From positions 1,198,501 to 1,262,500 of the forward strand of contig NZ_CP039934.1 of NCBI RefSeq assembly GCF_009792295.1: DNA of 64,000 bases, written 5' to 3'. A program made the translations under genes and the position numbers. Position 1 is the first letter of the stretch; each line of letters begins with the position of its first letter. Shown here piece by piece: positions 1 through 64,000 of this stretch. The stretch comes from Myroides fluvii. GTDB lineage: Bacteria > Bacteroidota > Bacteroidia > Flavobacteriales > Flavobacteriaceae. Below the pieces are notes generated by a model, which was given only the letters and a program-made list of their open reading frames with translations, searched no databases and was not told the DNA's origin.

Positions 1-610
1 TTGTTTGCTCTGAAAAGTAAATCATTCCGATTACTTTACCCTCTGCATTCAATACCTCTTTCATGAATGTTTTCGTTTCAAAACCATTCACCAAATCCTC
101 AAAATTGATTTGTTGCGTTGTGTACGTTTGCGTTGTGGCATCGTAAGTTACCGTATAAAAATCTCCGTTTTTATACACTACCGTTGTATGCGTTTCTGGT
201 GTTGTCGCATCATTTGATGGATTTGAAGGTAAGATGTAGTTGATTACCGCTTGTATATTCTTTACATCTGCTTCTAAATTGGTAATATTATCGCCTAAAT
301 TTTCAATGACTTGATCCAGCTCTGCTTTTCCAACAATTCTATTCCATTTGGAATCAACCCAGTAATAGAATCCGGTTGGAATATCAGCACCGTTACTATT
401 ATATACTAATAAACTTTCCGTTTGTGCCCCATCAATTGGATTAAATTCATTTATCGCCGTTAATGAAACGCGAGGAATTAAAATACCTTTATCTGTAGCT
501 GTAACATCTAATTGTGTTGATGTAATAGGAGTTGGAGTTCCTATACCTACCTGAGCATTCGCAAAATATGAAGCTCCTAAAACTGCCGCTAATAATGTGA
601 TTTTTTTCAT
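1..610 (-). CDS. VGIGT-type secreted surface protein (3' end outside window)
   Basis: The ORF starts at 610 and runs off the left edge, so the C terminus is not visible. It opens with a clear signal peptide (MKKITLLAAVLGASYFANAQ) followed at once by VGIGTPTP and then ATDKGILIPRVSLT. This arrangement is common in secreted proteins of Flavobacteria, where the motif heads surface or fibre-like proteins. A 'GFYYWVDSKWNRI' stretch near residue 80 is also typical of that group. Residues ~95-125 look coiled-coil (LDQVIENLGDNITNLEADV). It begins 31 bases after the stop of the giant surface protein on the same strand, so the two are probably co-transcribed. The exact role is unknown; surface display or adhesion is inference. 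Confidence 0.85.
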   Translation of the reverse strand, partial: MKKITLLAAVLGASYFANAQVGIGTPTPITSTQLDVTATDKGILIPRVSLTAINEFNPIDGAQTESLLVYNSNGADIPTGFYYWVDSKWNRIVGKAELDQVIENLGDNITNLEADVKNIQAVINYILPSNPSNDATTPETHTTVVYKNGDFYTVTYDATTQTYTTQQINFEDLVNGFETKTFMKEVLNAEGKVIGMIYFSEQT

Positions 611-641
611 AGTGCTATATGTTTTAATTCTCTAGTATATC

Positions 642-3600
642 TTATTTAATTTTTTGTGTGACGTTCAGATTTGACTTTACTGAACAATTTTTCAATAGTA
701 AGCGAATAGGTAATCTTCTACCTATAACACAGCCATTTCTGTACGTTTGTACATAAACAACACTGTATTTTGGACCAAAACCAGCACCTTCTGGCAATTC
801 GTCCTGATATTCAGGTAAATGATAAGGTAATTTGAAGTTATTTAGCCCTTCTGTTGGTACAGGTGTCCCACCTGTTTCTTCGGTATAAACTTCATAAGTA
901 GAACAGTTGTCTTCAGTATTAATGGTTAATATACCGCCTTGACATAGGTCTAAATATTCCTCATCGATATCAATGCCAACATCAATTCGAGGAGCCACTG
1001 TTACTTCGTATATCCTAGTAAGGTCTCCAAGTACTCCAACCACGTTTCCATAAGAAATTTTAACGCGATCAAAAGGTTGATTGATGTCTTTGATAATCAT
1101 TTTGTACTTATTGCGATACCCCAATCCTAGTAATTTTAGATCTAGAATTTGAGCCCCATTTGTTCCATCAATCTCTGCTCCTACTTTTTGATCTCCTAAA
1201 TAGCGTTGGATTGTATAGCCTTTAATTAATTCTAAACTCAAAATAGGATTTCCAGGAACCTCAGTTACGATATGTAATTTATCTCCAGGCATCGCTTGTT
1301 GTTTAAAGACTACCGTTAAACTTGCAGCATTCAACACAGCAATACCTCTAACTATTGTAGCATACGTTTCAAGATTGCCATCCACGGCATTCCATGGATT
1401 AGAAACAGAAGCGGTTGCACTTGCTGCACCTATACCTAAATCTTGCACTCCATGTAATACATCTAGTACTGCTGGATGTACATTATCTGAAACAGGTTCA
1501 CAGTATTCAGGCGAAAATGCACTTACATTTTTCGTATGATACGCATGGTACACTTTAGCTATTTGAGCAACACTCAATAAAGATCCTTGAGAAACACGAA
1601 CCCCTTTATACTTTTTAGGTCCATTTTTATCAGAAGGAACAAATGTATATTCAATCACATTATCCGCTGCTAATAAATCTAATAAACCACCTTGAACTGA
1701 TTTTAATGTTCCGATGGTATTACCATCAGCATCTAATCCTAAGACAGAAATACCTCCAGCTAACATCAATCCACTATATTGTTTTCCTAGCTTAATGGTT
1801 ACAGGAGTACCTGCGGCAACTTCTTCTTCAAAGTAGATATTTTGCCATACCGTACCAATTCCCAAAAGTCCAATACCCGTTGTTAACGTAGAATAAGTTG
1901 TTGGGTCTCCATCGATAGTATAATCTGTACCACTAACACCTCCTGTAATGATAGATCCCCAACTTGATGAACCTCTTGCATACACTCTTTCTATCATAGG
2001 TGGACATAAGCTATCATCATATACTGTTATCATTACATTTTCATAGGCTTCACACCCATTATTTGAGGTTGCCACTACAGTTAACGTATAGACCCCAGGA
2101 GCATCAAATGTTATTGAAGTTCCAGCAAATTCTACAGCATGATGATTATACCATTTTACTGTCCCTGTTCCTCCTACTATAGAAGCAGTTGGCAGGATTA
2201 CATTTACTGTATTTTGATTTCTTGGAATTGTTACATTAATACGTTGACTACCAGAGAAAGCAATCTCCGGTGCAGCAAGTTGAGTCACAACAAAAGGATC
2301 TGATTCAACTGAAACTGCTACTCCTTTTGTATAAACAACCGTATAACTACCTGGATAGTTCGTTTTTAACGTTTTTTCCTTTCCGTAATTCGGATTTGTC
2401 GACCCGGCCATTGTTGCATCAATCGCCTCTCCATCAACATACCATTGGTAGGTATCTGCCTCAGCAGGACCTTTATTCGAATCTAAAGTAAACTCCGTAT
2501 CTGGACATACCGCATTCGCTTGATCTGAAGTGATAATCGCCTTAGGTAATGCCGTACTGTGCACGACTCCGATGATTGTTCCAGGGTTCTTTGTTAAATC
2601 TGCTGCTATAGGATTGGTATTATCCACTGGAGGGTAGGAAGGATATGAAATAATGCTTCCCGCCTCTTTCGTAAAAGCAGTATTCTTGATTTGCAATATT
2701 CCCTCTAATGTAGGATTCACATCCACGGTGAAAACAAATCGTTGCTCATTCCCTGGTGTCATCGTACCGGAGAAATCGTAGAGTACCTTTTGACCATCAT
2801 CAGACAATCTTCCTTGCAACGCAGAATAGAATGAAGTACCAATAGGTAATCGATCTGAAACTGTAAAGTTATTAATCGTCGTTGCACCAACATTTTTCAC
2901 GTGAATCGTATATTCGATTTTCTCACCTCCTGATACAGTATTAGTAGAAGCAGAACCATTTACTTTGTATGATTTCCACGATACTAAATTTTGATTCGAT
3001 CCAAATGGGCTACAAAGTCTTTCAACTTTATAAATTTCAAGAGCTGAAAGCACGCCAACATTAGCCAAACTTTTTAATCCAATGCTAATGCGATCATATT
3101 GACCATTGGGTTTAAATGGAATATCAACTAGAGATGCCGAACTTAATAAACCTGCAATCTCAGTTCCTTCAATTAGACCATTATTCCAATCCAGTTGATC
3201 TACAAACGTATCTCCTTTGTATGCTTTAATTTCTAATTTTTCCAACAAAGGAACAGTAATAGCGCCTGTACCCGTTTTCAATCGGATATTGACAACATCA
3301 TTCACTTCCGAAAGCGAGTTAAAGTAAAACCATTGTTTTACACTTCCTCCAACATTAATAGTTCCCAAACTCATTTGTGAACCATGTGTAGAATTATCAT
3401 CAATCGCTCGTTCTGGATAAGTTACTCCTCCATTGCTTAAATCCGTTACATCTAAACTAATTCCATCATATTCGTAAGAAGTCACAAAAGGTGCAACACA
3501 AGCTTCTGTTGAAGTTTCATAACACATGCCATATACATTCATTGTATTCGGCGCAGCGGTTGCCCCAATAATTGATTTAGAAACATCCGTAATGCGAACG

Positions 3601-6329
3601 GATTTATACGCTTGTGTTGGTGTAATAGCTAAATAAGTACGTCCTAATTTATCCATTACGACTCTTATTTTTCCATCACTATAAGAAGAAGTTAAGACTT
3701 GACTTCCTTTCTCTAGAATTGGATTTCTATTGGCGTCTTTTACTGTCACTTTAAAATAGTGATTCCCTAGTAAAAGACCATCTAACAGTCCTGTAACCAA
3801 ATTTCCTAAACTTCCTCCTACTAATTGTTTCAGCAAAGATCCTTCAAAATCAATGCGAACATAAGAAGTCGTATGAGCAGGTACTACAGCAGTGTATTCC
3901 AATTCTACAAAACCTTCCTTCTCACCTATTCCCAATAAAATACCTGATCCTGATTGCAAGGTTGCATAAGAATCGAAGTTATCATCAAATAGGTTATTGA
4001 TATCATTGGCATTACTTGCGTCCAATAATTGAGTGGCACAAACTGGCGCTGTAAAAGGAGAAACCGTACTTGTTTCAGGACAAGTTGCTCCGACGCGTTT
4101 CACGTCATATAAACGAATGGTTGGTGTTGCTAAATTTACCCCTACAACAGATTGCACTTGAACTTCAACGCGGTCAAACGGCAAGGTTGTTGCATATGTA
4201 AAAGTTTGAATCCCTCCTGATTTGAATAAATTCAACAAATTGAGGTTGTTAATCAGCCCTTGTTGAAGGGTGAAGGATTCTCTTTGTGTATTACCTAAAA
4301 AGGTTACTATTTTATATCCACCTAATAATTCTCCAGATAATAAACTCGGTGAATTTGCTTGTAAACGCACTTTTAGTTGATCTCCAGATTGAGAAGGTTT
4401 ATTGAAATAAATCAATTGACGTACCGTTGCTCCTACAGCTAGTAATCCATTGTTAATTTCAGCATATTCAGAGGAGTTACCACTAATCGCATAATACGGA
4501 TTTTTCACTCCTGCTTGGCTAAAATTAGTTATACTAGCGGATATACCTGTCTGGGTAAAAGAAGTAAATTGCGGGGCAAAACACGGATCTGTTCCGATTT
4601 CACGACACATATTATACACTTTCAAGGTACGAACAGCATCGGCAGCAAGAACACCACTTATGCTATTGGTAATCTTAATACTTTTATAAGGTTGATCTGG
4701 GGTAACGGCAAGATAATATCGACCGATTTTATCTTGTACGATTGTCATTTTCCCACTTGTAGTACTGAAACCTACATTACTATTGCCCTTTAAGATTGCT
4801 GTTGAGCTTGTATTATTATACACCTCTACCTCAAAATGGTGACTTCCTAATAACAATCCTGCTGCACCTTCAAGTAACGTACCTAGAGTACCTCCCACAA
4901 GCTTACTTATCACCTCGTCTTCCATATCAATGCGGATATAGGAAGTTGTATTAGCAGCAACCAGATCTGGATAAGACATGTGAATCATACCCGAAGCATA
5001 TTCCCCTACTAACAAAGTTCCTGCTTTCGCATACAATGTTGCATACGTTTCGTTGTTGTTATCTAAAACATTGGTTGCAAAATCTGTATTTTGAAATTCA
5101 ACTAATGAAGTAGCACAACTTGCCGTTTCAAAAGGCACTTGTGTTGGTTCTGGATCCCTATAATTCGAATTAACGCATGTAGTTCCATCATAACGGTGGA
5201 CGTCATAAATCCGCAATCCACCACTAGCTAGACCAATATTTACTGCGGTATTCATACGAACCTCTACTTTATCAAACGTTTTACCAGGAGCAAAGGTTAA
5301 AGTAACGGGTTCATTATTATGCAAAAGTCCTGCAATATCTACCCCATTTAATAATCCCCCACTTAAGGGTCTTAGATATACAAGTTCATCATTGTCATAG
5401 AGTCGCACTTCAATACTAGAAAGCAAATTAAGATCTAATACTCCTGTATTACTTCCTAGTTTGATATTGACTGTTCCATTATTTGGTGATTTTGTTGGAA
5501 AATAAAACAATTGAGAGAAATAACTTCCTACGTTAAGATCTACTAGACCTCCTAATTTCAAAACTGAATAAGTATCTAAATTATTATCAATAGACGCTCC
5601 CAGATTTGTATTTCCCATAGTTCCTAACAGAGACAAAGAAAGTCCAGCTCCATCAAAAGAAGTCCCGATTGGTTTTCCACAAGTAGAACTAGAAGGGACA
5701 TAGGTAAAAGCACTAAAAACATCAAGTTTTTTTATTACACCTAAACCAGCAGCTGATCCTACACTGTTTTTAATATACAAACGATCATAAGCAGCATTTG
5801 GTGTAATAGCCACATATTTTGCACCATCTAGTCCTTCAACAATCTTTATTTTACCTACATTAGGAGCTAAACTAGTTGTACTTGATGCTTTTAAAACAGT
5901 AGAAGTTTGATTTTTTGCTTCTACAATAAATTCTTGTTGTCCAATTAAAACAAGTCTAAGTACATTGGTTAAAAGACCGCCCAACGAACCTCCTAATAGA
6001 GCATCAAGAATTTCACCCTCTGGTTTAATTCTCAAATAACTCGTTTGATTAGCAGGTAAAAGCGAAGGAAATTTAAGTTCCAATTCACTAGAATAAGCCC
6101 CTAAACCAATAGCCACTCCAGGTGAGGCATTCATGCGAGCATAATTTGCATCATCAACTAATGCTGCAGTAGGATTATTTACGTGATTAGCAGTATTAGT
6201 TACCTCATTAACCATTATTTTCGTTTGTCCATATCCTTGGACCAATGGTACTAAGAGTACCAGAAAAATTAACACCCTCGTCCAGAGGGAGAAAGTAATT
6301 TTCTCTTCCATGTGTTGTCTATTAAACAT
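642..6329 (-). CDS. Giant repeat-built secreted surface protein with DUF11-like and Ig/PKD-like domains
   Basis: About 1,895 residues. I place the start at 6329 (MFNRQH) or 6311 (MEEKITF), because these directly precede a signal peptide (FLVLLVPLVQGYGQ); the frame upstream to 6380 lacks such character. Residues below count from 6380. Three tandem ~350-residue blocks (about 70-405, 420-770, 782-1122) each hold two related halves, one with a TSYxRI motif and one ending in a 'YDV/YKVxR' strand. Each half carries a 'DxNxxTYATL' segment like those of discoidin-type beta-sandwiches. A DUF11-like domain (about 1135-1230, 'YTIHVKNVGATTINNFTVSDRLP'-type, seen as YTIHVKNVG and VSDRLP) follows. Then come two Ig/PKD-like domains (1279-1455), two more half-units (1459-1794) and a Cys-containing tail. 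I see no clear type IX secretion tail signal. Adhesion or matrix function is inference. Confidence 0.85.
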   Translation of the reverse strand: MFNRQHMEEKITFSLWTRVLIFLVLLVPLVQGYGQTKIMVNEVTNTANHVNNPTAALVDDANYARMNASPGVAIGLGAYSSELELKFPSLLPANQTSYLRIKPEGEILDALLGGSLGGLLTNVLRLVLIGQQEFIVEAKNQTSTVLKASSTTSLAPNVGKIKIVEGLDGAKYVAITPNAAYDRLYIKNSVGSAAGLGVIKKLDVFSAFTYVPSSSTCGKPIGTSFDGAGLSLSLLGTMGNTNLGASIDNNLDTYSVLKLGGLVDLNVGSYFSQLFYFPTKSPNNGTVNIKLGSNTGVLDLNLLSSIEVRLYDNDELVYLRPLSGGLLNGVDIAGLLHNNEPVTLTFAPGKTFDKVEVRMNTAVNIGLASGGLRIYDVHRYDGTTCVNSNYRDPEPTQVPFETASCATSLVEFQNTDFATNVLDNNNETYATLYAKAGTLLVGEYASGMIHMSYPDLVAANTTSYIRIDMEDEVISKLVGGTLGTLLEGAAGLLLGSHHFEVEVYNNTSSTAILKGNSNVGFSTTSGKMTIVQDKIGRYYLAVTPDQPYKSIKITNSISGVLAADAVRTLKVYNMCREIGTDPCFAPQFTSFTQTGISASITNFSQAGVKNPYYAISGNSSEYAEINNGLLAVGATVRQLIYFNKPSQSGDQLKVRLQANSPSLLSGELLGGYKIVTFLGNTQRESFTLQQGLINNLNLLNLFKSGGIQTFTYATTLPFDRVEVQVQSVVGVNLATPTIRLYDVKRVGATCPETSTVSPFTAPVCATQLLDASNANDINNLFDDNFDSYATLQSGSGILLGIGEKEGFVELEYTAVVPAHTTSYVRIDFEGSLLKQLVGGSLGNLVTGLLDGLLLGNHYFKVTVKDANRNPILEKGSQVLTSSYSDGKIRVVMDKLGRTYLAITPTQAYKSVRITDVSKSIIGATAAPNTMNVYGMCYETSTEACVAPFVTSYEYDGISLDVTDLSNGGVTYPERAIDDNSTHGSQMSLGTINVGGSVKQWFYFNSLSEVNDVVNIRLKTGTGAITVPLLEKLEIKAYKGDTFVDQLDWNNGLIEGTEIAGLLSSASLVDIPFKPNGQYDRISIGLKSLANVGVLSALEIYKVERLCSPFGSNQNLVSWKSYKVNGSASTNTVSGGEKIEYTIHVKNVGATTINNFTVSDRLPIGTSFYSALQGRLSDDGQKVLYDFSGTMTPGNEQRFVFTVDVNPTLEGILQIKNTAFTKEAGSIISYPSYPPVDNTNPIAADLTKNPGTIIGVVHSTALPKAIITSDQANAVCPDTEFTLDSNKGPAEADTYQWYVDGEAIDATMAGSTNPNYGKEKTLKTNYPGSYTVVYTKGVAVSVESDPFVVTQLAAPEIAFSGSQRINVTIPRNQNTVNVILPTASIVGGTGTVKWYNHHAVEFAGTSITFDAPGVYTLTVVATSNNGCEAYENVMITVYDDSLCPPMIERVYARGSSSWGSIITGGVSGTDYTIDGDPTTYSTLTTGIGLLGIGTVWQNIYFEEEVAAGTPVTIKLGKQYSGLMLAGGISVLGLDADGNTIGTLKSVQGGLLDLLAADNVIEYTFVPSDKNGPKKYKGVRVSQGSLLSVAQIAKVYHAYHTKNVSAFSPEYCEPVSDNVHPAVLDVLHGVQDLGIGAASATASVSNPWNAVDGNLETYATIVRGIAVLNAASLTVVFKQQAMPGDKLHIVTEVPGNPILSLELIKGYTIQRYLGDQKVGAEIDGTNGAQILDLKLLGLGYRNKYKMIIKDINQPFDRVKISYGNVVGVLGDLTRIYEVTVAPRIDVGIDIDEEYLDLCQGGILTINTEDNCSTYEVYTEETGGTPVPTEGLNNFKLPYHLPEYQDELPEGAGFGPKYSVVYVQTYRNGCVIGRRLPIRLLLKNCSVKSNLNVTQKIK

Positions 6330-6440
6330 ATTATTATCTGATTTTAATGTGTAAGGTGTATATGTATAGCACAACAACAATATGCATGATACGCATATGT
6401 GTCATAAATAGAAGATCTACTAAAAAAATATAAAGGATGG

Positions 6441-6514
6441 GTTCCAATACAACAGTGTGTTGGAACAAGAAAATATACGGAAATGCTACACTGTACGTGT
6501 ACAGTGCAAGCATT
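6441..6514 (-). promoter_or_regulatory. Inverted repeats in the leader of the giant surface protein gene
   Basis: Two palindromes lie upstream of the 6329 start. The first is CACTGTAC-GT-GTACAGTG at 6489-6506, extended by AATGCT (6482-6487) and AGCATT (6509-6514). The second is GTTCCAA (6441-6447) pairing with TTGGAAC (6460-6466), followed on the minus strand by a T-rich run ~10 bases later. A weak -7 box (TGTATTTG, minus strand, 6525-6532) would place both in a ~190-nt transcribed leader. They could be an operator, an attenuator or a transcript-stabilising structure; the sequence does not decide. Confidence 0.5.
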
Positions 6515-6532
6515 CCTTTTGTCACAAATACA

Positions 6533-7470
6533 TTTAAATTTACTCAGCCCAAGTCAACTTAAATCTATCCTTTTTTTATTTGTTTTTTTTTCGATCAATC
6601 CTGCGTAGTTTTCAAGCATCCCACTTAAAATATCTACAGAAATACAATTTCTTTTCTTCTTATAGCTCTTTTTCTTTTTTTAACTTTTTTCTGGATTTTC
6701 ACTTTCTTCACTTAGCCCAAGCAAATTATTAGAAAACCACTGAAATGTTCTTTATTCTTATATATACTTATATTTTTTCCTCCTTTTTTTAGCTTTTCCT
6801 CTATTTTAGTAGTAAAAGGTATAAATATATCTTCATGATTTTATGCGTTATCATATAAAATCAATACAAAAATAAACAATTATATACAAATAATAAACTA
6901 TTTATAAAAATTTATTCACAATATATCAACTTAAAAAATTAACATATTCACACCTGTTTATTGATATCGAAAGAATGATTAACCCAATAAAAGTTAATAT
7001 ACAAACAAATAAATGCTTAAATAGTTAATTAACAGTCATTAAACTATTTTACATTAATCATGTTGAGAAGAGTCAAAAAATCGCATTTTTCGAAGTAGCT
7101 CTAAAAAGACATCCATCAGTATAGAAAGAGTCTTTTTGCCCTATGAATGAAGGCAAAATTTAGCGATAAAACGGTGGCAATATAGTGCATTTTAACTTTT
7201 AAAAAACACCCTCAGCACAGATTTTTACAAGTGATTAGCATTTTAAAAAAAAATCATTTAGTTAAAAAAAAAATGTCTTACCCCCATTAACGCAAGGTGT
7301 ATTTACCGTCCTTTTTTTACCTTAAAACTAACGTCAAATAAGTTAAATTTGGTTTCATTTTACAAAATCTTTTTATGTGAATTTTTTCTTAATCCTTTTC
7401 ATATGATATCATGTTACTTCTAAAACCGATCCGATTCGTATAAACATTTTCCTGCTTTCTCAAGAATGCT
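6533..7470. other. AT-rich intergenic region without a recognisable gene
   Basis: Roughly 940 bases of very AT-rich sequence with many homopolymer A and T runs between the divergent giant surface protein gene and the hydratase-like gene. No ORF of convincing composition, no RNA gene and no long repeat was seen on either strand. Two short similar words (around 6545 'tcagcccaag' and 6713 'tagcccaag') recur but no larger structure follows. Confidence 0.6.
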
Positions 7471-7478
7471 TACATTTG
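7471..7478 (+). promoter_or_regulatory. -7 promoter box TACATTTG for the hydratase-like gene
   Basis: Exact match to the Bacteroidetes -7 consensus TAnnTTTG, ending 17 bases before the ATG at 7495. No clear -33 TTG was found at the expected distance. Confidence 0.65.
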
Positions 7479-7494
7479 GCTAAAGACTATTTTT

Positions 7495-8256
7495 ATGGAA
7501 CAAAATGCCTATATAAAAACTGCAATCACAGATAAGATTGCAACGATTACCTTTTATAGCGCCGCAAGTAATTCATTTCCAAGTTTTTTATTGGACGAAT
7601 TAACTACAGCGATTACCCAGTTAAACACAAAAACAGAAGTAACAACGGTAATTCTTCAAAGTGAAGGAACAGGCGCTTTCTGCGCTGGTGCCTCTTTTGA
7701 TGAGTTATTAGCTATTCAAGATAAAGTGACAGGAAAAAAATTCTTCTCGGGATTTGCCAATGTCATCAATGCCATTCGCAAAAGTCCTAAAATCTTCATT
7801 GGTCGCATTCACGGAAAAACAGTTGGCGGAGGTGTAGGTTTAGCTGCTTCTTGCGACTATTGTTTTGCCACAGCACAAGCTTCAATTAAATTATCCGAAT
7901 TAGCAATTGGCATTGGTCCCTTTGTTATTGAACCCGCTGTTTCAAGAAAGATTGGTAAAACGGCTTTTACTTCCATGTCTCTTATGGCCCACGAATGGAA
8001 AACAGCCTCTTGGGCTCATCAACAGGGACTATACGACGAAGTGTATGATTCTATCGAACGAATGGACCTAGAAGTAACAAGTTTTGCAAAAAAAATAAGT
8101 AGTTATAACCCCGAAGCCCTAAGTGAAATGAAAAAAATATTTTGGGAGGGAACTGCGCATTGGGATGTATTATTAGCAGAAAGAGCCGAGATATCAGGTC
8201 GATTAGTGCTTTCTGACTTTACCGTACGTGCGTTAAATGCGTTTAAAAACAAATAG
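7495..8256 (+). CDS. Enoyl-CoA hydratase/isomerase family protein, methylglutaconyl-CoA hydratase-like
   Basis: A 253-residue crotonase-fold enzyme that would add water to an enoyl-CoA. The two oxyanion-hole segments are visible: FCAGASF (62-68) and GGGVGL (111-116). The glutamate of the second catalytic position is present (LSEL, E135), but the position of the first catalytic glutamate of classical enoyl-CoA hydratase (GGGCEL in the rat enzyme) is glycine here. The pattern GGGVGL...CDY...LSEL.IGIGPFVI.P resembles LiuC-type methylglutaconyl-CoA hydratases of leucine breakdown, so that activity is my first guess. It stands alone behind its own -7 box and is followed by a hairpin terminator. 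No leucine-degradation genes are adjacent, so substrate assignment stays open. Confidence 0.85.
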   Translation: MEQNAYIKTAITDKIATITFYSAASNSFPSFLLDELTTAITQLNTKTEVTTVILQSEGTGAFCAGASFDELLAIQDKVTGKKFFSGFANVINAIRKSPKIFIGRIHGKTVGGGVGLAASCDYCFATAQASIKLSELAIGIGPFVIEPAVSRKIGKTAFTSMSLMAHEWKTASWAHQQGLYDEVYDSIERMDLEVTSFAKKISSYNPEALSEMKKIFWEGTAHWDVLLAERAEISGRLVLSDFTVRALNAFKNK

Positions 8257-8272
8257 CTGAAGATATAAGGAT

Positions 8273-8307
8273 AAACACGATTTTTGTTAAAGTCGTGTTT
8301 ATTTTTT
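8273..8307 (+). terminator. Rho-independent terminator after the hydratase-like gene
   Basis: The stem AAACACGA (8273-8280) pairs with TCGTGTTT (8293-8300) around a 12-base loop and is followed by ATTTTTT. Confidence 0.75.
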
Positions 8308-8326
8308 GAATATCTTTAGAAAAAAA

Positions 8327-9109
8327 ATGCAAATCAGAAACCTATCATTCCTTTGTATCTTTTCTTTTCTTTGGATAACTAATACACTATTGGCCCAAAG
8401 TAAAAGAACATCCCCTGATCCTGCACCTTTCCAACATATGACCGTTGCAGCAGGACTATCTACCTTAGGAGGTAATCTAGAATTGGCTACACCTCTTTCT
8501 CCCCATTTTTCGTTAAAAGCGGGAATTAGCACCTATAAATACCATACAAGAAGGCGACAATTCAACTTAAGTGATCCCCATGGTGCGTTACACATGGCCT
8601 TTGGTCAAAATGTTGCATATAGCACACGCGCAGAAATAACGAATGTTCACGGAAATATAGTGGTCGATTATTACCCATTCCCAGATGGATTGCTCTACTT
8701 CAGTGGAGGTTTTTACTTTGGAAAGACCAAGTTACTAGCTAGGGGAACGATTGTTAATAGAAATGGGAGTCCCGCCCAACTACAACCCCCTTTTATATGG
8801 CCTGAACTCATATTCAACGGAAAGAAATTAGACATTATTAATGGAAGATTAGATGCTGATTTAACTTTAGGAAATACCATTAAACCCTACTTAGGTATTG
8901 GACTAGGCCGCGCCATTCCCAAAAAACGCTTTGGCGTAAAATTAGAACTTGGTGTTATGTATGCTGGCGATTACACAATCACACAAAATAATAGCCGAGG
9001 AGGCACTACGCTTTTAAGAGAAAATAACTTTGAAAAAGTAAATGCTGAAATTGATTGGTTCAAATATTACCCTATGGCTAAGTTTCAAGTTCAATATCGC
9101 CTATTCTAA
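8327..9109 (+). CDS. Exported protein of unknown function, probable outer-membrane beta-barrel
   Basis: About 260 residues. I chose the ATG at 8327 because it directly begins a signal peptide (MQIRNLSFLCIFSFLWITN, cleavage near LLAQ); the frame extends to a TTG at 8306 that overlaps the preceding terminator. The mature part has alternating strand-like segments rich in aromatic and glycine residues (YFSGGFYFGKTKL, PYLGIGLGRA, KLELGVMYAGDYTI) and ends in a strand finishing with F (YYPMAKFQVQYRLF). This is typical of small outer-membrane barrels, where a terminal aromatic serves barrel insertion. The 'LGIGLG' plus terminal FQVQYRLF layout is common in unnamed flavobacterial porin-like proteins. 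No specific function can be assigned and the neighbours do not suggest one. Confidence 0.75.
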   Translation: MQIRNLSFLCIFSFLWITNTLLAQSKRTSPDPAPFQHMTVAAGLSTLGGNLELATPLSPHFSLKAGISTYKYHTRRRQFNLSDPHGALHMAFGQNVAYSTRAEITNVHGNIVVDYYPFPDGLLYFSGGFYFGKTKLLARGTIVNRNGSPAQLQPPFIWPELIFNGKKLDIINGRLDADLTLGNTIKPYLGIGLGRAIPKKRFGVKLELGVMYAGDYTITQNNSRGGTTLLRENNFEKVNAEIDWFKYYPMAKFQVQYRLF

Positions 9110-9166
9110 AAACGACTCGAAGACAAAACCTCAAGAAAGAAGGGACTACCCAACTAGATTTTTCAC

Positions 9167-9174
9167 TACCTTTG
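9167..9174 (+). promoter_or_regulatory. -7 promoter box TACCTTTG for queD-lpxH
   Basis: Exact TAnnTTTG match 15 bases before the ATG at 9190. It overlaps the TTG that would otherwise extend the queD frame, which argues for the downstream ATG as the true start. Confidence 0.7.
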
Positions 9175-9189
9175 TCAAAATTTTTGGTT

Positions 9190-9642
9190 ATGTCTAAAAT
9201 TAGAATTACAAAACAATTCACATTCGAAACAGGTCATGCATTATATGGATATGATGGTAAATGTCGCAATGTACACGGACACAGTTATAAATTAGCTGTT
9301 ACAGTAATTGGTACTCCCATTACCGATTCAACTAATGTAAAATTTGGGATGGTAATTGATTTCAGTGATCTAAAGAAAATAGTAAAAGAAGAAATTGTAG
9401 ATCTTTTTGATCATGCTACTGTCTTCAATAAAAACACTCCTCACGTCGAATTAGCGCAAGAACTAAAAGATCGTGGACATCACGTTATCTTAGTCGATTA
9501 TCAACCGACAAGCGAAAATATGGTTATTGATTTTGCCAACAAGATCAAAAATCGCCTTCCTGAAAATTTAGCCTTGTATTCATTGCGTTTACAGGAAACG
9601 GACTCATCTTATGCTGAGTGGTTCCAATCCGATAATTTATAA
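9190..9642 (+). CDS. queD: 6-carboxytetrahydropterin synthase / 6-pyruvoyltetrahydropterin synthase family (QueD)
   Basis: A 150-residue T-fold enzyme that converts 7,8-dihydroneopterin triphosphate to 6-carboxytetrahydropterin, the second step towards queuosine. The N terminus has FETGHALYG with zinc ligand H16, followed by the CxxxHGH motif (C25, H29, H31) that carries the catalytic cysteine and the other two zinc ligands. A conserved glutamate follows near the C terminus (LRLQETDSS). The start at 9190 (MSKIRITKQF) is preferred over a TTG at 9172 because the promoter box covers that TTG. The gene is 5 bases upstream of lpxH and surely co-transcribed with it. A pterin synthase with another physiological product cannot be excluded from sequence alone. 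Confidence 0.9.
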   Translation: MSKIRITKQFTFETGHALYGYDGKCRNVHGHSYKLAVTVIGTPITDSTNVKFGMVIDFSDLKKIVKEEIVDLFDHATVFNKNTPHVELAQELKDRGHHVILVDYQPTSENMVIDFANKIKNRLPENLALYSLRLQETDSSYAEWFQSDNL

Positions 9643-9647
9643 GTCTG

Positions 9648-10418
9648 GTGAATTTTACAATCGATACAACAAAAGGTGTTTATTTTGCCTCTGATCAACA
9701 TTTCGGAGCACCAACCCGTGAAAAAAGTTTACCGCGCGAAAAGTTTTTCCTAGACTGGCTCAATGAAAAAGAAGAAGACATGGGAGCGCTATTCATTTTA
9801 GGGGATCTTTTTGATTTCTGGTTTGAGTATAAAACGGTTGTTCCCAAAGGATTTGTTCGCGTTCTAGGAAAATTAGCACAACTCAAGGATAAAGGGATTC
9901 CTATCTACTTTTTTGTTGGCAATCACGATTTATGGATGAATGACTACTTCCAAACCGAATTGGGAATTCCTGTTTTTCATCAACCGCAACTATTCACAAT
10001 CAATGGCAAACGCTTTTTTATCGGACATGGTGATGGTCTAGGTCCTGGAGATTTAGGTTATAAACGAATGAAAAAAGTATTTACCAACAAATGCTCTAAG
10101 TGGTTATTTAATTGGTTGCATCCCGATATAGGTGTTCGTTTAGCTCAATACTTATCTGTAAAAAACAAATTGATTTCTGGTGATGAAGATGTGCGTTTTT
10201 TAGGAGAAGACAACGAATGGTTGGTCTTATACGCTAAGCGTAAATTAGAACAACAACACTATGATTACTTTGTCTTTGGGCATCGTCATCTCCCCATGGT
10301 GATTGACTTGAATAATCAATCGAAATACATCAATCTCGGCGATTGGATTACTTATTTTACTTATGGTTACTTTGATGGGGAATTCCATCTGGAAAAATAT
10401 AAAAAGCCTCAATATTGA
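9648..10418 (+). CDS. lpxH: UDP-2,3-diacylglucosamine diphosphatase (LpxH-type)
   Basis: A 256-residue calcineurin-like metallophosphoesterase that hydrolyses UDP-2,3-diacylglucosamine to lipid X in lipid A synthesis at the inner membrane. All metal-binding blocks are visible in order: D16xH18 (SDQHFG), GDLFDFW (52-58), GNHD (91-94), GHGDG (126-130) and GHRH (211-214). The start codon is GTG at 9648, 5 bases after the queD stop, which suggests translational coupling. The length is slightly above the ~240 residues of the enterobacterial enzyme, as usual for Bacteroidetes homologues. The stop codon lies inside the terminator hairpin. Assignment to LpxH over other UDP-sugar pyrophosphatases rests on the motif set and the genome type. 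Confidence 0.88.
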   Translation: MNFTIDTTKGVYFASDQHFGAPTREKSLPREKFFLDWLNEKEEDMGALFILGDLFDFWFEYKTVVPKGFVRVLGKLAQLKDKGIPIYFFVGNHDLWMNDYFQTELGIPVFHQPQLFTINGKRFFIGHGDGLGPGDLGYKRMKKVFTNKCSKWLFNWLHPDIGVRLAQYLSVKNKLISGDEDVRFLGEDNEWLVLYAKRKLEQQHYDYFVFGHRHLPMVIDLNNQSKYINLGDWITYFTYGYFDGEFHLEKYKKPQY

Positions 10419-10435
10419 GGCTTTTCTGTTTTTTA
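10402..10435 (+). terminator. Terminator of queD-lpxH, overlapping the lpxH stop codon
   Basis: The stem AAAAGCCTCAA pairs with TTGAGGCTTTT around a very short centre (10402-10425), followed by a T-rich run. The TGA stop (10416-10418) is within the 3' arm. Confidence 0.8.
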
Positions 10436-10476
10436 TATATGGGTAAAGTGCTCCACTTATCGCATCCTATGACTAT

Positions 10477-11787
10477 TTAAAAGGGTTTGTCCAAAATCCA
10501 AGGACTATGTGAAAAGTAGTTCCATGGCACACTAGCTAAATCGACTTTTTCATCAATAAAACGACTGTAATCACGGCCATTAATAGCCACCCAACTATCG
10601 GCATAAACGGCTACATCCACGCCTTTATCGGCATATTCTTTCTTGATGTATTGTGCCATTTGCCAAACGACATCCGAAGTATTCATTCTCGCTTCTTGTT
10701 TACGACTCAAAACACCTTCCGTATTATAAAAAATACGTTCTTTTGTTTTTTTATCTTCCACTATAAAAGTGGTATACCCTCCTCGAGAACGCAACATCAT
10801 CCGCCAACTTAAGCGATGGGCTTCATCAGTCCATAAAATATCTCCTTCAATAAAGTGCTGTCTTAAAGGTAGAGCAAATTGAAAAAACATAAACACAGCC
10901 AAGAATCCTACTACGGGCTTACTCAATCGTGGAGTGGCAAAATTTTCCTTTTGTTCAAATACAGGTTTCTTCTTCAAGAAAATACGTCTTATTTGATCTG
11001 TTGGATAAAAGAAAAGCGCAAACGTCAATGCAAAATAAGGGAAGATTCCGATGTGTAAGGTTACGGAATTGAATAGATGAAAAATAACAGAAGCAATTAA
11101 AGCCAATGTTCTTGTGCGTTTCCACAATAGAGCAGGAACAATCAATCCGTCAAAGATAATACCAAGATAGGCAATGACTAGATAGAACTCTTTTTGGGTA
11201 AAAATTTCTTTAAAGTATTCTGGAATATTTGCCGATTGATACATGATTTCCGTAAATGTACCATCCAACCAATCCGGATAGAATTTTGCAATCGTCCCAT
11301 AGATGTACAATACACTCACTTGGAAGATAAAAATCCAATTGAAATACCGCGGCATAGCCAATTCTTCTTTCACGCGATTTGCTTTTACATCTAAGGATTG
11401 ATAAGAGGCTGCGGGTAAAAAACACATATAGACACAAATAATCATCAACAAATAATAGTGATTATTATAGGATGTTTTTTGTAAAAAATAAGTTCCTGCC
11501 CATAATAAGGTCAGTAAAGGCATGCTCCATTTATAGCGATAACCCAACATTACGGCCAAAGAAGCCAGTCCCATCACAAAGAAATACACATACATTTGGG
11601 GTCCCACAAGAACTTGCAAAAAGTCCATGTAAATGTGGGAAAAGGTAAACTTTACATCTACTAAATTCATTCTCACCCATCCTGTGGCAATAGCGCCAAA
11701 GGATTCACAGGCAAATAAAAAACCGAAAAATATTCGAAATATAATTAAAGGGGCGTTATCAACGGGTTGCAGGGCTTTTTTCCACAT
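10477..11787 (-). CDS. HTTM (horizontally transferred transmembrane) domain protein, gamma-carboxylase-like
   Basis: A 436-residue integral membrane protein. The first ~290 residues hold about six to eight hydrophobic helices (for example the segments at about 15-30, 60-80, 85-105, 110-125, 150-170 and 200-220). This part matches the HTTM region shared with vitamin-K-dependent gamma-carboxylases (RIFFGFLFACESFG near the N terminus, FLPAASYQSLD in the loop, LDWLDG-like PDWLDGTF). A soluble C-terminal part follows (RMMLRSRGGYTTF, SWVAINGRDYSRFID). The gene starts 29 bases inside the end of ribF, so its expression is coupled to it. Its reaction in bacteria is unknown; no vitamin-K epoxide system is nearby. 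The call to the HTTM family is firm, the function is not. Confidence 0.85.
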   Translation of the reverse strand: MWKKALQPVDNAPLIIFRIFFGFLFACESFGAIATGWVRMNLVDVKFTFSHIYMDFLQVLVGPQMYVYFFVMGLASLAVMLGYRYKWSMPLLTLLWAGTYFLQKTSYNNHYYLLMIICVYMCFLPAASYQSLDVKANRVKEELAMPRYFNWIFIFQVSVLYIYGTIAKFYPDWLDGTFTEIMYQSANIPEYFKEIFTQKEFYLVIAYLGIIFDGLIVPALLWKRTRTLALIASVIFHLFNSVTLHIGIFPYFALTFALFFYPTDQIRRIFLKKKPVFEQKENFATPRLSKPVVGFLAVFMFFQFALPLRQHFIEGDILWTDEAHRLSWRMMLRSRGGYTTFIVEDKKTKERIFYNTEGVLSRKQEARMNTSDVVWQMAQYIKKEYADKGVDVAVYADSWVAINGRDYSRFIDEKVDLASVPWNYFSHSPWILDKPF

Positions 11788-12712
11788 GGCGATTAAAATA
11801 AGCTCTTGTTGCTTGTTCGTCCTTCGTTAATTGATCGACAAGCTCTTCAAGCGAGTTAAATTTTTGTTCATCTCTAATGCGATCCAAGATACGAACTTTT
11901 AACGTTTTATTATATAAATCACCAGACCAATCTAGAAAGTTTACTTCTATTGTATGAGGGTGATTTACGAACGTTGGGTTAATTCCAATACTCATCATTC
12001 CCTTTACCAACTCTCCCTCTATTTCTGACTCTACAACGTAAATTCCATTCTGCGGAATCATTTTATAAGATTCAGAAATTTCAAAATTTGCCGTTGGAAA
12101 GCCCAATGTACGACCTAATTTTTTACCGTGAATCACTTCACCTGAAAAGTGATACTCATGTCCTAAAAACTCATTGGCAAGAGCGATATTACCTGCTTCT
12201 AAAGCAGTTCTAATTTTCGTTGAACTAATGGAGACATGGTCAATTTCTTGTGCAGATATTTCTTCGACTTCAAAACCATAAAAAGCGCCAAAACGCTTTA
12301 AATCATGAATATCTGCCGTTCTGTTTTTACCAAAACGATGGTCGTAACCTATAATAATCTTAGAGATATTAAATGTCTCGACTAAAACTTGTTTCACAAA
12401 CGCTTCAGCAGATAAATCCGCAAAGTCCAAATCGAACTTTTGTACCACTAGATTGTCCAACCCAAGATTTGCAAGTAGTTCTCGTTTTTCTTCTAATGTG
12501 TTTAACAAACGAATTCCGTGATCTTGTTTCAATACCATACGCGGATGTGGAAAGAAGGTTAACACCAAACTCTCAGCATCTAATTCTTTGGCGGCATCCA
12601 CTAGCTTCTTTATAATCATCTGATGTCCAATATGAACACCATCAAAGGTTCCTAGTGTTGCAACAACTTTTTTATCTGTTTTAAATTCGCCAATGGAAGA
12701 AAATATTTTCAC
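11759..12712 (-). CDS. ribF: Bifunctional riboflavin kinase / FAD synthetase
   Basis: A 317-residue cytoplasmic enzyme that phosphorylates riboflavin to FMN and adenylates FMN to FAD. The N-terminal adenylyltransferase half shows GTFDGVHIGH (21-30), and ISSTKIR lies further on, near the usual switch between halves. The C-terminal kinase half has GRTLGFPTANF and NGIYVVE with the metal/nucleotide-binding 'PTAN' block, then INPTF and EVNFLDW. Length and domain order are standard. Its last codons overlap the HTTM gene by 29 bases. It is divergent from the endonuclease-fold gene at 12855, and no convincing promoter box was found between them on the minus strand. Confidence 0.95.
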   Translation of the reverse strand: MKIFSSIGEFKTDKKVVATLGTFDGVHIGHQMIIKKLVDAAKELDAESLVLTFFPHPRMVLKQDHGIRLLNTLEEKRELLANLGLDNLVVQKFDLDFADLSAEAFVKQVLVETFNISKIIIGYDHRFGKNRTADIHDLKRFGAFYGFEVEEISAQEIDHVSISSTKIRTALEAGNIALANEFLGHEYHFSGEVIHGKKLGRTLGFPTANFEISESYKMIPQNGIYVVESEIEGELVKGMMSIGINPTFVNHPHTIEVNFLDWSGDLYNKTLKVRILDRIRDEQKFNSLEELVDQLTKDEQATRAYFNRHVEKSPATR

Positions 12713-12854
12713 GATGATAACTTTAGTCTTTTATGGGGATTTTACTTAGTTTTGCCCCGTTTTCTAAATAAAAATTCAAGCAGTAAAAATACTTCATTTT
12801 TTACAAATCACATGAATTATTACACAATAATACGCCTAATCTAAAGTAATTAAC

Positions 12855-13667
12855 ATGCCTCGTTTATTTAAAACCACTTTGGTTTTCCTTTTGTGGATTG
12901 CCCCACTACTCCTCTTTTCTCAAGTTAAAATCATGACTTGGAATCTAAAGAATGTTGGAAGTAGTAAAACAGAAGCAAATATCAGTTATATCGCACAGAT
13001 CATTAAACAAGCTGATGTAATTGCGATCCAAGAAGTAGTAACAAATCCCAGTGGTGCACAAACCATTTTAGCCCTACACGAAGAACTCAATCGAAAAAGT
13101 GGTGCGAAATGGGAGTATGCATTAAGTGATCCAACAATAAGTTCTCCCTATCGATCAGAGCGCTATGCTTTTTTATGGAAGTCTAATAAATTGAAATTGA
13201 AAAAAAGAGCATTTTTAGAACCAACCTATCAGGAAGAGATTGAGCGAGAGCCTTATATGGCAACATTTCAGCACAAAGATTTCCAATTTACCTTAGTTAA
13301 CTTACATGCTTTACCCAAAAAACATCAGCCCGAAAAAGAAATCAAGTATTTGAAATTTTTACCTGCTCAATATGAAAATAGCAACCTCATTTTTTTAGGT
13401 GATTTCAACACACCCGAATCTCATTCTGTTTTTAATCCCTTAAAGAAACAAGGGTATCTCCCCGCTTTTACCAAGCAAAAAACCTCGTTGCGTCAAAAGT
13501 GCATAGACGGCGACTGTTTGGCTAGTGAATATGACAATATCTTTTTACAGCCGGAATTATTTACCATCAAATCTGCCAAAGCTATCTTGTTCTTTGAGGA
13601 TTTTGAATCTATAAAAGAGGCAAACAAAATTTCCGATCACATTCCTTTACTCCTAGAGATAGAATAA
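12855..13667 (+). CDS. Exported endonuclease/exonuclease/phosphatase-fold protein
   Basis: A 270-residue DNase I-like protein with an N-terminal signal peptide (MPRLFKTTLVFLLWIAPLLL, then FSQ), so it is exported. Fold landmarks are MTWNLKN with the Asn of the metal site, IAIQEVV with the metal-binding Glu, VNLHA, GDFNTP with Asp and Asn, and the C-terminal SDHIPL with the catalytic His. A Cys pair (KCIDGDCLASEYDN) near residue 215 may form a disulfide in the periplasm. Extracellular DNase activity for nutrient or phosphate uptake is a fair guess, but phospholipase or phosphatase activity is possible for this fold. It is a single-gene unit and shares a bidirectional terminator with the convergent protease gene. 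Confidence 0.85.
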   Translation: MPRLFKTTLVFLLWIAPLLLFSQVKIMTWNLKNVGSSKTEANISYIAQIIKQADVIAIQEVVTNPSGAQTILALHEELNRKSGAKWEYALSDPTISSPYRSERYAFLWKSNKLKLKKRAFLEPTYQEEIEREPYMATFQHKDFQFTLVNLHALPKKHQPEKEIKYLKFLPAQYENSNLIFLGDFNTPESHSVFNPLKKQGYLPAFTKQKTSLRQKCIDGDCLASEYDNIFLQPELFTIKSAKAILFFEDFESIKEANKISDHIPLLLEIE

Positions 13668-13698
13668 AAAAAGGATTTCAGTTATGAAATCCTTTCTA
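13668..13698. terminator. Bidirectional terminator between convergent genes
   Basis: AAAGGATTTCA (13670-13680) pairs perfectly with TGAAATCCTTT (13685-13695) around a GTTA loop, flanked by an A run upstream. It serves the + gene and probably the YugP-like gene on the minus strand. Confidence 0.8.
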
Positions 13699-13726
13699 AA
13701 CAATTAAAATATAATAAAAACATCTA

Positions 13727-14401
13727 TTACCTTCTATTCATGTAAATCATTACATAGTATAACAGAGTACCCAAAGAGGAAAGAGCAGCTACCACATAGG
13801 TTCTTGCGGCCCATTTTAAGGCATCTTTAGATCCAACCAATTCTTGTTGTGTTACAATATTTTTTGCCTCTAACCACTTTAATGCTCGATTACTAGCATC
13901 GTATTCAACGGGTAGGGTCACAAAAGAAAATATGGTCGTTAAAGCGAAGAGTACAATTCCCAACAGCAATAGTTGTGGAAATGTTTTCAATAGCAGCACG
14001 CCCCCAATCAACACAAAAGGCATAAAGCGAGAGGATACTTCTAACACAGGTACCATTCTCGAACGCATAGTTAACCACGAATAGGCTTGTGCATGTTGAA
14101 CAGCGTGACCTACTTCGTGTGCAGCAACAGCTGCGGCTGCGGCGTTGCGCTGATTATATACAGCCTCACTTAGATTTACCGTTTTATCCACGGGATTATA
14201 GTGGTCAGTTAATCTACCAGGAGTAGAAATTACGCGTACATCGCGAATACCGTGGTCAAATAGCATCTTTTGTGCAATTTCGGCACCACTCATCCCGTTT
14301 TGTAAATGAACCTCAGAATACTTCTTAAACTTTGCTTGTAAACGATTCCCCACGTACCAACTGGCACCCATCATGGCAATCATAAAAACCCATATCATCA
14401 T
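13727..14401 (-). CDS. YugP-type membrane zinc metallopeptidase
   Basis: A 224-residue membrane protein of the YugP / Zn_peptidase_2 family. It has an N-terminal membrane segment (1-18), a zinc-binding HEVGH at 95-99 inside an alanine-rich helix, two adjacent hydrophobic helices (about 120-165) and a downstream glutamate in LPVEYDASNRAL that would be the third ligand. The C terminus has one more membrane segment. Length and layout fit the family exactly. Its substrate is unknown in any organism as far as I know; membrane-protein quality control is inference. A clear -7 box sits at 14447-14454. Confidence 0.9.
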   Translation of the reverse strand: MMIWVFMIAMMGASWYVGNRLQAKFKKYSEVHLQNGMSGAEIAQKMLFDHGIRDVRVISTPGRLTDHYNPVDKTVNLSEAVYNQRNAAAAAVAAHEVGHAVQHAQAYSWLTMRSRMVPVLEVSSRFMPFVLIGGVLLLKTFPQLLLLGIVLFALTTIFSFVTLPVEYDASNRALKWLEAKNIVTQQELVGSKDALKWAARTYVVAALSSLGTLLYYVMIYMNRR

Positions 14402-14446
14402 AGATATAACAATTAATGTTCCTTTATACTACATCAAATGACGCGC

Positions 14447-14454
14447 CAAATCTA
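14447..14454 (-). promoter_or_regulatory. -7 promoter box TAGATTTG for the YugP-like gene
   Basis: On the minus strand this is an exact TAnnTTTG match, about 46 bases before the start at 14401. It lies just past the infB terminator. Confidence 0.65.
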
Positions 14455-14477
14455 AAATACAGTCATTTTGTCATAAA

Positions 14478-14508
14478 AAAAGAGAGACGGGTAAGGTCTC
14501 TCTTTTTA
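14478..14508 (-). terminator. Terminator of the rimP-nusA-infB operon
   Basis: AAAAAGAGAGAC (14478-14489) pairs with GTCTCTCTTTTT (14497-14508) around a 7-base loop, giving a T tract on the minus strand just after the infB stop at 14528. Confidence 0.85.
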
Positions 14509-14527
14509 AATCTTATATGAATAAGCC

Positions 14528-17521
14528 TTATTTAAGCTTTTTCTTTACTTCTACTTCTTGGAATGCTTCAATTGTATCGTATTCTTTGATATCGTTGTAG
14601 TTTCTAATTTGGATACCACAATCATATCCTTTCGATACTTCTTTCACATCATCTTTGAAACGTCTAAGTGCTGTAAGCTCTCCGGTGTAGATTACTACTC
14701 CTTCGCGAATTAAGCGGATCCTAGAGTTACGGAAGATTTTTCCATCAAGAACCATACATCCAGCAATCGTACCCACTTTTGAAATTTTGAATAACTCTCT
14801 AATTTCAGCAGTACCCGTAACTTCTTCTTTCAACTCTGGAGATAACATACCTTCCATTGCATCTTTCAAGTCGTCAATTGCGTCATAGATAATCGAGTAG
14901 TTTCTGATATCAATTTCTTCTTTATCTGCTAACACCTTGGCAGAAGCCATTGGACGAACGTTAAATCCGATGATAATTGCATCCGATGCAGAAGCTAACA
15001 ATACGTCAGATTCTGTAATTGCACCTACTCCTTTGTGGATGATATTGATTTGAATTTCTTCTGTAGACAATTTCGAGAATGAATCCGAAAGCGCTTCAAC
15101 AGATCCGTCCACGTCTCCTTTTAAGATGATGTTCAATTCTTTGAAATCTCCTAAAGCGATACGACGTCCAATCTCAGCAAGGGTAATATGTCTTTGTGCA
15201 CGAACTGACTGCTCGCGTAACAATTGTGTACGTTTTGCGGCAATTTGCTTCGCTTCTTTTTCTTCTTCGAATACGTTGAATTTATCTCCAGCTCCTGGTG
15301 CACCGTCTAATCCTAATACAGAGATTGGTCTAGATGGTCCAGCTTCTTGTACCGCATTTCCACGTTCGTCGTGCATTGCACGAACCTTACCGTGGTTACA
15401 TCCTGCTAATAGGTAATCTCCTACTTTTAATGTTCCTCCTTGTACTAATACTGTAGATACATATCCACGTCCTTTATCTAAATATGCTTCAACAACTGTA
15501 CCTGATGCTAATTTATCTGGATTTGCTTTTAGTTCAAGCATTTCTGCTTCAAGTAAAACTTTCTCCAATAATTCTTTCATCCCGATCCCTTGTTTTGCAG
15601 AAATATCTTGTGATTGGTAAGTACCTCCCCACTCTTCAACCAATAAGTTCATCGAAGCTAATTTTTCCTTAATCTTCTCAGGATTAGCTGTCGGCTTATC
15701 CACTTTATTGATTGCAAAAATAATAGGTACTCCAGCTGCTTGGGCGTGACTGATTGCCTCTTTTGTTTGTGGCATGATGTCATCATCCGCAGCAATTACG
15801 ATAATTACGATATCGGTTACTTGAGCTCCACGTGCACGCATTGCAGTAAACGCCTCGTGACCTGGTGTATCTAAGAATGTGATTTGTTGTCCGCTTTCTA
15901 ACGTAACTCCATACGCACCGATATGCTGTGTAATACCTCCAGACTCTCCTGCAATTACGTTTGCTTTACGCACATAATCCAGCAATGAGGTCTTACCGTG
16001 ATCCACGTGTCCCATTACAGTAACAATTGGCGCACGAGATTTCAAATCTTCTGGTCTATCTGGAGCTTCTTCAATAGCCTCCTCAATTGAAGCGGTAGTG
16101 AAATCTACTTCAAATCCAAATTCATCAGCAACAATAGTCAAGGTTTCAGCATCCAAACGTTGATTCATCGTAACCATGATTCCCAATGACATACACGTTC
16201 CGATTACTTTTGTAATAGGCACATCCATCATAGTAGCAATCTCACCTACGGTAACGAATTCCGTTACTTTCAACACTTTGTTTCCTGCCTCTAAAGCTCT
16301 TTGTTCCTCATCTGATTTCTTACGGTGAACATCACGTTTATCTCTACGATATTTTGCGGCTTTAGATCTATTTCCTTTACCTTGTAAACGCTCAAGCGTT
16401 TCTTTAATTTGATTTTTAACTTCTTCCTCTGTAGGCTCTGCTTTTACGACAGGCGTATTTCTTCGGTTGTTGTTATTATTCTTATTGAACTTGCTGTTTC
16501 CTCCGGGTCTGTTCGCATTGTTTCCGCCGGGTCTATTTGCATTGTTCCCACCTGGTCGGTTCGCATTAGCACCACCTGGTTTATTACCGCCTGCTGCATT
16601 GTTTTGATTAGCACCAGCACCTTCTGCATTGGCAGGTTTTGCAATACGCTTTCTTTTATTTCGTCCAGCAACGTTGCCTTTTTTATCGTCTTTCTTCTCC
16701 TCCTTCTTCTTCTTAGGCTTGTCAAACTGTGATAAATCGATCGTTTGCCCTGTAAAAGTAGTCCCTGAAAGCTTTTGATAATTTGTTTTGATGATTTCTT
16801 CACCTGACTTCGCATCAACACTATCGCCCTCAACTACTTTGGTTTCTTCGTTTGCTATTTTAGCAGACTCCTTATGTTGTTTTTCTTCCACAGGTTTGTC
16901 TTTTACTTTTGATTCTTTATTCGCTACTTTCTTCGCTTCTACTTTCTTTGTCGTATTTTTTGCTGAATCAGTTTTTGAATCGACATCAACCTGAGCAATA
17001 GGAGCAGCTTCTACTTTCTCCACTACTTTTTCTTGTGCACCGCTTTCTTTCGCAACTGGTTCTTTACTCTTTACAGGCTCAGCTTTCTTTTCTTCTTTCT
17101 CAACCACTTTTTCAGATACAGCTGAAGAAGATTCTAAAGTTTTTTTAGGTTCAAGATCAATTTGCCCTACAGTTTTAATAGCAACTTGCTCTTCTGCTTT
17201 GGCTCTAATAATCTCTTGTTCTTTCTTGATACGAGCTTGTTCTTCTTGTTTTCTCTTTTCTTCTAATTCGCGTTCACGCTCTACTTTAAGCGCTTCCTTT
17301 TCTTTTCTTTTCTCTTCACTCACTTCAATTGAAGCTTCCTTTTTCCCTCTATCAGCAGAAAATTGTTTATTCAGAACAGTAAATTCTTCTTGTGAAATCT
17401 TTGCATTTGGCGTTGCATCAATTTCATACCCTTTGCCTTTCAAAAAGTCCACGGCTCTATCCAGAGAAATATTTAATTCCCTTAAAACTTTATTTATTCT
17501 TATTGCTCTTTCTTCAGACAT
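14528..17521 (-). CDS. infB: Translation initiation factor IF-2
   Basis: A 997-residue GTPase that places initiator tRNA on the 30S subunit. An IF2_N domain (about 1-55) is followed by a long, charged, low-complexity linker (about 60-400, Lys/Glu/Ala rich, then Gly/Asn/Arg/Pro rich). Next come a second IF2_N domain (about 420-480) and the G domain beginning near 500 with GHVDHGKTS, then DTPGHEAF and NKVD. Domains II, III and the tRNA-binding C domain complete it. Within the linker, NRPGGNNA occurs three times in tandem, encoded by 24-bp repeats at 16497-16568. Last gene of rimP-nusA-infB, 51 bases after nusA. Confidence 0.97.
16497..16568 (-). repeat. Intragenic 24-bp tandem repeat in infB (3 copies)
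   Basis: Three in-frame 24-base units (16497-16520, 16521-16544, 16545-16568) encode [12 protein letters not shown] octapeptides in the disordered IF-2 linker. Copies differ mostly at third codon positions, so the repeat is not very recent. Confidence 0.8.
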
Positions 17522-17572
17522 ATTATCTTTTTAGTGTATTATTTGTGTTGTGTTGTTAATAGATGTGTTAGT

Positions 17573-18811
17573 CTAATCCTCAAACTCTTCCTTCAGAATA
17601 CGGAAGACATCCTGAATTGTCTCTTCTTCTAAATCCGTGCGTTTGATTAATTCTTCAACACTTAAGTTCAACACGCTTTTTGCTGTATCTAATCCAATCT
17701 TAGCAAACTCTTCAATTACCCATGAATCAATTTCATCGCTGAATTCTCTTAATTCAACATCGTCATCCTCTGGGTTCAATTCGCGCATCACATCGATATC
17801 AAATCCTGTTAACATTCCTGCTAACTTAATGTTTTGCCCTCCTTTTCCAATTGCTCTAGAAACTTCTTCTGTATCTAGATATACGTTTGCCTTCTTGGTT
17901 TCTTCGTCAAATACAACCTTATTTACTTTCGCAGGTGCTAATGCACGTTTAATAAACAAGTCTGTATTGGTTGTGTAGTGAATTACGTCGATATTTTCGT
18001 TTCCAAGTTCTCTTACGATTCCATGGATACGCGACCCTTTCATTCCAACACAAGCTCCTACAGGATCAATTCTATCATCTGATCCTTCCACTGCAATCTT
18101 TGCTTTCTCACCTGGAATTCGAACCACCCTCTTCACTTGGATTTTATCCTCGCCAATTTCAGGAATTTCTTGTTCTAACAAACGCTCTAGGAATCGGTTC
18201 GATGTTCTAGACATGATAATTTGAGGTTTTGCTCCTTTCAATTCAACAGCCTCAATAATTCCTTTTACTGTATCTCCTTTTCTGAAAAAGTCAGAAGGAA
18301 TTTGTTTTTCTTTTGGCAAAACAATTTCATTTCCTTCATCATCCATCAAAATTACAACTTTTGGGCGAATATGATGTACTTCCGCAGCGTAAATCTCTCC
18401 GATTACCTCTTTAAATTGCTTATATAACGTAGCATTGTCATGCTCTGTCACTTTTGAGTTCAAATATTGACGTAAAGCTAATACCGCTCTTCTTCCAATA
18501 TCTTCTAACTTCACTTCTTCTGAAACTTCTTCACCAACTTCAAAATCCGATTCTATCTTTCTAGCTTCACTTAATGAAATCTCATATTTATCATCTTCAA
18601 CTTCACCATCGTTTACAACGACTCTACTTCTAAAAACCTGGAAATCTCCTTTATCAGGGTTAATAATGATATCGAAGTTATCGTCATCACCATATTTCTT
18701 TTTCAATGCATTTCTGAATACATCTTCTAAGATGGCCATTAACGTAACTCGATCAATGTATTTTAACTCTTGAAATTCTGAGAACGATTCTACTAAACCA
18801 CTATTCTCCAT
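17573..18811 (-). CDS. nusA: Transcription termination/antitermination factor NusA
   Basis: A 412-residue RNA polymerase-binding factor. It shows the N-terminal polymerase-binding domain (about 1-125), an S1 domain (about 130-200, GDTVKGIIEAVELKG), and two KH domains (about 225-340) with GMKGSRIHGIV and IGKGGQNIKLAGML as the GxxG-type loops. A short C-terminal helical part ends acidic (about 355-412, LKEEFED). It lacks the long duplicated acidic C-terminal domains of the E. coli protein, normal for Bacteroidetes. It starts 11 bases after rimP. Confidence 0.97.
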   Translation of the reverse strand: MENSGLVESFSEFQELKYIDRVTLMAILEDVFRNALKKKYGDDDNFDIIINPDKGDFQVFRSRVVVNDGEVEDDKYEISLSEARKIESDFEVGEEVSEEVKLEDIGRRAVLALRQYLNSKVTEHDNATLYKQFKEVIGEIYAAEVHHIRPKVVILMDDEGNEIVLPKEKQIPSDFFRKGDTVKGIIEAVELKGAKPQIIMSRTSNRFLERLLEQEIPEIGEDKIQVKRVVRIPGEKAKIAVEGSDDRIDPVGACVGMKGSRIHGIVRELGNENIDVIHYTTNTDLFIKRALAPAKVNKVVFDEETKKANVYLDTEEVSRAIGKGGQNIKLAGMLTGFDIDVMRELNPEDDDVELREFSDEIDSWVIEEFAKIGLDTAKSVLNLSVEELIKRTDLEEETIQDVFRILKEEFED

Positions 18812-18822
18812 CTGATATTTTT

Positions 18823-19290
18823 TTAAAATGAAATTATTATACTAGCTTCTTTTATCTTGTCGAATGGTATAACAGCTTCTTTTTCAACTGTAACCTTTCC
18901 TTTTCCAACAGCTTTTGCTTCACGCGCCTTCCACTGTAATACGATTGATGATTCTCCGACTTCCGCTATTGTCGCTTCGTACTTTTCTTGGTTTGAAGTG
19001 ACTAATTTCACCTTTCTTCCGATATTTTTTTTGTACTGACGCAACAATTTCAACGGTGATGTAGCACCCGCAGAGGCAACTTCTAGAGCAAAATCGTGTT
19101 CTTCTCTATCTAAATTGTGCTCTATGGCTCTACTTACATCAATGCAGTCTTGCAAATTAACCCCGTTATCTCCATCTAACGTCACCATGATTTTATTATC
19201 TGGAGAAATTGTCATTTCAATCAAAAACAACTCTTGCTTCTCAGCTAAAGCTGCATCTAACAACTCTTGTACTTTGTTTTTAAATGTCAT
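18823..19290 (-). CDS. rimP: Ribosome maturation factor RimP
   Basis: A 155-residue protein that assists 30S subunit assembly. The N-terminal alpha/beta domain carries [20 protein letters not shown] and ALEVASAG, characteristic of the family. The C-terminal SH3-like barrel includes IGRKVKLVT and [19 protein letters not shown]. It is the first gene of rimP-nusA-infB, the order found in most bacteria, and lies just downstream of a clear -7 box. Confidence 0.95.
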
Positions 19291-19354
19291 ATGCTATAAA
19301 AAGAGGGGACTATTATGTCCCCTCATTATTTAACTTCTTTAATAAATAACGGTG

Positions 19355-19362
19355 CAAATATA
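19355..19362 (-). promoter_or_regulatory. -7 promoter box TATATTTG for rimP-nusA-infB
   Basis: Exact TAnnTTTG match on the minus strand, about 65 bases before the rimP start at 19290, leaving a leader of roughly 55-60 nt. Confidence 0.7.
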
Positions 19363-19469
19363 CTATTTTTTTTGTACTAATAAAAACTTTTGTGTATTGA
19401 TAATTATATGCTTAAATTTAGAACACTAAAAAAACATGTTAAATACTTAATCCACTTTTACACTTAATT

Positions 19470-20297
19470 ATGAAAAAAATACTAATACCAACGGATTTTT
19501 CACAACAGGCACATAACGCAATCAAAGCAGGTGTAAATTTTGCGAAGAAACACAACGCTGAAATCATTTTACTACACATCCTAGATTTACCACAAGAAGC
19601 AAGTGATGGTGTTAGTAAAGGAACCCCAGCCCCAGAAGTGATGTTCTTTAAAAATGCGGCTGAACAAAAGCTACAGCAAATCGCACTAGATACTTTATTC
19701 GAAGGGCTAACGGTTTCTACAAGCTTAATCTTAGACCGTACTTCTCAAGGTGTAACTAAATCGGCTATCCACAACGAAGTAGATCTAATCGTAATGGGGT
19801 CTCACGGAGCAAGTGGAATGAAAGAATACTTTGTAGGTTCTAATACGCAGAAAGTCGTACGCACATCTCCTGTTCCTGTTTTTGTTGTAAAAGGAGAATT
19901 TGAAGACAACTGCATTAAGGATATTGTTTTTGCTTCTGACTTTACAAGTGAAATGAAAGATTCATTTAAAAGCACACTTGCTTTAAACAAAGTAGTTGGC
20001 GCTGATTTACACCTACTCATGGTCAACACACCCAACAGCTTCAAGCCAACACATGTTGCAGAAGAAACACTCGAAACATTCTTAGCGGATATTACAGATA
20101 AAGAATTTGATTTAAGCATCTACAATGACATTAACGTAGAAAAAGGAATCTTAAACTACTGTAAAAAATTAGATGCAGATTTAATTGCCATTGCTACACA
20201 TGGTCGCACAGGATTAGCTCACTTCTTCAACGGAAGTATTAGCGAAGACCTAGTAAACCACTCTCCAATCTCTGTATTGACATTCAAAATCGACTAA
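19470..20297 (+). CDS. Universal stress protein, tandem UspA domains
   Basis: A 275-residue cytoplasmic protein with two Usp domains (about 1-140 and 145-275). Both keep the ATP-binding glycine pattern G-x2-G-x9-G-S/T. The first is in GSHGASG ending FVGSN, the second in ATHGRTG ending FNGSIS. The N-terminal MKKILIPTDFS is also typical. It forms a single-gene unit with a strong terminator. A possible -7 variant (TAAATTTA, 19413-19420) precedes it. Role in stress or energy starvation is family knowledge; the specific signal is unknown. Confidence 0.92.
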   Translation: MKKILIPTDFSQQAHNAIKAGVNFAKKHNAEIILLHILDLPQEASDGVSKGTPAPEVMFFKNAAEQKLQQIALDTLFEGLTVSTSLILDRTSQGVTKSAIHNEVDLIVMGSHGASGMKEYFVGSNTQKVVRTSPVPVFVVKGEFEDNCIKDIVFASDFTSEMKDSFKSTLALNKVVGADLHLLMVNTPNSFKPTHVAEETLETFLADITDKEFDLSIYNDINVEKGILNYCKKLDADLIAIATHGRTGLAHFFNGSISEDLVNHSPISVLTFKID

Positions 20298-20405
20298 ATT
20301 TTGATTAGCGAGAAGCAATCGGAGCACAGCGGAGATTCATCGCTTACCAAAGCCGAATTTTAACTCAGTGAGAGAAATAAAGAGATGAGTAAATACATCT
20401 ACAAA

Positions 20406-20446
20406 AAAAAAAGGTTCGATCTTAGTTTATAAGATCGAACCTTTTT
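20406..20446 (+). terminator. Strong terminator downstream of the universal stress gene
   Basis: GGTTCGATCTTA pairs with TAAGATCGAACC, and flanking A and T runs extend the stem (20406-20446). About 110 bases separate it from the stop at 20297; that stretch has no ORF. Confidence 0.8.
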
Positions 20447-20542
20447 GTTTGTAGTAGTCGGTGAGGTTTGTTCCTCCTAAGGTTTGCGCCTTGTATCGAA
20501 CTTCACAAAAAACCACCTACACTCCGTACTCCTCTCCAAAAT

Positions 20543-20566
20543 AAAAAATGCCTTAGAGCATTTTTT
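20543..20566 (-). terminator. Terminator of the sigma / channel operon
   Basis: AAAAAATGC (20543-20551) pairs with GCATTTTTT (20558-20566) around CTTAGA. The 3' end of the channel gene (stop 20565) overlaps the upstream arm. Confidence 0.75.
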
Positions 20567-21392
20567 ATTTTAATATTTCAATGTGACTTTCTGACACAGT
20601 CTTTATTGGTATATAATTCTTTTTTCCATCAACTAACAGACACAAGTAAATATTGTCAATCGAAATAACATACCCCTTCAATCCATTAATTGCGACATAT
20701 TGCCCTACTTCTAGGTTTTTTCTCGCATAGAAAGAGTACAACAATTTCGTTACAACATCTTTAGCACCTAATCCTAAAGACAAAGCAACCGTCAATAAAA
20801 TTGCACCGATAACGATCGAAATATTACTCGTAATAATCGAAGTATCAATACTCATTTGATTTAACGTTGTGATCACCACAAAAATCAAAATCAAATAGAA
20901 CAAAATATTTCCGATCATACGCGCACCGACAAAATCAACAGCCTTCAACACCTCTACGATTACTTTCTTAATCCACGAAGCAAAGTAAAGGCCTCCGATA
21001 AAAATAAGCAATGCCACAAAAAGCTTAGGCACAAACATCATCAAATTGCCAATTTCACGCGAAACGATTTCCAGGCCAAACAACTCTGCCCCAATCAATA
21101 CCATTAAAAAAACAAGGAAAACCTTAACGAAAAAAAGCAAGATAGCATCGACCTTCACTCTAATCTTGATTTTATTCAAAAACTCATTGTCGTCTAGCCC
21201 CTCTTGGATTTTCTCTAGGCGAACAAGTTTAAACATCTTTTTAAGGATATAAGAAAAAAGCTTAAGCATTAACCAGCACAACAGCACATAACCCGCAATG
21301 AGCAGAAAACCAAAAACGCCTTTTACAAGTGAATTCACCACATCGTTAATCATCTCACCCGGATACTCAAAACTATACAACTTCTCCATCAT
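20565..21392 (-). CDS. Small mechanosensitive-channel-like membrane protein
   Basis: A 275-residue membrane protein with about five hydrophobic helices (about 25-55, 85-110, 115-145, 158-178 and 183-205). It is followed by a small beta-rich domain (LEVGQYVAINGLKGYVISID) like the pore-proximal beta domain of MscS channels. The segment SLGLGAKDVVTKLLYSFYAR corresponds to the pore-lining and post-pore region of MscS-like proteins (Gly/Ala-rich, then helix break). It is shorter than MscS and lacks a large C-terminal vestibule. The gene overlaps the 76-codon ORF upstream by 20 bases and belongs to the ECF sigma operon. Osmotic protection is inference. Confidence 0.75.
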   Translation of the reverse strand: MMEKLYSFEYPGEMINDVVNSLVKGVFGFLLIAGYVLLCWLMLKLFSYILKKMFKLVRLEKIQEGLDDNEFLNKIKIRVKVDAILLFFVKVFLVFLMVLIGAELFGLEIVSREIGNLMMFVPKLFVALLIFIGGLYFASWIKKVIVEVLKAVDFVGARMIGNILFYLILIFVVITTLNQMSIDTSIITSNISIVIGAILLTVALSLGLGAKDVVTKLLYSFYARKNLEVGQYVAINGLKGYVISIDNIYLCLLVDGKKNYIPIKTVSESHIEILK

Positions 21393-21603
21393 GATCTTCT
21401 TTTTTAATTCTTTCTATTATTTTCTTTTCTTTCTCTTTATCAACATCTCCTATAAATGACTCCACTACTTTGGGCACTTGTACCGTATAAAGTTCAGATA
21501 CATCTAAGGAAAGCTTAATAAAATTCAAATTGTCAATCACCCGATCTTTCAGATAGTCCGGCAATTTCTCGTCTTGCAGTATTTTCTTAAAAGGATTCTC
21601 CAT
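21373..21603 (-). CDS. Small cytoplasmic protein between ECF sigma factor and channel
   Basis: A 76-residue protein with no signal peptide or membrane segment, predicted mostly helical and highly charged at its end (KEKEKKIIERIKKEDHDGE). Its start codon overlaps the sigma stop by one base (ATGA type), and its end overlaps the channel start by 20 bases. All three genes are therefore tightly coupled. I do not recognise the family. The position where an anti-sigma factor usually sits invites that idea, but no typical zinc or membrane anti-sigma motif is visible. Confidence 0.75.
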   Translation of the reverse strand: MENPFKKILQDEKLPDYLKDRVIDNLNFIKLSLDVSELYTVQVPKVVESFIGDVDKEKEKKIIERIKKEDHDGEVV

Positions 21604-22187
21604 TATGACAACGAATTATATAATTCCACAATTTTCTTTTTAGCCCTGTGTAATCGCATTTTAACAGCACTTTCTCCTAATTCAAGTAGTTGTGCTATTT
21701 CTTTGATCGACTTATCATCTTGATATTTCATCAATAAAACGATTTTATCTTCCGGGTCAATTAAGCCTAGTGCTTCTTGAAGTTTTCCAACCGTTAAGGA
21801 AAAGATTTCTTCGTCCGTCACTTCCTCGTCTGCAGTAGAAACATACATTGCTTCTTCCTGTAATTCCACATTATCTCGTTGCCGCTTTAAAATAGACTTT
21901 GAATAATTAACGCAATGATTATACGTAAACGAATAAAGCCAAGTAGAAAACTTTGATTCCCCTCTAAAAGACTTCAAATTAAGGTATAATTTCACGAAAA
22001 CATCTTGCGTCAAATCTTCTGCAGCATCCCGGGACTCAGCGAACCCCAGACATTTTTGATACACCTTTTGACCATATCGATCATAGAGTATACCAAACAA
22101 ACTTGTATTTCCATTATGAACGATAAATTGCACCAATTCTTCATCCGTCATCGAAACAAAGTTTTGACTTTGCACATTCATTTTCAT
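21603..22187 (-). CDS. ECF-family RNA polymerase sigma factor
   Basis: A 194-residue sigma-70 family factor with region 2 (about 25-95: DRYGQKVYQKCLGF, DAAEDLTQDVFVKLY, FSTWLYSFTYNHCVN) and region 4 (about 130-190: LMKYQDDKSIKEIAQLLELG, AVKMRLHRAKK). It lacks region 3, as is standard for ECF factors. It probably directs transcription of a stress or envelope regulon. It is the first gene of a three-gene overlap operon with a small protein and a channel-like protein. A clear -7 box is 18 bases before the start. Confidence 0.93.
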   Translation of the reverse strand: MKMNVQSQNFVSMTDEELVQFIVHNGNTSLFGILYDRYGQKVYQKCLGFAESRDAAEDLTQDVFVKLYLNLKSFRGESKFSTWLYSFTYNHCVNYSKSILKRQRDNVELQEEAMYVSTADEEVTDEEIFSLTVGKLQEALGLIDPEDKIVLLMKYQDDKSIKEIAQLLELGESAVKMRLHRAKKKIVELYNSLS

Positions 22188-22204
22188 ATTACTTTTTTAC
22201 AATT

Positions 22205-22212
22205 CAAATGTA
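22205..22212 (-). promoter_or_regulatory. -7 promoter box TACATTTG for the ECF sigma operon
   Basis: Exact TAnnTTTG match on the minus strand, 18 bases before the ATG at 22187, giving a leader of only ~10 nt. Confidence 0.65.
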
Positions 22213-22253
22213 AGAGATAGAAACAATTACATCTAAATTTTAACAAAAAGTTC

Positions 22254-22847
22254 TTAAACACTTCTAATCTGTAGTAATTTTTCCACATACTTTCCGATGA
22301 CGTCAAATTCTAAATTAACCAGTTGTCCCAATTGATAATGCTTAAAAACAGTATGTTCTCTTGTATAAGGAATAATGGCAACACTAAAGGTGTTAATTCC
22401 TGAATCTACAACCGTTAAACTAGTTCCATCAACAGTTATTGAGCCTTTAGCAATCGTTGTATGTTTCACTTTTGAATCATATTCAAATCCATAATAGGTA
22501 CTTCCCTGAGCATCTTGTATTGACACACAGCGACCAACAGTATCCACGTGTCCTTGTACAATATGTCCGTCAAGACGGGCATTAGCAAGCATACCGCGCT
22601 CTATATTGATTTCCTGTCCTATTTCCCACTGCCCTAAAGTCGTAACATCAAGCGTTTCTTTGATTGCCGTTACAGTAAAAGTTTCGCTTCCAATTGCCAC
22701 AACGGTTAAACATATTCCATTGTGCAAAACACTCTGATCTATCTTCAGTTCATCAACGAATGAACACGACACAGTTAGGTGCAAATTTTCTTTTTCTCGT
22801 ACAATATTTTTAACAATTGCAATTTCTTCAACAATTCCTGTAAACAT
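22254..22847 (-). CDS. ribE: Riboflavin synthase alpha chain
   Basis: A 197-residue enzyme that makes riboflavin from two molecules of 6,7-dimethyl-8-ribityllumazine. The invariant N terminus MFTGIVEE is present. Two homologous lumazine-binding domains follow (about 1-95 and 97-190), each with a VxGTSLTV / NGICLTV core: NGICLTVVAI in the first and VDGTSLTVVD in the second. The LDGHIVQGHVDTVG linker is also typical. It is divergent from pdxA; the two -7 boxes are only 4 bases apart. No FMN riboswitch is seen upstream. Confidence 0.95.
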   Translation of the reverse strand: MFTGIVEEIAIVKNIVREKENLHLTVSCSFVDELKIDQSVLHNGICLTVVAIGSETFTVTAIKETLDVTTLGQWEIGQEINIERGMLANARLDGHIVQGHVDTVGRCVSIQDAQGSTYYGFEYDSKVKHTTIAKGSITVDGTSLTVVDSGINTFSVAIIPYTREHTVFKHYQLGQLVNLEFDVIGKYVEKLLQIRSV

Positions 22848-22864
22848 TACTCCATTTATTTTAT

Positions 22865-22884
22865 TAAATTTGTTTTCAAAATTA
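22865..22884. promoter_or_regulatory. Back-to-back promoters for pdxA (+) and ribE (-)
   Basis: TAAATTTG on the + strand at 22865-22872 serves pdxA. TAATTTTG on the minus strand (22877-22884) serves ribE. Both match TAnnTTTG exactly. The boxes are 4 bases apart, so the two polymerases would compete for the same DNA. Confidence 0.65.
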
Positions 22885-22904
22885 CTAATAATTTATACGA
22901 AACT

Positions 22905-23975
22905 ATGAGCCATAAAGAAGAAAATGTTAGGGTAGGTATATCAATAGGCGATTTAAACGGTATTGGGCCCGAAGTTATCCTTAAATGTTTCGAAGACAAC
23001 AGAATGCTTGAGCTTTGTACTCCGGTGATTTTCGGTAACTCAAAGCCTTTATCTTATATCAAAAAAAACATCAATAGCAATGTAAATTTTCAAGGTATTG
23101 ACAGTTTAGATCAAATGATTACAGGAAAACTCAACGTGTTAAACCTGTGGAAAGAGAACGTGAACATCAACTTTGGCGAGAACGACCCCGTAGTAGGCAG
23201 TTACGCAATCAAGTCATTTATTGCAGCAACAGAAGCATTAAAGAACGACGAAATTGATATTTTAGTTACCGCACCGATCAACAAATACAATACACAATCA
23301 GAGGAGTTTAAACACCCGGGGCACACCAATTACTTAAACGAACAGTTAGAAGGCAATGCCCTCATGCTTTTGGTGAGCGACGATTTAAAGGTAGGTTTAT
23401 TGACCGACCATTTACCTTTGAAAGACATAGCCCAAGCCATCACACCACAACGCATTGAAGAAAAGGTGAAAACAATTCGCGAGGCATTGATGAACGATTT
23501 CAACATTTTCAATCCACGCATTGCCGTTTTAGGACTGAACCCCCATGCTGGAGATGATGGAATTATTGGAACAGAAGAACAAGAAATCATAAAACCAACG
23601 ATAACAAAATTAGCAGAAGAAGGCATACTCGTATCTGGTCCATTCCCAGCAGATGGTTTTTTTGGATCACAACTTTACAACAGCTTTGACGCAGTCATCG
23701 CGTGTTATCACGATCAGGGATTAGCCCCCTTCAAAGCACTATCCTTCAGTAAAGGTGTGAATTACACCGCAGGTCTAAACAAAATTAGGACCTCACCTGA
23801 CCACGGAACAGCTTATGATATAGCAGGTAAAAACCTAGCGGATCCCACTTCTTTTCGCGAGGCGTTGTACTTAGCCCTTGATGTTTTCAGAAACAGAAAT
23901 AGAAACATCGAAGCCAAGAGCAACCCACTAATGCCTCAAGAAAAAGAAAATAGTACAAAAAAATTTGATAATTAG
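22905..23975 (+). CDS. pdxA: 4-hydroxythreonine-4-phosphate dehydrogenase
   Basis: A 356-residue NAD-dependent enzyme of pyridoxal phosphate synthesis (DXP-dependent route). The start is ATG at 22905 (MSHKEENVRVGISIGDLNG); the frame is open further upstream but overlaps ribE and its promoter. Family landmarks are GDLNGIGPEV (GDPNGIGPE in most), TAPINK, HPGHTNYL with metal-binding His, GLLTDHLPL, GLNPHAGDDG with His, and CYHDQGLAPFK with the third metal-binding His. HGTAYDIAGK closes the active site. The neighbours are unrelated except ribE, another cofactor gene. Confidence 0.94.
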   Translation: MSHKEENVRVGISIGDLNGIGPEVILKCFEDNRMLELCTPVIFGNSKPLSYIKKNINSNVNFQGIDSLDQMITGKLNVLNLWKENVNINFGENDPVVGSYAIKSFIAATEALKNDEIDILVTAPINKYNTQSEEFKHPGHTNYLNEQLEGNALMLLVSDDLKVGLLTDHLPLKDIAQAITPQRIEEKVKTIREALMNDFNIFNPRIAVLGLNPHAGDDGIIGTEEQEIIKPTITKLAEEGILVSGPFPADGFFGSQLYNSFDAVIACYHDQGLAPFKALSFSKGVNYTAGLNKIRTSPDHGTAYDIAGKNLADPTSFREALYLALDVFRNRNRNIEAKSNPLMPQEKENSTKKFDN

Positions 23976-23976
23976 C

Positions 23977-24004
23977 TTGTAATAATAATAATTTTTTATC
24001 TTTG
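23977..24004 (+). promoter_or_regulatory. Full promoter for yceD-rpmF (TTG-N17-TATCTTTG)
   Basis: The -33 TTG (23977-23979) and the exact -7 box TATCTTTG (23997-24004) are 17 bases apart. The box covers the TTG at 24002, so that codon cannot be the yceD start. Confidence 0.75.
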
Positions 24005-24025
24005 CACGCTCAAATCATGTATTTG

Positions 24026-24598
24026 ATGAATACCGAAAAAACATATTCGATATCCTTTATAGGATTGAAAAATGGAGAACATACTTTTGAATATCAAATA
24101 AATAGTGATTTTTTTAAAAATTACAATTACGATGATTTCAACAGCATAGAAGCAAATATTAGCGTTCTTTTAAATAAAAAAGCTACCCATTTAGAGGTAA
24201 ACTTTAAGGCAGAAGGAGTTGCAAACGTTCCTTGTGATGTCACAAATGAAGATTTCAATCTTCCAATTGAACATGAATTTAACCTCATTGTCAAATTTGG
24301 AGAAGAATTTAACGACGATCACGATGAAGTATTAGTTATTCCAATGAATGAATACGAGATTAATTTATCTCAGTACATATACGAATTAATTGTATTGTCC
24401 ATTCCCGTCAAACGAGTAAGCCCTGAAGCAGCAGAAGACGAAGACTTCGATGAAGAAGAATTCGATTTTTTATTTGAGGACGAAGATGAAGACAATGAAA
24501 TGGAAGATTCGCAAGAAGACGATACGGAAAGCGATTCAGACAAGGAAGATATAGACCCAAGATGGGAAAAATTAAAAAAACTATTAACGGATAAATAA
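24026..24598 (+). CDS. yceD: YceD / DUF177 family protein, upstream of rpmF
   Basis: About 190 residues. I chose ATG 24026 (MNTEKTYSISFIGLKNGEH) since the promoter ends at 24004; ATG 24017 is the alternative. The N-terminal FIGLKNGEHTFEYQI and the central NVPCDVTNEDFNLPIEHEFNL-type segment (VPCDVTN visible) fit DUF177. Only one of the cysteines of the usual C-x2-C pair is kept. The C-terminal third is strongly acidic (EDEDFDEEEFDFLFEDEDED), as is usual in the family. DUF177 proteins are linked with 23S rRNA and L32 accumulation, and rpmF follows 9 bases later, which agrees with that role. Confidence 0.88.
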   Translation: MNTEKTYSISFIGLKNGEHTFEYQINSDFFKNYNYDDFNSIEANISVLLNKKATHLEVNFKAEGVANVPCDVTNEDFNLPIEHEFNLIVKFGEEFNDDHDEVLVIPMNEYEINLSQYIYELIVLSIPVKRVSPEAAEDEDFDEEEFDFLFEDEDEDNEMEDSQEDDTESDSDKEDIDPRWEKLKKLLTDK

Positions 24599-24607
24599 TA
24601 TAGTAAA

Positions 24608-24805
24608 ATGGCACATCCTAAGAGAAAGACCTCGAAAACAAGAAGAGATAAAAGAAGAACGCACTACAAAGCTGTAGCTCCAACTATCGCTACTTGTCCT
24701 GTTACTGGTGAAGCTCACTTATTCCACAGAGCTTACTGGCACGAAGGAAAACTTTACTACAGAGGACAAGTTGTAATAGACAAAACCACAGCAGTAGAAG
24801 CATAA
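24608..24805 (+). CDS. rpmF: Large ribosomal subunit protein bL32
   Basis: A 65-residue ribosomal protein. The very basic N terminus ([20 protein letters not shown]) and the following [20 protein letters not shown] segment are standard for Bacteroidetes L32. It has one cysteine and so no complete zinc ribbon. It lies 9 bases after yceD, a conserved pair, and is followed by a strong terminator that separates it from fabH. Confidence 0.96.
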
Positions 24806-24822
24806 GCTTTTCAAAACACAAT

Positions 24823-24853
24823 AAACTCTCACAATGTGTGAGAGTTTTTTTTT
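24823..24853 (+). terminator. Terminator of yceD-rpmF
   Basis: AAACTCTCACA (24823-24833) pairs perfectly with TGTGAGAGTTT (24837-24847) around ATG, followed by a T run. It sits between rpmF and fabH, so fabH needs its own promoter; a near-match TAATTTTC occurs at about 24917. Confidence 0.85.
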
Positions 24854-24965
24854 GCCGAAATTTACTGAGAGAGCGAGTTTTAAGACTTAAAAAGGCTCTA
24901 GTTCGTTTTTTTTTCGTAATTTTCGCTTCTTTTTGGAATGTTTTTATAAAGTAAAGCAATACCAT

Positions 24966-25961
24966 ATGACAAAAATACATGCAGCCATTACTGCTGTTGG
25001 TTGTTATTTGCCTGAGACAAAGTTAACCAACGCGGATTTAGAGAAAATGGTTGAAACTAACGATGAGTGGATAACCTCTCGAACAGGAATCAAAGAACGT
25101 CGCATTCTTAAAGAACCTGGACAAGGTGCTTCGTATATGGCTATAAAAGCTGCGGAGAACTTAATTCAAAAATCAGGAGTAGATCCCAAAGAAATAGACT
25201 TAGTCCTATTATCAACTGCTACCCCAGATATGCCTGTAGCTATCACAGGAGTTTACGTAGCCTCACAAATTGGTGCTACGAACGCTTTTGCCTTTGACCT
25301 ACAAGCTGCTTGTTCGAGCTTCTTGTATGGAATGTCTGTTGCTTCTGCTTATATCGAATCTGGTAAATACAAAAAAGTACTGCTAATCGGGGCAGACAAA
25401 ATGTCTTCTATTATCGATTACACCGACCGCGCAACATGCATCATTTTTGGAGATGCTGCCGGAGCAGTTTTATTTGAACCCAATACAGATGGTTACGGAG
25501 TTATAGATGAATATCTAAGAAGCGACGGAATCGGAAGAGAATACTTAAAAATTGACGCTGGTGGGTCTATTTTACCAGCAAATGCTGAAACAGTTGCCAA
25601 CAGACAACACTATGTGTTCCAAGATGGAAAAACTGTTTTCAAATACGCCGTATCGAACATGGCTGATGTGAGTGAAAAAATCATGCAACGCAACAATTTA
25701 ACGCACAATGACGTAAATTGGCTGGCGGCACATCAAGCAAACAAACGCATTATCGATGCTACTGCTCACCGCATGGGAGTAGATGATTCTAAAGTTCTAA
25801 TGAACATCGAGCGATACGGAAACACAACCTCTGCTACTTTACCCTTATTATTATGTGATTACGAAAGCCAATTGAAAAAAGGTGACAATATTATCTTTGC
25901 TACCTTTGGCGGTGGATTCACGTGGGGATCGATATATTTAAAGTGGGCTTACAATAGTTAA
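24966..25961 (+). CDS. fabH: 3-oxoacyl-ACP synthase III (KAS III)
   Basis: A 331-residue enzyme that condenses acetyl-CoA with malonyl-ACP to start fatty acid synthesis. The start is ATG 24966 (MTKIHAAITAVGCYLPE); upstream sequence in frame is not protein-like. The catalytic triad is visible: C116 (AACSS), H256 (AAHQANKRI) and N286 (GNTTSAT). TNDEWITSRTGIKER near residue 32 and GADKMSS are standard. It heads fabH-accB-accC with short gaps of 35 and 66 bases, so initiation and malonyl-CoA supply are linked. Confidence 0.95.
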   Translation: MTKIHAAITAVGCYLPETKLTNADLEKMVETNDEWITSRTGIKERRILKEPGQGASYMAIKAAENLIQKSGVDPKEIDLVLLSTATPDMPVAITGVYVASQIGATNAFAFDLQAACSSFLYGMSVASAYIESGKYKKVLLIGADKMSSIIDYTDRATCIIFGDAAGAVLFEPNTDGYGVIDEYLRSDGIGREYLKIDAGGSILPANAETVANRQHYVFQDGKTVFKYAVSNMADVSEKIMQRNNLTHNDVNWLAAHQANKRIIDATAHRMGVDDSKVLMNIERYGNTTSATLPLLLCDYESQLKKGDNIIFATFGGGFTWGSIYLKWAYNS

Positions 25962-25996
25962 TTAATTTAGGAAAAACAACTAACCAATACAGTAGT

Positions 25997-26482
25997 ATGG
26001 ACATTAAAGAAATTCAAAACCTAATCAAATTCGTAGCGAAATCAGGAGCTACAGAAGTAAAATTAGAAATGGATGATTTTAAAATCACCATCAAAACAAC
26101 AGAAACAGGAAGCACTGAAACAACGTATATCCAACAAGTTCCAGTAGCACAATCAATGCCACAAGCACCCGTAGCTACAGCAGCTGCAGCACCTGTTGCA
26201 ACTGAAGCTGCAGCAGCAGCTCCAGCAGGAGAAGAGGCTAAATACATCACTGTAAAATCTCCAATCATCGGAACATTCTACAGAAAACCAGCACCAGACA
26301 AAGCTCCTTTCGCAGAAGTAGGAACCGTAATCAAACCTGGAGATGTAGTTTGTGTTATTGAAGCAATGAAATTATTCAACGAAATTGAATCTGAAGTATC
26401 AGGTAAAATCGTAAAAATCTTAGTTGATGATTCGTCACCTGTTGAGTTTGATCAGCCTTTATTCTTAGTTGACCCATCTTAA
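25997..26482 (+). CDS. accB: Acetyl-CoA carboxylase biotin carboxyl carrier protein
   Basis: A 161-residue carrier that holds biotin for carboxyl transfer to acetyl-CoA. The N-terminal helical part (1-35, MDIKEIQNLIKFVAKSG) is followed by an Ala/Pro-rich flexible linker (about 50-80). The biotinyl domain (82-160) has the modified lysine K125 in EAMKLFNEI. The residue pair before it, YRKPAPD, is the usual thumb region. It lies between fabH and accC in one operon. Confidence 0.96.
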   Translation: MDIKEIQNLIKFVAKSGATEVKLEMDDFKITIKTTETGSTETTYIQQVPVAQSMPQAPVATAAAAPVATEAAAAAPAGEEAKYITVKSPIIGTFYRKPAPDKAPFAEVGTVIKPGDVVCVIEAMKLFNEIESEVSGKIVKILVDDSSPVEFDQPLFLVDPS

Positions 26483-26548
26483 GAAATTAAACAATCCTTC
26501 CCTGCTTGCGGAGAAGAAAAGTACAATTAGAATTTAAAATTTCAGAAG

Positions 26549-27901
26549 ATGTTTAAAAAAATATTAGTAGCTAATAGAGGTGAAATTGCTTTACGCATCA
26601 TTAGAACGTGTAAAGAAATGGGAATTAAAACTGTAGCTGTGTATTCAACTGCAGATGCAGACAGCCTTCACGTACGCTTCGCTGACGAGGCTGTGTGTAT
26701 TGGACCTGCTCCCTCAAACCTATCGTATTTAAAAATTTCCAACATTATCGCTGCAGCTGAAATCACAAATGCTGATGCGATTCATCCTGGATATGGTTTC
26801 TTAGCTGAAAATGCGAAGTTTTCTAAGATCTGTCAAGAGCACGGTGTTAAATTTATCGGTGCTTCTCCTGAGATGATTGAAAAAATGGGAGACAAAGCGA
26901 CAGCGAAAGAAACAATGAAGTTAGCTGGAGTACCTACGGTTCCAGGTTCTGATGGGTTATTAGACTCATTAGAACACGCAAAAAAAACAGCCAAAGAAAT
27001 TGGTTACCCTGTCATGATGAAAGCAACTGCTGGAGGTGGTGGTAAAGGGATGCGTGAAATCTTCAAAGAAGAAGAAATCGAAAAAGCTTGGGAAAGTGCT
27101 CGTCAAGAGGCTGCTGCTGCCTTTGGAAACGACGGTATGTACATGGAGAAACTAATCGTTGACCCGCGTCACATCGAAATCCAAGTAGTAGGAGATTCTT
27201 ATGGAAAAGCATGTCACTTATCTGAAAGAGACTGTTCCATCCAAAGACGTCACCAAAAACTTACGGAAGAAACTCCTTCTCCATTCATGACTGATGAATT
27301 GAGAGACAGAATGGGATTAGCCGCTGTAAAAGCCGCTGAATTCATCAAATATGAAGGAGCAGGAACGATTGAGTTCTTAGTGGACAAAGATCGCAACTTC
27401 TACTTCATGGAAATGAATACGCGTATCCAAGTAGAACACCCAATCACAGAACAAGTAATTGATTACGATTTAATTCGCGAACAAATCTTAGTGGCTGCAG
27501 GTGTGCCTATCTCGGGTAAAAACTATACGCCTAAATTACACTCGATCGAATGTCGTATCAACGCTGAAGATCCTTTCAACGACTTCAGACCTTCTCCAGG
27601 AAGAATTACTACGTTGCATGCGCCAGGAGGACATGGAGTGCGTTTAGACACTCACGTGTATTCTGGATACTCTATTCCGCCAAACTACGATTCAATGATT
27701 GCCAAGTTGATCACAACCGCTCAAACAAGAGAAGAAGCAATCAACAAAATGAAACGTGCGTTAGACGAGTTTGTAATCGAAGGAATCAAAACAACTATTC
27801 CGTTCCACAGACAATTGATGGATGATCCAAATTACAGAGCAGGAAATTATACTACTGCTTTTATGGAATCATTCAAGATGAAACCTTTAGAAGAAGAATA
27901 G
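26549..27901 (+). CDS. accC: Acetyl-CoA carboxylase biotin carboxylase subunit
   Basis: A 450-residue ATP-grasp enzyme that carboxylates biotin on AccB using bicarbonate and ATP. Visible are the N-terminal [27 protein letters not shown], the glycine-rich ATP loop [44 protein letters not shown] with metal-binding glutamates, and the C-terminal [10 protein letters not shown] and [11 protein letters not shown]. The length is exactly typical. It is the last gene of fabH-accB-accC; the transferase subunits are not in this window. Confidence 0.97.
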
Positions 27902-27918
27902 TAATTCATCTATAATAC

Positions 27919-27952
27919 AAAAAAGGCCACCTGTTATTAGGTGGCCTTTTTT
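27919..27952 (+). terminator. Terminator of fabH-accB-accC
   Basis: AAAAAAGGCCACCT (27919-27932) pairs perfectly with AGGTGGCCTTTTTT (27939-27952) around a 6-base loop. Confidence 0.9.
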
Positions 27953-27970
27953 AGTTTATATTTACTTAAA

Positions 27971-27978
27971 TATTTTTG
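27971..27978 (+). promoter_or_regulatory. -7 promoter box TATTTTTG upstream of the frameshifted gene
   Basis: Exact TAnnTTTG match about 55 bases before the ATG at 28034. It indicates that the broken gene still has, or once had, its own promoter. Confidence 0.55.
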
Positions 27979-28033
27979 TTTATTCTTTTTAATTGAGCTA
28001 TTTTTAATAATTAACAATCAAAAAACAAAAATC

Positions 28034-28440
28034 ATGAAGTACCACTACTTATTTTAACAGTATTTTTATTCTTATTTTCTTATCAAGCTCAAGTTCCAGA
28101 TAGACCAGGTATTCCAACTGTCATATACACTTGGGTAGAGAAAGGGCCAGATTTAGTAAAAAGAGTAATCATCAAATGTGATGGAAACACAAAATACAAT
28201 TGCTTTGATTTAGTCACTGAAGAAGATCGTCCACTTCAGAAATGGGAAAAACTTCCGTTTGACCAATCTTACAGTGACGAGCCCGTAAAACTTGAATACA
28301 TCCAAGAAGGAATCAAATTTGAAGAAGCTGGTGCACTAAAACGTTTCAAAGGTGAATCTGTTGGAAAAGCATCTTCTTACACAATTGAAATGACAGTGAA
28401 AAAACAGTCCTTTTCTCTTACATTGACAACAAATAAATAA
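28034..28440 (+). pseudogene. Small exported protein gene with a start-proximal frameshift
   Basis: From 28034 the reading ATG AAG TAC CAC TAC TTA TTT stops at TAA (28055-28057). Shifted by one base, the frame is open from about 28042 to the stop at 28438-28440. It encodes PLLILTVFLFLFSYQAQ, a perfect hydrophobic core and cleavage site of a signal peptide, then VPDRPGIPTVIYTWVEKGPD and ~110 further residues. That good frame contains no ATG, GTG or TTG upstream before a stop at 28012. Adding one base after ATGAAG restores an intact ~135-residue secreted protein. Either the gene is inactivated, or the sequence has a one-base error, or an unusual start or recoding is used. I do not recognise the family; codon use looks normal, which suggests recent damage. 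Confidence 0.75.
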
Positions 28441-28479
28441 AAACAATTTTTCTTTGTTGCCATACAACCCTCTCTATTT

Positions 28480-29772
28480 ATGAAGAAATTATTTTTTTAT
28501 CTTTTTATTTTTCTAGGACTAACACAAGTTCAAGGTCAAAACTATGCTGCCATTGATCAATTTATTAAAAATAATATCCCCCTGTTAGATTACACCGAAC
28601 AAGGAGAATTTGAGCAATTAAATTTCCTTTTATCCATTGATGATTGCGACAAATGCATTCCGCAATTACATAGTTACCTCTCTCAAATAGATTCAGTCCC
28701 ACCCTTTACCATTAACGTCATTACAAACAACCTAGCATTCGCTAAAAAAACCTTAGGTACTACTCCGTTAAAATACCATTTATATTTAAATAAAGAAATA
28801 TTTACAACTCATTTAAATGGCAGTTCAGGTCTATTTTACAAAGATATGAGCTACTCCATTTATAGTAAAGAAAAAGATATTAGAGCCAAAATAAAAAATG
28901 CCAAAGAAAGAATTCTCCATTTTAAACATTTTACTAAACGTAAAAATATCTTTTTAGCACAAGATGAACTAATGTCCGAAGCCCCTTATATCAACGTAAA
29001 CCTTTTACCCAACAATCGTCTTTTTCTCTACGACTACAAATTAAACACGGGATTACTACTCCATCTACAAGCCACAAATGATTCGATATACAGTACACAC
29101 AACAAATACTACAGTCCGAATATACAAAAGCTTAAAAAGCTCTACGATTTACCATTTAGTGGTCACAATCTTTTGTCTTTAGAAGACACACAAAAGCAAT
29201 CCATCCTCAATCATATAGAATTGATTAACGTGTATTCCTTAAATTACTGGGATAACACCTACTATATTGTTTTTGGGGTTACTAGAATGATGAAAAACGA
29301 AGACACAAATAACTTCTCCTATTATCCAGAATATTTTATAGCCACAAAACAAGACGCTCAAGAAGAGATCGAAAACTTACTAGACCCCTCCTCTTATAGC
29401 CATTATTATAAAGTTGATCAATTACAATACAAAGATTTGACAGGCACCATCATTCTTCACATCACTGATAAACCTTATTTTAAAAGTAAGGATAAACTAA
29501 CTTGGCGCGCTAGAATACAACCTGAAGGAGAAAGAAAGATGAATTACCTAGGCTTAGCCACAGTAGAATTGAAAAACGACGCCGTACATATCATAGCCCT
29601 AGATGAAGAATTTGAAGAATTCACCGATAATAATACACTCTTTACATTTCAAAACAAAAACTACAATTTGACAAAAAACATGAACGATGCTAGTACAAGT
29701 GAAATTTTTGAATTAAAAGAGTTCAAGCAAGGCTATACAGATTGTTTTCTTGAACGACTTATAGTCAAATAA
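28480..29772 (+). CDS. Exported protein of unknown function
   Basis: A 430-residue protein with a clear signal peptide (MKKLFFYLFIFLGLTQVQGQ). I do not recognise the family. The first part has a CDKC pair near residue 60 (DDCDKCIPQLHS), perhaps a disulfide or metal site. The middle is rich in aromatic and Asn residues (YDYKLNTGLLLHL, INVYSLNYWDNTYYIVFGVTR). The C-terminal part has an alternating-strand look (LGLATVELKNDAVHIIALDEEFEEF). Tyr and Asn content is high, as in many secreted Bacteroidetes proteins. It follows the frameshifted secreted gene by 39 bases and may have been its operon partner. Confidence 0.75.
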   Translation: MKKLFFYLFIFLGLTQVQGQNYAAIDQFIKNNIPLLDYTEQGEFEQLNFLLSIDDCDKCIPQLHSYLSQIDSVPPFTINVITNNLAFAKKTLGTTPLKYHLYLNKEIFTTHLNGSSGLFYKDMSYSIYSKEKDIRAKIKNAKERILHFKHFTKRKNIFLAQDELMSEAPYINVNLLPNNRLFLYDYKLNTGLLLHLQATNDSIYSTHNKYYSPNIQKLKKLYDLPFSGHNLLSLEDTQKQSILNHIELINVYSLNYWDNTYYIVFGVTRMMKNEDTNNFSYYPEYFIATKQDAQEEIENLLDPSSYSHYYKVDQLQYKDLTGTIILHITDKPYFKSKDKLTWRARIQPEGERKMNYLGLATVELKNDAVHIIALDEEFEEFTDNNTLFTFQNKNYNLTKNMNDASTSEIFELKEFKQGYTDCFLERLIVK

Positions 29773-29890
29773 AAACACAAAAAAATAAAAAACTAAGAGA
29801 TTAAACCCTGTAAATTTTCAAAAAAACACAAGCTAGAATATTTTTTAATAAAAAATTCAAATTCAATCTGTTTAGACACTAAAAAAACTA

Positions 29891-29898
29891 TATATTTG
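29891..29898 (+). promoter_or_regulatory. -7 promoter box TATATTTG for the cold-shock gene
   Basis: Exact TAnnTTTG match 27 bases before the ATG at 29926. The leader is short (~20 nt), unlike the long 5' leader of E. coli cspA. Confidence 0.7.
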
Positions 29899-29925
29899 GT
29901 GTTCTAATATTTTTATTTTTACAAA

Positions 29926-30126
29926 ATGCACACAGGCGTAATTAAATTCTTCAACGAAGACAAAGGATTTGGTTTCATTACTAATGAAGCTACTAAACAA
30001 GACATCTTTGTTCACATCACAGGTTTAAACACAAAGAATGTAGAACAAGGTAACCGCGTTTCTTATGACGAGGAACAAGGGAAAAAGGGGCTTATTGCCA
30101 CTAATGTACAAGTGATAGAAGATTAA
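29926..30126 (+). CDS. Cold-shock domain protein (CspA family)
   Basis: A 66-residue single-strand nucleic acid binding OB-fold protein acting as RNA chaperone. RNP1 is KGFGFI (13-18) and RNP2 is DIFVHI (26-31), both intact. The N terminus MHTGVIKFFNEDKG is typical of the family. It has its own promoter and a strong terminator, so it is a single-gene unit. Whether it responds to cold cannot be read from sequence. Confidence 0.95.
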   Translation: MHTGVIKFFNEDKGFGFITNEATKQDIFVHITGLNTKNVEQGNRVSYDEEQGKKGLIATNVQVIED

Positions 30127-30155
30127 GAAAATATATATAATTTTCCGTTACAACG

Positions 30156-30189
30156 AAGCTATCTAACTCGCGTTAGGTAGCTTTTTTTT
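30156..30189 (+). terminator. Terminator of the cold-shock gene
   Basis: AAGCTATCTAAC (30156-30167) pairs with GTTAGGTAGCTT (30172-30183) with one G-T pair, followed by a T run. Confidence 0.85.
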
Positions 30190-30273
30190 ATTCTTATAAT
30201 TACTATTTATAATTAATCTAAATACATATTGAGGCATATTAAAGAATTAGCAGAAGACCAAGAGTTCCAAAGC

Positions 30274-30304
30274 TTTGTAAAGACGATCTAGGGCTCTATA
30301 TTTG
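30274..30304 (+). promoter_or_regulatory. Promoter of the nuo operon (TTTG-N19-TATATTTG)
   Basis: The -33 TTTG (30274-30277) and -7 TATATTTG (30297-30304) are 19 bases apart, a near-perfect Bacteroidetes housekeeping promoter. Transcription would start near 30311, so the nuoA start must be ATG 30335, not codons further upstream. Confidence 0.85.
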
Positions 30305-30334
30305 TATGTTGTATCTAATATAAAACTTGTACTT

Positions 30335-30700
30335 ATGCAATCAAGTCAACTCGATTTTATACCAATTTTAATGCAAATCGCACTAGCTGCGGGATTTGTA
30401 TCCATGACGATATGGGTTTCAGGGAAACTAGGACCTAGAAAAAAATCAAAAATCAAAGACAGTACTTGGGAATGTGGAATCGAATCGCTCGGAAACGCGC
30501 GTATTCCTTTTAACGTAAAGTATTTCTTAGTTGCGATTCTCTTTGTTTTATTTGATGTGGAAGTAGTATTCCTTTATCCTTGGGCGATGAACTTTCAAGA
30601 ATTGGGATGGGACGGATTAGCTAAAATGGGAATTTTCTTATTCTTGTTGTTAGTTGGACTTTTATATGAATTTAAAAAGAAGGGTCTCGAATGGGATTAA
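30335..30700 (+). CDS. nuoA: NADH-quinone oxidoreductase subunit A
   Basis: A 121-residue membrane subunit with three transmembrane helices (about 8-28, 63-83, 92-112). The loop after the first helix carries the conserved WECGIES segment with the cysteine of the quinone-site loop. DVEVVFLYPWA holds the conserved acidic pair of helix 2. The start was set at 30335 from the promoter position. First of 14 contiguous nuo genes. Confidence 0.95.
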   Translation: MQSSQLDFIPILMQIALAAGFVSMTIWVSGKLGPRKKSKIKDSTWECGIESLGNARIPFNVKYFLVAILFVLFDVEVVFLYPWAMNFQELGWDGLAKMGIFLFLLLVGLLYEFKKKGLEWD

Positions 30701-30712
30701 AATACTAGGAAG

Positions 30713-31267
30713 ATGAGCGATAAAAAATATAAAACAGTAGAGGCTCCTGAAGGTTATGTGGGAGAAGGCTTTTTTGCTACAAAATTGAGTGAAGTTGTTG
30801 GTTTGGCTCGTTCAAACTCGATGTGGCCTTTGCCTTTCGCAACTTCGTGTTGTGGAATTGAGTTTATGGCTACCATGGCCGCAACGTATGATATTGCGCG
30901 TTTTGGATCGGAACGTATGAGTTTCTCTCCTAGACAAGCGGATATGTTGATGGTGATGGGTACAATTTCAAAAAAAATGGCTCCGATTTTACGCCAGGTA
31001 TACGAACAGATGGCTGAACCGAAATGGGTAATCGCCGTTGGTGCTTGTGCTTCTTCTGGAGGTATTTTTGACACTTATTCTGTACTACAAGGAATTGATA
31101 AAGTAATCCCTGTAGACGTTTATGTTCCTGGTTGTCCTCCTAGACCTGAACAGATTCTTGATGGCGTGATGAGATTGCATGAGATCGTCAAAGCAGAATC
31201 GGTTTATAGACGTGGTACAAAAGAATACGACGAATTATTAAAATCGTATAACATAGAAAGTAAATAG
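30713..31267 (+). CDS. nuoB: NADH-quinone oxidoreductase subunit B
   Basis: A 184-residue peripheral-arm subunit that carries the terminal iron-sulfur cluster N2 next to the quinone site. The ligands are visible: the adjacent Cys pair in ATSCCGIEF, the Cys in GACASSGG and the Cys in VPGCPPRPE. It starts 12 bases after nuoA and ends 2 bases before nuoC. Confidence 0.96.
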
Positions 31268-31269
31268 TT

Positions 31270-31791
31270 ATGGCATTAGATAATCAAACCATTCAGAAAA
31301 CTTTAATCGACCAATTCGGTTTGTCGGTGAAAGAATTTCACGAACAACACGACTTACTTGTTTTTGAAGTCGCGCCTGATACCCTTCACGCAGTTGTTCA
31401 GTTTTTGAAAGAAAATGACCAGATGAATTTCAACTTTCTAACGGATGTTTGCGGGGTGCACTACCCTGATTCTGAAGAAAATCGCCAGTTTGCCGTGGTT
31501 TACCACATGCACAATTGGATGGATAACGTGAGAATTCGCTTCAAAGCGTACCTAAACGGCAAAAATCCAGTGGTTGATTCTGTTGTTGATTTATTCAAAT
31601 CAGCCAACTGGCAAGAAAGGGAAACCTATGATTTCTATGGAATTAAATTCAAAAATCATCCGCAATTGAAACGTATTTTAAATATGGATGAGATGGAATC
31701 TTTCCCGCTGCGCAAAGAATTTCCAATGGAAGATGAAGGAAGAACAGATAAAGACGATCGATTCTTTGGTAGAACGATTCACAATTGTTAA
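31270..31791 (+). CDS. nuoC: NADH-quinone oxidoreductase subunit C
   Basis: A 173-residue subunit of the peripheral arm (30-kDa type). The signature ERETYDFYGIKFKNHP is present near residues 116-131 (ERE[AT]xDxxGxxFxxHP). LRKEFPMEDEGR lies near the C terminus. It is a separate gene from nuoD, unlike the NuoCD fusion of enterobacteria. It binds no cofactor and supports NuoB and NuoD. Confidence 0.95.
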   Translation: MALDNQTIQKTLIDQFGLSVKEFHEQHDLLVFEVAPDTLHAVVQFLKENDQMNFNFLTDVCGVHYPDSEENRQFAVVYHMHNWMDNVRIRFKAYLNGKNPVVDSVVDLFKSANWQERETYDFYGIKFKNHPQLKRILNMDEMESFPLRKEFPMEDEGRTDKDDRFFGRTIHNC

Positions 31792-31813
31792 TAACTGATT
31801 AAGAATCACGAGT

Positions 31814-33049
31814 ATGTCAGATTTATTATTACCACCAGAACAGCGATACGCGAAGCTTATCGAGGAGAAGTTTAAAGAAGATGGTACCGAGTTACAAATC
31901 TTAAACTTAGGTCCTACGCACCCAGCAACGCATGGTATCTTTCAGAATATTATCTTATTAGATGGTGAAAAGGTTTTAGATGGAGAAGGCACCATTGGAT
32001 ACATCCACCGTGCTTTTGAAAAGATTGCCGAAAACCGTCCTTTCTACCAAATTAACGTATTAACAGATCGCTTGAACTATTGTTCTTCACCGATTAACAA
32101 TACGGCTTGGTGGATGACTGTAGAAAAAGCATTGGGTATTGAAATTCCAAAACGCGTACAATATCTGCGTGTGATTATCATGGAATTAGCACGTATTGCA
32201 GACCATATTATTTGTAGTTCTGTCATGGGTGTAGATACAGGAGCCTTAACCGGATTCTTATATGTATTCCAATACCGAGAAAAAATATACGAAATCTACG
32301 AAGAAATCTCAGGTGCTCGTTTAACGACAAATATGGGACGCATTGGTGGTTTCGAAAGAGAATGGAGCCCAGCTGTATTCCAAAAAATTGAAGAGTTTTT
32401 AGCTGAATTCCCTGCGATTTGGAGCGAATTTGAAGGTTTATTGACAAGAAATAGAATCTTCATGGATCGTACCATAGGTGTAGGTGGAATCTCTGCTGAA
32501 GAGGCTATTAACTTCGGGTTTACAGGGCCAAACTTACGTGCTGCTGGTGTAGATTACGACGTTCGCGTAGCAACACCTTACTGTTCTTATGAAGACTTCG
32601 ACTTTGAAATCCCCGTGGGAACCGCCGGAGATTGTTACGACCGTTTTTGCGTGCGTAATGCCGAAGTATGGGAAAGTATGAAAATCATTCGTCAAGCATT
32701 GGACAAAATGCCAGAAGGCCCTTACCACGCGGATGTTCCTGAATATTACCTTCCTCCAAAAGAAGATGTGTACACCAATATGGAAGCTTTAATTTATCAC
32801 TTTAAAATTGTGATGGGTGAAGTTCCCGTTCCTGTAACTGAACTATACCACTGTGTAGAAGGGGGGAATGGAGAGCTAGGATTCTACTTGATTACAGATG
32901 GCAGTAGAACCCCGTACAGATTGCATTTCAGAAGACCTTGTTTTATCATTTACCAAGCGTATAATGACATTGTAAAAGGAGGTATGTTATCGGATGCGAT
33001 TATTACCCTATCGAGTTTAAACATCATTGCAGGAGAATTAGACGCTTAA
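31814..33049 (+). CDS. nuoD: NADH-quinone oxidoreductase subunit D
   Basis: A 411-residue 49-kDa-type subunit forming the quinone-binding cavity together with NuoB. LGPTHPATHG near residue 32 holds the quinone-site histidine, and a conserved Tyr follows in the 'DRLNYCSSPINN' block (seen as LNYCSSPINN). The nickel-iron-hydrogenase-derived fold ends in SSLNIIAGELDA instead of the usual GEVDR, a normal flavobacterial variant. Confidence 0.96.
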   Translation: MSDLLLPPEQRYAKLIEEKFKEDGTELQILNLGPTHPATHGIFQNIILLDGEKVLDGEGTIGYIHRAFEKIAENRPFYQINVLTDRLNYCSSPINNTAWWMTVEKALGIEIPKRVQYLRVIIMELARIADHIICSSVMGVDTGALTGFLYVFQYREKIYEIYEEISGARLTTNMGRIGGFEREWSPAVFQKIEEFLAEFPAIWSEFEGLLTRNRIFMDRTIGVGGISAEEAINFGFTGPNLRAAGVDYDVRVATPYCSYEDFDFEIPVGTAGDCYDRFCVRNAEVWESMKIIRQALDKMPEGPYHADVPEYYLPPKEDVYTNMEALIYHFKIVMGEVPVPVTELYHCVEGGNGELGFYLITDGSRTPYRLHFRRPCFIIYQAYNDIVKGGMLSDAIITLSSLNIIAGELDA

Positions 33050-33052
33050 ATC

Positions 33053-33583
33053 ATGGAAACGAAGAAATACAAACAAAATATAAATATCACGCCTGAGCTA
33101 CAACAACGCATTGACGAATTGTTGAGCCACTACCCTGCTGATAAAAAGAAATCAGCACTTTTACCTGTTTTACACGCAGCACAAGATGCACATGACAACT
33201 GGTTGAGCGCGGAATTAATGGATAAAGTGGCGGAGATATTAGGCATTACATCCATCGAAGTATACGAGGTAGTTACCTTTTATACCATGTACAACCAAAA
33301 ACCAATGGGTACGTATATGTTTGAATTTTGCTTAACCTCATGCTGTGGCATCCGTGGAGCAGACGATATGATGGAATATGCTTGTGAAAAATTAGGTATT
33401 AAACCAGGAGAAACAACACCTGACGGGTTATTTTCAGTGGTGGGCGTACAGTGTTTAGGCGCTTGTGGATATGCTCCCATGATGCAGTTAGGCGACTTTT
33501 ACAAAGAGCACTTAACGCGTGAAAAAATCGACCAAATCATTGATGATTGTAAAGCAGGAAAAGTAATTCTTCACGACAAATAG
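33053..33583 (+). CDS. nuoE: NADH-quinone oxidoreductase subunit E
   Basis: A 176-residue thioredoxin-fold subunit that binds the [2Fe-2S] cluster N1a. The four cysteine ligands are in FCLTSCCGIRG (the C-x4-C type pair) and QCLGACGYAPM (C-x3-C). The N-terminal helical region and VYEVVTFYTMY are typical of the family. It lies 3 bases after nuoD. Confidence 0.95.
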   Translation: METKKYKQNINITPELQQRIDELLSHYPADKKKSALLPVLHAAQDAHDNWLSAELMDKVAEILGITSIEVYEVVTFYTMYNQKPMGTYMFEFCLTSCCGIRGADDMMEYACEKLGIKPGETTPDGLFSVVGVQCLGACGYAPMMQLGDFYKEHLTREKIDQIIDDCKAGKVILHDK

Positions 33584-33587
33584 TAAT

Positions 33588-34946
33588 ATGGCGACAAAAA
33601 TATTATTAGACAAAATCAATATCCCTGGGATAAAATCATACGACGTTTACCGCGAAAATGGCGGGTATGCATCGGTGGAAAAGGCATTGAAAACAATGGC
33701 GCCAGATGATATTACAGAACAGGTAAAAGCATCGGGACTACGAGGTCGTGGAGGTGCAGGTTTCCCTGTGGGTTTAAAATGGAGTTTCATCGACAAAAAA
33801 TCGGGTAAACCAAGACACTTGGTGTGCAATGCCGATGAGTCTGAACCAGGAACATTCAAAGACAGATACTTAATGGAATATATCCCTCACTTACTGATTG
33901 AGGGAATGATTACCGCTAGTTATGCCTTAGGTGCAAACTTGTCGTATATCTACATCCGTGGAGAATATATGTGGGTTTTCAAAACCCTAGAAAGAGCCAT
34001 CAAAGAAGCTTATGCTGCAGGATGGTTAGGAAAAAATATCTTAGGAACGGATTACTCGTTAGATCTACACGTGCACTGTGGTGCGGGAGCTTATATCTGT
34101 GGAGAGGAAACAGCCCTAATTGAATCTTTAGAAGGAAAAAGAGGAAATCCTCGTATCAAACCACCTTTCCCTGCGGTAAGTGGTTTATGGGGAAATCCAA
34201 CCGTAGTTAACAACGTAGAATCCATTGCTAATATTCCTTGGATTGTTAACAACTCAGGAGACGACTATGCAAAAATTGGCTTAGGTCGTTCTACAGGAAC
34301 CAAATTAATTTCTGCCTCAGGACACATTAGAAAACCAGGCGTATACGAAATTGAAATGGGTATTACGGTAGAAGAATTCATTAATTCAGATGAATATTGT
34401 GGCGGGATGATGGATGATCGACCAATCAAGGCGTTAATCCCTGGTGGTTCTTCTGTGCCCATCTTACCTGCACATTTAATTTATAAAACAGCCAATGGTG
34501 AAGATCGTCTAATGACGTATGAATCTTTATCTGATGGTGGTTTTGAATCAGGATCTATGTTGGGGTCTGGAGGTTTCATCGTGTATAACGATACGGCTTG
34601 TATCGTAAGAAACACATGGAACTTTGCTCGTTTTTACGCACATGAAAGCTGTGGACAATGTTCACCTTGTCGTGAAGGAACGGGTTGGATGGAAAAAGTA
34701 TTACACCGCATTGAAACTGGACACGGAACAATGGATGATATCGATCTATTGTGGAACATCCAAAGCAATATTGAAGGAAATACCATTTGTCCTTTAGGAG
34801 ACGCTGCTGCTTGGCCAGTTGCCGCTGCTATTAGACATTTTAGAGCCGAGTTTGAATATCACGTTTTATTCCCTGAAAAAGTAAAAGACAGAAATCACTA
34901 TGTCAACGAACCTTTTTCGAGCATAAAACACCTGATTAATAAATAA
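33588..34946 (+). CDS. nuoF: NADH-quinone oxidoreductase subunit F
   Basis: A 452-residue subunit that oxidises NADH through FMN and passes electrons to cluster N3. The NADH/FMN region begins with LRGRGGAGFPVGLKWSF and continues with GAGAYICGEETALIESLEGKRG (seen as GAYICGEETALIES). The [4Fe-4S] ligands are in ESCGQCSPCREG plus the distant NTICPLGDAAAW. Length and order are standard. It starts 4 bases after nuoE. Confidence 0.96.
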   Translation: MATKILLDKINIPGIKSYDVYRENGGYASVEKALKTMAPDDITEQVKASGLRGRGGAGFPVGLKWSFIDKKSGKPRHLVCNADESEPGTFKDRYLMEYIPHLLIEGMITASYALGANLSYIYIRGEYMWVFKTLERAIKEAYAAGWLGKNILGTDYSLDLHVHCGAGAYICGEETALIESLEGKRGNPRIKPPFPAVSGLWGNPTVVNNVESIANIPWIVNNSGDDYAKIGLGRSTGTKLISASGHIRKPGVYEIEMGITVEEFINSDEYCGGMMDDRPIKALIPGGSSVPILPAHLIYKTANGEDRLMTYESLSDGGFESGSMLGSGGFIVYNDTACIVRNTWNFARFYAHESCGQCSPCREGTGWMEKVLHRIETGHGTMDDIDLLWNIQSNIEGNTICPLGDAAAWPVAAAIRHFRAEFEYHVLFPEKVKDRNHYVNEPFSSIKHLINK

Positions 34947-34980
34947 TTCACGCTAATTTTTTAGCTAAAAAGCACAATTT

Positions 34981-36006
34981 ATGAAAGTTACTATAGACGG
35001 ACATGAAATAGAAGTAGAACCAGGAACATCCATTCTACAAGCAGCAAGAATGATTGGTGGGGAATCTGTTCCTCCAGCGATGTGCTATTACTCAAAACTA
35101 GAGGGAACAGGAGGAAAATGTAGAGCTTGTTTAGTCGAAGTTTCTAAAGGAAGCGAAGCAGATCCGCGTCCGATGCCTAAATTAATGGCTTCTTGTAAAA
35201 CAGGAGTGATGGACGGTATGGAAGTAAAGAGCATCTCTTCACCACGAGTTTTAGAAGCGAGAAAATCAGTAACGGAATTTCTTCTTATTAATCACCCGTT
35301 AGACTGTCCTGTTTGTGATCAAGCTGGGGAATGTGATTTGCAAAACTTAGCGTTCCAACACGGAAAAGAACAAAAGAGATACCAGGAAGAGAAAAGAACA
35401 TTCGAGCCTGAAAATATAGGAGATAACATCCAATTACACATGAATCGTTGTATTCTGTGCTATCGCTGTGTAAAAACAGCCGAGCAATTAACAGACGAGC
35501 GCGTACATGGGGTATGTGGTCGTGGAGAACACGCTCAAATCTCAACTTATATTTCTGCGGCAATTGAAAATGAATTCTCTGGGAATATGATTGACGTATG
35601 TCCGGTAGGCGCATTAACGGATAAAACCTTCCGCTTTAAATCGCGTGTTTGGTTCAACAAACCGTATAATGCACACCGCAACTGCCCTACTTGTTCAGGA
35701 AAAACAACTGTGTGGATGTTTGGAGACGAAATTCAACGTGTCACTGCTCGCAAAGACGAATTCCACGAAGTAGAAGAATTTATCTGTAACTCGTGTCGCT
35801 TTGACCACAAAGAAACAAGTGATTGGGTGATTGAAGGACCGCGTAAATTCGAGAAATTCTCTGTAATTAATCAAAATAACTACACGAAAAAATTAGATCA
35901 TGTAGTGATAAAAACAGAAAAACACATTCTAGAAGGACGCGAGCAAGATCACAAAAAGATCAGTATGAAAGCGATTCCTTTTACAAACGATGAATCTAAA
36001 GAATAA
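34981..36006 (+). CDS. nuoG: NADH-quinone oxidoreductase subunit G, short form without the molybdopterin-like domain
   Basis: A 341-residue protein, under half the size of the ~900-residue E. coli NuoG. It keeps the N-terminal [2Fe-2S] ferredoxin domain (MCYYSKLEGTGGKCRACLVE, MASCKTG), the His-Cys3 [4Fe-4S] site (HPLDCPVCDQAGECDLQ) and the second [4Fe-4S] site (NRCILCYRCVK with DVCPVGAL). It also keeps a C-terminal Cys4 set (CPTC ... CNSC) resembling the region of cluster N7. The large molybdopterin-oxidoreductase-like part is absent. The reading frame is intact and ends naturally before nuoH, so this is a real short form, as seen in other Flavobacteria, and not a broken gene. Confidence 0.93.
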   Translation: MKVTIDGHEIEVEPGTSILQAARMIGGESVPPAMCYYSKLEGTGGKCRACLVEVSKGSEADPRPMPKLMASCKTGVMDGMEVKSISSPRVLEARKSVTEFLLINHPLDCPVCDQAGECDLQNLAFQHGKEQKRYQEEKRTFEPENIGDNIQLHMNRCILCYRCVKTAEQLTDERVHGVCGRGEHAQISTYISAAIENEFSGNMIDVCPVGALTDKTFRFKSRVWFNKPYNAHRNCPTCSGKTTVWMFGDEIQRVTARKDEFHEVEEFICNSCRFDHKETSDWVIEGPRKFEKFSVINQNNYTKKLDHVVIKTEKHILEGREQDHKKISMKAIPFTNDESKE

Positions 36007-36017
36007 AACGGTAGAAC

Positions 36018-37049
36018 ATGGATAAAGCTATTATTATAGATAAAGCAATTATTATTGTAGTTGTATTCGCAATTACAATGCTTATGGCGATGTATGCTAC
36101 GTTAGCAGAACGAAAAATTGCAGCGTGGATACAAGATCGTTTAGGTCCAAACCGTGCAGGTAAAGGGGGAATTCTTCAGCCTTTAGCCGATGGTTTAAAA
36201 CTATTCGCTAAAGAAGAGTACGAACCAACAACACCTAACCGATTCTTATTCAAATTTGGTCCATTTTTGGCGATGACCTTAGCATTGATGACCAGTGCTG
36301 TATTGCCATGGGGAGACAAATTTGTGTTATTTGGAAGAGAAATTATTTTACAAGCTGCCGATATCAACGTTGGATTATTGTACATCTTAGCTGTATTATC
36401 CGTTGGGGTTTACGGAATCATGATTGGTGCTTGGGCTTCGAACAATAAATATTCTTTGATGAGTGGTATTCGTGCTGCTTCACAAATGATTTCATACGAA
36501 ATTGCAATGGGACTTTCCCTTATTTCTTTGTTGTTGTTAACACAAAGTATGAGCATGAGAGAAATCGCTTTGCAACAAAGTGGAATGAACTGGAACGTAT
36601 TTTATCAACCGATTGGGTTTTTAATCTTCTTGATTTGTTCTTTCGCAGAAACCAATAGAGCACCTTTCGACTTAGCAGAATGTGAACAAGAGTTAATCGG
36701 TGGATTCCACACCGAATATTCTTCGATGAAGATGGGATTCTATCTATTCGCTGAATACTCTAACTTATTTATCTCTTCAGCGATCATTTCAGTTTTATAC
36801 TTTGGAGCGTTTAACTATCCAGGTATGGCTTGGGCCGTTGAAAATTGGGGAGTAAATATTGCTAACGTATTGGGTATTTTCGCCCTATTCATCAAAATAT
36901 TTTTCTTCATCTTTGTTTATATGTGGGTGCGTTGGACTTTACCGCGTTTCCGTTATGATCAATTGATGAACTTAGGATGGAAAACCTTAATCCCATTGGC
37001 ATTATTGAACTTAATCGTTACAGCAGTTGTAATCTTACTATTAAACTAA
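36018..37049 (+). CDS. nuoH: NADH-quinone oxidoreductase subunit H
   Basis: A 343-residue membrane subunit with about eight helices that joins the quinone site to the proton channels. RKIAAWIQDRLGPNRAG near residue 35 and AETNRAPFDLAECEQELIGGFHTEYS (seen as NRAPFDLAECEQELIGGF) with its conserved acidic residues identify it. The N terminus shows a short direct repeat (DKAIII twice), encoded by a small duplication at 36020-36052. Confidence 0.96.
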   Translation: MDKAIIIDKAIIIVVVFAITMLMAMYATLAERKIAAWIQDRLGPNRAGKGGILQPLADGLKLFAKEEYEPTTPNRFLFKFGPFLAMTLALMTSAVLPWGDKFVLFGREIILQAADINVGLLYILAVLSVGVYGIMIGAWASNNKYSLMSGIRAASQMISYEIAMGLSLISLLLLTQSMSMREIALQQSGMNWNVFYQPIGFLIFLICSFAETNRAPFDLAECEQELIGGFHTEYSSMKMGFYLFAEYSNLFISSAIISVLYFGAFNYPGMAWAVENWGVNIANVLGIFALFIKIFFFIFVYMWVRWTLPRFRYDQLMNLGWKTLIPLALLNLIVTAVVILLLN

Positions 37050-37055
37050 TTAAAC

Positions 37056-37604
37056 ATGTCATCAACTAATACATATTCTTTATCAGGAAGAAAGAAGATG
37101 GTTTCGAACAAGAAACTAACTTGGAGTGAGCGCATCTATTTAGTTGCGATTTTCAAAGGAATGATGGTTACCTTAAAACACATGTTTAAGAAAAAGGTGA
37201 CAATTTCTTATCCGGAGCAAACACGTCCATTTAGCCCTGTTTACCGCGGTAGACATACGCTAATGCGCGACGATGAAGGAAGAGAGCGCTGTACGGCTTG
37301 TGGTTTATGTGCTTTATCTTGTCCTGCGGAAGCGATTACCATGAAAGCAGCGGAACGCACACCAGAAGAAAAACACTTATACCGCGAGGAAAAGTATGCT
37401 GAAATCTACGAGATTAACATGCTGCGTTGTATCTTCTGTGGTTTATGTGAGGAAGCTTGTCCGAAACAAGCGATTTACTTAACTAAATCAGGCGAAATTA
37501 CAAAAGCAGATATCACTCGTGAGAACTTTATCTACGGAAAAGATAAATTGGTTATGCCTTTAGAGGCAGCTATTGCTAATACGAACAAACAGAATCAAGC
37601 GTAA
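37056..37604 (+). CDS. nuoI: NADH-quinone oxidoreductase subunit I
   Basis: A 182-residue ferredoxin-like subunit with two [4Fe-4S] clusters (N6a and N6b). The two motifs CTACGLCALSCP and CIFCGLCEEACP are intact, about 40 residues apart. ISYPEQTRPFSPVYRGRH before the first motif is the usual docking segment. The start could also be a later ATG (MVSNKK), but the first ATG is kept because it is 6 bases after nuoH. Confidence 0.95.
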   Translation: MSSTNTYSLSGRKKMVSNKKLTWSERIYLVAIFKGMMVTLKHMFKKKVTISYPEQTRPFSPVYRGRHTLMRDDEGRERCTACGLCALSCPAEAITMKAAERTPEEKHLYREEKYAEIYEINMLRCIFCGLCEEACPKQAIYLTKSGEITKADITRENFIYGKDKLVMPLEAAIANTNKQNQA

Positions 37605-37606
37605 TT

Positions 37607-38122
37607 ATGGTAGAAATTTTATTTTACATCCTTTCGACAATTACACTCGGAAGTGCAGCGTTAACGTTGTTGAGTAAAAACCCTATTCACAGCGCTTTGT
37701 GGTTGGTTGTTAGTTTCTTCTCAATAGCCGGTCATTACATCCTATTAAACTCTCAGTTTTTAGGGATGATCCACATTATGGTTTACTCTGGGGCAATCAT
37801 GATTTTAATGTTATTTACCATCATGTTAATGAACTTAAATATCAGCCACGAAGTATCAAAACCACTAGTATCTAAAGTCGTAGCCACGATTGCCTTCTGT
37901 TTAGTAGGTCTATTGTTGTTATCGATCACTTTAAGAGGAAATCAAGCGTATGAACTACAATATGCTAATCACGGACAAGACTTCCAGTCGGTTCACGTAT
38001 TAGGAAAAGTATTGTTGAATGAATACGTAGTTCCATTTGAAATGGTTGCAGTATTATTATTACTTGCTATGATTGGAGCAGTATTGATTTCGAAAAAAGA
38101 CAAATCTGAAAAAGCAGTATAA
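37607..38122 (+). CDS. nuoJ: NADH-quinone oxidoreductase subunit J
   Basis: A 171-residue membrane subunit with five predicted helices. The third helix has MIHIMVYSGAIMILMLFTIM, the family signature with the pi-bulge region. It lies 2 bases after nuoI and 2 bases before nuoK. Confidence 0.94.
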   Translation: MVEILFYILSTITLGSAALTLLSKNPIHSALWLVVSFFSIAGHYILLNSQFLGMIHIMVYSGAIMILMLFTIMLMNLNISHEVSKPLVSKVVATIAFCLVGLLLLSITLRGNQAYELQYANHGQDFQSVHVLGKVLLNEYVVPFEMVAVLLLLAMIGAVLISKKDKSEKAV

Positions 38123-38124
38123 GT

Positions 38125-38445
38125 ATGGAAAATGTAATTGAAATCATCGGTATTGATAAATACATCTACTTATCAATTTTATTATTCTGCATCGGAGTAT
38201 TTGGAATATTATATAGACGAAACGCAATTGTGATGTTTATGTGTATTGAGATTATGTTGAACTCAGCGAATATGTTATTAGTCGCTTTTTCAACCTATCA
38301 CCAAGATGCACAAGGACAAGTTTTTGTTTTCTTTACCATGGCCGTTGCCGCAGCAGAAGTTGCTGTTGGATTAGCGATTCTGGTATCGATCTACAGAAAT
38401 ATTGGCGCAATTGATATTGATAAATTAAAGAACTTAAAAGGATAA
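38125..38445 (+). CDS. nuoK: NADH-quinone oxidoreductase subunit K
   Basis: A 106-residue three-helix proton-path subunit. The two membrane glutamates essential for coupling are visible in MCIEIMLNSANML and AAAEVAVGLAILV. Spacing to its neighbours is 2 and 6 bases. Confidence 0.95.
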   Translation: MENVIEIIGIDKYIYLSILLFCIGVFGILYRRNAIVMFMCIEIMLNSANMLLVAFSTYHQDAQGQVFVFFTMAVAAAEVAVGLAILVSIYRNIGAIDIDKLKNLKG

Positions 38446-38451
38446 TTCCTT

Positions 38452-40338
38452 ATGGATACAAACGTAATTTTACTTTTATTATTAGTCCCATTACTTGGGT
38501 CTTTGGTCAATGTTTTCTTCGGAAAAAAATTAGGTAATGGTTCAGGAATTATTGCAACGGTAGCCGTTTTAATTTCTTTTATCATCTCATTACTTGCTTT
38601 TATTCAAGTAAACAGTACTAAACAACCCATCGAAATTGAACTATTCGAGTGGATGGCTTTAGCTAACTTCAACGTTACTTTTGGCTTCCTACTCGATCAA
38701 CTTTCACTCTTGTGGTTGTTATTCGTAACAGGTATCGGAACATTGATTCACTGGTACTCGACGAACTACATGAAAAATGACGAAAACTACGCTAAGTTTT
38801 TCGCTTATTTAAATCTATTCATCTTCTTTATGATTGTGTTAGTTACAGGAAGTAACTTGTTAATCACATTCATCGGATGGGAAGGTGTAGGGCTATGTTC
38901 TTATCTATTAATCGGATTTTGGCATAAAAACCAGTCGTATAACGACGCCGCTAAAAAAGCATTCATCATGAACCGTATCGGGGATTTAGGCTTTTTAGTT
39001 GGGGTATTTATCTTGGCTTTCTTGTTTCAATCTTTGGATTATATGACGATAAAAGAAGCCTTAATGCAAGGAACAAACCACCAAATCAACATGTGGATTG
39101 GTTGGGCAGCCTTAGCTTTATTCATTGGAGCAGTAGGAAAAAGTGCTCAGATTCCATTGTATACGTGGTTACCTGATGCGATGGCAGGACCAACGCCTGT
39201 GTCTGCGTTAATTCACGCGGCAACCATGGTAACTGCTGGTATCTTCTTAATCACAAGATTAAACTTTGTTTTTGATCTAGCTCCGCATATCCAAAATATC
39301 ATTGCCATTGTTGGTGCATGTACGTCGTTATTTGCTGCAACTATCGGATTGGTACAAACGGATATCAAAAAAGTATTAGCCTATTCAACTGTATCTCAAT
39401 TGGGATTAATGTTTATGGCTGTAGGTTTCGGAGCTTATGAAATTGCAGTGTTCCACGTAGTAACACATGCCTTCTTCAAAGCTTGTTTATTCTTAGGTTC
39501 TGGATCGGTTATCCATGCAATGGGTGGTGAACAAGATATGCGTAATATGGGTGGTTTAAAGAAATTTATGCCAGCTACTTATGCAACCTTCCTCTTAGCG
39601 ACGATCGCTATTTCAGGGTTCCCTCCTTTCTCAGGATTCTTCTCGAAAGACGAAATCTTGTTAACTGCTTTCAGTCACAATCCTGTATTATACGTAATCG
39701 GATCGATTGCATCTATCATGACAGCGTTTTATATGTTCAGATTGGTGTACTTGACCTTCTTTAAGAATTTCAGAGGAACACAAGAACAAAAGAATCACTT
39801 ACACGAAAGTCCAGCAGCTATCACCGTTCCGTTGTGGATCTTGGGTATTTTATCTGTTGTAGGTGGAGTAATTAGCCTACCTGGAAACAGCTGGTTAAAC
39901 AGCTATTTAGAGCCTATTATTGTGAACAGTGCGAACGCACATCCACACGTTTTAGGAACAACAGAATACATCCTAATGGCTATTGCTGTTATTGGTGCGT
40001 GTATTGGTTTATTTATTGCGTATAGCAAATACATCAAAAAAGGTGAACTTCCTCCTGCAGATGAACAAATGACAGGATTCCACAAGGTATTATACAACAA
40101 ATACTATATAGACGAAATTTACATGAAAGTGATTGTAAAACCAATCTACGCCCTTTCTGTATTCTTTAGAGACGTGGTAGAAGTAGTATTATCTGAAGCC
40201 ATTTATGGATTAGGAAAAATAGCAGATGGATTGTCTTTACAAGGAAAGAAAGCACAAAACGGAAACATCGGCTTGTACTTATTCGCCTTTGTATTCGGAA
40301 TCTGTTTGATGTTGTATTATTTATTCATTGCAAGATAA
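38452..40338 (+). CDS. nuoL: NADH-quinone oxidoreductase subunit L
   Basis: A 628-residue antiporter-like proton channel subunit, the distal one, with its long lateral helix at the C terminus. WEGVGLCSYLLIGFW holds the conserved membrane Glu. SAQIPLYTWLPDAMAGPTPVSALIHAATMVTAG (seen as YTWLPDAMAGPTPVSALIHA) and the His/Lys of HVVTHAFFKACLF are intact. The ~16 helices are continuous. Confidence 0.96.
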   Translation: MDTNVILLLLLVPLLGSLVNVFFGKKLGNGSGIIATVAVLISFIISLLAFIQVNSTKQPIEIELFEWMALANFNVTFGFLLDQLSLLWLLFVTGIGTLIHWYSTNYMKNDENYAKFFAYLNLFIFFMIVLVTGSNLLITFIGWEGVGLCSYLLIGFWHKNQSYNDAAKKAFIMNRIGDLGFLVGVFILAFLFQSLDYMTIKEALMQGTNHQINMWIGWAALALFIGAVGKSAQIPLYTWLPDAMAGPTPVSALIHAATMVTAGIFLITRLNFVFDLAPHIQNIIAIVGACTSLFAATIGLVQTDIKKVLAYSTVSQLGLMFMAVGFGAYEIAVFHVVTHAFFKACLFLGSGSVIHAMGGEQDMRNMGGLKKFMPATYATFLLATIAISGFPPFSGFFSKDEILLTAFSHNPVLYVIGSIASIMTAFYMFRLVYLTFFKNFRGTQEQKNHLHESPAAITVPLWILGILSVVGGVISLPGNSWLNSYLEPIIVNSANAHPHVLGTTEYILMAIAVIGACIGLFIAYSKYIKKGELPPADEQMTGFHKVLYNKYYIDEIYMKVIVKPIYALSVFFRDVVEVVLSEAIYGLGKIADGLSLQGKKAQNGNIGLYLFAFVFGICLMLYYLFIAR

Positions 40339-40347
40339 TTTAGAGAG

Positions 40348-41781
40348 ATGAACGTAACTATATTATTATTAACGTTATTAGTTGGAGCATTTGCTACGTT
40401 TTTAGCAAATAAAACCCTTGCCCCTAAAATTGCTTTGCTATTCGGGTTAGTCGCATTTGTAGAAACAATTGCCATCATTTGCCAACACAATTCAGGAGTA
40501 AATGCCGGTTTTACCACGCAATGGATTGCAAATCCAAACATTCACATTGCCCTAAAAGCGGATGGATTAGCTTTAGCCCTTGTTTTATTAACAACGATGT
40601 TAACACCGCTAATCATTTTATCCTCTTTTGGAAATCACATTGAAAAATCAAATCTATTCTACGGTTTAGTGATGTTCATGGCATTCGCTATGACAGGAAC
40701 ATTCTTGGCTGCAGATGGATTCTTATACTATATTTTCTGGGAGTTATCTTTAATTCCAATCTACTTCATCGCTTTACTATGGGGGAATGATACGTTCGAA
40801 GCACGTAAAAAAGCAATTTTTAAATTCTTTATTTACACCTTCGCTGGATCTTTATTCATGTTGGTTGGGTTTATTTACCTGTACCAGAAAGCAGGTAGCT
40901 TCTTATTGGCAGATTTATACAACGTAAGCTTAACAAGTCAAGAGCAATACTGGATTTTCCTTGCGTTCTTCTTAGCTTATGCAATTAAAATTCCTATTTT
41001 CCCTTTCCATACGTGGCAGGCATCAACCTATGAAAAAGCACCAACTGTTGGAACCATGCTTTTATCAGGGATTATGCTAAAAATGGGATTGTACTCTATC
41101 ATCCGTTGGCAATTGCCAATCACTTCATCAGCGGCAAAAGATTTAATGCCTACGATTTTAGTGTTGTGTATCATCGGAGTAGTATACGGATCAATCGTTG
41201 CGTTAAAACAGGTGAACATCAAGCGTTTCTTCGCTTATTCATCTTTAGCACACGTTGGTTTAATTGCTGCTGGAGCGTATACGTTAACTTTAGATGGTTT
41301 ATTAGGAGCCGTATATCAAATGTTAGCCCACGGTTTTGTCATTGTAGGTTTATTCTACGTAGCTGAAATTATGTACAATAGATTCGAAACAAGAACAATC
41401 AGTGAAATGGGAGGAATTCGCCAACAAGCGCCTCAATTCGCTTCGCTGTTCATGATCTTGTTGTTTGCTTCCATTGGTTTACCTGGAACATTCAGTTTTA
41501 TAGGTGAGTTCAGCTTGCTATTCGGTCTATCGCAAATCAACATCTGGTACGCGATCATCGGAGGAACAAGTATTATTTTCGGTGCCTTCTATATGTTGCG
41601 CATGTTCCAAAGATCAATGTTAGGTGAAACGAATACCAAAGTATTTACAGACGTAACCTTAAACGAAAAAATTGTATTAGGTGTATTAGTCATCACGGTT
41701 ATTTTCCTTGGTGTTTACCCTAAACCAATTACCGATTTAATTACGCCAAGTTTGGTTGAAATCGTATCCTATATTAAATAA
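40348..41781 (+). CDS. nuoM: NADH-quinone oxidoreductase subunit M
   Basis: A 477-residue antiporter-like subunit. YIFWELSLIPIYFIALLWG carries the conserved Glu and IPIFPFHTWQASTYEKAPT the discontinuous-helix signature. GIMLKMGLYSIIRW holds the conserved Lys. The order L-M-N is standard. Confidence 0.95.
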   Translation: MNVTILLLTLLVGAFATFLANKTLAPKIALLFGLVAFVETIAIICQHNSGVNAGFTTQWIANPNIHIALKADGLALALVLLTTMLTPLIILSSFGNHIEKSNLFYGLVMFMAFAMTGTFLAADGFLYYIFWELSLIPIYFIALLWGNDTFEARKKAIFKFFIYTFAGSLFMLVGFIYLYQKAGSFLLADLYNVSLTSQEQYWIFLAFFLAYAIKIPIFPFHTWQASTYEKAPTVGTMLLSGIMLKMGLYSIIRWQLPITSSAAKDLMPTILVLCIIGVVYGSIVALKQVNIKRFFAYSSLAHVGLIAAGAYTLTLDGLLGAVYQMLAHGFVIVGLFYVAEIMYNRFETRTISEMGGIRQQAPQFASLFMILLFASIGLPGTFSFIGEFSLLFGLSQINIWYAIIGGTSIIFGAFYMLRMFQRSMLGETNTKVFTDVTLNEKIVLGVLVITVIFLGVYPKPITDLITPSLVEIVSYIK

Positions 41782-41829
41782 CAATTGAGATTCAGCTTAT
41801 TCTGAAACCATCATTCCAAAATATAAAAG

Positions 41830-43209
41830 ATGAATACATTAATAGCAGTTGGAGTATTAGCGGTTATCGTTCTACTAGCAGAGATCATTAATTTGAGAAA
41901 ATTAATCATCCCGCTAACGATTGTAGGACTACTGGGAATTCTGGGTTACACGCTTTGCAATATTGACGTGGTGGAAGCCCATTACAACAATATGATTGTG
42001 ACTACTAAGTTTTCTAGTGCCTTTTCTTCTTTATTTATTGCCCTAACTATTTTGTTAGTGGCCCTGAGTAAAGACTTTTATCAAACGCAATTTTCTAAAA
42101 TATCAGACTATATTTCGTTAAAATTATTCTTGCTCATGGGAGCCATTTCCATGGTGAGTTTCGGAAATATGGCGATGTTTTTCATGGGATTAGAAATTCT
42201 TTCTATTACCCTATATATTCTTTGTGGATCCGATCGTACCAACATCAAGAGTAACGAATCGGCCATGAAATATTTCTTATTGGGGTCTTTTGCTTCTGGT
42301 GTAGTTCTTTTCGGAATTGCCTTAGTTTATGGAGCAACAGGATCATTTGACTTAGCGCAAATTGCCCAATTAACAACAACAAATGCAATGCCGGTTTGGT
42401 ATGCTTTAGGAGTAACCATGGTCATCATCGGTATGTTGTTTAAAATCGCAGCTGTACCTTTCCATTTCTGGGCACCAGACGTATACCAAGGAGCACCAAA
42501 CTTAACAACGGCTATGATGAGTACGTTAGTAAAAGTAACAGCTGTTGCAACCTTGTATAAAGTATCGATCAACTTATTACACCAAATGCCATCGCACTAT
42601 ACAACCGCTATTGTAGTGATTGCAATCTTAACGATGACAGTGGGTAATATCATGGCGTTACGCCAAGATAATATGAAGCGTTTATTGGCTTATTCGGGTA
42701 TTTCGCATGCTGGTTTTATGATGATGGCGTTAACTGCTTTAGGTAGCGCAACGCCAAACTTATTCTACTACGCTACTTCGTATGCCTTTGCAGGTATTGC
42801 TGCTTTTACCGTATTAACGATTGTAACCAAAGGAAAAGACAACGAACACATCGATAACTTCAAAGGATTAGGCAAATCTAACCCCCTTTTAGCGGTTATC
42901 TTATCCGTTGCCTTATTATCTATGGGAGGTATTCCAATCTTCGCTGGTTTCTTCGGAAAATTCTTCTTATTCACAGAAGCAGTGAAAAACGGATTCATCA
43001 CTTTAGTAATCTTCGGGGTAATCAACTCTTTCATCAGTATTTACTACTACTTAAAAATCATCATCTTGATGTTTGCTAAGCAAGAGGAAGAAACAGAAAC
43101 ACCAGCAATTCAAGTGCCAATGGCCTATACAATCGTTGGTTTAGTCGCTGTTGCTGCCGTTGTAGTATTCGGTTTATGTCCTTCACTTGTTTTAGGACTC
43201 TTCAACTAA
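41830..43209 (+). CDS. nuoN: NADH-quinone oxidoreductase subunit N
   Basis: A 459-residue antiporter-like subunit that closes the operon. FFMGLEILSITLYILCG and VPFHFWAPDVYQGAP are the signature segments, with a conserved Lys in STLVKVTAVATLYK. The 48-base gap from nuoM is the largest of the last genes but has no terminator. A strong terminator follows. Confidence 0.95.
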   Translation: MNTLIAVGVLAVIVLLAEIINLRKLIIPLTIVGLLGILGYTLCNIDVVEAHYNNMIVTTKFSSAFSSLFIALTILLVALSKDFYQTQFSKISDYISLKLFLLMGAISMVSFGNMAMFFMGLEILSITLYILCGSDRTNIKSNESAMKYFLLGSFASGVVLFGIALVYGATGSFDLAQIAQLTTTNAMPVWYALGVTMVIIGMLFKIAAVPFHFWAPDVYQGAPNLTTAMMSTLVKVTAVATLYKVSINLLHQMPSHYTTAIVVIAILTMTVGNIMALRQDNMKRLLAYSGISHAGFMMMALTALGSATPNLFYYATSYAFAGIAAFTVLTIVTKGKDNEHIDNFKGLGKSNPLLAVILSVALLSMGGIPIFAGFFGKFFLFTEAVKNGFITLVIFGVINSFISIYYYLKIIILMFAKQEEETETPAIQVPMAYTIVGLVAVAAVVVFGLCPSLVLGLFN

Positions 43210-43242
43210 GAACAAATAAATAACAATTCAATAAATTACGAA

Positions 43243-43279
43243 AGACCAAGTATTCTTCTGAATGCTTGGTTTTTTTTTT
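43243..43279 (+). terminator. Terminator of the nuo operon
   Basis: An 11-bp stem (43245-43255 with 43260-43270, one G-T pair) around TTCT, followed by a run of ten T. Confidence 0.85.
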
Positions 43280-43500
43280 GGTTATCAGTTAACAGCGGAA
43301 TGCTACCTTCGTTTGCTTTTTTGTTTTTTTGCTTTTGCGCTTTTCTGACAACTTTTTCATTAAAAAGCAATTTTGCTATTCAGAAGATTCAACCGATAAC
43401 GCATAACCGATAACTATCTTGTTTTTTTGATTTTCTGTTTTTTCGATTTTTTTTCCGATTCTACCAACTAAAGAACAATTTTACTATACAGAGAAAATCT
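43280..43500. repeat. Low-complexity T-rich intergenic sequence with ACCGATAAC motifs
   Basis: Non-coding. It contains T-rich words (tttgctttttt, gcttttgcgctttt) followed by 'aaccgataacgcataaccgataac' (in two pieces around 43392-43416). The same combination of T-rich 'tttgctttttcg' and 'ataaccgataacc' builds the 174-bp tandem repeat at 54007-54748. The two loci probably share a dispersed intergenic repeat family. No ORF. Confidence 0.55.
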
Positions 43501-43668
43501 CACCTCCCAACTAACACCTCCCAACTAACACCTCCCAACTAACACCTCCCAACTAACACCTCCCAACTAACACCTCCCAACTAACACCTCCCAACTAACA
43601 CCTCCCAACTAACACCTCCCAACTAACACCTCCCAACTAACACCTCCCAACTAACACCTCCCAACTAA
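43501..43668. repeat. 14-bp tandem repeat, 12 perfect copies (minisatellite)
   Basis: The unit CACCTCCCAACTAA is repeated 12 times without a mismatch. As 14 is not a multiple of three and no ORF spans it, it is non-coding. The minus strand reads TTAGTTGGGAGGTG, so GGGAGG tracts recur every 14 bases, compatible with G-quadruplex formation. It continues at 43669-43740 into degenerate 8-9 base repeats (caccctct, caccacct). Perfect copies imply very recent expansion or high copy-number instability. Confidence 0.95.
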
Positions 43669-43740
43669 CACCTTCTCACCCTCTCACCCTCTCACCACCT
43701 CACCACCTCACCACCTCACCCACTCACCTTCTCACCCTCA
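43669..43740. repeat. Degenerate CACC-based short repeats flanking the 14-bp array
   Basis: Successive words caccttct, caccctct, caccacct and cacccact of 8-9 bases continue the C-rich strand bias after the perfect array. They look like decayed or variant units. No gene. Confidence 0.8.
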
Positions 43741-43833
43741 TAAACAATTCAAACAACAACTAAAAATCTCATTCAAAAAACAAATAAAACACAGATTTTC
43801 AACTACTTAAATAAAAAAATAAAACAAAAAACC

Positions 43834-43841
43834 TTATTTTA
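43834..43841 (+). promoter_or_regulatory. Putative -7 box of cassette 1
   Basis: TTATTTTA, aligned with the stronger boxes of cassettes 2-4 through the following shared AGCACTCCCAAA-like sequence. It is 40 nt before the first stem of the leader RNA, the same distance as in the other cassettes. Confidence 0.45.
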
Positions 43842-43880
43842 GCACTCCCAAACTTAACTTTTTAACTTACTATAAACAAA

Positions 43881-43958
43881 GTACTTCTTCAGTATACTTG
43901 CGATTAAAAGAAAATTGCTAAGTCCATTTGGTACAATAAACCAATCCTATTGAAGTAC
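43881..43958 (+). ncRNA. Structured leader RNA of cassette 1 (diverged copy)
   Basis: A closing stem GTACTTC (43881-43887) with GAAGTAC (43952-43958) encloses two hairpins: ACTTGCGATT with AATTGCTAAGT (one bulge), and ATTTGG with ACCAAT. The primary sequence shares almost nothing with the leaders of cassettes 2-4. Overall length (78 nt), distance to the promoter box (40 nt) and to the start codon (23 nt) are the same. It is either a diverged member or an independent leader; architecture favours the first. Confidence 0.6.
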
Positions 43959-43981
43959 ATCGAATACCTAAATCACATACT

Positions 43982-44227
43982 ATGAGTACAAAACCCCTAC
44001 ACTGTGTAATTTCTGAAAACGACAGACACAATCTTTTACTACTACAGCAATTGTATAACCACAATCCAAATTTTGCAGCTTATGCCAAAAGTATTACTTC
44101 GCTTTTTTATTATTATATGCACAACTGCACCCCGCAAAATGATGATTTTGAACTCAATACCGATGATGTACACAGTGTACTTGAATTGGTCAATACCCTT
44201 CAGAACTTAAAACAACCTACAAACTAA
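43982..44227 (+). CDS. 81-residue protein of unknown family, cassette 1
   Basis: A small cytoplasmic protein, 81 residues, no signal peptide or membrane segment. It is clearly homologous to three further 81-residue proteins in the next 4 kb (shared MSTKP start, HNLxLLQxLYNxNPNF, AQSI/AKSI, LFYYY, HCTxNxDxFxLN, DVHxVLExVxTLQxLK). This copy is the most diverged. The pattern suggests two or three amphipathic helices (about 17-28, 33-50 and 62-76) with a Tyr-rich centre and one Cys. I do not recognise a family. It is preceded by a structured leader and followed by a hairpin terminator. Confidence 0.8.
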   Translation: MSTKPLHCVISENDRHNLLLLQQLYNHNPNFAAYAKSITSLFYYYMHNCTPQNDDFELNTDDVHSVLELVNTLQNLKQPTN

Positions 44228-44257
44228 AATTTTTCATGATTAATCATCTACTAACGT

Positions 44258-44298
44258 AAAAAGCAGTAACAAACCTAGGTTTGCAACTGCTTTTTTAT
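44258..44298. terminator. Bidirectional terminator after cassette 1
   Basis: AAAAAGCAGT (44258-44267) pairs with ACTGCTTTTT (44286-44295), with a further inner stem AAACC-TA-GGTTT (44271-44282). The same AAAAAGCAG...CTGCTTTTT element ends the three other cassettes. It also lies at the 3' end of the convergent gene at 44295. Confidence 0.85.
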
Positions 44299-44930
44299 TT
44301 TTTTGAAATATATGGAATCGAATTCGATTTTATAACCACGTTGTACGGAACAAAATTGGCCTTCTCAAGCGCCTCTACTACATTAGGTTCAACATTAGAA
44401 GATATCCAAGCATCATCCATAATATACGACATAGAAAACGAGTACTTGTTTTTTTTATTCGTATCAACAACATATTCTTTCGAATCCAAATAGTTGGAAT
44501 CGCCCCCCTTTTTTAAAACAAAAAGATAAGAAAACAGCATACTTTCTCCTTTTCCCAATAAGATGAGCGAAGTAAAAGTATCTATTTTAGGCAATTCCCT
44601 GATTGCTTCATCATCACAACTAGAGCGAGTAACTAGGGTCATTGTGTACTTTTCTTCAGCCGTATTTTCTTCAAAATGTTCACTAATTCTTCGTCCTTTA
44701 AAAAAAGAATGATAAGACAAGAAGCTTTTTTCTTGATTCCCGACAATTGTATCTAACGCAAGCCAAATATTTTGCTTTGAATGGTTCACTAATTTCACTT
44801 GTAATAGCGTGCTATCACGAACTTCCTTTTGTTGAATTTCAAAATACACATCAGCCTTTTTACTCTGGGACATCCCGAATGCAAAAACAAATAAAAAAAA
44901 TAGGGTCACAATCTTCTGCATCAGTTTCAA
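44295..44930 (-). CDS. Exported protein of unknown function between cassettes 1 and 2
   Basis: A 211-residue protein with a signal peptide (MKLMQKIVTLFFLFVFAFGM, then SQS). The start could be either of the first two Met codons. The mature part reads like a beta-sandwich (ADVYFEIQQKEVRDSTLLQVKLVNHSKQNIWLAL; seen as LLQVKLVNHSKQNIWLAL). Mature positions include one Cys, in SSCDDEAI. It is not homologous by eye to the two lipoproteins that occupy the same place after cassettes 2 and 3. It is convergent with cassette 1 and divergent from cassette 2. Function unknown. Confidence 0.75.
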   Translation of the reverse strand: MKLMQKIVTLFFLFVFAFGMSQSKKADVYFEIQQKEVRDSTLLQVKLVNHSKQNIWLALDTIVGNQEKSFLSYHSFFKGRRISEHFEENTAEEKYTMTLVTRSSCDDEAIRELPKIDTFTSLILLGKGESMLFSYLFVLKKGGDSNYLDSKEYVVDTNKKNKYSFSMSYIMDDAWISSNVEPNVVEALEKANFVPYNVVIKSNSIPYISKK

Positions 44931-45052
44931 TTTAATGACTAAACTACTTCTATTCCTTTAAAAAAAGAAATCAAACCTTAAAATCTCGTTCACAATTCAA
45001 ATAACTAACTAAAAAACAGACAGTTGAATCTTAAAATAAACTAAAATTAATT

Positions 45053-45060
45053 TATCTTTA
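45053..45060 (+). promoter_or_regulatory. -7-like promoter box TATCTTTA of cassette 2
   Basis: TAnnTTTA, followed by GTATTCCTAAATTTCAAG, a stretch nearly identical in cassette 3. It lies 43 nt before the leader stem. Confidence 0.6.
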
Positions 45061-45102
45061 GTATTCCTAAATTTCAAGTTTCACACCACAAAAAAAGATT
45101 TT

Positions 45103-45179
45103 GCCTGTAATTGGATGGTGGCGATATTGGAAACAACCGCAACGCTACTTGAAGCGTAGGACACCTAAACTTTACAGGC
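45103..45179 (+). ncRNA. Structured leader RNA of cassette 2
   Basis: The closing stem P1 is GCCTGTAA (45103-45110) with TTACAGGC (45172-45179). Inside are GGTG (45117-45120) with CACC (45162-45165), a short stem GCG/CGC (45121-45123 with 45138-45140) closing a loop with TTGGAAAC, and the hairpin ACGCT-ACTTGA-AGCGT (45142-45157). P1, the short stem and the hairpin all differ from cassette 4 while still pairing. Loop sequences TTGGAAAC, GGACACC and TAAAC are invariant. 26 nt separate P1 from the ATG. No known riboswitch class was recognised. Confidence 0.8.
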
Positions 45180-45205
45180 TTCTATAATTCCCTAATTCAA
45201 GTATT

Positions 45206-45451
45206 ATGAGCACAAAACCTCAACCCTCCACGCTATCCAAGAAAGATAGCCACAACTTAGCGCTATTGCAAGAGTTGTATAATCTCAACCCCAATTTTGC
45301 CTCTTATGCGCAAAGTATCAATGCTCTCTTTTACTACTACGTTCAACATTGTACAGAAAATGCGGATGAATTCTTTCTGAACTCCTCCGAAGTACATCAG
45401 GTATTAGAAATTGTCCATACACTACAAAAACTAAAGAAACCTAAAAACTAA
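45206..45451 (+). CDS. 81-residue protein of unknown family, cassette 2
   Basis: Paralogue of the proteins at 43982, 46516 and 47823, identical in length. It differs from the cassette 3 protein at only three positions (K13, N26, I69 here). Soluble, mainly helical by eye, with SYAQSINALFYYYVQHC as the best-kept core and a basic end (KKPKN). The start context (AGTATTATGAGC) is kept among cassettes. It lies directly downstream of the structured leader and is followed by the shared terminator, so it is the only ORF of its transcript. Confidence 0.85.
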   Translation: MSTKPQPSTLSKKDSHNLALLQELYNLNPNFASYAQSINALFYYYVQHCTENADEFFLNSSEVHQVLEIVHTLQKLKKPKN

Positions 45452-45482
45452 TTTTTTCCTATGACACAATACCTTACAACGT

Positions 45483-45524
45483 AAAAAGCAGCAATAAACC
45501 CAAGTCTTTTGCTGCTTTCTATTT
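45483..45524. terminator. Terminator after cassette 2
   Basis: AAAGCAGCAA (45485-45494) pairs with TTGCTGCTTT (45509-45518), loop TAAACCCAAGTCTT, T-rich flank. It is shared with the convergent lipoprotein gene that ends at 45542. Confidence 0.8.
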
Positions 45525-45541
45525 TCATTCATTTTAGAATC

Positions 45542-46075
45542 TCAACGTTCTGTTTTCATTTGCTCCCAATACTTCATGGTTGATTCATAACACTCAAGGC
45601 TTCTCAACGTATTGTTTCGCTGTTTTTCTCGAAACAAAGTTCGCAATGAATCAATATATTGGGCTAAGTCTTCACTTTCATAAAAATCAAAAGCTCGCCT
45701 AAACGTCATATGTGCTTTTAAGTTTTTATCGTCCAAAGGCATATAGGGTCCATATTCCTTCTTTAACCATTTATCTCTTATCCGGTTGTAGTTTTCATCT
45801 ATATACGAAGGATGATCCTCAGAATAAAAATCAACCATTAAACAGACATCATGATATAGTTCCGTACTTGATATATCAAATAAGGAATCATACGGAATCT
45901 TATACTGTTCCCTCTCCATTTCTAATGCTCTTTCGTATAAATCCATAAAAGCATATTGCCGATGGATTGCCAACAAACCTTCTATTTTTTGATCATTTTG
46001 ATCCTGTTCTCTTTTTACAGTTGTTGAACAACTGATGAAGAAAAAACATCCGAAAATAAAAATTACTTTTTTCAT
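45542..46075 (-). CDS. Lipoprotein of unknown function (copy A)
   Basis: A 177-residue lipoprotein with signal MKKVIFIFGCFFFISCSTTV; the lipobox cysteine is in FISC. The mature part is charged and helical (KREQDQNDQKIEGLLAIHRQ, DLYERALEMEREQ), with a conserved MTFRRAFDFYESEDLAQYID segment (seen as FRRAFDFYESEDLAQYIDSL). It is homologous to the copy at 46872 but longer at its C terminus (EQMKTER). Convergent with cassette 2. A -7 box TAGTTTTG lies at 46147-46154. I do not recognise the family; outer-membrane anchoring is likely. Confidence 0.85.
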   Translation of the reverse strand: MKKVIFIFGCFFFISCSTTVKREQDQNDQKIEGLLAIHRQYAFMDLYERALEMEREQYKIPYDSLFDISSTELYHDVCLMVDFYSEDHPSYIDENYNRIRDKWLKKEYGPYMPLDDKNLKAHMTFRRAFDFYESEDLAQYIDSLRTLFREKQRNNTLRSLECYESTMKYWEQMKTER

Positions 46076-46146
46076 ATCATACCATTCGAGACTTCCAAAG
46101 TTCGTCTATCGATTGCTTCATATCCCCTTCTGCTAAACCCTCTTTT

Positions 46147-46154
46147 CAAAACTA
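46147..46154 (-). promoter_or_regulatory. -7 promoter box TAGTTTTG for lipoprotein copy A
   Basis: Exact TAnnTTTG on the minus strand, kept as TAGCTTTG in copy B at 47456-47463, where only an 'n' position differs. That supports real promoter function. Confidence 0.6.
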
Positions 46155-46362
46155 CAAGTATAAAATTAGTTAAGCAACAAATACAATATTCTTTATCAGA
46201 AGTATAGACTCTGAAATTAGTGAATTATACTACACTTAATTTCAGCACTTACTTACCAACTTAAAGTTCAACAAAACAAATCCGGAACAACAATCTCATT
46301 CAAAATTCAAACAACCACCTAAAATACAACAACTTAAACACTAAAAAACAGGCTAAAAAAGT

Positions 46363-46370
46363 TACCTTTA
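46363..46370 (+). promoter_or_regulatory. -7-like promoter box TACCTTTA of cassette 3
   Basis: TAnnTTTA followed by GTACTCCTAAATTTCAAG, as in cassette 2, and 43 nt before the leader stem. Confidence 0.6.
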
Positions 46371-46412
46371 GTACTCCTAAATTTCAAGTTTTACACCACA
46401 AAAAAAGATTTT

Positions 46413-46489
46413 GCCTGTAATAGGATGGTGGCGATATTGGAAACAACCGCGACGCTACTTGAAGCGTAGGACACCTAAACTTTACAGGC
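46413..46489 (+). ncRNA. Structured leader RNA of cassette 3
   Basis: Nearly identical to the cassette 2 leader: P1 GCCTGTAA (46413-46420) with TTACAGGC (46482-46489), GGTG/CACC, GCG/CGC and hairpin ACGCT-ACTTGA-AGCGT. The two differ at two loop or joining positions (TTGGAT to TAGGAT, and CGCAACG to CGCGACG), so no paired base is broken. 26 nt separate it from the ATG. Confidence 0.8.
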
Positions 46490-46515
46490 TTCTATAATTC
46501 CCTAATTCAAGTATT

Positions 46516-46761
46516 ATGAGCACAAAACCTCAACCCTCCACGCTATCCAAAAACGATAGCCACAACTTAGCCCTATTGCAAGAGTTGTATGACCTCAACC
46601 CTAATTTTGCCTCTTATGCGCAAAGTATCAATGCCCTCTTTTACTACTACGTTCAACATTGTACAGAAAATGCGGATGAGTTCTTTCTCAACTCCTCAGA
46701 AGTACATCAGGTATTAGAAGTAGTCCATACGCTACAAAAACTAAAGAAACCTAAAAACTAA
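46516..46761 (+). CDS. 81-residue protein of unknown family, cassette 3
   Basis: Near-identical to the cassette 2 protein (N13, D26, V69 here). Many nucleotide differences from cassette 2 are synonymous, for example at codons for Leu and Ala early in the gene. This suggests selection to keep the protein after the duplication. It has the same leader-ORF-terminator order. Convergent with lipoprotein copy B. Confidence 0.85.
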   Translation: MSTKPQPSTLSKNDSHNLALLQELYDLNPNFASYAQSINALFYYYVQHCTENADEFFLNSSEVHQVLEVVHTLQKLKKPKN

Positions 46762-46791
46762 TTTTCCCCATGACACATTACCTTACAACGT

Positions 46792-46832
46792 AAAAAGCAG
46801 CAATAAACCCAAGTCTATTGCTGCTTTTTATT
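46792..46832. terminator. Terminator after cassette 3
   Basis: AAAAAGCAGCAA (46792-46803) pairs with TTGCTGCTTTTT (46818-46829). Confidence 0.85.
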
Positions 46833-46871
46833 TTCATTCATTTGAGAATCTTAACGTTTTGTTTTCATTTG

Positions 46872-47384
46872 CTACCAATACTTCATCGTTGATTCATAAC
46901 ACTCAAGGCTTCTCAACGTATTGTGTCGCTGTTTTTCGCGAAACAAAGTTCGCAATGAATCAATATATTGATCTAAGTCTTCGCTTTCATAAAAATCAAA
47001 AGCTCTCCTAAACGTCATATGTGCTTTTAAATTTTTATCGTCCAAAGGCATATAGGGTCCATATTCCTTCTTTAACCACTTATCTATTAACCGATAGTAG
47101 TTCTCATTGTCATAAGTTGGATGGTCTTCTGAATAAAAATCCATTACTATACAAAACTCATGATATAATTCCATACTTGATATATCGAATAAGGAATCAT
47201 ACGGAATCTTAAGCTGTTCTTTCTCTTTCTTTAACGCTCTTTCGTATAAATCCATAAAAGCATATTGCCGATGGATTGCCAACAAACCTTCTATTTTTTG
47301 ATTAATGAGCTCTTGTTCTCTTTTTACAGTTGTTGAACAACTGAGTAAGAAAAAACATCCGACTATAAAAATTACTTTTTTCAT
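46872..47384 (-). CDS. Lipoprotein of unknown function (copy B, C-terminally shortened)
   Basis: A 170-residue paralogue of copy A with lipobox cysteine in LLSC (signal MKKVIFIVGCFFLLSCSTTV). The gene ends at ...MKYW followed by TAG, where copy A has GAG (Glu) and continues EQMKTER. Beyond the TAG the same frame still reads QMKTKR and then stops. A single G-to-T nonsense change has therefore trimmed the last seven residues. The rest is intact, so the protein is probably still made. Its promoter box TAGCTTTG (47456-47463) is conserved. Confidence 0.85.
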   Translation of the reverse strand: MKKVIFIVGCFFLLSCSTTVKREQELINQKIEGLLAIHRQYAFMDLYERALKKEKEQLKIPYDSLFDISSMELYHEFCIVMDFYSEDHPTYDNENYYRLIDKWLKKEYGPYMPLDDKNLKAHMTFRRAFDFYESEDLDQYIDSLRTLFREKQRHNTLRSLECYESTMKYW

Positions 47385-47455
47385 ATACTATCATTCGAGG
47401 TTATCAACGTTCGTCGATCGATTGTTTCCTATCCCCTTCTGCTAAACTCTCTTTT

Positions 47456-47463
47456 CAAAGCTA
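47456..47463 (-). promoter_or_regulatory. -7 promoter box TAGCTTTG for lipoprotein copy B
   Basis: Exact TAnnTTTG on the minus strand, ~72 bases before the start at 47384, at the equivalent place to the box of copy A. Confidence 0.6.
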
Positions 47464-47672
47464 CAAGTATAAAATTAGCTAATCAACAAATAAAATATTG
47501 TTTATCAGAAGTATAGACTCTAAAAATCAGTAGACTATACTGCACTTAATTTTACCACTTACTTACCAACTTAAAGTTCAACAAAACAAATCCAAAACAA
47601 CAATCTCATTAAAAATTCAAATAACCATCTAAAAAACAATTAGTTAGAATAAGTAAAAACCAAAAAACATAG

Positions 47673-47680
47673 TACATTTA
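47673..47680 (+). promoter_or_regulatory. -7-like promoter box TACATTTA of cassette 4
   Basis: TAnnTTTA followed by AAATTCTTAAA, 42 nt before the leader stem, matching the spacing in cassettes 2 and 3 although the sequence between has changed. Confidence 0.55.
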
Positions 47681-47721
47681 AAATTCTTAAAGCAATAACA
47701 TTAAACTTCTAAAATATTTTT

Positions 47722-47793
47722 CCGTAGGGCAAGGTGGCACATTTGGAAACGACTGCAATGCTGTTATTGGCATAGGACACCTAAACCTTACGG
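47722..47793 (+). ncRNA. Structured leader RNA of cassette 4 (covarying copy)
   Basis: P1 is CCGTAGGG (47722-47729) with CCTTACGG (47786-47793, one G-T pair), entirely different in sequence from P1 of cassettes 2 and 3. GGTG/CACC is kept. The short stem is GCA/TGC instead of GCG/CGC, and the hairpin is ATGC with GCAT instead of ACGCT with AGCGT. The unpaired TTGGAAAC, GGACACC and TAAAC are unchanged. Changed stems with kept pairing and constant loops are the signature of a selected RNA fold. 29 nt to the ATG. Confidence 0.8.
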
Positions 47794-47822
47794 TTTTTAC
47801 ACCATTCTTAAACAATAACAGT

Positions 47823-48068
47823 ATGAGCACAAAACCTCAACCCTCCACGCTATCCAAGAAAGATAGCCACAACTTAGCGCTATTGCAAGAGTTATATGAC
47901 CTCAATCCCGATTTTGATTCCTATGCACAAAGTATCAATGCCCTCTTTTACTATTATGTACAGCATTGTACAGAAAATGCAGATGATTTTTTTCTGAACT
48001 CCACTGACGTCCTTCAAGTATTAGAAGTAGTCCAAACGTTACAAAAACTAAAGAAACCCAAAAACTAA
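47823..48068 (+). CDS. 81-residue protein of unknown family, cassette 4
   Basis: Fourth paralogue, same length, about nine differences from the cassette 3 protein (for example NPDFDSY, DDFFLNSTDVLQVL). The helical core ALFYYYVQHCTEN and the TLQKLKKPKN end are unchanged. It has the same leader and terminator arrangement; the downstream neighbour is the feo cluster on the other strand instead of a lipoprotein. Confidence 0.85.
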   Translation: MSTKPQPSTLSKKDSHNLALLQELYDLNPDFDSYAQSINALFYYYVQHCTENADDFFLNSTDVLQVLEVVQTLQKLKKPKN

Positions 48069-48100
48069 TTTTTCTCTCATGATGCATCTCCTTTTAACGT

Positions 48101-48140
48101 AAAAAGCAGCAATAAACCCAAGTCTATTGCTGCTTTTTTA
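48101..48140. terminator. Terminator after cassette 4
   Basis: AAAAAGCAGCAA (48101-48112) pairs with TTGCTGCTTTTTT (48127-48139), the same element as in cassettes 2 and 3. It may also end the convergent feo operon. Confidence 0.85.
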
Positions 48141-48175
48141 TTTTTAAATGAGGCTGACCTCAAGCTATATATTCC

Positions 48176-48310
48176 TTACGAACACCCACAGTTTCCGCTC
48201 CCACAAGAGCCGCCTCCTTTTTTGTTACTCTTTTTACCAAAGCTCTTTTTTACAAAATAACCAATGGCAAAAAGCAATAAGGCATAAACGATGATTTCTT
48301 GATAATTCAT
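48176..48310 (-). CDS. FeoB-associated Cys-rich membrane protein
   Basis: A 44-residue protein with one membrane helix (MNYQEIIVYALLLFAIGYFV), a basic stretch (KKSFGKKSNKK) and a Cys-rich tail (GGGSCGSGNCGCS). This size, helix and tail match the FeoB-associated small-protein family found just after feoB in many bacteria. It starts 6 bases after the feoB stop, so it is translated from the feoAB transcript. A role in ferrous iron handling at the FeoB exit is likely but unproven. Confidence 0.88.
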   Translation of the reverse strand: MNYQEIIVYALLLFAIGYFVKKSFGKKSNKKGGGSCGSGNCGCS

Positions 48311-48316
48311 ATCGCT

Positions 48317-50428
48317 TTACTTTAAGAGTTGATAGGCTATAAACGCTGCCACATAAGCGAGAACCGTCATAAACACCAATTGATAGATCGTCCATTTCCA
48401 CGATTTTGTTTCTCTTCGTACAATAGCCACCGTAGCAGTACACTGCATGGCAAAGGCATAGAAAAACATCAAGGAAACTCCACTGGCCAAGGTAAATACC
48501 TTTTCTCCCGTATCGGGCCATATTTCAGCGGCCATTTTTTGTTTGATACGTCCATCTTCGTCGTTTTCATCACCCGATCCTACATTGTAAATCGTTCCCA
48601 GAACCCCAACAAAAATCTCACGCCCTACAAAAGACGACAATACGGCAATCCCAACCTTCCAATCATAGCCCAATGGTTTGATTACAGGTTCGATGGATTT
48701 ACCTAATATTCCGATATACGAATTTTCTAAACGATAACCCGCCACGTATTCACTCATTTCCTCTTCAGATACCTCTTGTCCTTGGTGAATCTGTGCCATG
48801 TGTTCTTCTGCATTTTCAAACTTATCTCCAGGACCATGTGCCCCTAAAAACCAAATGATAATCGATAAGACGAAGATGATCTTTCCGGCTCCTACTACGA
48901 AAGCTTTGGTCTTTTCATACATATTCGCCACCACGTTTTTGATAATTGGCGTGCGGTAATTTGGCATTTCAATCACAAAATACGATTTGCGTTCGCTCTT
49001 GATGTACTTACTCAACGCCCAAGAAGATACCAAAGCAGCTAAGAATCCAATGAAATAAAACAACGTCAAGGTCAATCCTTGCAAGCTTAAAAAGCCAAAC
49101 AAACGCGTTTCTGGAATAACTAAGGCAATGATAATAATATACACCGGAATACGGGCAGAACAAGTTGTGAACGGCGTAACTAAGATCGTAATCAATCGTT
49201 CTTTGGGATTCTCGATATTACGAGCCGACATAATCGCAGGAATTGCACACGCATTACCTGAAATCAACGGCACTACTGATTTTCCACTCAATCCAAACGG
49301 ACGCATTAATTTGTCCATCAAGAAAACCACGCGACTCATATACCCTGTTTCTTCCAAAATCGAAATGAACATAAATAGAATGGCAATCTGCGGAATAAAC
49401 GGCATCACCCCTCCTATCCCTGGTACAATACCATCGGCAATTAAATCCGTCAGTTTACCGGGTTCCATCACTTCGTGTACCCATGATCCCAAATTAGAGA
49501 ATTGCTCATCAATCCAATCCATTGGAATACTAGACCATTCAAAAATCGCTTGGAAAACCAACATCATGATTCCGAAGAAAATCAAATACCCATACACTTT
49601 ATGCGTTAGGATTCGATCCACTTTTGAACGGAGTCCCGTAGCTTTTGATGTATCACGCGTATAGGTTTCTTTCAGCGTATCATTGATAAACTGATAGCGC
49701 TTGATGGTTTTTTTATGTTGTAATTTTTTTATTTCGTTGTCAGACAAGTGAATGCCTTTAGCCTCGATGTCTTTCTTCCCAATATTGCCAATGCTAATAT
49801 CTTGCGAATAAATCATCCACAATTTAAAAACAGAAAGATTGGAAAACGTCAAGGCTAATTTTCCAAAGAACTCCGGATCTACATCCGTTGCATTTAAACA
49901 AGGTTCAATGGAGTAATTTTTATAATCTACTACCGCTTGTTTTAATTCTTGAATGCCCAGTTTTTTCTTGGCACTCATCAAAACAATCTTGGTATTTAGT
50001 TTCTTTTCTAAGGCAGCGACTTGAATGCTAATTCCTTTTTCATCCAGGTGATCCGCCATATTAATAGCTAAGACCGTCGGGAAACCCAATTCTTTTACTT
50101 GGGTGAACAGCAATAAATTTCGCTTTAAGTTTTCGATTTCAGCCACAACAATGGCCACATCAGGATAGTCTTCATTGGTTGAATCAAACAATAAATCCAA
50201 AACAATGCGTTCATCTTCTGAACTGGCATTGATACTGTAGGTACCAGGCAAATCGATGATGGTAGCCGTTACCTCATCGTTTAATTTGGTTGTACCTGAT
50301 TTTTTATCTACGGTAATACCAGGATAGTTACCGATTTTGTGATTTAAACCCGTTAAGGCATTGAAAACGGAGGTTTTACCTACATTAGGATTACCTATTA
50401 GGGCAACTTTAATATCTTTTTTCATCAA
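48317..50428 (-). CDS. feoB: Ferrous iron transporter FeoB
   Basis: A 703-residue inner-membrane Fe(II) transporter. The N-terminal G domain has GNPNVGKTS (12-20), the KSGTTKL switch-I part, DLPGTYS, and NMAD for guanine binding. A helical GDI-like domain follows (about 160-270), then Gate-containing membrane helices (about 280-700). The two Cys-bearing gate motifs, ISGNACAIPAIM and TPFTTCSARIPVY, are present. Other landmarks are VGREIFVGVLG and MQCTATVAIVRRE near the end. It lies 15 bases after feoA. Confidence 0.96.
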   Translation of the reverse strand: MMKKDIKVALIGNPNVGKTSVFNALTGLNHKIGNYPGITVDKKSGTTKLNDEVTATIIDLPGTYSINASSEDERIVLDLLFDSTNEDYPDVAIVVAEIENLKRNLLLFTQVKELGFPTVLAINMADHLDEKGISIQVAALEKKLNTKIVLMSAKKKLGIQELKQAVVDYKNYSIEPCLNATDVDPEFFGKLALTFSNLSVFKLWMIYSQDISIGNIGKKDIEAKGIHLSDNEIKKLQHKKTIKRYQFINDTLKETYTRDTSKATGLRSKVDRILTHKVYGYLIFFGIMMLVFQAIFEWSSIPMDWIDEQFSNLGSWVHEVMEPGKLTDLIADGIVPGIGGVMPFIPQIAILFMFISILEETGYMSRVVFLMDKLMRPFGLSGKSVVPLISGNACAIPAIMSARNIENPKERLITILVTPFTTCSARIPVYIIIIALVIPETRLFGFLSLQGLTLTLFYFIGFLAALVSSWALSKYIKSERKSYFVIEMPNYRTPIIKNVVANMYEKTKAFVVGAGKIIFVLSIIIWFLGAHGPGDKFENAEEHMAQIHQGQEVSEEEMSEYVAGYRLENSYIGILGKSIEPVIKPLGYDWKVGIAVLSSFVGREIFVGVLGTIYNVGSGDENDEDGRIKQKMAAEIWPDTGEKVFTLASGVSLMFFYAFAMQCTATVAIVRRETKSWKWTIYQLVFMTVLAYVAAFIAYQLLK

Positions 50429-50443
50429 TTGGTTTTGCTAATC

Positions 50444-50683
50444 TTACTTCAAATGGCCTTCTAAGCTCACTACAATTTCTCTCGCTAATTCTTTGCGAAT
50501 CGATAGATGTGTATCATTGATACAGAAATAAATAGGATCTCCTAAAGGAGCTACTTCCAAAAGCTCTACGGCATTACCTGGTAAACATCCCATTTCTAAT
50601 AATTTTAAAGGAACTTTATGCATGTCAAAATCAGCAATAACGCCCTTTTCATTTCTTTTCAATAAGTCTAATGTTGTATTCAC
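50444..50683 (-). CDS. feoA: FeoA domain protein
   Basis: A 79-residue SH3-like protein that works with FeoB. I set the start at GTG 50683 (MNTTLDLLKRNEKG), because a perfect -7 box at 50708-50715 means the longer reading from GTG 50740 would begin upstream of the transcript. With this start the length fits the usual 75-80 residues. KLLEMGCLPGNAVELLEVAPLGDP (seen as LEMGCLPG and APLGDPI) is the FeoA core. First gene of feoA-feoB plus the Cys-rich protein. Confidence 0.9.
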   Translation of the reverse strand: MNTTLDLLKRNEKGVIADFDMHKVPLKLLEMGCLPGNAVELLEVAPLGDPIYFCINDTHLSIRKELAREIVVSLEGHLK

Positions 50684-50707
50684 CTTATTTAGATTTAATT
50701 CACATTG

Positions 50708-50715
50708 CAAAAGTA
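50708..50715 (-). promoter_or_regulatory. -7 promoter box TACTTTTG for the feo operon
   Basis: Exact TAnnTTTG on the minus strand, 25 bases before the GTG at 50683. It decides the feoA start. No clear Fur box was recognised near it. Confidence 0.7.
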
Positions 50716-50820
50716 AACAATAAAAAAAGAATTCGAACACTATTTTGGGATTAATTAGTCCAAATACTACTAAATCAACAGCTTGGATTTACTTATTTTT
50801 CAAGGATTTTTAGGTAGACA

Positions 50821-50857
50821 AAAAAAAGCCAGGCGAAAAATCAACCTGGCTTTTTTT
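50821..50857 (-). terminator. Terminator of the SCO1-like gene
   Basis: AAAAAAAGCCAGG (50821-50833) pairs with CCTGGCTTTTTTT (50845-50857), T tract on the minus strand, just after the stop at 50876. Confidence 0.85.
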
Positions 50858-50875
50858 ATAAATATCGTTTACTTT

Positions 50876-51583
50876 TTACTTTGATTTTTTCTCGTGTTCA
50901 TACAACCATTGGATGTCTTCCCACAGCTCTTCCATATTCTTATTTTCTGGATCTTTGGTATTGAGATTCGTGCCGTCATAAAACCCTCGAATTCGACCTT
51001 CGCTATCCACTAAAACAAAGTTTTCGGTGTGTACCATATCGTACATTTCGTCTGGTGATCCAGTCTTTACTGCTAAATAAGAATTCCTTGCCATAAAGTA
51101 GATATCGCGTTTATCTCCCGTAACTAAATTCCAAACAGCATCATCCACTCCTCTTTTTAACGCATATTCCTTTAAAACAGGTACACTATCTATATCAGGC
51201 GTTACCGTATGTGATAACAACTTCACTCCTGGTACAGCTTTAATCTTTTCTTGCAACCACTCCATATTATCTCCCATAATCGGGCAAATCGTCGGACAAG
51301 TAGTAAAAAAGAAATCCGCTACATATATATGTCCATCGTACTCTTTATTGGTAATGGTATCTCCATTTTGGTTGATAAATGTAAAAGGAGCGATGCGGTG
51401 TTTTTGTTTATTCGCCTCGTGTTGGATTAAGCTATCCACCATTTCTGGATTGACCATGGAAGGGGTATACACAGGCAAGCTCTTTCTGTATTTCAATGCA
51501 TTGTAAAACAAAATGAGAATTCCACAACTCATCAAAAAGAAAAATAGAAAGAAATATCTATAGCGTTTAAAAAATTGAAACAT
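50876..51583 (-). CDS. SCO1/SenC/PrrC-type copper chaperone
   Basis: A 235-residue thioredoxin-fold protein anchored by an N-terminal membrane helix (about 9-29). The Cu-binding CxxxC is C96-C100 (TTCPTICP) and the distal His ligand is H185 (DMVHTENF). These serve copper delivery to the CuA site of cytochrome c oxidase. GHIYVADFFFTTCP and HTVTPDIDS are family features. It stands alone between a strong terminator and its own promoter; the terminal oxidase genes are not in this window. Confidence 0.92.
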   Translation of the reverse strand: MFQFFKRYRYFFLFFFLMSCGILILFYNALKYRKSLPVYTPSMVNPEMVDSLIQHEANKQKHRIAPFTFINQNGDTITNKEYDGHIYVADFFFTTCPTICPIMGDNMEWLQEKIKAVPGVKLLSHTVTPDIDSVPVLKEYALKRGVDDAVWNLVTGDKRDIYFMARNSYLAVKTGSPDEMYDMVHTENFVLVDSEGRIRGFYDGTNLNTKDPENKNMEELWEDIQWLYEHEKKSK

Positions 51584-51600
51584 GATTTTTGAGTTTCCTA

Positions 51601-51608
51601 CAAACTTA
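51601..51608 (-). promoter_or_regulatory. -7 promoter box TAAGTTTG for the SCO1-like gene
   Basis: Exact TAnnTTTG on the minus strand, 18 bases before the start at 51583. Confidence 0.65.
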
Positions 51609-51780
51609 CAAATTCCAACCTATAAATACGTTAAAGGGAGCTTAAAACCTCCTCCTTCAAAATGTCGCTATTCCTCTTCTATTTCTTCCTATAAAAACAG
51701 TAAATCAAGAGAAAAAGGAAGATTTATTCCCAAAATTTCAATTTATAGGCTCAAATGGAAATTACTCAAAAGATATTTTC

Positions 51781-51788
51781 TATTTTTG
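51781..51788 (+). promoter_or_regulatory. -7 promoter box TATTTTTG for the M13 peptidase
   Basis: Exact TAnnTTTG match, 36 bases before the ATG at 51824. Confidence 0.65.
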
Positions 51789-51823
51789 TTTAAACTAGAA
51801 TTAAAGTAAAAACTGAAATAAAA

Positions 51824-53890
51824 ATGAAAAAAAGAGTATTATTAACCTCTGGTCTAGCTCTAGCTTCATTAGTTGCTTGTAAAGACGGCAAAAAAACTGA
51901 AGAAGTTGTAGATCAAGAAAATCACGGCATTAACTTAGAGTACATGGATCTAAGTGTTAATCCTGGAGATGACTTTTTCCGTTTTGTAAACGGTACGTGG
52001 TATGATAACACCGAAATTCCGAACGATAGAACACGTTGGGGAAGTTTTGATGAATTGAGACAAAACACAGATAAAGACGCTTTAGCTATTTTAAAAGAAG
52101 CTGCTGAGGCTCATAATCTAGATGCTAAATCGGATCAAGCGAAAGCAGTTGCTTTGTTTGAATCGTATTTAGACAATACTACGCGTAACAGTGTAGGTGT
52201 TACTCCTCTAAAACCCTACTTGGATCAAATCAATGCGATTCAAAGTCCAGCTGACGTTACTAAATTGATCAACGATTTAGCAGATGAAGGTGGTTTAGGA
52301 TTCTACTCTTCATATGTGTATGCGGATATGAAAAACTCAAATGAAAACACCATTTATTTGGGTACAGGTTCTTTGGGATTACCTGACCGCGATTACTATG
52401 TGTTGCAAGAGGCAGACATGAAAGAAAAACGCGAGCAATATGTGGCACACGTAGCGCGTATGTTAGAAATGGCGGGAGAGTCAAAAGAAGAAGCTGCTGC
52501 AGATTCTAAACGCGTATTAGCTATCGAAACAAAAATGGCTGAGCCCCGTTTAACGAGAGTTGAGCGTCGTGATAGTCGCTTAACCTACAATCCAATGACC
52601 CTTGCTGAGTTACAAAAATTAGCACCGGTTGTAGATTGGACGGCTTATTTTGCGGCTACAGGATTGAAAAACATCGACAAAGTGGTGGTTGATCAACCCA
52701 AATACATGAAAGCATTAAACGACATTTTATCAGCTAAAAACATCGGAGATGTAAAAGCATACTTAAAATGGACGTTAGTAAACGGATATGCTAGTACGTT
52801 ATCTACAGAAATGGAAACGGCAAACTGGGAGTTCTATTCTAAAACATTAGAGGGAGCTAAGGAACAAAGACCAGCAGAAGAAAGAGCACTTGCTGTAGTA
52901 AACAATACTATTGGTGAGGCTTTAGGTCAATTATACGTGGCGAAGAAATTCCCTGCTGAAGCAAAAGCGAAAGCACAAGCGATGATCAAAAACGTATTAA
53001 CAGCATTTGGTGAGCGAATCAAAAACTTACCTTGGATGGCTGAAGAGACTAAAAAAGGGGCGTTAGAAAAATTAGCGACTACTACAGTTAAGATTGGTTA
53101 CCCGGACAAATGGGAGGATTATTCTAAAATGGATATCAAATCTCCTGCTGCTAAAGGAAACTATTTTGAAAACATGAGAAATGCTTCGAAATGGGAAGTA
53201 GCGAAGAACAGAGAAGACTATGGCAAACCCGTAGATAAATCACGTTGGGGAATGTCACCACAAACGGTAAATGCGTATTTCAACCCATTATACAACGAAA
53301 TCGTATTCCCTGCGGCTATCTTACAACCTCCATTCTACGATTATAAAGCAGATGAGGCAATCAACTACGGAGGTATCGGTGCGGTTATCGGACACGAAAT
53401 CTCTCACAGTTTTGATGACTCTGGAGCTCGTTATGACAAAAATGGTAACTTAAACAACTGGTGGACAGATGCTGACTTAGAGCGTTTCACTGTTTTAGGT
53501 GATCGATTAGCGTCTCAATACAGTGCTTTAGAGCCACTTCCAGGTGTTTTCGTAGATGGTAAATTTACATTAGGTGAGAACATTGGAGATTTAGGTGGAG
53601 TAAACGCGGCTTATGACGGTTTAAAAATCTACTTGAAAGAAAACGGTGATCCAGGTTTAATCGATGGATATACACCAGAACAACGTTTCTTTATCTCTTG
53701 GGGTACAATCTGGAGAACAAAAGCACGTGATGAAGCTGTTAAGAATCAAGTAAAAACAGATCCACACGCGCCAGGTTATTATAGAGCATTTGTTCCTTTG
53801 CAAAATGTTGATGCTTTCTACGAAGCATTTGATATTAAAGAAACAAACAAGCTTTACATCAAACCAGAAGAACGAGTGAAGATTTGGTAA
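51824..53890 (+). CDS. M13 family metallopeptidase lipoprotein (neprilysin-like, PepO-type)
   Basis: A 688-residue zinc endopeptidase with a lipoprotein signal (MKKRVLLTSGLALASLVACK, lipobox cysteine in LVAC), so it is anchored outside the cytoplasm. Zinc ligands are the two His of HEISH (524-528) and the Glu of GENIGDLGG (about 585). NAYFNPLYNEIVFPAAIL, with the substrate-binding NAY, and INYGGIGAVIGHE are typical. The C-terminal SWGTIWR and KTDPHAPGYYR are also typical (VxxDxHxPxxxR). Full length. It probably cuts peptides in the periplasm or at the surface; the substrates are unknown. Confidence 0.95.
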   Translation: MKKRVLLTSGLALASLVACKDGKKTEEVVDQENHGINLEYMDLSVNPGDDFFRFVNGTWYDNTEIPNDRTRWGSFDELRQNTDKDALAILKEAAEAHNLDAKSDQAKAVALFESYLDNTTRNSVGVTPLKPYLDQINAIQSPADVTKLINDLADEGGLGFYSSYVYADMKNSNENTIYLGTGSLGLPDRDYYVLQEADMKEKREQYVAHVARMLEMAGESKEEAAADSKRVLAIETKMAEPRLTRVERRDSRLTYNPMTLAELQKLAPVVDWTAYFAATGLKNIDKVVVDQPKYMKALNDILSAKNIGDVKAYLKWTLVNGYASTLSTEMETANWEFYSKTLEGAKEQRPAEERALAVVNNTIGEALGQLYVAKKFPAEAKAKAQAMIKNVLTAFGERIKNLPWMAEETKKGALEKLATTTVKIGYPDKWEDYSKMDIKSPAAKGNYFENMRNASKWEVAKNREDYGKPVDKSRWGMSPQTVNAYFNPLYNEIVFPAAILQPPFYDYKADEAINYGGIGAVIGHEISHSFDDSGARYDKNGNLNNWWTDADLERFTVLGDRLASQYSALEPLPGVFVDGKFTLGENIGDLGGVNAAYDGLKIYLKENGDPGLIDGYTPEQRFFISWGTIWRTKARDEAVKNQVKTDPHAPGYYRAFVPLQNVDAFYEAFDIKETNKLYIKPEERVKIW

Positions 53891-53893
53891 TAT

Positions 53894-53934
53894 AAAAAAG
53901 GGGGGAATTTCGAAAAGAAATTCCCCCCTTTTTT
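53894..53934 (+). terminator. Strong terminator of the M13 peptidase gene
   Basis: AAAAAAGGGGGGAATTTC pairs perfectly with GAAATTCCCCCCTTTTTT around GAAAA. Confidence 0.9.
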
Positions 53935-54012
53935 AGTTATGAGAGATCTGTTATCTGTTATGGGTAAAATTGACTGTGATATCTTATTTTTCTAAAATAG
54001 AAAGTTCTTATT
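53933..54012. repeat. Left ~80-bp direct repeat bracketing the array and four-helix gene
   Basis: Begins ttagttatgagagatctg and ends agaaagttcttatt. The copy at 55137-55212 has the same order with a short gap (gttatctgttatggg versus gatactatggg) and one substitution in the middle. The two copies are in the same orientation, ~1.2 kb apart. Confidence 0.85.
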
Positions 54013-54748
54013 TAACCGATAAACTTCCGATTACTCATAACCGAAAACCGATAACCTTTAGATTTGCTTTTTCGCCTTTTTGCAAGTTGCTTTTTCGACA
54101 GATTATCGATTAAAAAAATATATCCCTAAATCAAAAAATTAACCAACAACCTGATAATGAATAACAATTGACTTAGATATCTTATTTAACCGATAAGCTT
54201 CCGATTACTCATAACCGAAAACCGATAACCTTTAGATTTGCTTTTTCGCCTTTTTGCAAGTTGCTTTTTCGACAGATTATCGATTAAAAAAAATATATCC
54301 TTAAATCAAAAAATTAACCAACAACCTGATAATGAATAACAATTGACTGAGATATCTTATTTAACCGATAAACTTCCGATTACTCATAACCGAAAACCGA
54401 TAACCTTTAGATTTGCTTTTTCGCCTTTTTGCAAGTTGCTTTTTCGACAGATTATCGATTAAAAAAATATATCCCTAAATCAAAAAATTAACCAACAATC
54501 TGATAATGAATAACAATTGACTGTGATATCTTATTTAACCGATAAGCTTCCGATGACTCATAACCGATAACCTTTAGATTTGCTTTTTCGCCTTTTTGCA
54601 AGTTGCTTTTTCGACAGATTATCGATTAAAAAAATATATCCCTAAATCAAAAAATTAACCAACAATCTGATAATGAATAACAATTGACTGAGATATCTTA
54701 TTTAACCGATAAACTTCCGATTACTCATAACCGTTAACCGATAACCAG
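54007..54748. repeat. 174-bp tandem repeat, four full copies and one partial
   Basis: Units begin 'cttatttaaccgataa' at 54007, 54181, 54356, 54530 and 54697; spacings are 174, 175, 174 and 167, the last short by a 7-base deletion. Each has an ACCGATAAC-rich part, a T-rich part (tttgctttttcgcc, gcaagttgctttttcg), then 'acagattatcgatt', an A/T block and 'aatgaataacaattgac'. Copies differ by isolated substitutions. No ORF runs through. The partial fifth copy abuts the 3' end of the four-helix-bundle gene. This is the whole content of the gap between the M13 gene and that gene. Confidence 0.92.
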
Positions 54749-55093
54749 TTAGCTGACCGCTTTAATTAATCCAAAAAGCATTTTTCTAATACTTATAAGA
54801 ATATCGAAATTACAATCTTCCATATTACAGAAATCTAAATCAGAAGCTATTAACAATTGAGTCTCTAACTCTGACAAACTCCCTATAGCAATATAAAGAA
54901 ACTGTATCAATTCTTTATTACTCCTTCTGCCACATCCTTCTGCTATATTAGAAGGAATAGATATTGCACTTCTTCTTATTTGGCTTGTTAAACCATACAT
55001 TTCATCTTGTGGAAATAAACTTGTCATTTTATAAATATCTAGGACATATTGCCTACTAACTTTCCAAACTTCTAAATCTTTGTGTGTCATCAT
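54749..55093 (-). CDS. Four-helix-bundle protein (23S rRNA intervening-sequence type)
   Basis: A 114-residue helical protein. MTHKDLEVWKVSRQYVLDIY, the FPQDEMYGLTSQIRRSAISIPSNIAEG core (seen as GLTSQIRRSAISIPSNIAEG) and GSLSELETQLLIASDL are the full signature of the family first found in 23S rRNA intervening sequences. The family also includes Avd-like partners of diversity-generating retroelements. No rRNA or reverse transcriptase is near. It sits between a 174-bp tandem array and a ~78-bp direct repeat. Its own function is unknown. The start is one of two adjacent ATG codons. Confidence 0.9.
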   Translation of the reverse strand: MMTHKDLEVWKVSRQYVLDIYKMTSLFPQDEMYGLTSQIRRSAISIPSNIAEGCGRRSNKELIQFLYIAIGSLSELETQLLIASDLDFCNMEDCNFDILISIRKMLFGLIKAVS

Positions 55094-55136
55094 AAAATAC
55101 TTTTACATAGACACTACAATTTTTAAACCGTTTTTT

Positions 55137-55262
55137 TTAGTTATGAGAGATCTGATACTATGGGTAAAATTTACTGTGATATCTTATTTTTCTAAAATAG
55201 AAAGTTCTTATTAATCGACAAACTTCTGTTAACCGATAACTGTTAACCGATAACTGATAACC
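55137..55262. repeat. Right direct repeat and ACCGATAAC-motif tail
   Basis: 55137-55212 matches the left repeat at 53933-54012. It continues with several 'gttaaccgataact' words up to the ctpA stop. No gene in 55094-55263. Confidence 0.85.
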
Positions 55263-55263
55263 G

Positions 55264-56832
55264 TTAACTGCTAATTTTCAAAACCATTGGATCGATCTTC
55301 AACAACCATTCATAATAATCCTTCTGACTTTTCAATTGATTCAAATACTCAGCGATTAAGAAATGCATAACGAGTTCTTTGTGGCGATCCAGTTTAAAGA
55401 ACAATTTATTACTTTCCAAATGGCGTTTAAAAGAGCTGTATTCTTTTTTATCGGTTTGAAGGTATTCGATAAGTTCTGTAGTTGTCATTTGATTGTACAT
55501 TTGACGTGCTTGATCGATCTCTTGGAAGACATAATAACTCACCATTCCCGATTTCATCATCATCACGATGGCTTCTTCTCCGTGTTTTCTTGCGATAGGT
55601 ACAAATACATCTGGTACAATACCACCACCGCCATAAACGATTCGGCCTTTTAAGGTTTTAAACTGTAAGCTATCCGCTACTTTGATACTATCAGCAGCAT
55701 ACAATTCTCCATGTTCATATCGCGAACGGAAATCGTTGTTGTAGTCTTCTATCCCGTTTTTGTAATTCTTTTGAATAGATCGTCCCGATGGGGTATAATA
55801 CCGAGCGGTGGTCAAGCGTATCGCAGAACCATCACCTAGCATTAATTCACGTTGTACCAATCCTTTTCCGAAGGTGCGTCTTCCTACAATCGTACCTCTA
55901 TCGTTATCCTGAATGGCTCCTGCTATAATCTCACTCGCCGAGGCGCTATTTTCATTGACAAAGACGTAGAGTGGTTTTGTGGTAAACAAATTCGTACTCT
56001 TTGCTTTGGTTACTTTTTCTTGACCACCGCGATTAATCGTTTTCACAATGGTTTGATCGGTCTGTAGCAAGTCATTCAAAATTTTGGTCGATTGATCCAT
56101 ATAGCCCCCACTATTATCGCGTAGATCAATAATCAGCCCTTGAATATCCTCTTCAATTAATTGGAGTAAACCCGCTTGGAACTCCTCATAAGTGGTACCC
56201 GAAAAACGATTAATTTTAATATAACCGTATTGGTTATCTAATTTAAGGGCCACATCTACACTCTTCAAGGGTATTGGTTCTCGTTTTACCACAATATTTT
56301 TTCGTTCTTGGGTCGTTTTGCGATAAATCTCCAAGGTAATTGCTGTTCCTTCATCTCCTCTCAGTACTGACGACACCGTATCGGAAGAGATTTCCTTTCC
56401 GTGCAATACGCGTTGATTTGCTTTGAGGATGCGATCTCCTGCCAGAATACCGGCATGAATGGAAGGTCCTCCTTCGATTGATTTAATCACCGCCAACGAA
56501 TCTTGGTATAAATAATATTGAACCCCAATACCGACAAAGCTTCCTTGCATCGATTCTGTCACCTCTTTCATCAAATCTTTCCCGATGTACACCGAATGCG
56601 GATCTAATTGTTCTAAAATCGTACTAACGGTGCGATCTACAATAGAATCCGTATCTACTTGATCTACGTATTCTTGCTCAATAAAATCGAGCAAGCGATT
56701 GAGTTTTAGTTTATTGTGATTCGTGAAAAAATTACCTTGAGAACGCTGAGAGGCAGACACTAAAAAACCACCTAACAAAACGCCAAGAGAAATAGATACT
56801 GCAACAATAAAAGGCCAAAAAAACTTTTTCAT
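55264..56832 (-). CDS. S41 family carboxy-terminal processing peptidase
   Basis: A 522-residue periplasmic protease with an N-terminal signal/anchor (MKKFFWPFIVAVSISLGVLL). The PDZ domain (about 90-165) has GVQYYLYQDSLAV and AGILAGDRILKAN. The S41 core shows IDLRDNSGGYMDQS, the catalytic serine in NENSASASEIIAGA and the catalytic lysine in FGKGLVQ. The C-terminal ~140 residues are helical. It trims C termini of exported proteins; the targets are unknown. It lies 10 bases after the dCMP deaminase gene, so the two are co-transcribed. Confidence 0.94.
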   Translation of the reverse strand: MKKFFWPFIVAVSISLGVLLGGFLVSASQRSQGNFFTNHNKLKLNRLLDFIEQEYVDQVDTDSIVDRTVSTILEQLDPHSVYIGKDLMKEVTESMQGSFVGIGVQYYLYQDSLAVIKSIEGGPSIHAGILAGDRILKANQRVLHGKEISSDTVSSVLRGDEGTAITLEIYRKTTQERKNIVVKREPIPLKSVDVALKLDNQYGYIKINRFSGTTYEEFQAGLLQLIEEDIQGLIIDLRDNSGGYMDQSTKILNDLLQTDQTIVKTINRGGQEKVTKAKSTNLFTTKPLYVFVNENSASASEIIAGAIQDNDRGTIVGRRTFGKGLVQRELMLGDGSAIRLTTARYYTPSGRSIQKNYKNGIEDYNNDFRSRYEHGELYAADSIKVADSLQFKTLKGRIVYGGGGIVPDVFVPIARKHGEEAIVMMMKSGMVSYYVFQEIDQARQMYNQMTTTELIEYLQTDKKEYSSFKRHLESNKLFFKLDRHKELVMHFLIAEYLNQLKSQKDYYEWLLKIDPMVLKISS

Positions 56833-56842
56833 AACAACTGCA

Positions 56843-57271
56843 TTAATCTAAATCTTCGATATGGACTACTTCAACACCAGCTTTATGCAGAAATTCAATA
56901 CCTGCCATATCTTTATATCCTTCTACGTATACGACGCGTTTAATACCCGCTTGATGGATTAATTTACTACAATCGCGACAAGGAGACATCGTAATATACA
57001 AGGTTGCATCTTGACAGCTTTGGGTAGAACTGGCTACTTTGAGAATAGCGTTCGCTTCGGCATGTAGTACATACCAATGTGTTTGGTCAAATTCATCCTC
57101 ACAACAGTTATCGAATCCTGTAGGGGTTCCATTATATCCATCCGATATAATCATTCGATCTTTGACAATGATAGCGCCGACTTTTTTTCGCTTACAATAC
57201 GACAATTGTCCCCATTCACGTGCAATACGCAAATAAGCTTTATCGTACTTAGTTACTTTAGGATTTGACAT
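56843..57271 (-). CDS. dCMP deaminase (ComEB-type cytidine/deoxycytidylate deaminase)
   Basis: A 142-residue zinc enzyme that deaminates dCMP to dUMP for dTTP synthesis. Zinc ligands are H70 (with catalytic E72 in HAEANAI), C98 and C101 (PCRDC). NGTPTGFDNCCEDE holds the second conserved Cys/Glu group typical of deoxycytidylate deaminases. The length fits. It has a clear -7 box and precedes the S41 protease gene. Confidence 0.93.
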   Translation of the reverse strand: MSNPKVTKYDKAYLRIAREWGQLSYCKRKKVGAIIVKDRMIISDGYNGTPTGFDNCCEDEFDQTHWYVLHAEANAILKVASSTQSCQDATLYITMSPCRDCSKLIHQAGIKRVVYVEGYKDMAGIEFLHKAGVEVVHIEDLD

Positions 57272-57302
57272 AAACCTCTATTTTATAACTCTTAATATAC
57301 GA

Positions 57303-57310
57303 CAAAAATA
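57303..57310 (-). promoter_or_regulatory. -7 promoter box TATTTTTG for the dCMP deaminase / S41 protease operon
   Basis: Exact TAnnTTTG on the minus strand, 32 bases before the start at 57271. The remaining ~215 bases up to the TerB-like gene are AT-rich and hold nothing else I can identify. Confidence 0.65.
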
Positions 57311-57526
57311 CACATAAGTTTCACGTGACTCTCTATACTATTTTGAAATAATGTGACACTAGACGTAGAATTCCAAATTAAACGAAATGAAATCGCTTAC
57401 TGTACCCCACTTTAACAGCAGTAATCGCTTCTTTTTTTTATTGAATACACGAATTATTATAAAGATTTTTTGTACATTACTTCTAATTAACACCTTAAAC
57501 CAATTAACAACAAAAAAGAACTCAAT

Positions 57527-57955
57527 ATGGCTTATTTAGATTTGTATGACAGTGGCTTTAAAGAGCGTAACAAGGGACATTTTGCGTCTATTGTTCGCGT
57601 GGCTTTAGCCAACGGAGATATCAGTGAAGAAGAGCTTAAATTCTTAAATGAATTAGCGGATAAATTAGATATCACAGTAGAAGACTATGAGAAAATCATG
57701 GCCAACCCCGAAAAATACCCTGTTAACCCTCCCTATTTGGAGATTAACAGAATTGAACGTTTATATGATTTAGCGCGTATGGTGTATGTGAATCATGTAT
57801 TAGGACCTAAACAGAAAGATATTTTACGCAAATTTACAGCGGCATTAGGCTTTACAGGTGACATTGATTTAATTGTCAACAAATCACTATCACTCTTAGT
57901 GTTAGGCGTTGATATCGACACTTTCATAACCGAAATACAACAGTTAAAACATTAA
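57527..57955 (+). CDS. TerB-like tellurite-resistance family protein
   Basis: A 142-residue helical protein with the TerB-like pattern: LANGDISEEELKFLNELADKLDI near residue 27-50 (an acidic, EF-hand-resembling turn, seen as GDISEEELKFL) and LYDLARMVYVNHVLGPKQKDILRKF near 88-112. Single-gene unit, no other ter genes nearby, so real tellurite resistance is unlikely. A metal-dependent stress role is inference from the family. Confidence 0.85.
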   Translation: MAYLDLYDSGFKERNKGHFASIVRVALANGDISEEELKFLNELADKLDITVEDYEKIMANPEKYPVNPPYLEINRIERLYDLARMVYVNHVLGPKQKDILRKFTAALGFTGDIDLIVNKSLSLLVLGVDIDTFITEIQQLKH

Positions 57956-57993
57956 AAAAAGGAGGTTTACTTAACGGTAAACCTCCTTTTTTT
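57954..57993. terminator. Bidirectional terminator between the TerB-like gene and fbp
   Basis: AAAAAAAGGAGGTTTAC (57954-57970) pairs perfectly with GTAAACCTCCTTTTTTT (57976-57992) around TTAAC. Confidence 0.9.
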
Positions 57994-58003
57994 AATTTCT
58001 TTT

Positions 58004-59014
58004 TTATTGGTGTAAAGCCATAAATTCTTCCGCTTTTTCCACCATGTTTTTACTTCCACAGAAGAAAGGAACACGTTGATGTAGCTCCGTTGGCTCAATT
58101 TCCATAATGCGATTGTAACCATCTGAGGCTCTTCCTCCCGCTTGCTCCATAATAAAAGCAATCGGATTACATTCATACAACAATCTCAATTTCCCTTTTG
58201 GTGCTTTCGTACTTGTTGGGTAAATGTAAATTCCTCCTTTTAAAATGTTGCGGTGAATGTCCGATACTAAGCTTCCGATGTAGCGTGCAGAATATGGGCG
58301 ATCACCTTGTTCTTCTTGACAGTATTTCAAATAGTCTTTTACTCCTTGTGGGAATTGAATATAGTTTCCTTCATTGATAGAATAAATACTTCCGTCTTCT
58401 TTAATCTTCATATTAGGATGAGACAAATAGAAGGTTCCAATTGCAGGATTTAGCGTAAATCCGTTCACTCCTGCCCCTGTTGTGTACACCAACATCGTTG
58501 ATGAACCATACACGATATAACCTGCTGCCACTTGATTTTCTCCTTTTTGCAAGAAATCCTCTAACTGAACTGGTGTTCCCTCTGGTGTTACACGACGATA
58601 GATAGAGAAGATTGTTCCCACCGAAACGTTCACATCAATATTAGATGATCCATCTAGCGGATCAATTAACACCACATATTTGCTATCGTTATCTCCTTTT
58701 TTACCGTGAATGGTAATAAAATCATCTTCCTCTTCCGAAGCAATTCCACATACAATTTCGCGATTAACTAAGGTATTGATAAAAACTTCATTCGCGTAAA
58801 CATCTAGTTTTTGTTGTTGCTCTCCTTGTACGTTTTCTGTACCAAAAGCCCCAACAATATCAACTAAACCTGCTTGATTTACTTGGTGGCTAACTACCTT
58901 TGCAGCAAGTCGTAAAGAGTTAATTAAACGAGAAAGCTCTCCTGATGAGAATTTAAAATCCTCTTGTTTGTCAATAATAAACTCCCCTAGTGTTTGGTGT
59001 CTTTTTGTTGTCAT
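58004..59014 (-). CDS. fbp: Class 1 fructose-1,6-bisphosphatase
   Basis: A 336-residue gluconeogenic enzyme. I set the start at ATG 59014 ([17 protein letters not shown]) since the frame upstream crosses a likely -7 box (GATATTTG, minus strand, 59050-59057). Metal-site and phosphate-site motifs are EEEDD near residue 80, [12 protein letters not shown] (about 105-116), [13 protein letters not shown] (about 280-292). [16 protein letters not shown] is typical. Length normal for class 1. Convergent with the TerB-like gene, divergent from the acetyltransferase. Confidence 0.95.
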
Positions 59015-59108
59015 GGAAAAATGATTCTTTAGTTGTGTATTTTGCTGTGCAAATATCGTTAATTTTGTCATTCAAACGAAGTTATTAACCATAAATCCAA
59101 CAAAAGAC

Positions 59109-59579
59109 ATGAATGTTAGAACAGCTACTCCAGCTGATATGCCAGCTGTACTACAATTAATTCAAGAGTTAGCCACCTTTGAGCAGGAACCCGATGCGGT
59201 TGTCCTTACTGCAGAAGATTTGATCCGAGATGGGTTTGGCGCGCATCCTCTTTTTCGCGTATTAATTGCAGAGCACCAAGACGAAATCATAGGTATGGCT
59301 CTTTTTTACTACCGCTATTCTACTTGGAAGGGCAAAACCATCCACCTCGAAGACCTCATCGTCACAGAAAAAGCAAGAGGTACAGGAGCAGGAATGGCTT
59401 TATATAAAAACGTGATTCAACTTGCCAAAGAAGAACAAGTTAGACGCGTAGAATGGGTCGTTTTAAATTGGAATAAGCCCGCTATCGACTTTTATCAAAA
59501 GTCTGGCGCTCATGTTTTGGAAGATTGGTATACTGTACAAATGGATGAACAAGGCATTCACGCCTTTATCAATAAGTAG
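59109..59579 (+). CDS. GNAT family N-acetyltransferase, diamine acetyltransferase-like
   Basis: A 156-residue acetyl-CoA-dependent enzyme. N-terminal VRTATPADMPAVLQLIQELA and the acetyl-CoA loop VTEKARGTGAGMALYKNV (R/Q-x2-G-x-G/A form as ARGTGAG) are clear. WVVLNWNKPAIDFYQKSGA is the usual C-terminal segment. Similarity to spermidine/spermine acetyltransferases is by pattern (DGFGAHPLFRVLIAE), so the substrate is uncertain. It starts 6 bases before the aspartate kinase start region and forms an operon with it. Confidence 0.88.
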   Translation: MNVRTATPADMPAVLQLIQELATFEQEPDAVVLTAEDLIRDGFGAHPLFRVLIAEHQDEIIGMALFYYRYSTWKGKTIHLEDLIVTEKARGTGAGMALYKNVIQLAKEEQVRRVEWVVLNWNKPAIDFYQKSGAHVLEDWYTVQMDEQGIHAFINK

Positions 59580-59585
59580 TAGACG

Positions 59586-60839
59586 ATGAAAATATATAAA
59601 TTTGGTGGAGCTTCGGTAAAAGATGCCGATAATGTGAAAAATGTAGCTCATGTTTTGCGTACTGTCGGTTATGCTGACAGTTTGTTAATCGCATCTGCTA
59701 TGGGAAAAACGACAAATGCATTGGAAGTGGTTGTTTACAATTATTTTCAAAACCGATTTGATTTGGCGGAATCTGTACAAGTTGTTAAAGAGTATCACCT
59801 TGTCATTTTACAAGCGTTATTCACGGATACAACCCATACCGTTTATCAGGCAGTGGATGCATTATTTGAATCCCTAACGTCTTTTTTACTCAACAATAAA
59901 TCGCCCAACTACAATTTTGTTTATGATCAGATTGTCAGTTATGGTGAACTATTATCCACGACCATTTTGCACCATTATTTACAATTTGAAGGCATAGAAA
60001 ACACGTGGATAGATGCGCGAAATTTAATTAAAACCGATACTACCTATCGCGATGCGAATGTACAATGGGACATCACCGAAGAGGCTATTACCCATGCGAT
60101 AGACAAAAAAGAACTTTATATCACCCAAGGATTTATCGGTTCTGATTACAATGGTTTTTCTACGACTTTGGGAAGAGAAGGCTCCGATTACTCTGCGGCT
60201 ATTTTTGCCTATGCCTTGCATGCCGAAAGTGTAACCATTTGGAAGGATGTACCAGGGGTACTCAATGCTGATCCTCGTTATTTTGAGGAAACGACATTGT
60301 TAGAGCAAATTTCCTATCAAGAGGCCATCGAATTAGCCTTTTATGGGGCCTCCGTCATACACCCAAAAACCCTACAACCCCTGCGTCAAAAGGAAATTCC
60401 CTTATATGTAAAATCATTTGTCAATCCAACATTAGAAGGAACAGTCGTTTCTAAAGGAGCAGATTTAAAACCGGCCATTCCTTGTTTTATCGTGAAAAAA
60501 AATCAACTGTTGATTTCACTGTCTTCTAAAGATTTCTCCTTCATTATGGAACAGAATATCAGTGATATCTTCAAATTATTTTGCGAATACAACATCAAAG
60601 TCAACGTCATTCAAAACTCAGCCATCAGTTTTTCGGTTTGTGTGGAAGATAAGTTTAATCACTTTGAAGAATTGCGTCAAAAGCTCAACGATCAATATCG
60701 AGTAAGCTACAACGAAAATGTTTCACTCTATACCATTCGCCATTTTGACGAAACCTCAGCAGATCAGATTTTGAAAGATAAAACCCTGTTGTTGAAACAA
60801 GTAAACAGAGAAACGATGCAAATGGTAACGAAAGAATAA
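59586..60839 (+). CDS. Aspartate kinase
   Basis: A 417-residue monofunctional aspartokinase that phosphorylates L-aspartate, the first step to lysine, threonine and methionine. The N-terminal KFGGASV (KFGGxSV), the SYGELLST block, GREGSDYSAA and WKDVPGVLNADPR are all present. A C-terminal regulatory part with ACT-like folds follows (about 290-417: SKDFSFIMEQNISDIF, KVNVIQNSAISFSVCV). Feedback inhibition by an amino acid is expected for the family. 6 bases after the acetyltransferase gene. Confidence 0.93.
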   Translation: MKIYKFGGASVKDADNVKNVAHVLRTVGYADSLLIASAMGKTTNALEVVVYNYFQNRFDLAESVQVVKEYHLVILQALFTDTTHTVYQAVDALFESLTSFLLNNKSPNYNFVYDQIVSYGELLSTTILHHYLQFEGIENTWIDARNLIKTDTTYRDANVQWDITEEAITHAIDKKELYITQGFIGSDYNGFSTTLGREGSDYSAAIFAYALHAESVTIWKDVPGVLNADPRYFEETTLLEQISYQEAIELAFYGASVIHPKTLQPLRQKEIPLYVKSFVNPTLEGTVVSKGADLKPAIPCFIVKKNQLLISLSSKDFSFIMEQNISDIFKLFCEYNIKVNVIQNSAISFSVCVEDKFNHFEELRQKLNDQYRVSYNENVSLYTIRHFDETSADQILKDKTLLLKQVNRETMQMVTKE

Positions 60840-60841
60840 AC

Positions 60842-60875
60842 AAATAGCTTCAAGGAATTGGAGCTATTTTTGTTT
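60842..60875 (+). terminator. Terminator after aspartate kinase
   Basis: AAATAGCTTC pairs with GGAGCTATTT (60842-60869, one G-T pair), followed by a T-rich run. Confidence 0.7.
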
Positions 60876-60905
60876 TCGACATTCTCCTTTACTCCTCCCC
60901 TTCTA

Positions 60906-60938
60906 TTGTTAAATATTATGATAAATACACTACTTTTG
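60906..60938 (+). promoter_or_regulatory. Promoter of the large outer-membrane protein gene (TTG-N22-TACTTTTG)
   Basis: The -7 box TACTTTTG (60931-60938) is an exact TAnnTTTG match; a TTG at 60906-60908 is 22 bases upstream, at the long end of normal spacing. The ATG at 60961 follows by 22 bases. Confidence 0.7.
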
Positions 60939-60960
60939 ACGAAATGGAGTTTATACTTAG

Positions 60961-63900
60961 ATGAATCTACAGCGATTTTTATTTCTTTTACTTTTTTGGT
61001 ATTCTTGTTCTTTTGCACAGGAAGGAAATTCGCTGTATAAAAAACAGGTTTGGGAAGAAATACAAACCGAGTTTCAACTGCCCAATACGCCATTAAACAA
61101 TAGCTATTTCGAAATTCGAGATACTCAGCAGGTCCTAGTACCCTCATCGGCTTATCGCGTCAATTTTGACACCAATACTGTTACACTGCTAGAACCAGCG
61201 CTCGCCTTTCCGTTGACACTCTATTATTTAGAGCTTCCCTCTTTCCTAACTACTCCGATTAGTTATTACGATACCTCGCGTATTGTTCCCAACGAGGCTG
61301 GTAGTTTTACCTATCAACACCAAGGAAATAATCGCTCTACTTTCGTTCCATTTGAGGGATTAAATACCATGGGAAGCTTATCGAGAGGCTTAACAATGGG
61401 TACAAACCAAAGTGCGGTTACCTCCTCCAATTTAGATTTACAAATTACAGGTAATTTATCTGATCGCGTTAAGATTCGCGCTTCTATTCAGGATAATAAT
61501 TTACCCTTACAATATGGGGGATATTCACAGAAAATAAATGAATTTGACCAGATTTTTATCGAGTTATTTTCCGATGATTGGTCTATTCGAGCGGGAGATA
61601 TATTCCTAGAAAATCGGGCAAGACGCTTTTTAAACTTCAACAAAAAAGTACAGGGATTATCCACGCGATTTACCTTTGGAGATGACGAGCATAAAACGAC
61701 CGTTGAGGCCGCAGCCGCTTTAGCGAGAGGGCAGTATTCCCGCAGTACATTTAACGGTCAAGAGGGAAACCAAGGTCCTTATAAATTAAAGGGAAGCAAT
61801 GGAGAATTGTATATTTTAATTGTTTCTGGCTCAGAAAAAGTATATGTCAATGGTTTACTCCTCAAACGAGGAGAAGAAAATGATTATGTCATTGATTATA
61901 ATTCGGGCGAATTGCGTTTTACTACGCGATACCCCATCACCTCCGATATGCGAATTGCCGTAGAATACCAATATACGGATCGCAATTACACGCGCTTTGT
62001 TGGATATGGAAACATTCAACACGAAGCCCAAACCTGGCAATTGGGACTCAGTGTATTCACTGAAATGGATTTAAAAAATCAATCCCTCCAACAAAATTTA
62101 ACTGAAGATCAAATTAACATACTCAAACAAGCAGGAAATGACCCTACCCGTATGATGGCTCCTTCAGCTTATCGAGATACGTATTCGGAAAACAAAGTAT
62201 TGTACACAAGAGAACAGGCCCCAGACGGACAGTTCTACTATGTTTTCTCAACAGATCCAGAAGCAGAACTTTATCACGTAACTTTTACTGCTGTGGGGAA
62301 TAATCAAGGAGATTACGCGCTAAAAAGCACGCAATCCATTGGCCGTATTTATGAATACAGCGCCCCCATTAACGGTGTGCCACAAGGGAACTACTCACCT
62401 ATTGTCAAGCTCATTGCTCCTATACAAAATACCATTGCTACAGTCAATGCGGCCTATAATCCCTCAGAAAAAACATCCATCGATCTAGAGCTGGCCTTTA
62501 GCAATCACGACGCCAATCTATTCTCTTCGATGGATCAAGAAGAAAATAAAGGATGGGCTACTGCCATAAAAGGGAAACAACGCCTCTGGACCAATGACAA
62601 AAGCCAGCTGAACGTTTTAACTGATGTTCAATTTATCCACAAAAATTTCCATGCATTAGAGAATTTGTTTTCTATTGAATTTGATCGGGATTGGAATTTA
62701 CAATTTGCAGAAGGCAATCAGAGTTTGGTTACTGGAGGATTAGAGTTTATCATCCCCGGTAAAGCTTCGGCTACATATTTGTTTGAACAGCTCAATTTTG
62801 GATCCGATTACAAGGGAAATAGACAGAATCTAACTGGAAAATGGCAAGCCAAACCTTGGATTGCACAAACACAAAACAGCGTAATGCAAGCAGATGGCTT
62901 ACTAACTAAATCAACCTTTGTTCAGAGTCACTCCCAGGCAAAATATTATTGGAGCAACAACTACATAGGAACTAAACTTGATTTTGAACAAAACAAAGAA
63001 ACCAATCAGGAAACACAAGTACTAAGTCCGTTGAGTCATCGTTATTCCTCCTTAGATTTATTTGTAGGAAGAGGAGATTCGCTTGGGCAAAATATTGAAT
63101 TAGGATATCAATTTAGGCTCAATGACAGCTTGCAAAACAATCAACTGCAACGCTTTTCAAAAGCGCATACCCTTTACCTCAAATCTCAAGTATTAAAATC
63201 TGAAACAAGAGACCTAAACCTATACGCAAACTATCGCTCCGTTCGACATGAAGAGGCGAATAAACCGACAGAAAATACCATCAACAGTGTGTTGACCTAT
63301 CGCGACCAATTTTTCAAGGGATTTGTACAAGCGCATACCTTATATGAAATTAGTGCGGGAACGATTGCTCAACAAGAATTCACCTATCTAGAGGTAGAGC
63401 CTGGTCGGGGTCAATATATGTGGATAGACTACAACAACAATGGTATTCAGGAATTGGAGGAATTTGAACTCGCTCCTTATCCCGATTTAGGAAAATATGT
63501 GCGCTTATATTTGCCTAGTCAAGTCTTTTTACCAACCAATCAAAATAAATTCACCCAAACCCTTACCTTAAATCCCGCCGCTACCTGGCAAAATGCAACA
63601 GGTATTAAGCGTGTGTTAGCGTTTTTCTACAATCAAACGTCTTATAGTATCGATCGGAAAGACCTGAAAAAAGGCAATCAAATTCGACTACATCCCTTTA
63701 TCTCAGATGAAGAACAAATGGTGGGTTTACTAGAGAATTTCAACAATTACTTGTATTATAACCGCGGGAAAAAACGCCACAGCGTAACCTATATGTACAC
63801 CCAATCAAAAAGTAAGAATTTACTTTCCTTTGGTTCGACAGAAAACACCATTACAACGCATCAATTGGGGTATAACCACCTCATCCGAAAAACTTGGTTG

Positions 63901-64000
63901 ATTGACCTTTTGGGCAAGACAACCCAACAAGAAACGAAATCTCCTTCTTATGCAAGTAAGAATTACGAACTTCAAATTCAAGGTTTTGAAACGAAAATAT
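60961..64000 (+). CDS. Large outer-membrane / cell-surface protein (3' end outside window)
   Basis: About 1,013 codons are visible and the frame is still open at the right edge. Signal peptide MNLQRFLFLLLFWYSCSFAQ, then EGNSLYKKQVWEE. The N-terminal third has SRGLTMGTNQSAVTSSNLDL and LSDRVKIRASIQDNNLPLQY, and RAGDIFLENR, a pattern of beta strands leading to YRYP-like repeats of aromatic strands. Later parts (LYLKSQVLK, YLYYNRGKKRHSVTYMYTQS; seen as NRGKKRHSVTYMYTQ) alternate as in large beta barrels. I believe it is a big barrel protein of Flavobacteria, but I cannot name the family. Its own promoter separates it from the aspartate kinase unit. Confidence 0.85.
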   Translation, partial: MNLQRFLFLLLFWYSCSFAQEGNSLYKKQVWEEIQTEFQLPNTPLNNSYFEIRDTQQVLVPSSAYRVNFDTNTVTLLEPALAFPLTLYYLELPSFLTTPISYYDTSRIVPNEAGSFTYQHQGNNRSTFVPFEGLNTMGSLSRGLTMGTNQSAVTSSNLDLQITGNLSDRVKIRASIQDNNLPLQYGGYSQKINEFDQIFIELFSDDWSIRAGDIFLENRARRFLNFNKKVQGLSTRFTFGDDEHKTTVEAAAALARGQYSRSTFNGQEGNQGPYKLKGSNGELYILIVSGSEKVYVNGLLLKRGEENDYVIDYNSGELRFTTRYPITSDMRIAVEYQYTDRNYTRFVGYGNIQHEAQTWQLGLSVFTEMDLKNQSLQQNLTEDQINILKQAGNDPTRMMAPSAYRDTYSENKVLYTREQAPDGQFYYVFSTDPEAELYHVTFTAVGNNQGDYALKSTQSIGRIYEYSAPINGVPQGNYSPIVKLIAPIQNTIATVNAAYNPSEKTSIDLELAFSNHDANLFSSMDQEENKGWATAIKGKQRLWTNDKSQLNVLTDVQFIHKNFHALENLFSIEFDRDWNLQFAEGNQSLVTGGLEFIIPGKASATYLFEQLNFGSDYKGNRQNLTGKWQAKPWIAQTQNSVMQADGLLTKSTFVQSHSQAKYYWSNNYIGTKLDFEQNKETNQETQVLSPLSHRYSSLDLFVGRGDSLGQNIELGYQFRLNDSLQNNQLQRFSKAHTLYLKSQVLKSETRDLNLYANYRSVRHEEANKPTENTINSVLTYRDQFFKGFVQAHTLYEISAGTIAQQEFTYLEVEPGRGQYMWIDYNNNGIQELEEFELAPYPDLGKYVRLYLPSQVFLPTNQNKFTQTLTLNPAATWQNATGIKRVLAFFYNQTSYSIDRKDLKKGNQIRLHPFISDEEQMVGLLENFNNYLYYNRGKKRHSVTYMYTQSKSKNLLSFGSTENTITTHQLGYNHLIRKTWLIDLLGKTTQQETKSPSYASKNYELQIQGFETKI

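Follow-up and report, generated by a model that had tools for sequence, protein, structure and literature searches.

We describe here a group of small genes, found first as an array in Myroides fluvii and present also in Flavobacterium, whose 5' leaders typically contain a c4-2 RNA with a fast-changing guide loop that can pair with a target present in two copies, one on either side of the RNA. The first copy (R1) stands at the predicted 5' end of the transcript and the second (R2) lies immediately 5' of the ATG of the ORF. Sequence comparison across genomes gives good support to the guide-R1 and guide-R2 pairings as real, and on balance we read each unit as a privately addressed translation switch that would work in cis and may also do so in trans. 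The sequence studied, referred to as the window, is a stretch of 64,000 nt from M. fluvii (NZ_CP039934.1, assembly GCF_009792295.1, positions 1,198,501-1,262,500).

A first-pass annotation of this DNA had proposed a four-fold cassette array of promoter, leader, 81-codon ORF and terminator. The array is borne out: four such units are present in the window (Table 1), and their ORFs constitute a 4-member repeat family of 252 nt, with identities to copy 2 of 64%, 94% and 88%. Among ORF copies 2-4 dN/dS is 0.07-0.08 (comparisons with copy 1 are saturated at synonymous sites), and the ORF is therefore under protein-level constraint. The common terminator proposed for all units holds in so far as a terminator-like hairpin of similar sequence lies 3' of each of the four ORFs; in copy 2 its closing T-run is broken (CTGCTTTCT). 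By Rfam boundaries, 24, 24 and 25 nt separate the RNA end from the ATG in copies 2-4, and in copy 2 the -7 box and the first stem are 42 nt apart, all within a few bases of the spacings first reported. For the -7 promoter element, PMC9723704 gives the consensus TAnnTTTG at positions -12 to -5.

Table 1. Features of the four units, in window coordinates
Feature	Positions	Strand	Basis or remark
Unit 1 promoter and leader; folds marginally, lacks a c4-2 match, guide/target match not seen by eye	43834..43980	+	
Unit 1 81-aa ORF, 60% identity to unit 2	43982..44227	+	
Unit 1 terminator-like hairpin	44258..44296	+	Sequence, repeat family
Unit 2 promoter -7 box TATCTTTA, TAnnTTTG variant	45053..45060	+	Sequence
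Unit 2 R1, target copy at predicted transcript 5' end	45064..45079	+	7 bp with guide loop; by eye, AGGA faces a UCCU box
Unit 2 c4-2 RNA (RF02944)	45105..45181	+	cmscan 50.8 bits, gathering score 41
Unit 2 guide loop UACUUGAA of hairpin P4	45146..45153	+	Tail AGGA 45158-45161
Unit 2 R2, target copy immediately 5' of ATG	45188..45205	+	8 bp with guide loop
Unit 2 81-aa ORF	45206..45451	+	ORF call; dN/dS
Unit 2 terminator-like hairpin, T-run interrupted	45481..45524	+	Sequence, repeat family
Unit 3 R1	46375..46389	+	7 bp with guide loop
Unit 3 c4-2 RNA	46413..46491	+	62.9 bits; guide loop 46456-46463, tail AGGA 46468-46471
Unit 3 R2	46498..46515	+	8 bp with guide loop
Unit 3 81-aa ORF	46516..46761	+	ORF call
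Unit 3 terminator-like hairpin	46790..46833	+	Sequence, repeat family
Unit 4 R1, address differs: UUCUUAAAGCAAUAACA	47684..47700	+	8 bp with guide loop
Unit 4 c4-2 RNA	47720..47797	+	64.2 bits; guide loop UGUUAUUG 47762-47769, tail AGGA 47774-47777
Unit 4 R2	47805..47822	+	9 bp with guide loop plus preceding base
Unit 4 81-aa ORF	47823..48068	+	ORF call
Unit 4 terminator-like hairpin	48099..48142	+	Sequence, repeat family

The leader had been taken for an unrecognised RNA, the same in all four units. Neither view survives entire. With cmscan the leaders of copies 2-4 match the Rfam family c4-2 (RF02944) above its gathering score of 41, and they fold better than shuffled sequences (z = -3.66, -4.17 and -2.77; item L034 was left out of this shuffle test). 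The leader of copy 1 has no c4-2 match in the Rfam search even at E <= 1 and folds marginally (z = -1.84, with 9 of 200 shuffles equally good); this copy would work, if at all, without guide/target pairing. The c4-2 family reportedly derives from a 2017 RNA-discovery paper. Rfam types it as "sRNA" (clan CL00128), and the literature searched gave no function, ORF link or guide/target relation for it. By score and fold the three window leaders are members of c4-2; the linked ORF and the guide/target relation go beyond what that literature records for the family. A GAAA loop plus a UAUGG/CCUAAG receptor makes up the GAAA tetraloop/11-nt receptor motif. Candidates for both parts are seen by eye in many Flavobacterium copies and in degenerate form in those of the window, the search pattern itself having required GGAAAC and CTAA. 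Guide loop, flanking targets and Rfam membership were absent from the first-pass annotation.

The 3' hairpin (P4) supplies the guide, which comprises its 8-nt loop and 4 nt beyond it, usually AGGA. Among 86 units there are 33 distinct loops, and both targets change along with the loop; such variety supports the diversification suggested earlier for the array. Over 32 distinct loops the guide pairs with its own R1 and R2 by a mean of 7.19 and 7.09 bp, values that none of 100,000 shuffles reached for either target. The pairing has a single preferred register in the 86 units with 33 loops: at gap 3, 62% (R1) and 73% (R2) of loop positions are paired, as against 17-45% in the seven other registers, and when pairing is scored at whichever of gaps 3 and 4 is better, the mean for own targets was reached by 0 of 20,000 shuffles. 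In the 73 ORF-linked units of an 18-genome set, pairing of at least 7 bp is found with R1 in 64 and with R2 in 63, leaving 9 and 10 units below 7 bp. The tail covaries as well. Where the loop pairs by at least 6 bp (best site at gap 1-7), UCCU stands opposite AGGA in 37/43 R1 and 24/40 R2, UCUU opposite AAGA in 4/4 R1 and 4/4 R2, and UUCU opposite AGAA in 4/7 R1 and 3/7 R2, the remainder matching 3 of 4 bases; the counts cover these three tails and omit misread ones (ACCT, CCTT, CGTA, GGAC, TAGG and others) and 18 rows without a tail.

Individual loci show the match to differing degrees. Three that had no part in forming the idea (L006, L011 and L014) show it by eye, L011 and L014 having the second target within codons 5-8 and 5-7, respectively. 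The R1 pairing alone is kept in the Myroides relative L088 (10 bp versus 6) and, by eye, in L003, and in L005 pairing is imperfect even with R1. For a candidate 'type II' leader, in which the segment before the ATG would be complementary to R1, 12 units were picked by eye; only 5 of these pair by at least 7 bp, the mean of the 12 being reached by 7 of 20,000 shuffles, and we treat it as no more than a lead. At one chromosomal site 46 units carry 13 different loops. Within genomes, units cross-match in 4 of 234 ordered pairs; as orthologues from different genomes have loops in common, this low figure is only weak evidence that orthogonality has been selected.

The expectation that an RNA-protein unit of constant geometry would recur elsewhere is supported. 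In 18 genomes selected for multiple c4-2 copies, 94 of 113 hits (the 113 being nearly all above cut-off) precede an ORF of 60-110 aa starting 12-26 nt downstream, compared with 71 of 2058 random places on those loci (3.4%). The genome of M. fluvii itself has two further c4-2/ORF units, at 27084 and 3575010. This co-occurrence would also suit an autoregulatory leader, in which binding of the small protein to the c4-2 fold would regulate production of that protein, with the loop-target pairing as no more than the expression platform. Over all loci, however, the same RNA stands before ORFs of six sequence clusters. Four profile comparisons among four clusters of these downstream families gave probabilities of 0.3-3.4%, and we claim no homology. 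With six clusters, and no similarity in the comparisons made, it is difficult to see how protein-RNA recognition could be common to them, and we regard autoregulation of this kind as quite improbable.

The proteins are 77-104 aa long, and three helices are predicted in each of two models (pLDDT 62, for the Myroides protein, and 77). Pfam gave nothing above cut-off for the window proteins or for eight from other loci, nor did NCBIfam for the window proteins; in PHROGs, a database without cut-off, the best E among seven proteins was 0.016. Against PDB profiles the Flavobacterium family had nothing below E 0.18, and a Foldseek search with the model of pLDDT 77 had nothing at E <= 0.001. The Myroides family hit profiles of de novo TIM barrels, at best with E 0.00081 and with no single stretch reaching the threshold by itself; we take these hits as chance.

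Not every c4-2 RNA is part of such a unit. Among 17 RNAs without a counted ORF, 12 also have neither R1 nor R2, and all 12 score above the gathering score, 4 of them above 70 bits. Such orphans suggest an action in trans; the action in cis on the ORF that had been proposed for the leader may thus be half the story, since c4-2 RNAs without R1, R2 or ORF exist. We dropped orphan loops as support for immunity: they match R2 of units in other genomes in 39 of 829 pairs, a rate no higher than that of the loops of paired units (6.0% of 5022), so that this matching lends a role in trans no support, and for this reason we rate the toxin-antitoxin reading and that of a new gene class, both discussed below, slightly lower. 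A search of the M. fluvii genome for trans targets (R2 14-mer, at most 1 mismatch) gave 6 sites against 3 for the control, the exact ones being the two known units alone, and unit 2 had no match in phage and plasmid DNA collections. Flavobacterium units often adjoin restriction-modification genes, and units also lie beside an integrase gene and within a phage contig.

Type I toxin-antitoxin and plasmid antisense RNAs likewise have a hypervariable loop with a private address that pairs close to a small ORF's start codon. In a module of this type c4-2 would be an antitoxin RNA, terminated by its own P1 stem and the U-run, that silences a small toxin downstream, orphans serving as immunity against incoming units. 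The hypervariable, self-matching antisense address, the multiple paralogues, the orphan RNAs and the position of units beside restriction-modification genes, beside an integrase gene and within a phage contig agree with it. The guide covaries with R2 as an RNA complementary to a toxin mRNA would, but it lies upstream on the same strand and in the same predicted transcript, it has a second target at the transcript 5' end, and it sits in a conserved multi-helix scaffold. Usual type I toxins are short membrane peptides, which the linked proteins, with their length and the three helices predicted for the two modelled, do not appear to resemble. Furthermore, many members of the protein families are seen by eye to have no RNA, and the orphan loops match units of other genomes at base rate only. 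We judge a toxin-antitoxin module unlikely.

The direct repeats either side of the RNA that match its guide loop recall the bridge RNA of IS110/IS621, a structured RNA whose internal guide loop matches flanking sequence. At the DNA level, R1 and R2 would then belong to a very small mobile element as its target-site or recombination repeats, with the loop as target-choosing guide. In the c4-2 units, however, the targets are the transcript start and the ORF start rather than DNA junctions: within the 14 nt 3' of the -7 box that were inspected, a UCCUA-like box begins at the predicted +1 or one base earlier in 62 of 64 units, and R2 keeps a steady distance 5' of the ATG. Twelve orphan RNAs retain neither repeat, none of 36 regions with RNA-less homologues has a clean single-copy empty site by eye, no recombinase gene recurs among the commonest neighbours, and by eye the window units contain no recombinase-like ORF. 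This reading is very improbable.

For the translation switch we propose the following mechanism. The 5' leader of each small gene holds a compact folded c4-2 RNA bearing its own address, whose P4 loop (approximately 8 nt) and 4-nt tail can dock onto a UCCU-AAA-N8 sequence present as R1 and as R2. Docking on R2 would cover the ribosome landing site and stop translation, and docking on R1 would compete and leave R2 free. The ribosome, the small protein or a second c4-2 RNA of the same address might tip the balance; orphan RNAs would act in trans on cognate units, and differing addresses would prevent paralogous units from acting on one another. That R2 pairing affects expression, and in this direction, we infer from sequence. 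R1 pairs better in 19, R2 in 10 and both equally in 22 of 51 units, and because the two pair almost equally well the default state is unreadable from sequence. With riboswitch-like leaders, which have two exclusive pairings and a metabolite as ligand, the units share a leader RNA, two competing docking sites and a single ORF; they would differ in that the ligand is RNA (R1, R2 or a sister RNA) and not a metabolite, and in that the pairing sequence evolves fast.

What looks here like a private-address RNA switch is of a kind not described in the literature searched. More tentatively, and with some doubt, the units may represent a new class of RNA-addressed gene. In such a class one portable RNA scaffold would use its hypervariable guide loop to recognise both the start of the transcript that carries it and the start site of the gene linked to it. 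Several unrelated families of small proteins, and orphan RNAs working in trans, would share this scaffold in a system of self/non-self recognition tied to mobile and defence loci. For a catalogued RNA family without an assigned role, the present reading provides a function that can be tested, namely that of a naturally programmable RNA switch. Its address, its two targets and its scaffold are each legible in the sequence, and it would operate in a phylum where Shine-Dalgarno pairing is not used. If the orphan RNAs act in trans on cognate units, this could be an RNA system of self/non-self recognition beside restriction-modification hotspots.

The first-pass annotation had proposed a four-fold array in the window, and this array was recovered (table below): each unit runs from a Bacteroidota-type -7 box through a leader and an 81-codon ORF to a terminator-like hairpin. 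The same annotation regarded the leader as one RNA in all four units. This holds for units 2, 3 and 4, which cmscan identified as c4-2 (RF02944), an Rfam family typed as sRNA, but not for unit 1, which gave no match at E <= 1. The whole genome reveals five c4-2 matches, two of them outside the window and each preceding an 81- or 82-aa homologue. The six ORFs of the genome matched by the protein profile are the four of the window and these two. None of the three ORFs between the units has a family over cut-off, and no restriction-modification, recombinase or phage-type genes lie between the units. The 177-aa and 170-aa ORFs are close paralogues inside DNA that was duplicated along with the array.

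Features of the array and its surroundings (window positions)
Feature	Position	Strand	Source
Four-unit array	43834-48142	+	
ORF between units, 211 aa	44295-44930	-	ORF listing
ORF between units, 177 aa, lipoprotein-like	45542-46075	-	ORF listing
ORF between units, 170 aa, lipoprotein-like	46872-47384	-	ORF listing
14-nt tandem repeat (CACCTCCCAACTAA), then 8-nt tandem repeat, immediately upstream of the array	43501-43740		

The last hairpin (P4) of c4-2 bears a loop of about 8 nt, followed by a 4-nt tail, usually AGGA; loop and tail are here called the guide. By eye, the loop was first seen to be the reverse complement of a short sequence on either side of the RNA, namely R1 at the predicted transcript 5' end and R2 directly before the ATG of the ORF. 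Covariation among the sequences shows the predicted pairing of the guide with both R1 and R2. When all loops were compared with all flanks, using one representative per distinct loop (n=32), own-pair means were 7.19 bp for R1 and 7.09 bp for R2, against 5.53 and 5.31 in the best of 100,000 shuffles. In a further test the register was fixed solely from the conserved UCCUAA-like box, with 33 distinct loops in 86 distinct units and 41 entries unparsed. At a gap of 3 nt, 62% (R1) and 73% (R2) of the loop positions were paired, compared to 17-45% at seven other registers. When each pairing was scored at gap 3 or gap 4, whichever was better, own means of 6.03 (R1) and 6.12 (R2) of 8 were reached by 0/20,000 shuffles, whose maxima were 4.61 and 4.73. 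The tail covaries with the box as well (AGGA/UCCU, AAGA/UCUU, AGAA/UUCU), counted at the best site at gap 1-7 and restricted to units with at least 6 bp of loop pairing; among AGGA units, UCCU was absent in 6/43 R1 and 16/40 R2.

The same pairing was found in 18 genomes selected for several copies, from which 113 c4-2 matches were fetched. An ORF of 60-110 aa begins 12-26 nt past the RNA in 94 of these matches, as against 71/2058 random places in the same loci, and ORF-linked units pair over at least 7 bp with R1 in 64/73 and with R2 in 63/73 cases. Three loci unused in forming the idea (L006, L011, L014) also show the guide/target match by eye; L011 and L014 were among the sequences of the initial inspection. 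The match is absent from L132, a weak match in another family, and L007 lacks both targets and an ORF. A near-constant loop sets apart a second c4-2-like subtype, which precedes a 91-94 aa protein (L201, L207, L213, L226, L239, L249, L255, L271, L272 and others). Several of the 18 genomes carry one or two copies of this subtype, in which inspection by eye showed no match of guide and target.

In F. psychrophilum, a transcriptome study puts the TAnnTTTG box at -12 to -5 (PMC9723704). A -7 box was found in 67/69 units and, with the F. psychrophilum rule applied, a UCCUA-like box begins at +1 or -1 in 62 of the 64 units whose offset could be measured. The end of R2 is immediately upstream of the ATG; L011 and L014 are exceptions, with the second target inside the first eight codons. 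An extra ATG stands between R1 and the RNA in 55/69 units; its frame is not conserved and runs into the main ORF in 5.

The c4-2 RNA is more widely distributed than the Myroides protein. A predicted-protein search with the six own sequences, its reach restricted to shared 5-residue words, yielded 34 proteins, and all 14 of those with a name were from Myroides. Counting the own genome each time, c4-2 was found at E <= 0.001 in 7/249 genomes sampled from the family, 11/395 sampled from the phylum and 73/398 from the GTDB genus to which this genome belongs. Searching with a DNA pattern returned 104 stretches from named genomes, plus 4 from viral contigs; the 80 listed of the 104 were mostly from Flavobacterium, with clear chance matches in unrelated phyla. 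Among 117 parsed places, the window's own included, 110 passed the outer-stem filter and 90 the P2 filter. L122, a chance match despite passing the filters, and the duplicates L008 (= L041), L010 (= L030), L013 (= L072) and L119 (= L048) were removed by hand, and 83 loci were retained once identical elements were also out.

The 139 distinct downstream proteins of both locus sets fall into six sequence clusters, and four comparisons covering four clusters revealed no similarity between them. For two of these proteins, modelling suggests three helices at low to moderate confidence. The Flavobacterium protein family has members without a c4-2 match, and 36 regions containing such members were fetched, partial matches excluded. 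By eye, a decayed-looking leader retaining R1 is found in 12/36 (L298, L299, L301, L303, L304, L306, L308, L312, L318, L325, L328, L331). At some of these loci the pre-ATG segment is partly complementary to R1, over at least 7 bp in only 5/12, a weak hint that the guide might have moved there. Most of the remaining regions are, by eye, free of any RNA; upstream, several of these show a palindrome and a small HTH gene in divergent orientation, which matched HTH_3 in the two loci tested, L340 and L342. A small HTH gene was also seen by eye opposite the RNA-free member in L300, L302, L305, L307, L313, L315, L323, L329 and L333. The palindrome of several RNA-free members lies ahead of the promoter and varies in sequence from copy to copy (e.g. 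GACACAAATTTGTGTC).

In the named loci, which are chiefly from Flavobacterium, type II restriction-modification genes are frequent just downstream of the unit. Among the 25 families listed per search for 67 non-redundant downstream proteins (of 69; 2 at locus ends excluded) were HNH restriction models (6), C5 methylases (4), HpaII (2), Vsr (2) and one each of HaeIII, EcoRII, NgoBV and MvaI/BcnI. On the upstream side, 39 proteins were compared after 3 of 42 at locus ends had been set aside; none of the 25 families listed per search was a type II restriction enzyme or C5 methylase, but single proteins matched models for ATPases from other defence systems (PtuA, GajA, AriA and others). Flavobacterium units often adjoin a hotspot of diverse type II restriction-modification genes (e.g. 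L019, L025, L036, L089, L090), followed in some loci by an AsmA-like gene. In L030, from another genus, the unit adjoins a tyrosine recombinase gene. The unit of L119/L048, with an 88-aa ORF, lies on a Prevotellaceae contig that is also a viral contig entry; this phage contig encodes a resolvase and a 2058-aa protein, tape-measure-like by eye.

Among the papers searched, one names RF02944, as a single entry of a table on structure updates (PMC11701678), and c4-a1b1, which we take as a different motif from c4-2, is listed for gamma-Proteobacteria and phages (PMC2864571). Literature searches on the name c4-2, on Flavobacterium small RNAs and on a hypervariable loop in Bacteroidota brought up no description of the guide/target relation; the original c4-2 description may mention it.

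In named genomes, 46 units lie within 2.5 kb downstream of one same gene, HPF-like by eye, and 13 different loops are carried at this site. Cross-matches of at least 7 bp occurred in 4/234 ordered unit pairs within a genome versus 6.0% of 5022 between genomes, the latter figure being inflated by orthologues sharing loops (label permutation p = 0.010). No counted ORF accompanies 17/90 matches with a parsed guide, and 12 of these 17, the orphan RNAs, lack R1 and R2 as well (<= 6 bp to both). A single orphan has a cross-match to a unit of its own genome, and for nine there is a match in one or more units of other genomes; over all pairs with other genomes the matches amount to 39/829, not above the rate for paired units. 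Because all 12 exceed the gathering score of 41 bits, 4 of them lying above 70 bits, c4-2 RNA can persist intact alone.

Docking of the guide on R2 would hinder initiation, and docking on R1 would compete with docking on R2. Orphan c4-2 RNAs may act in trans, a role argued from their persistence and not from their matches.
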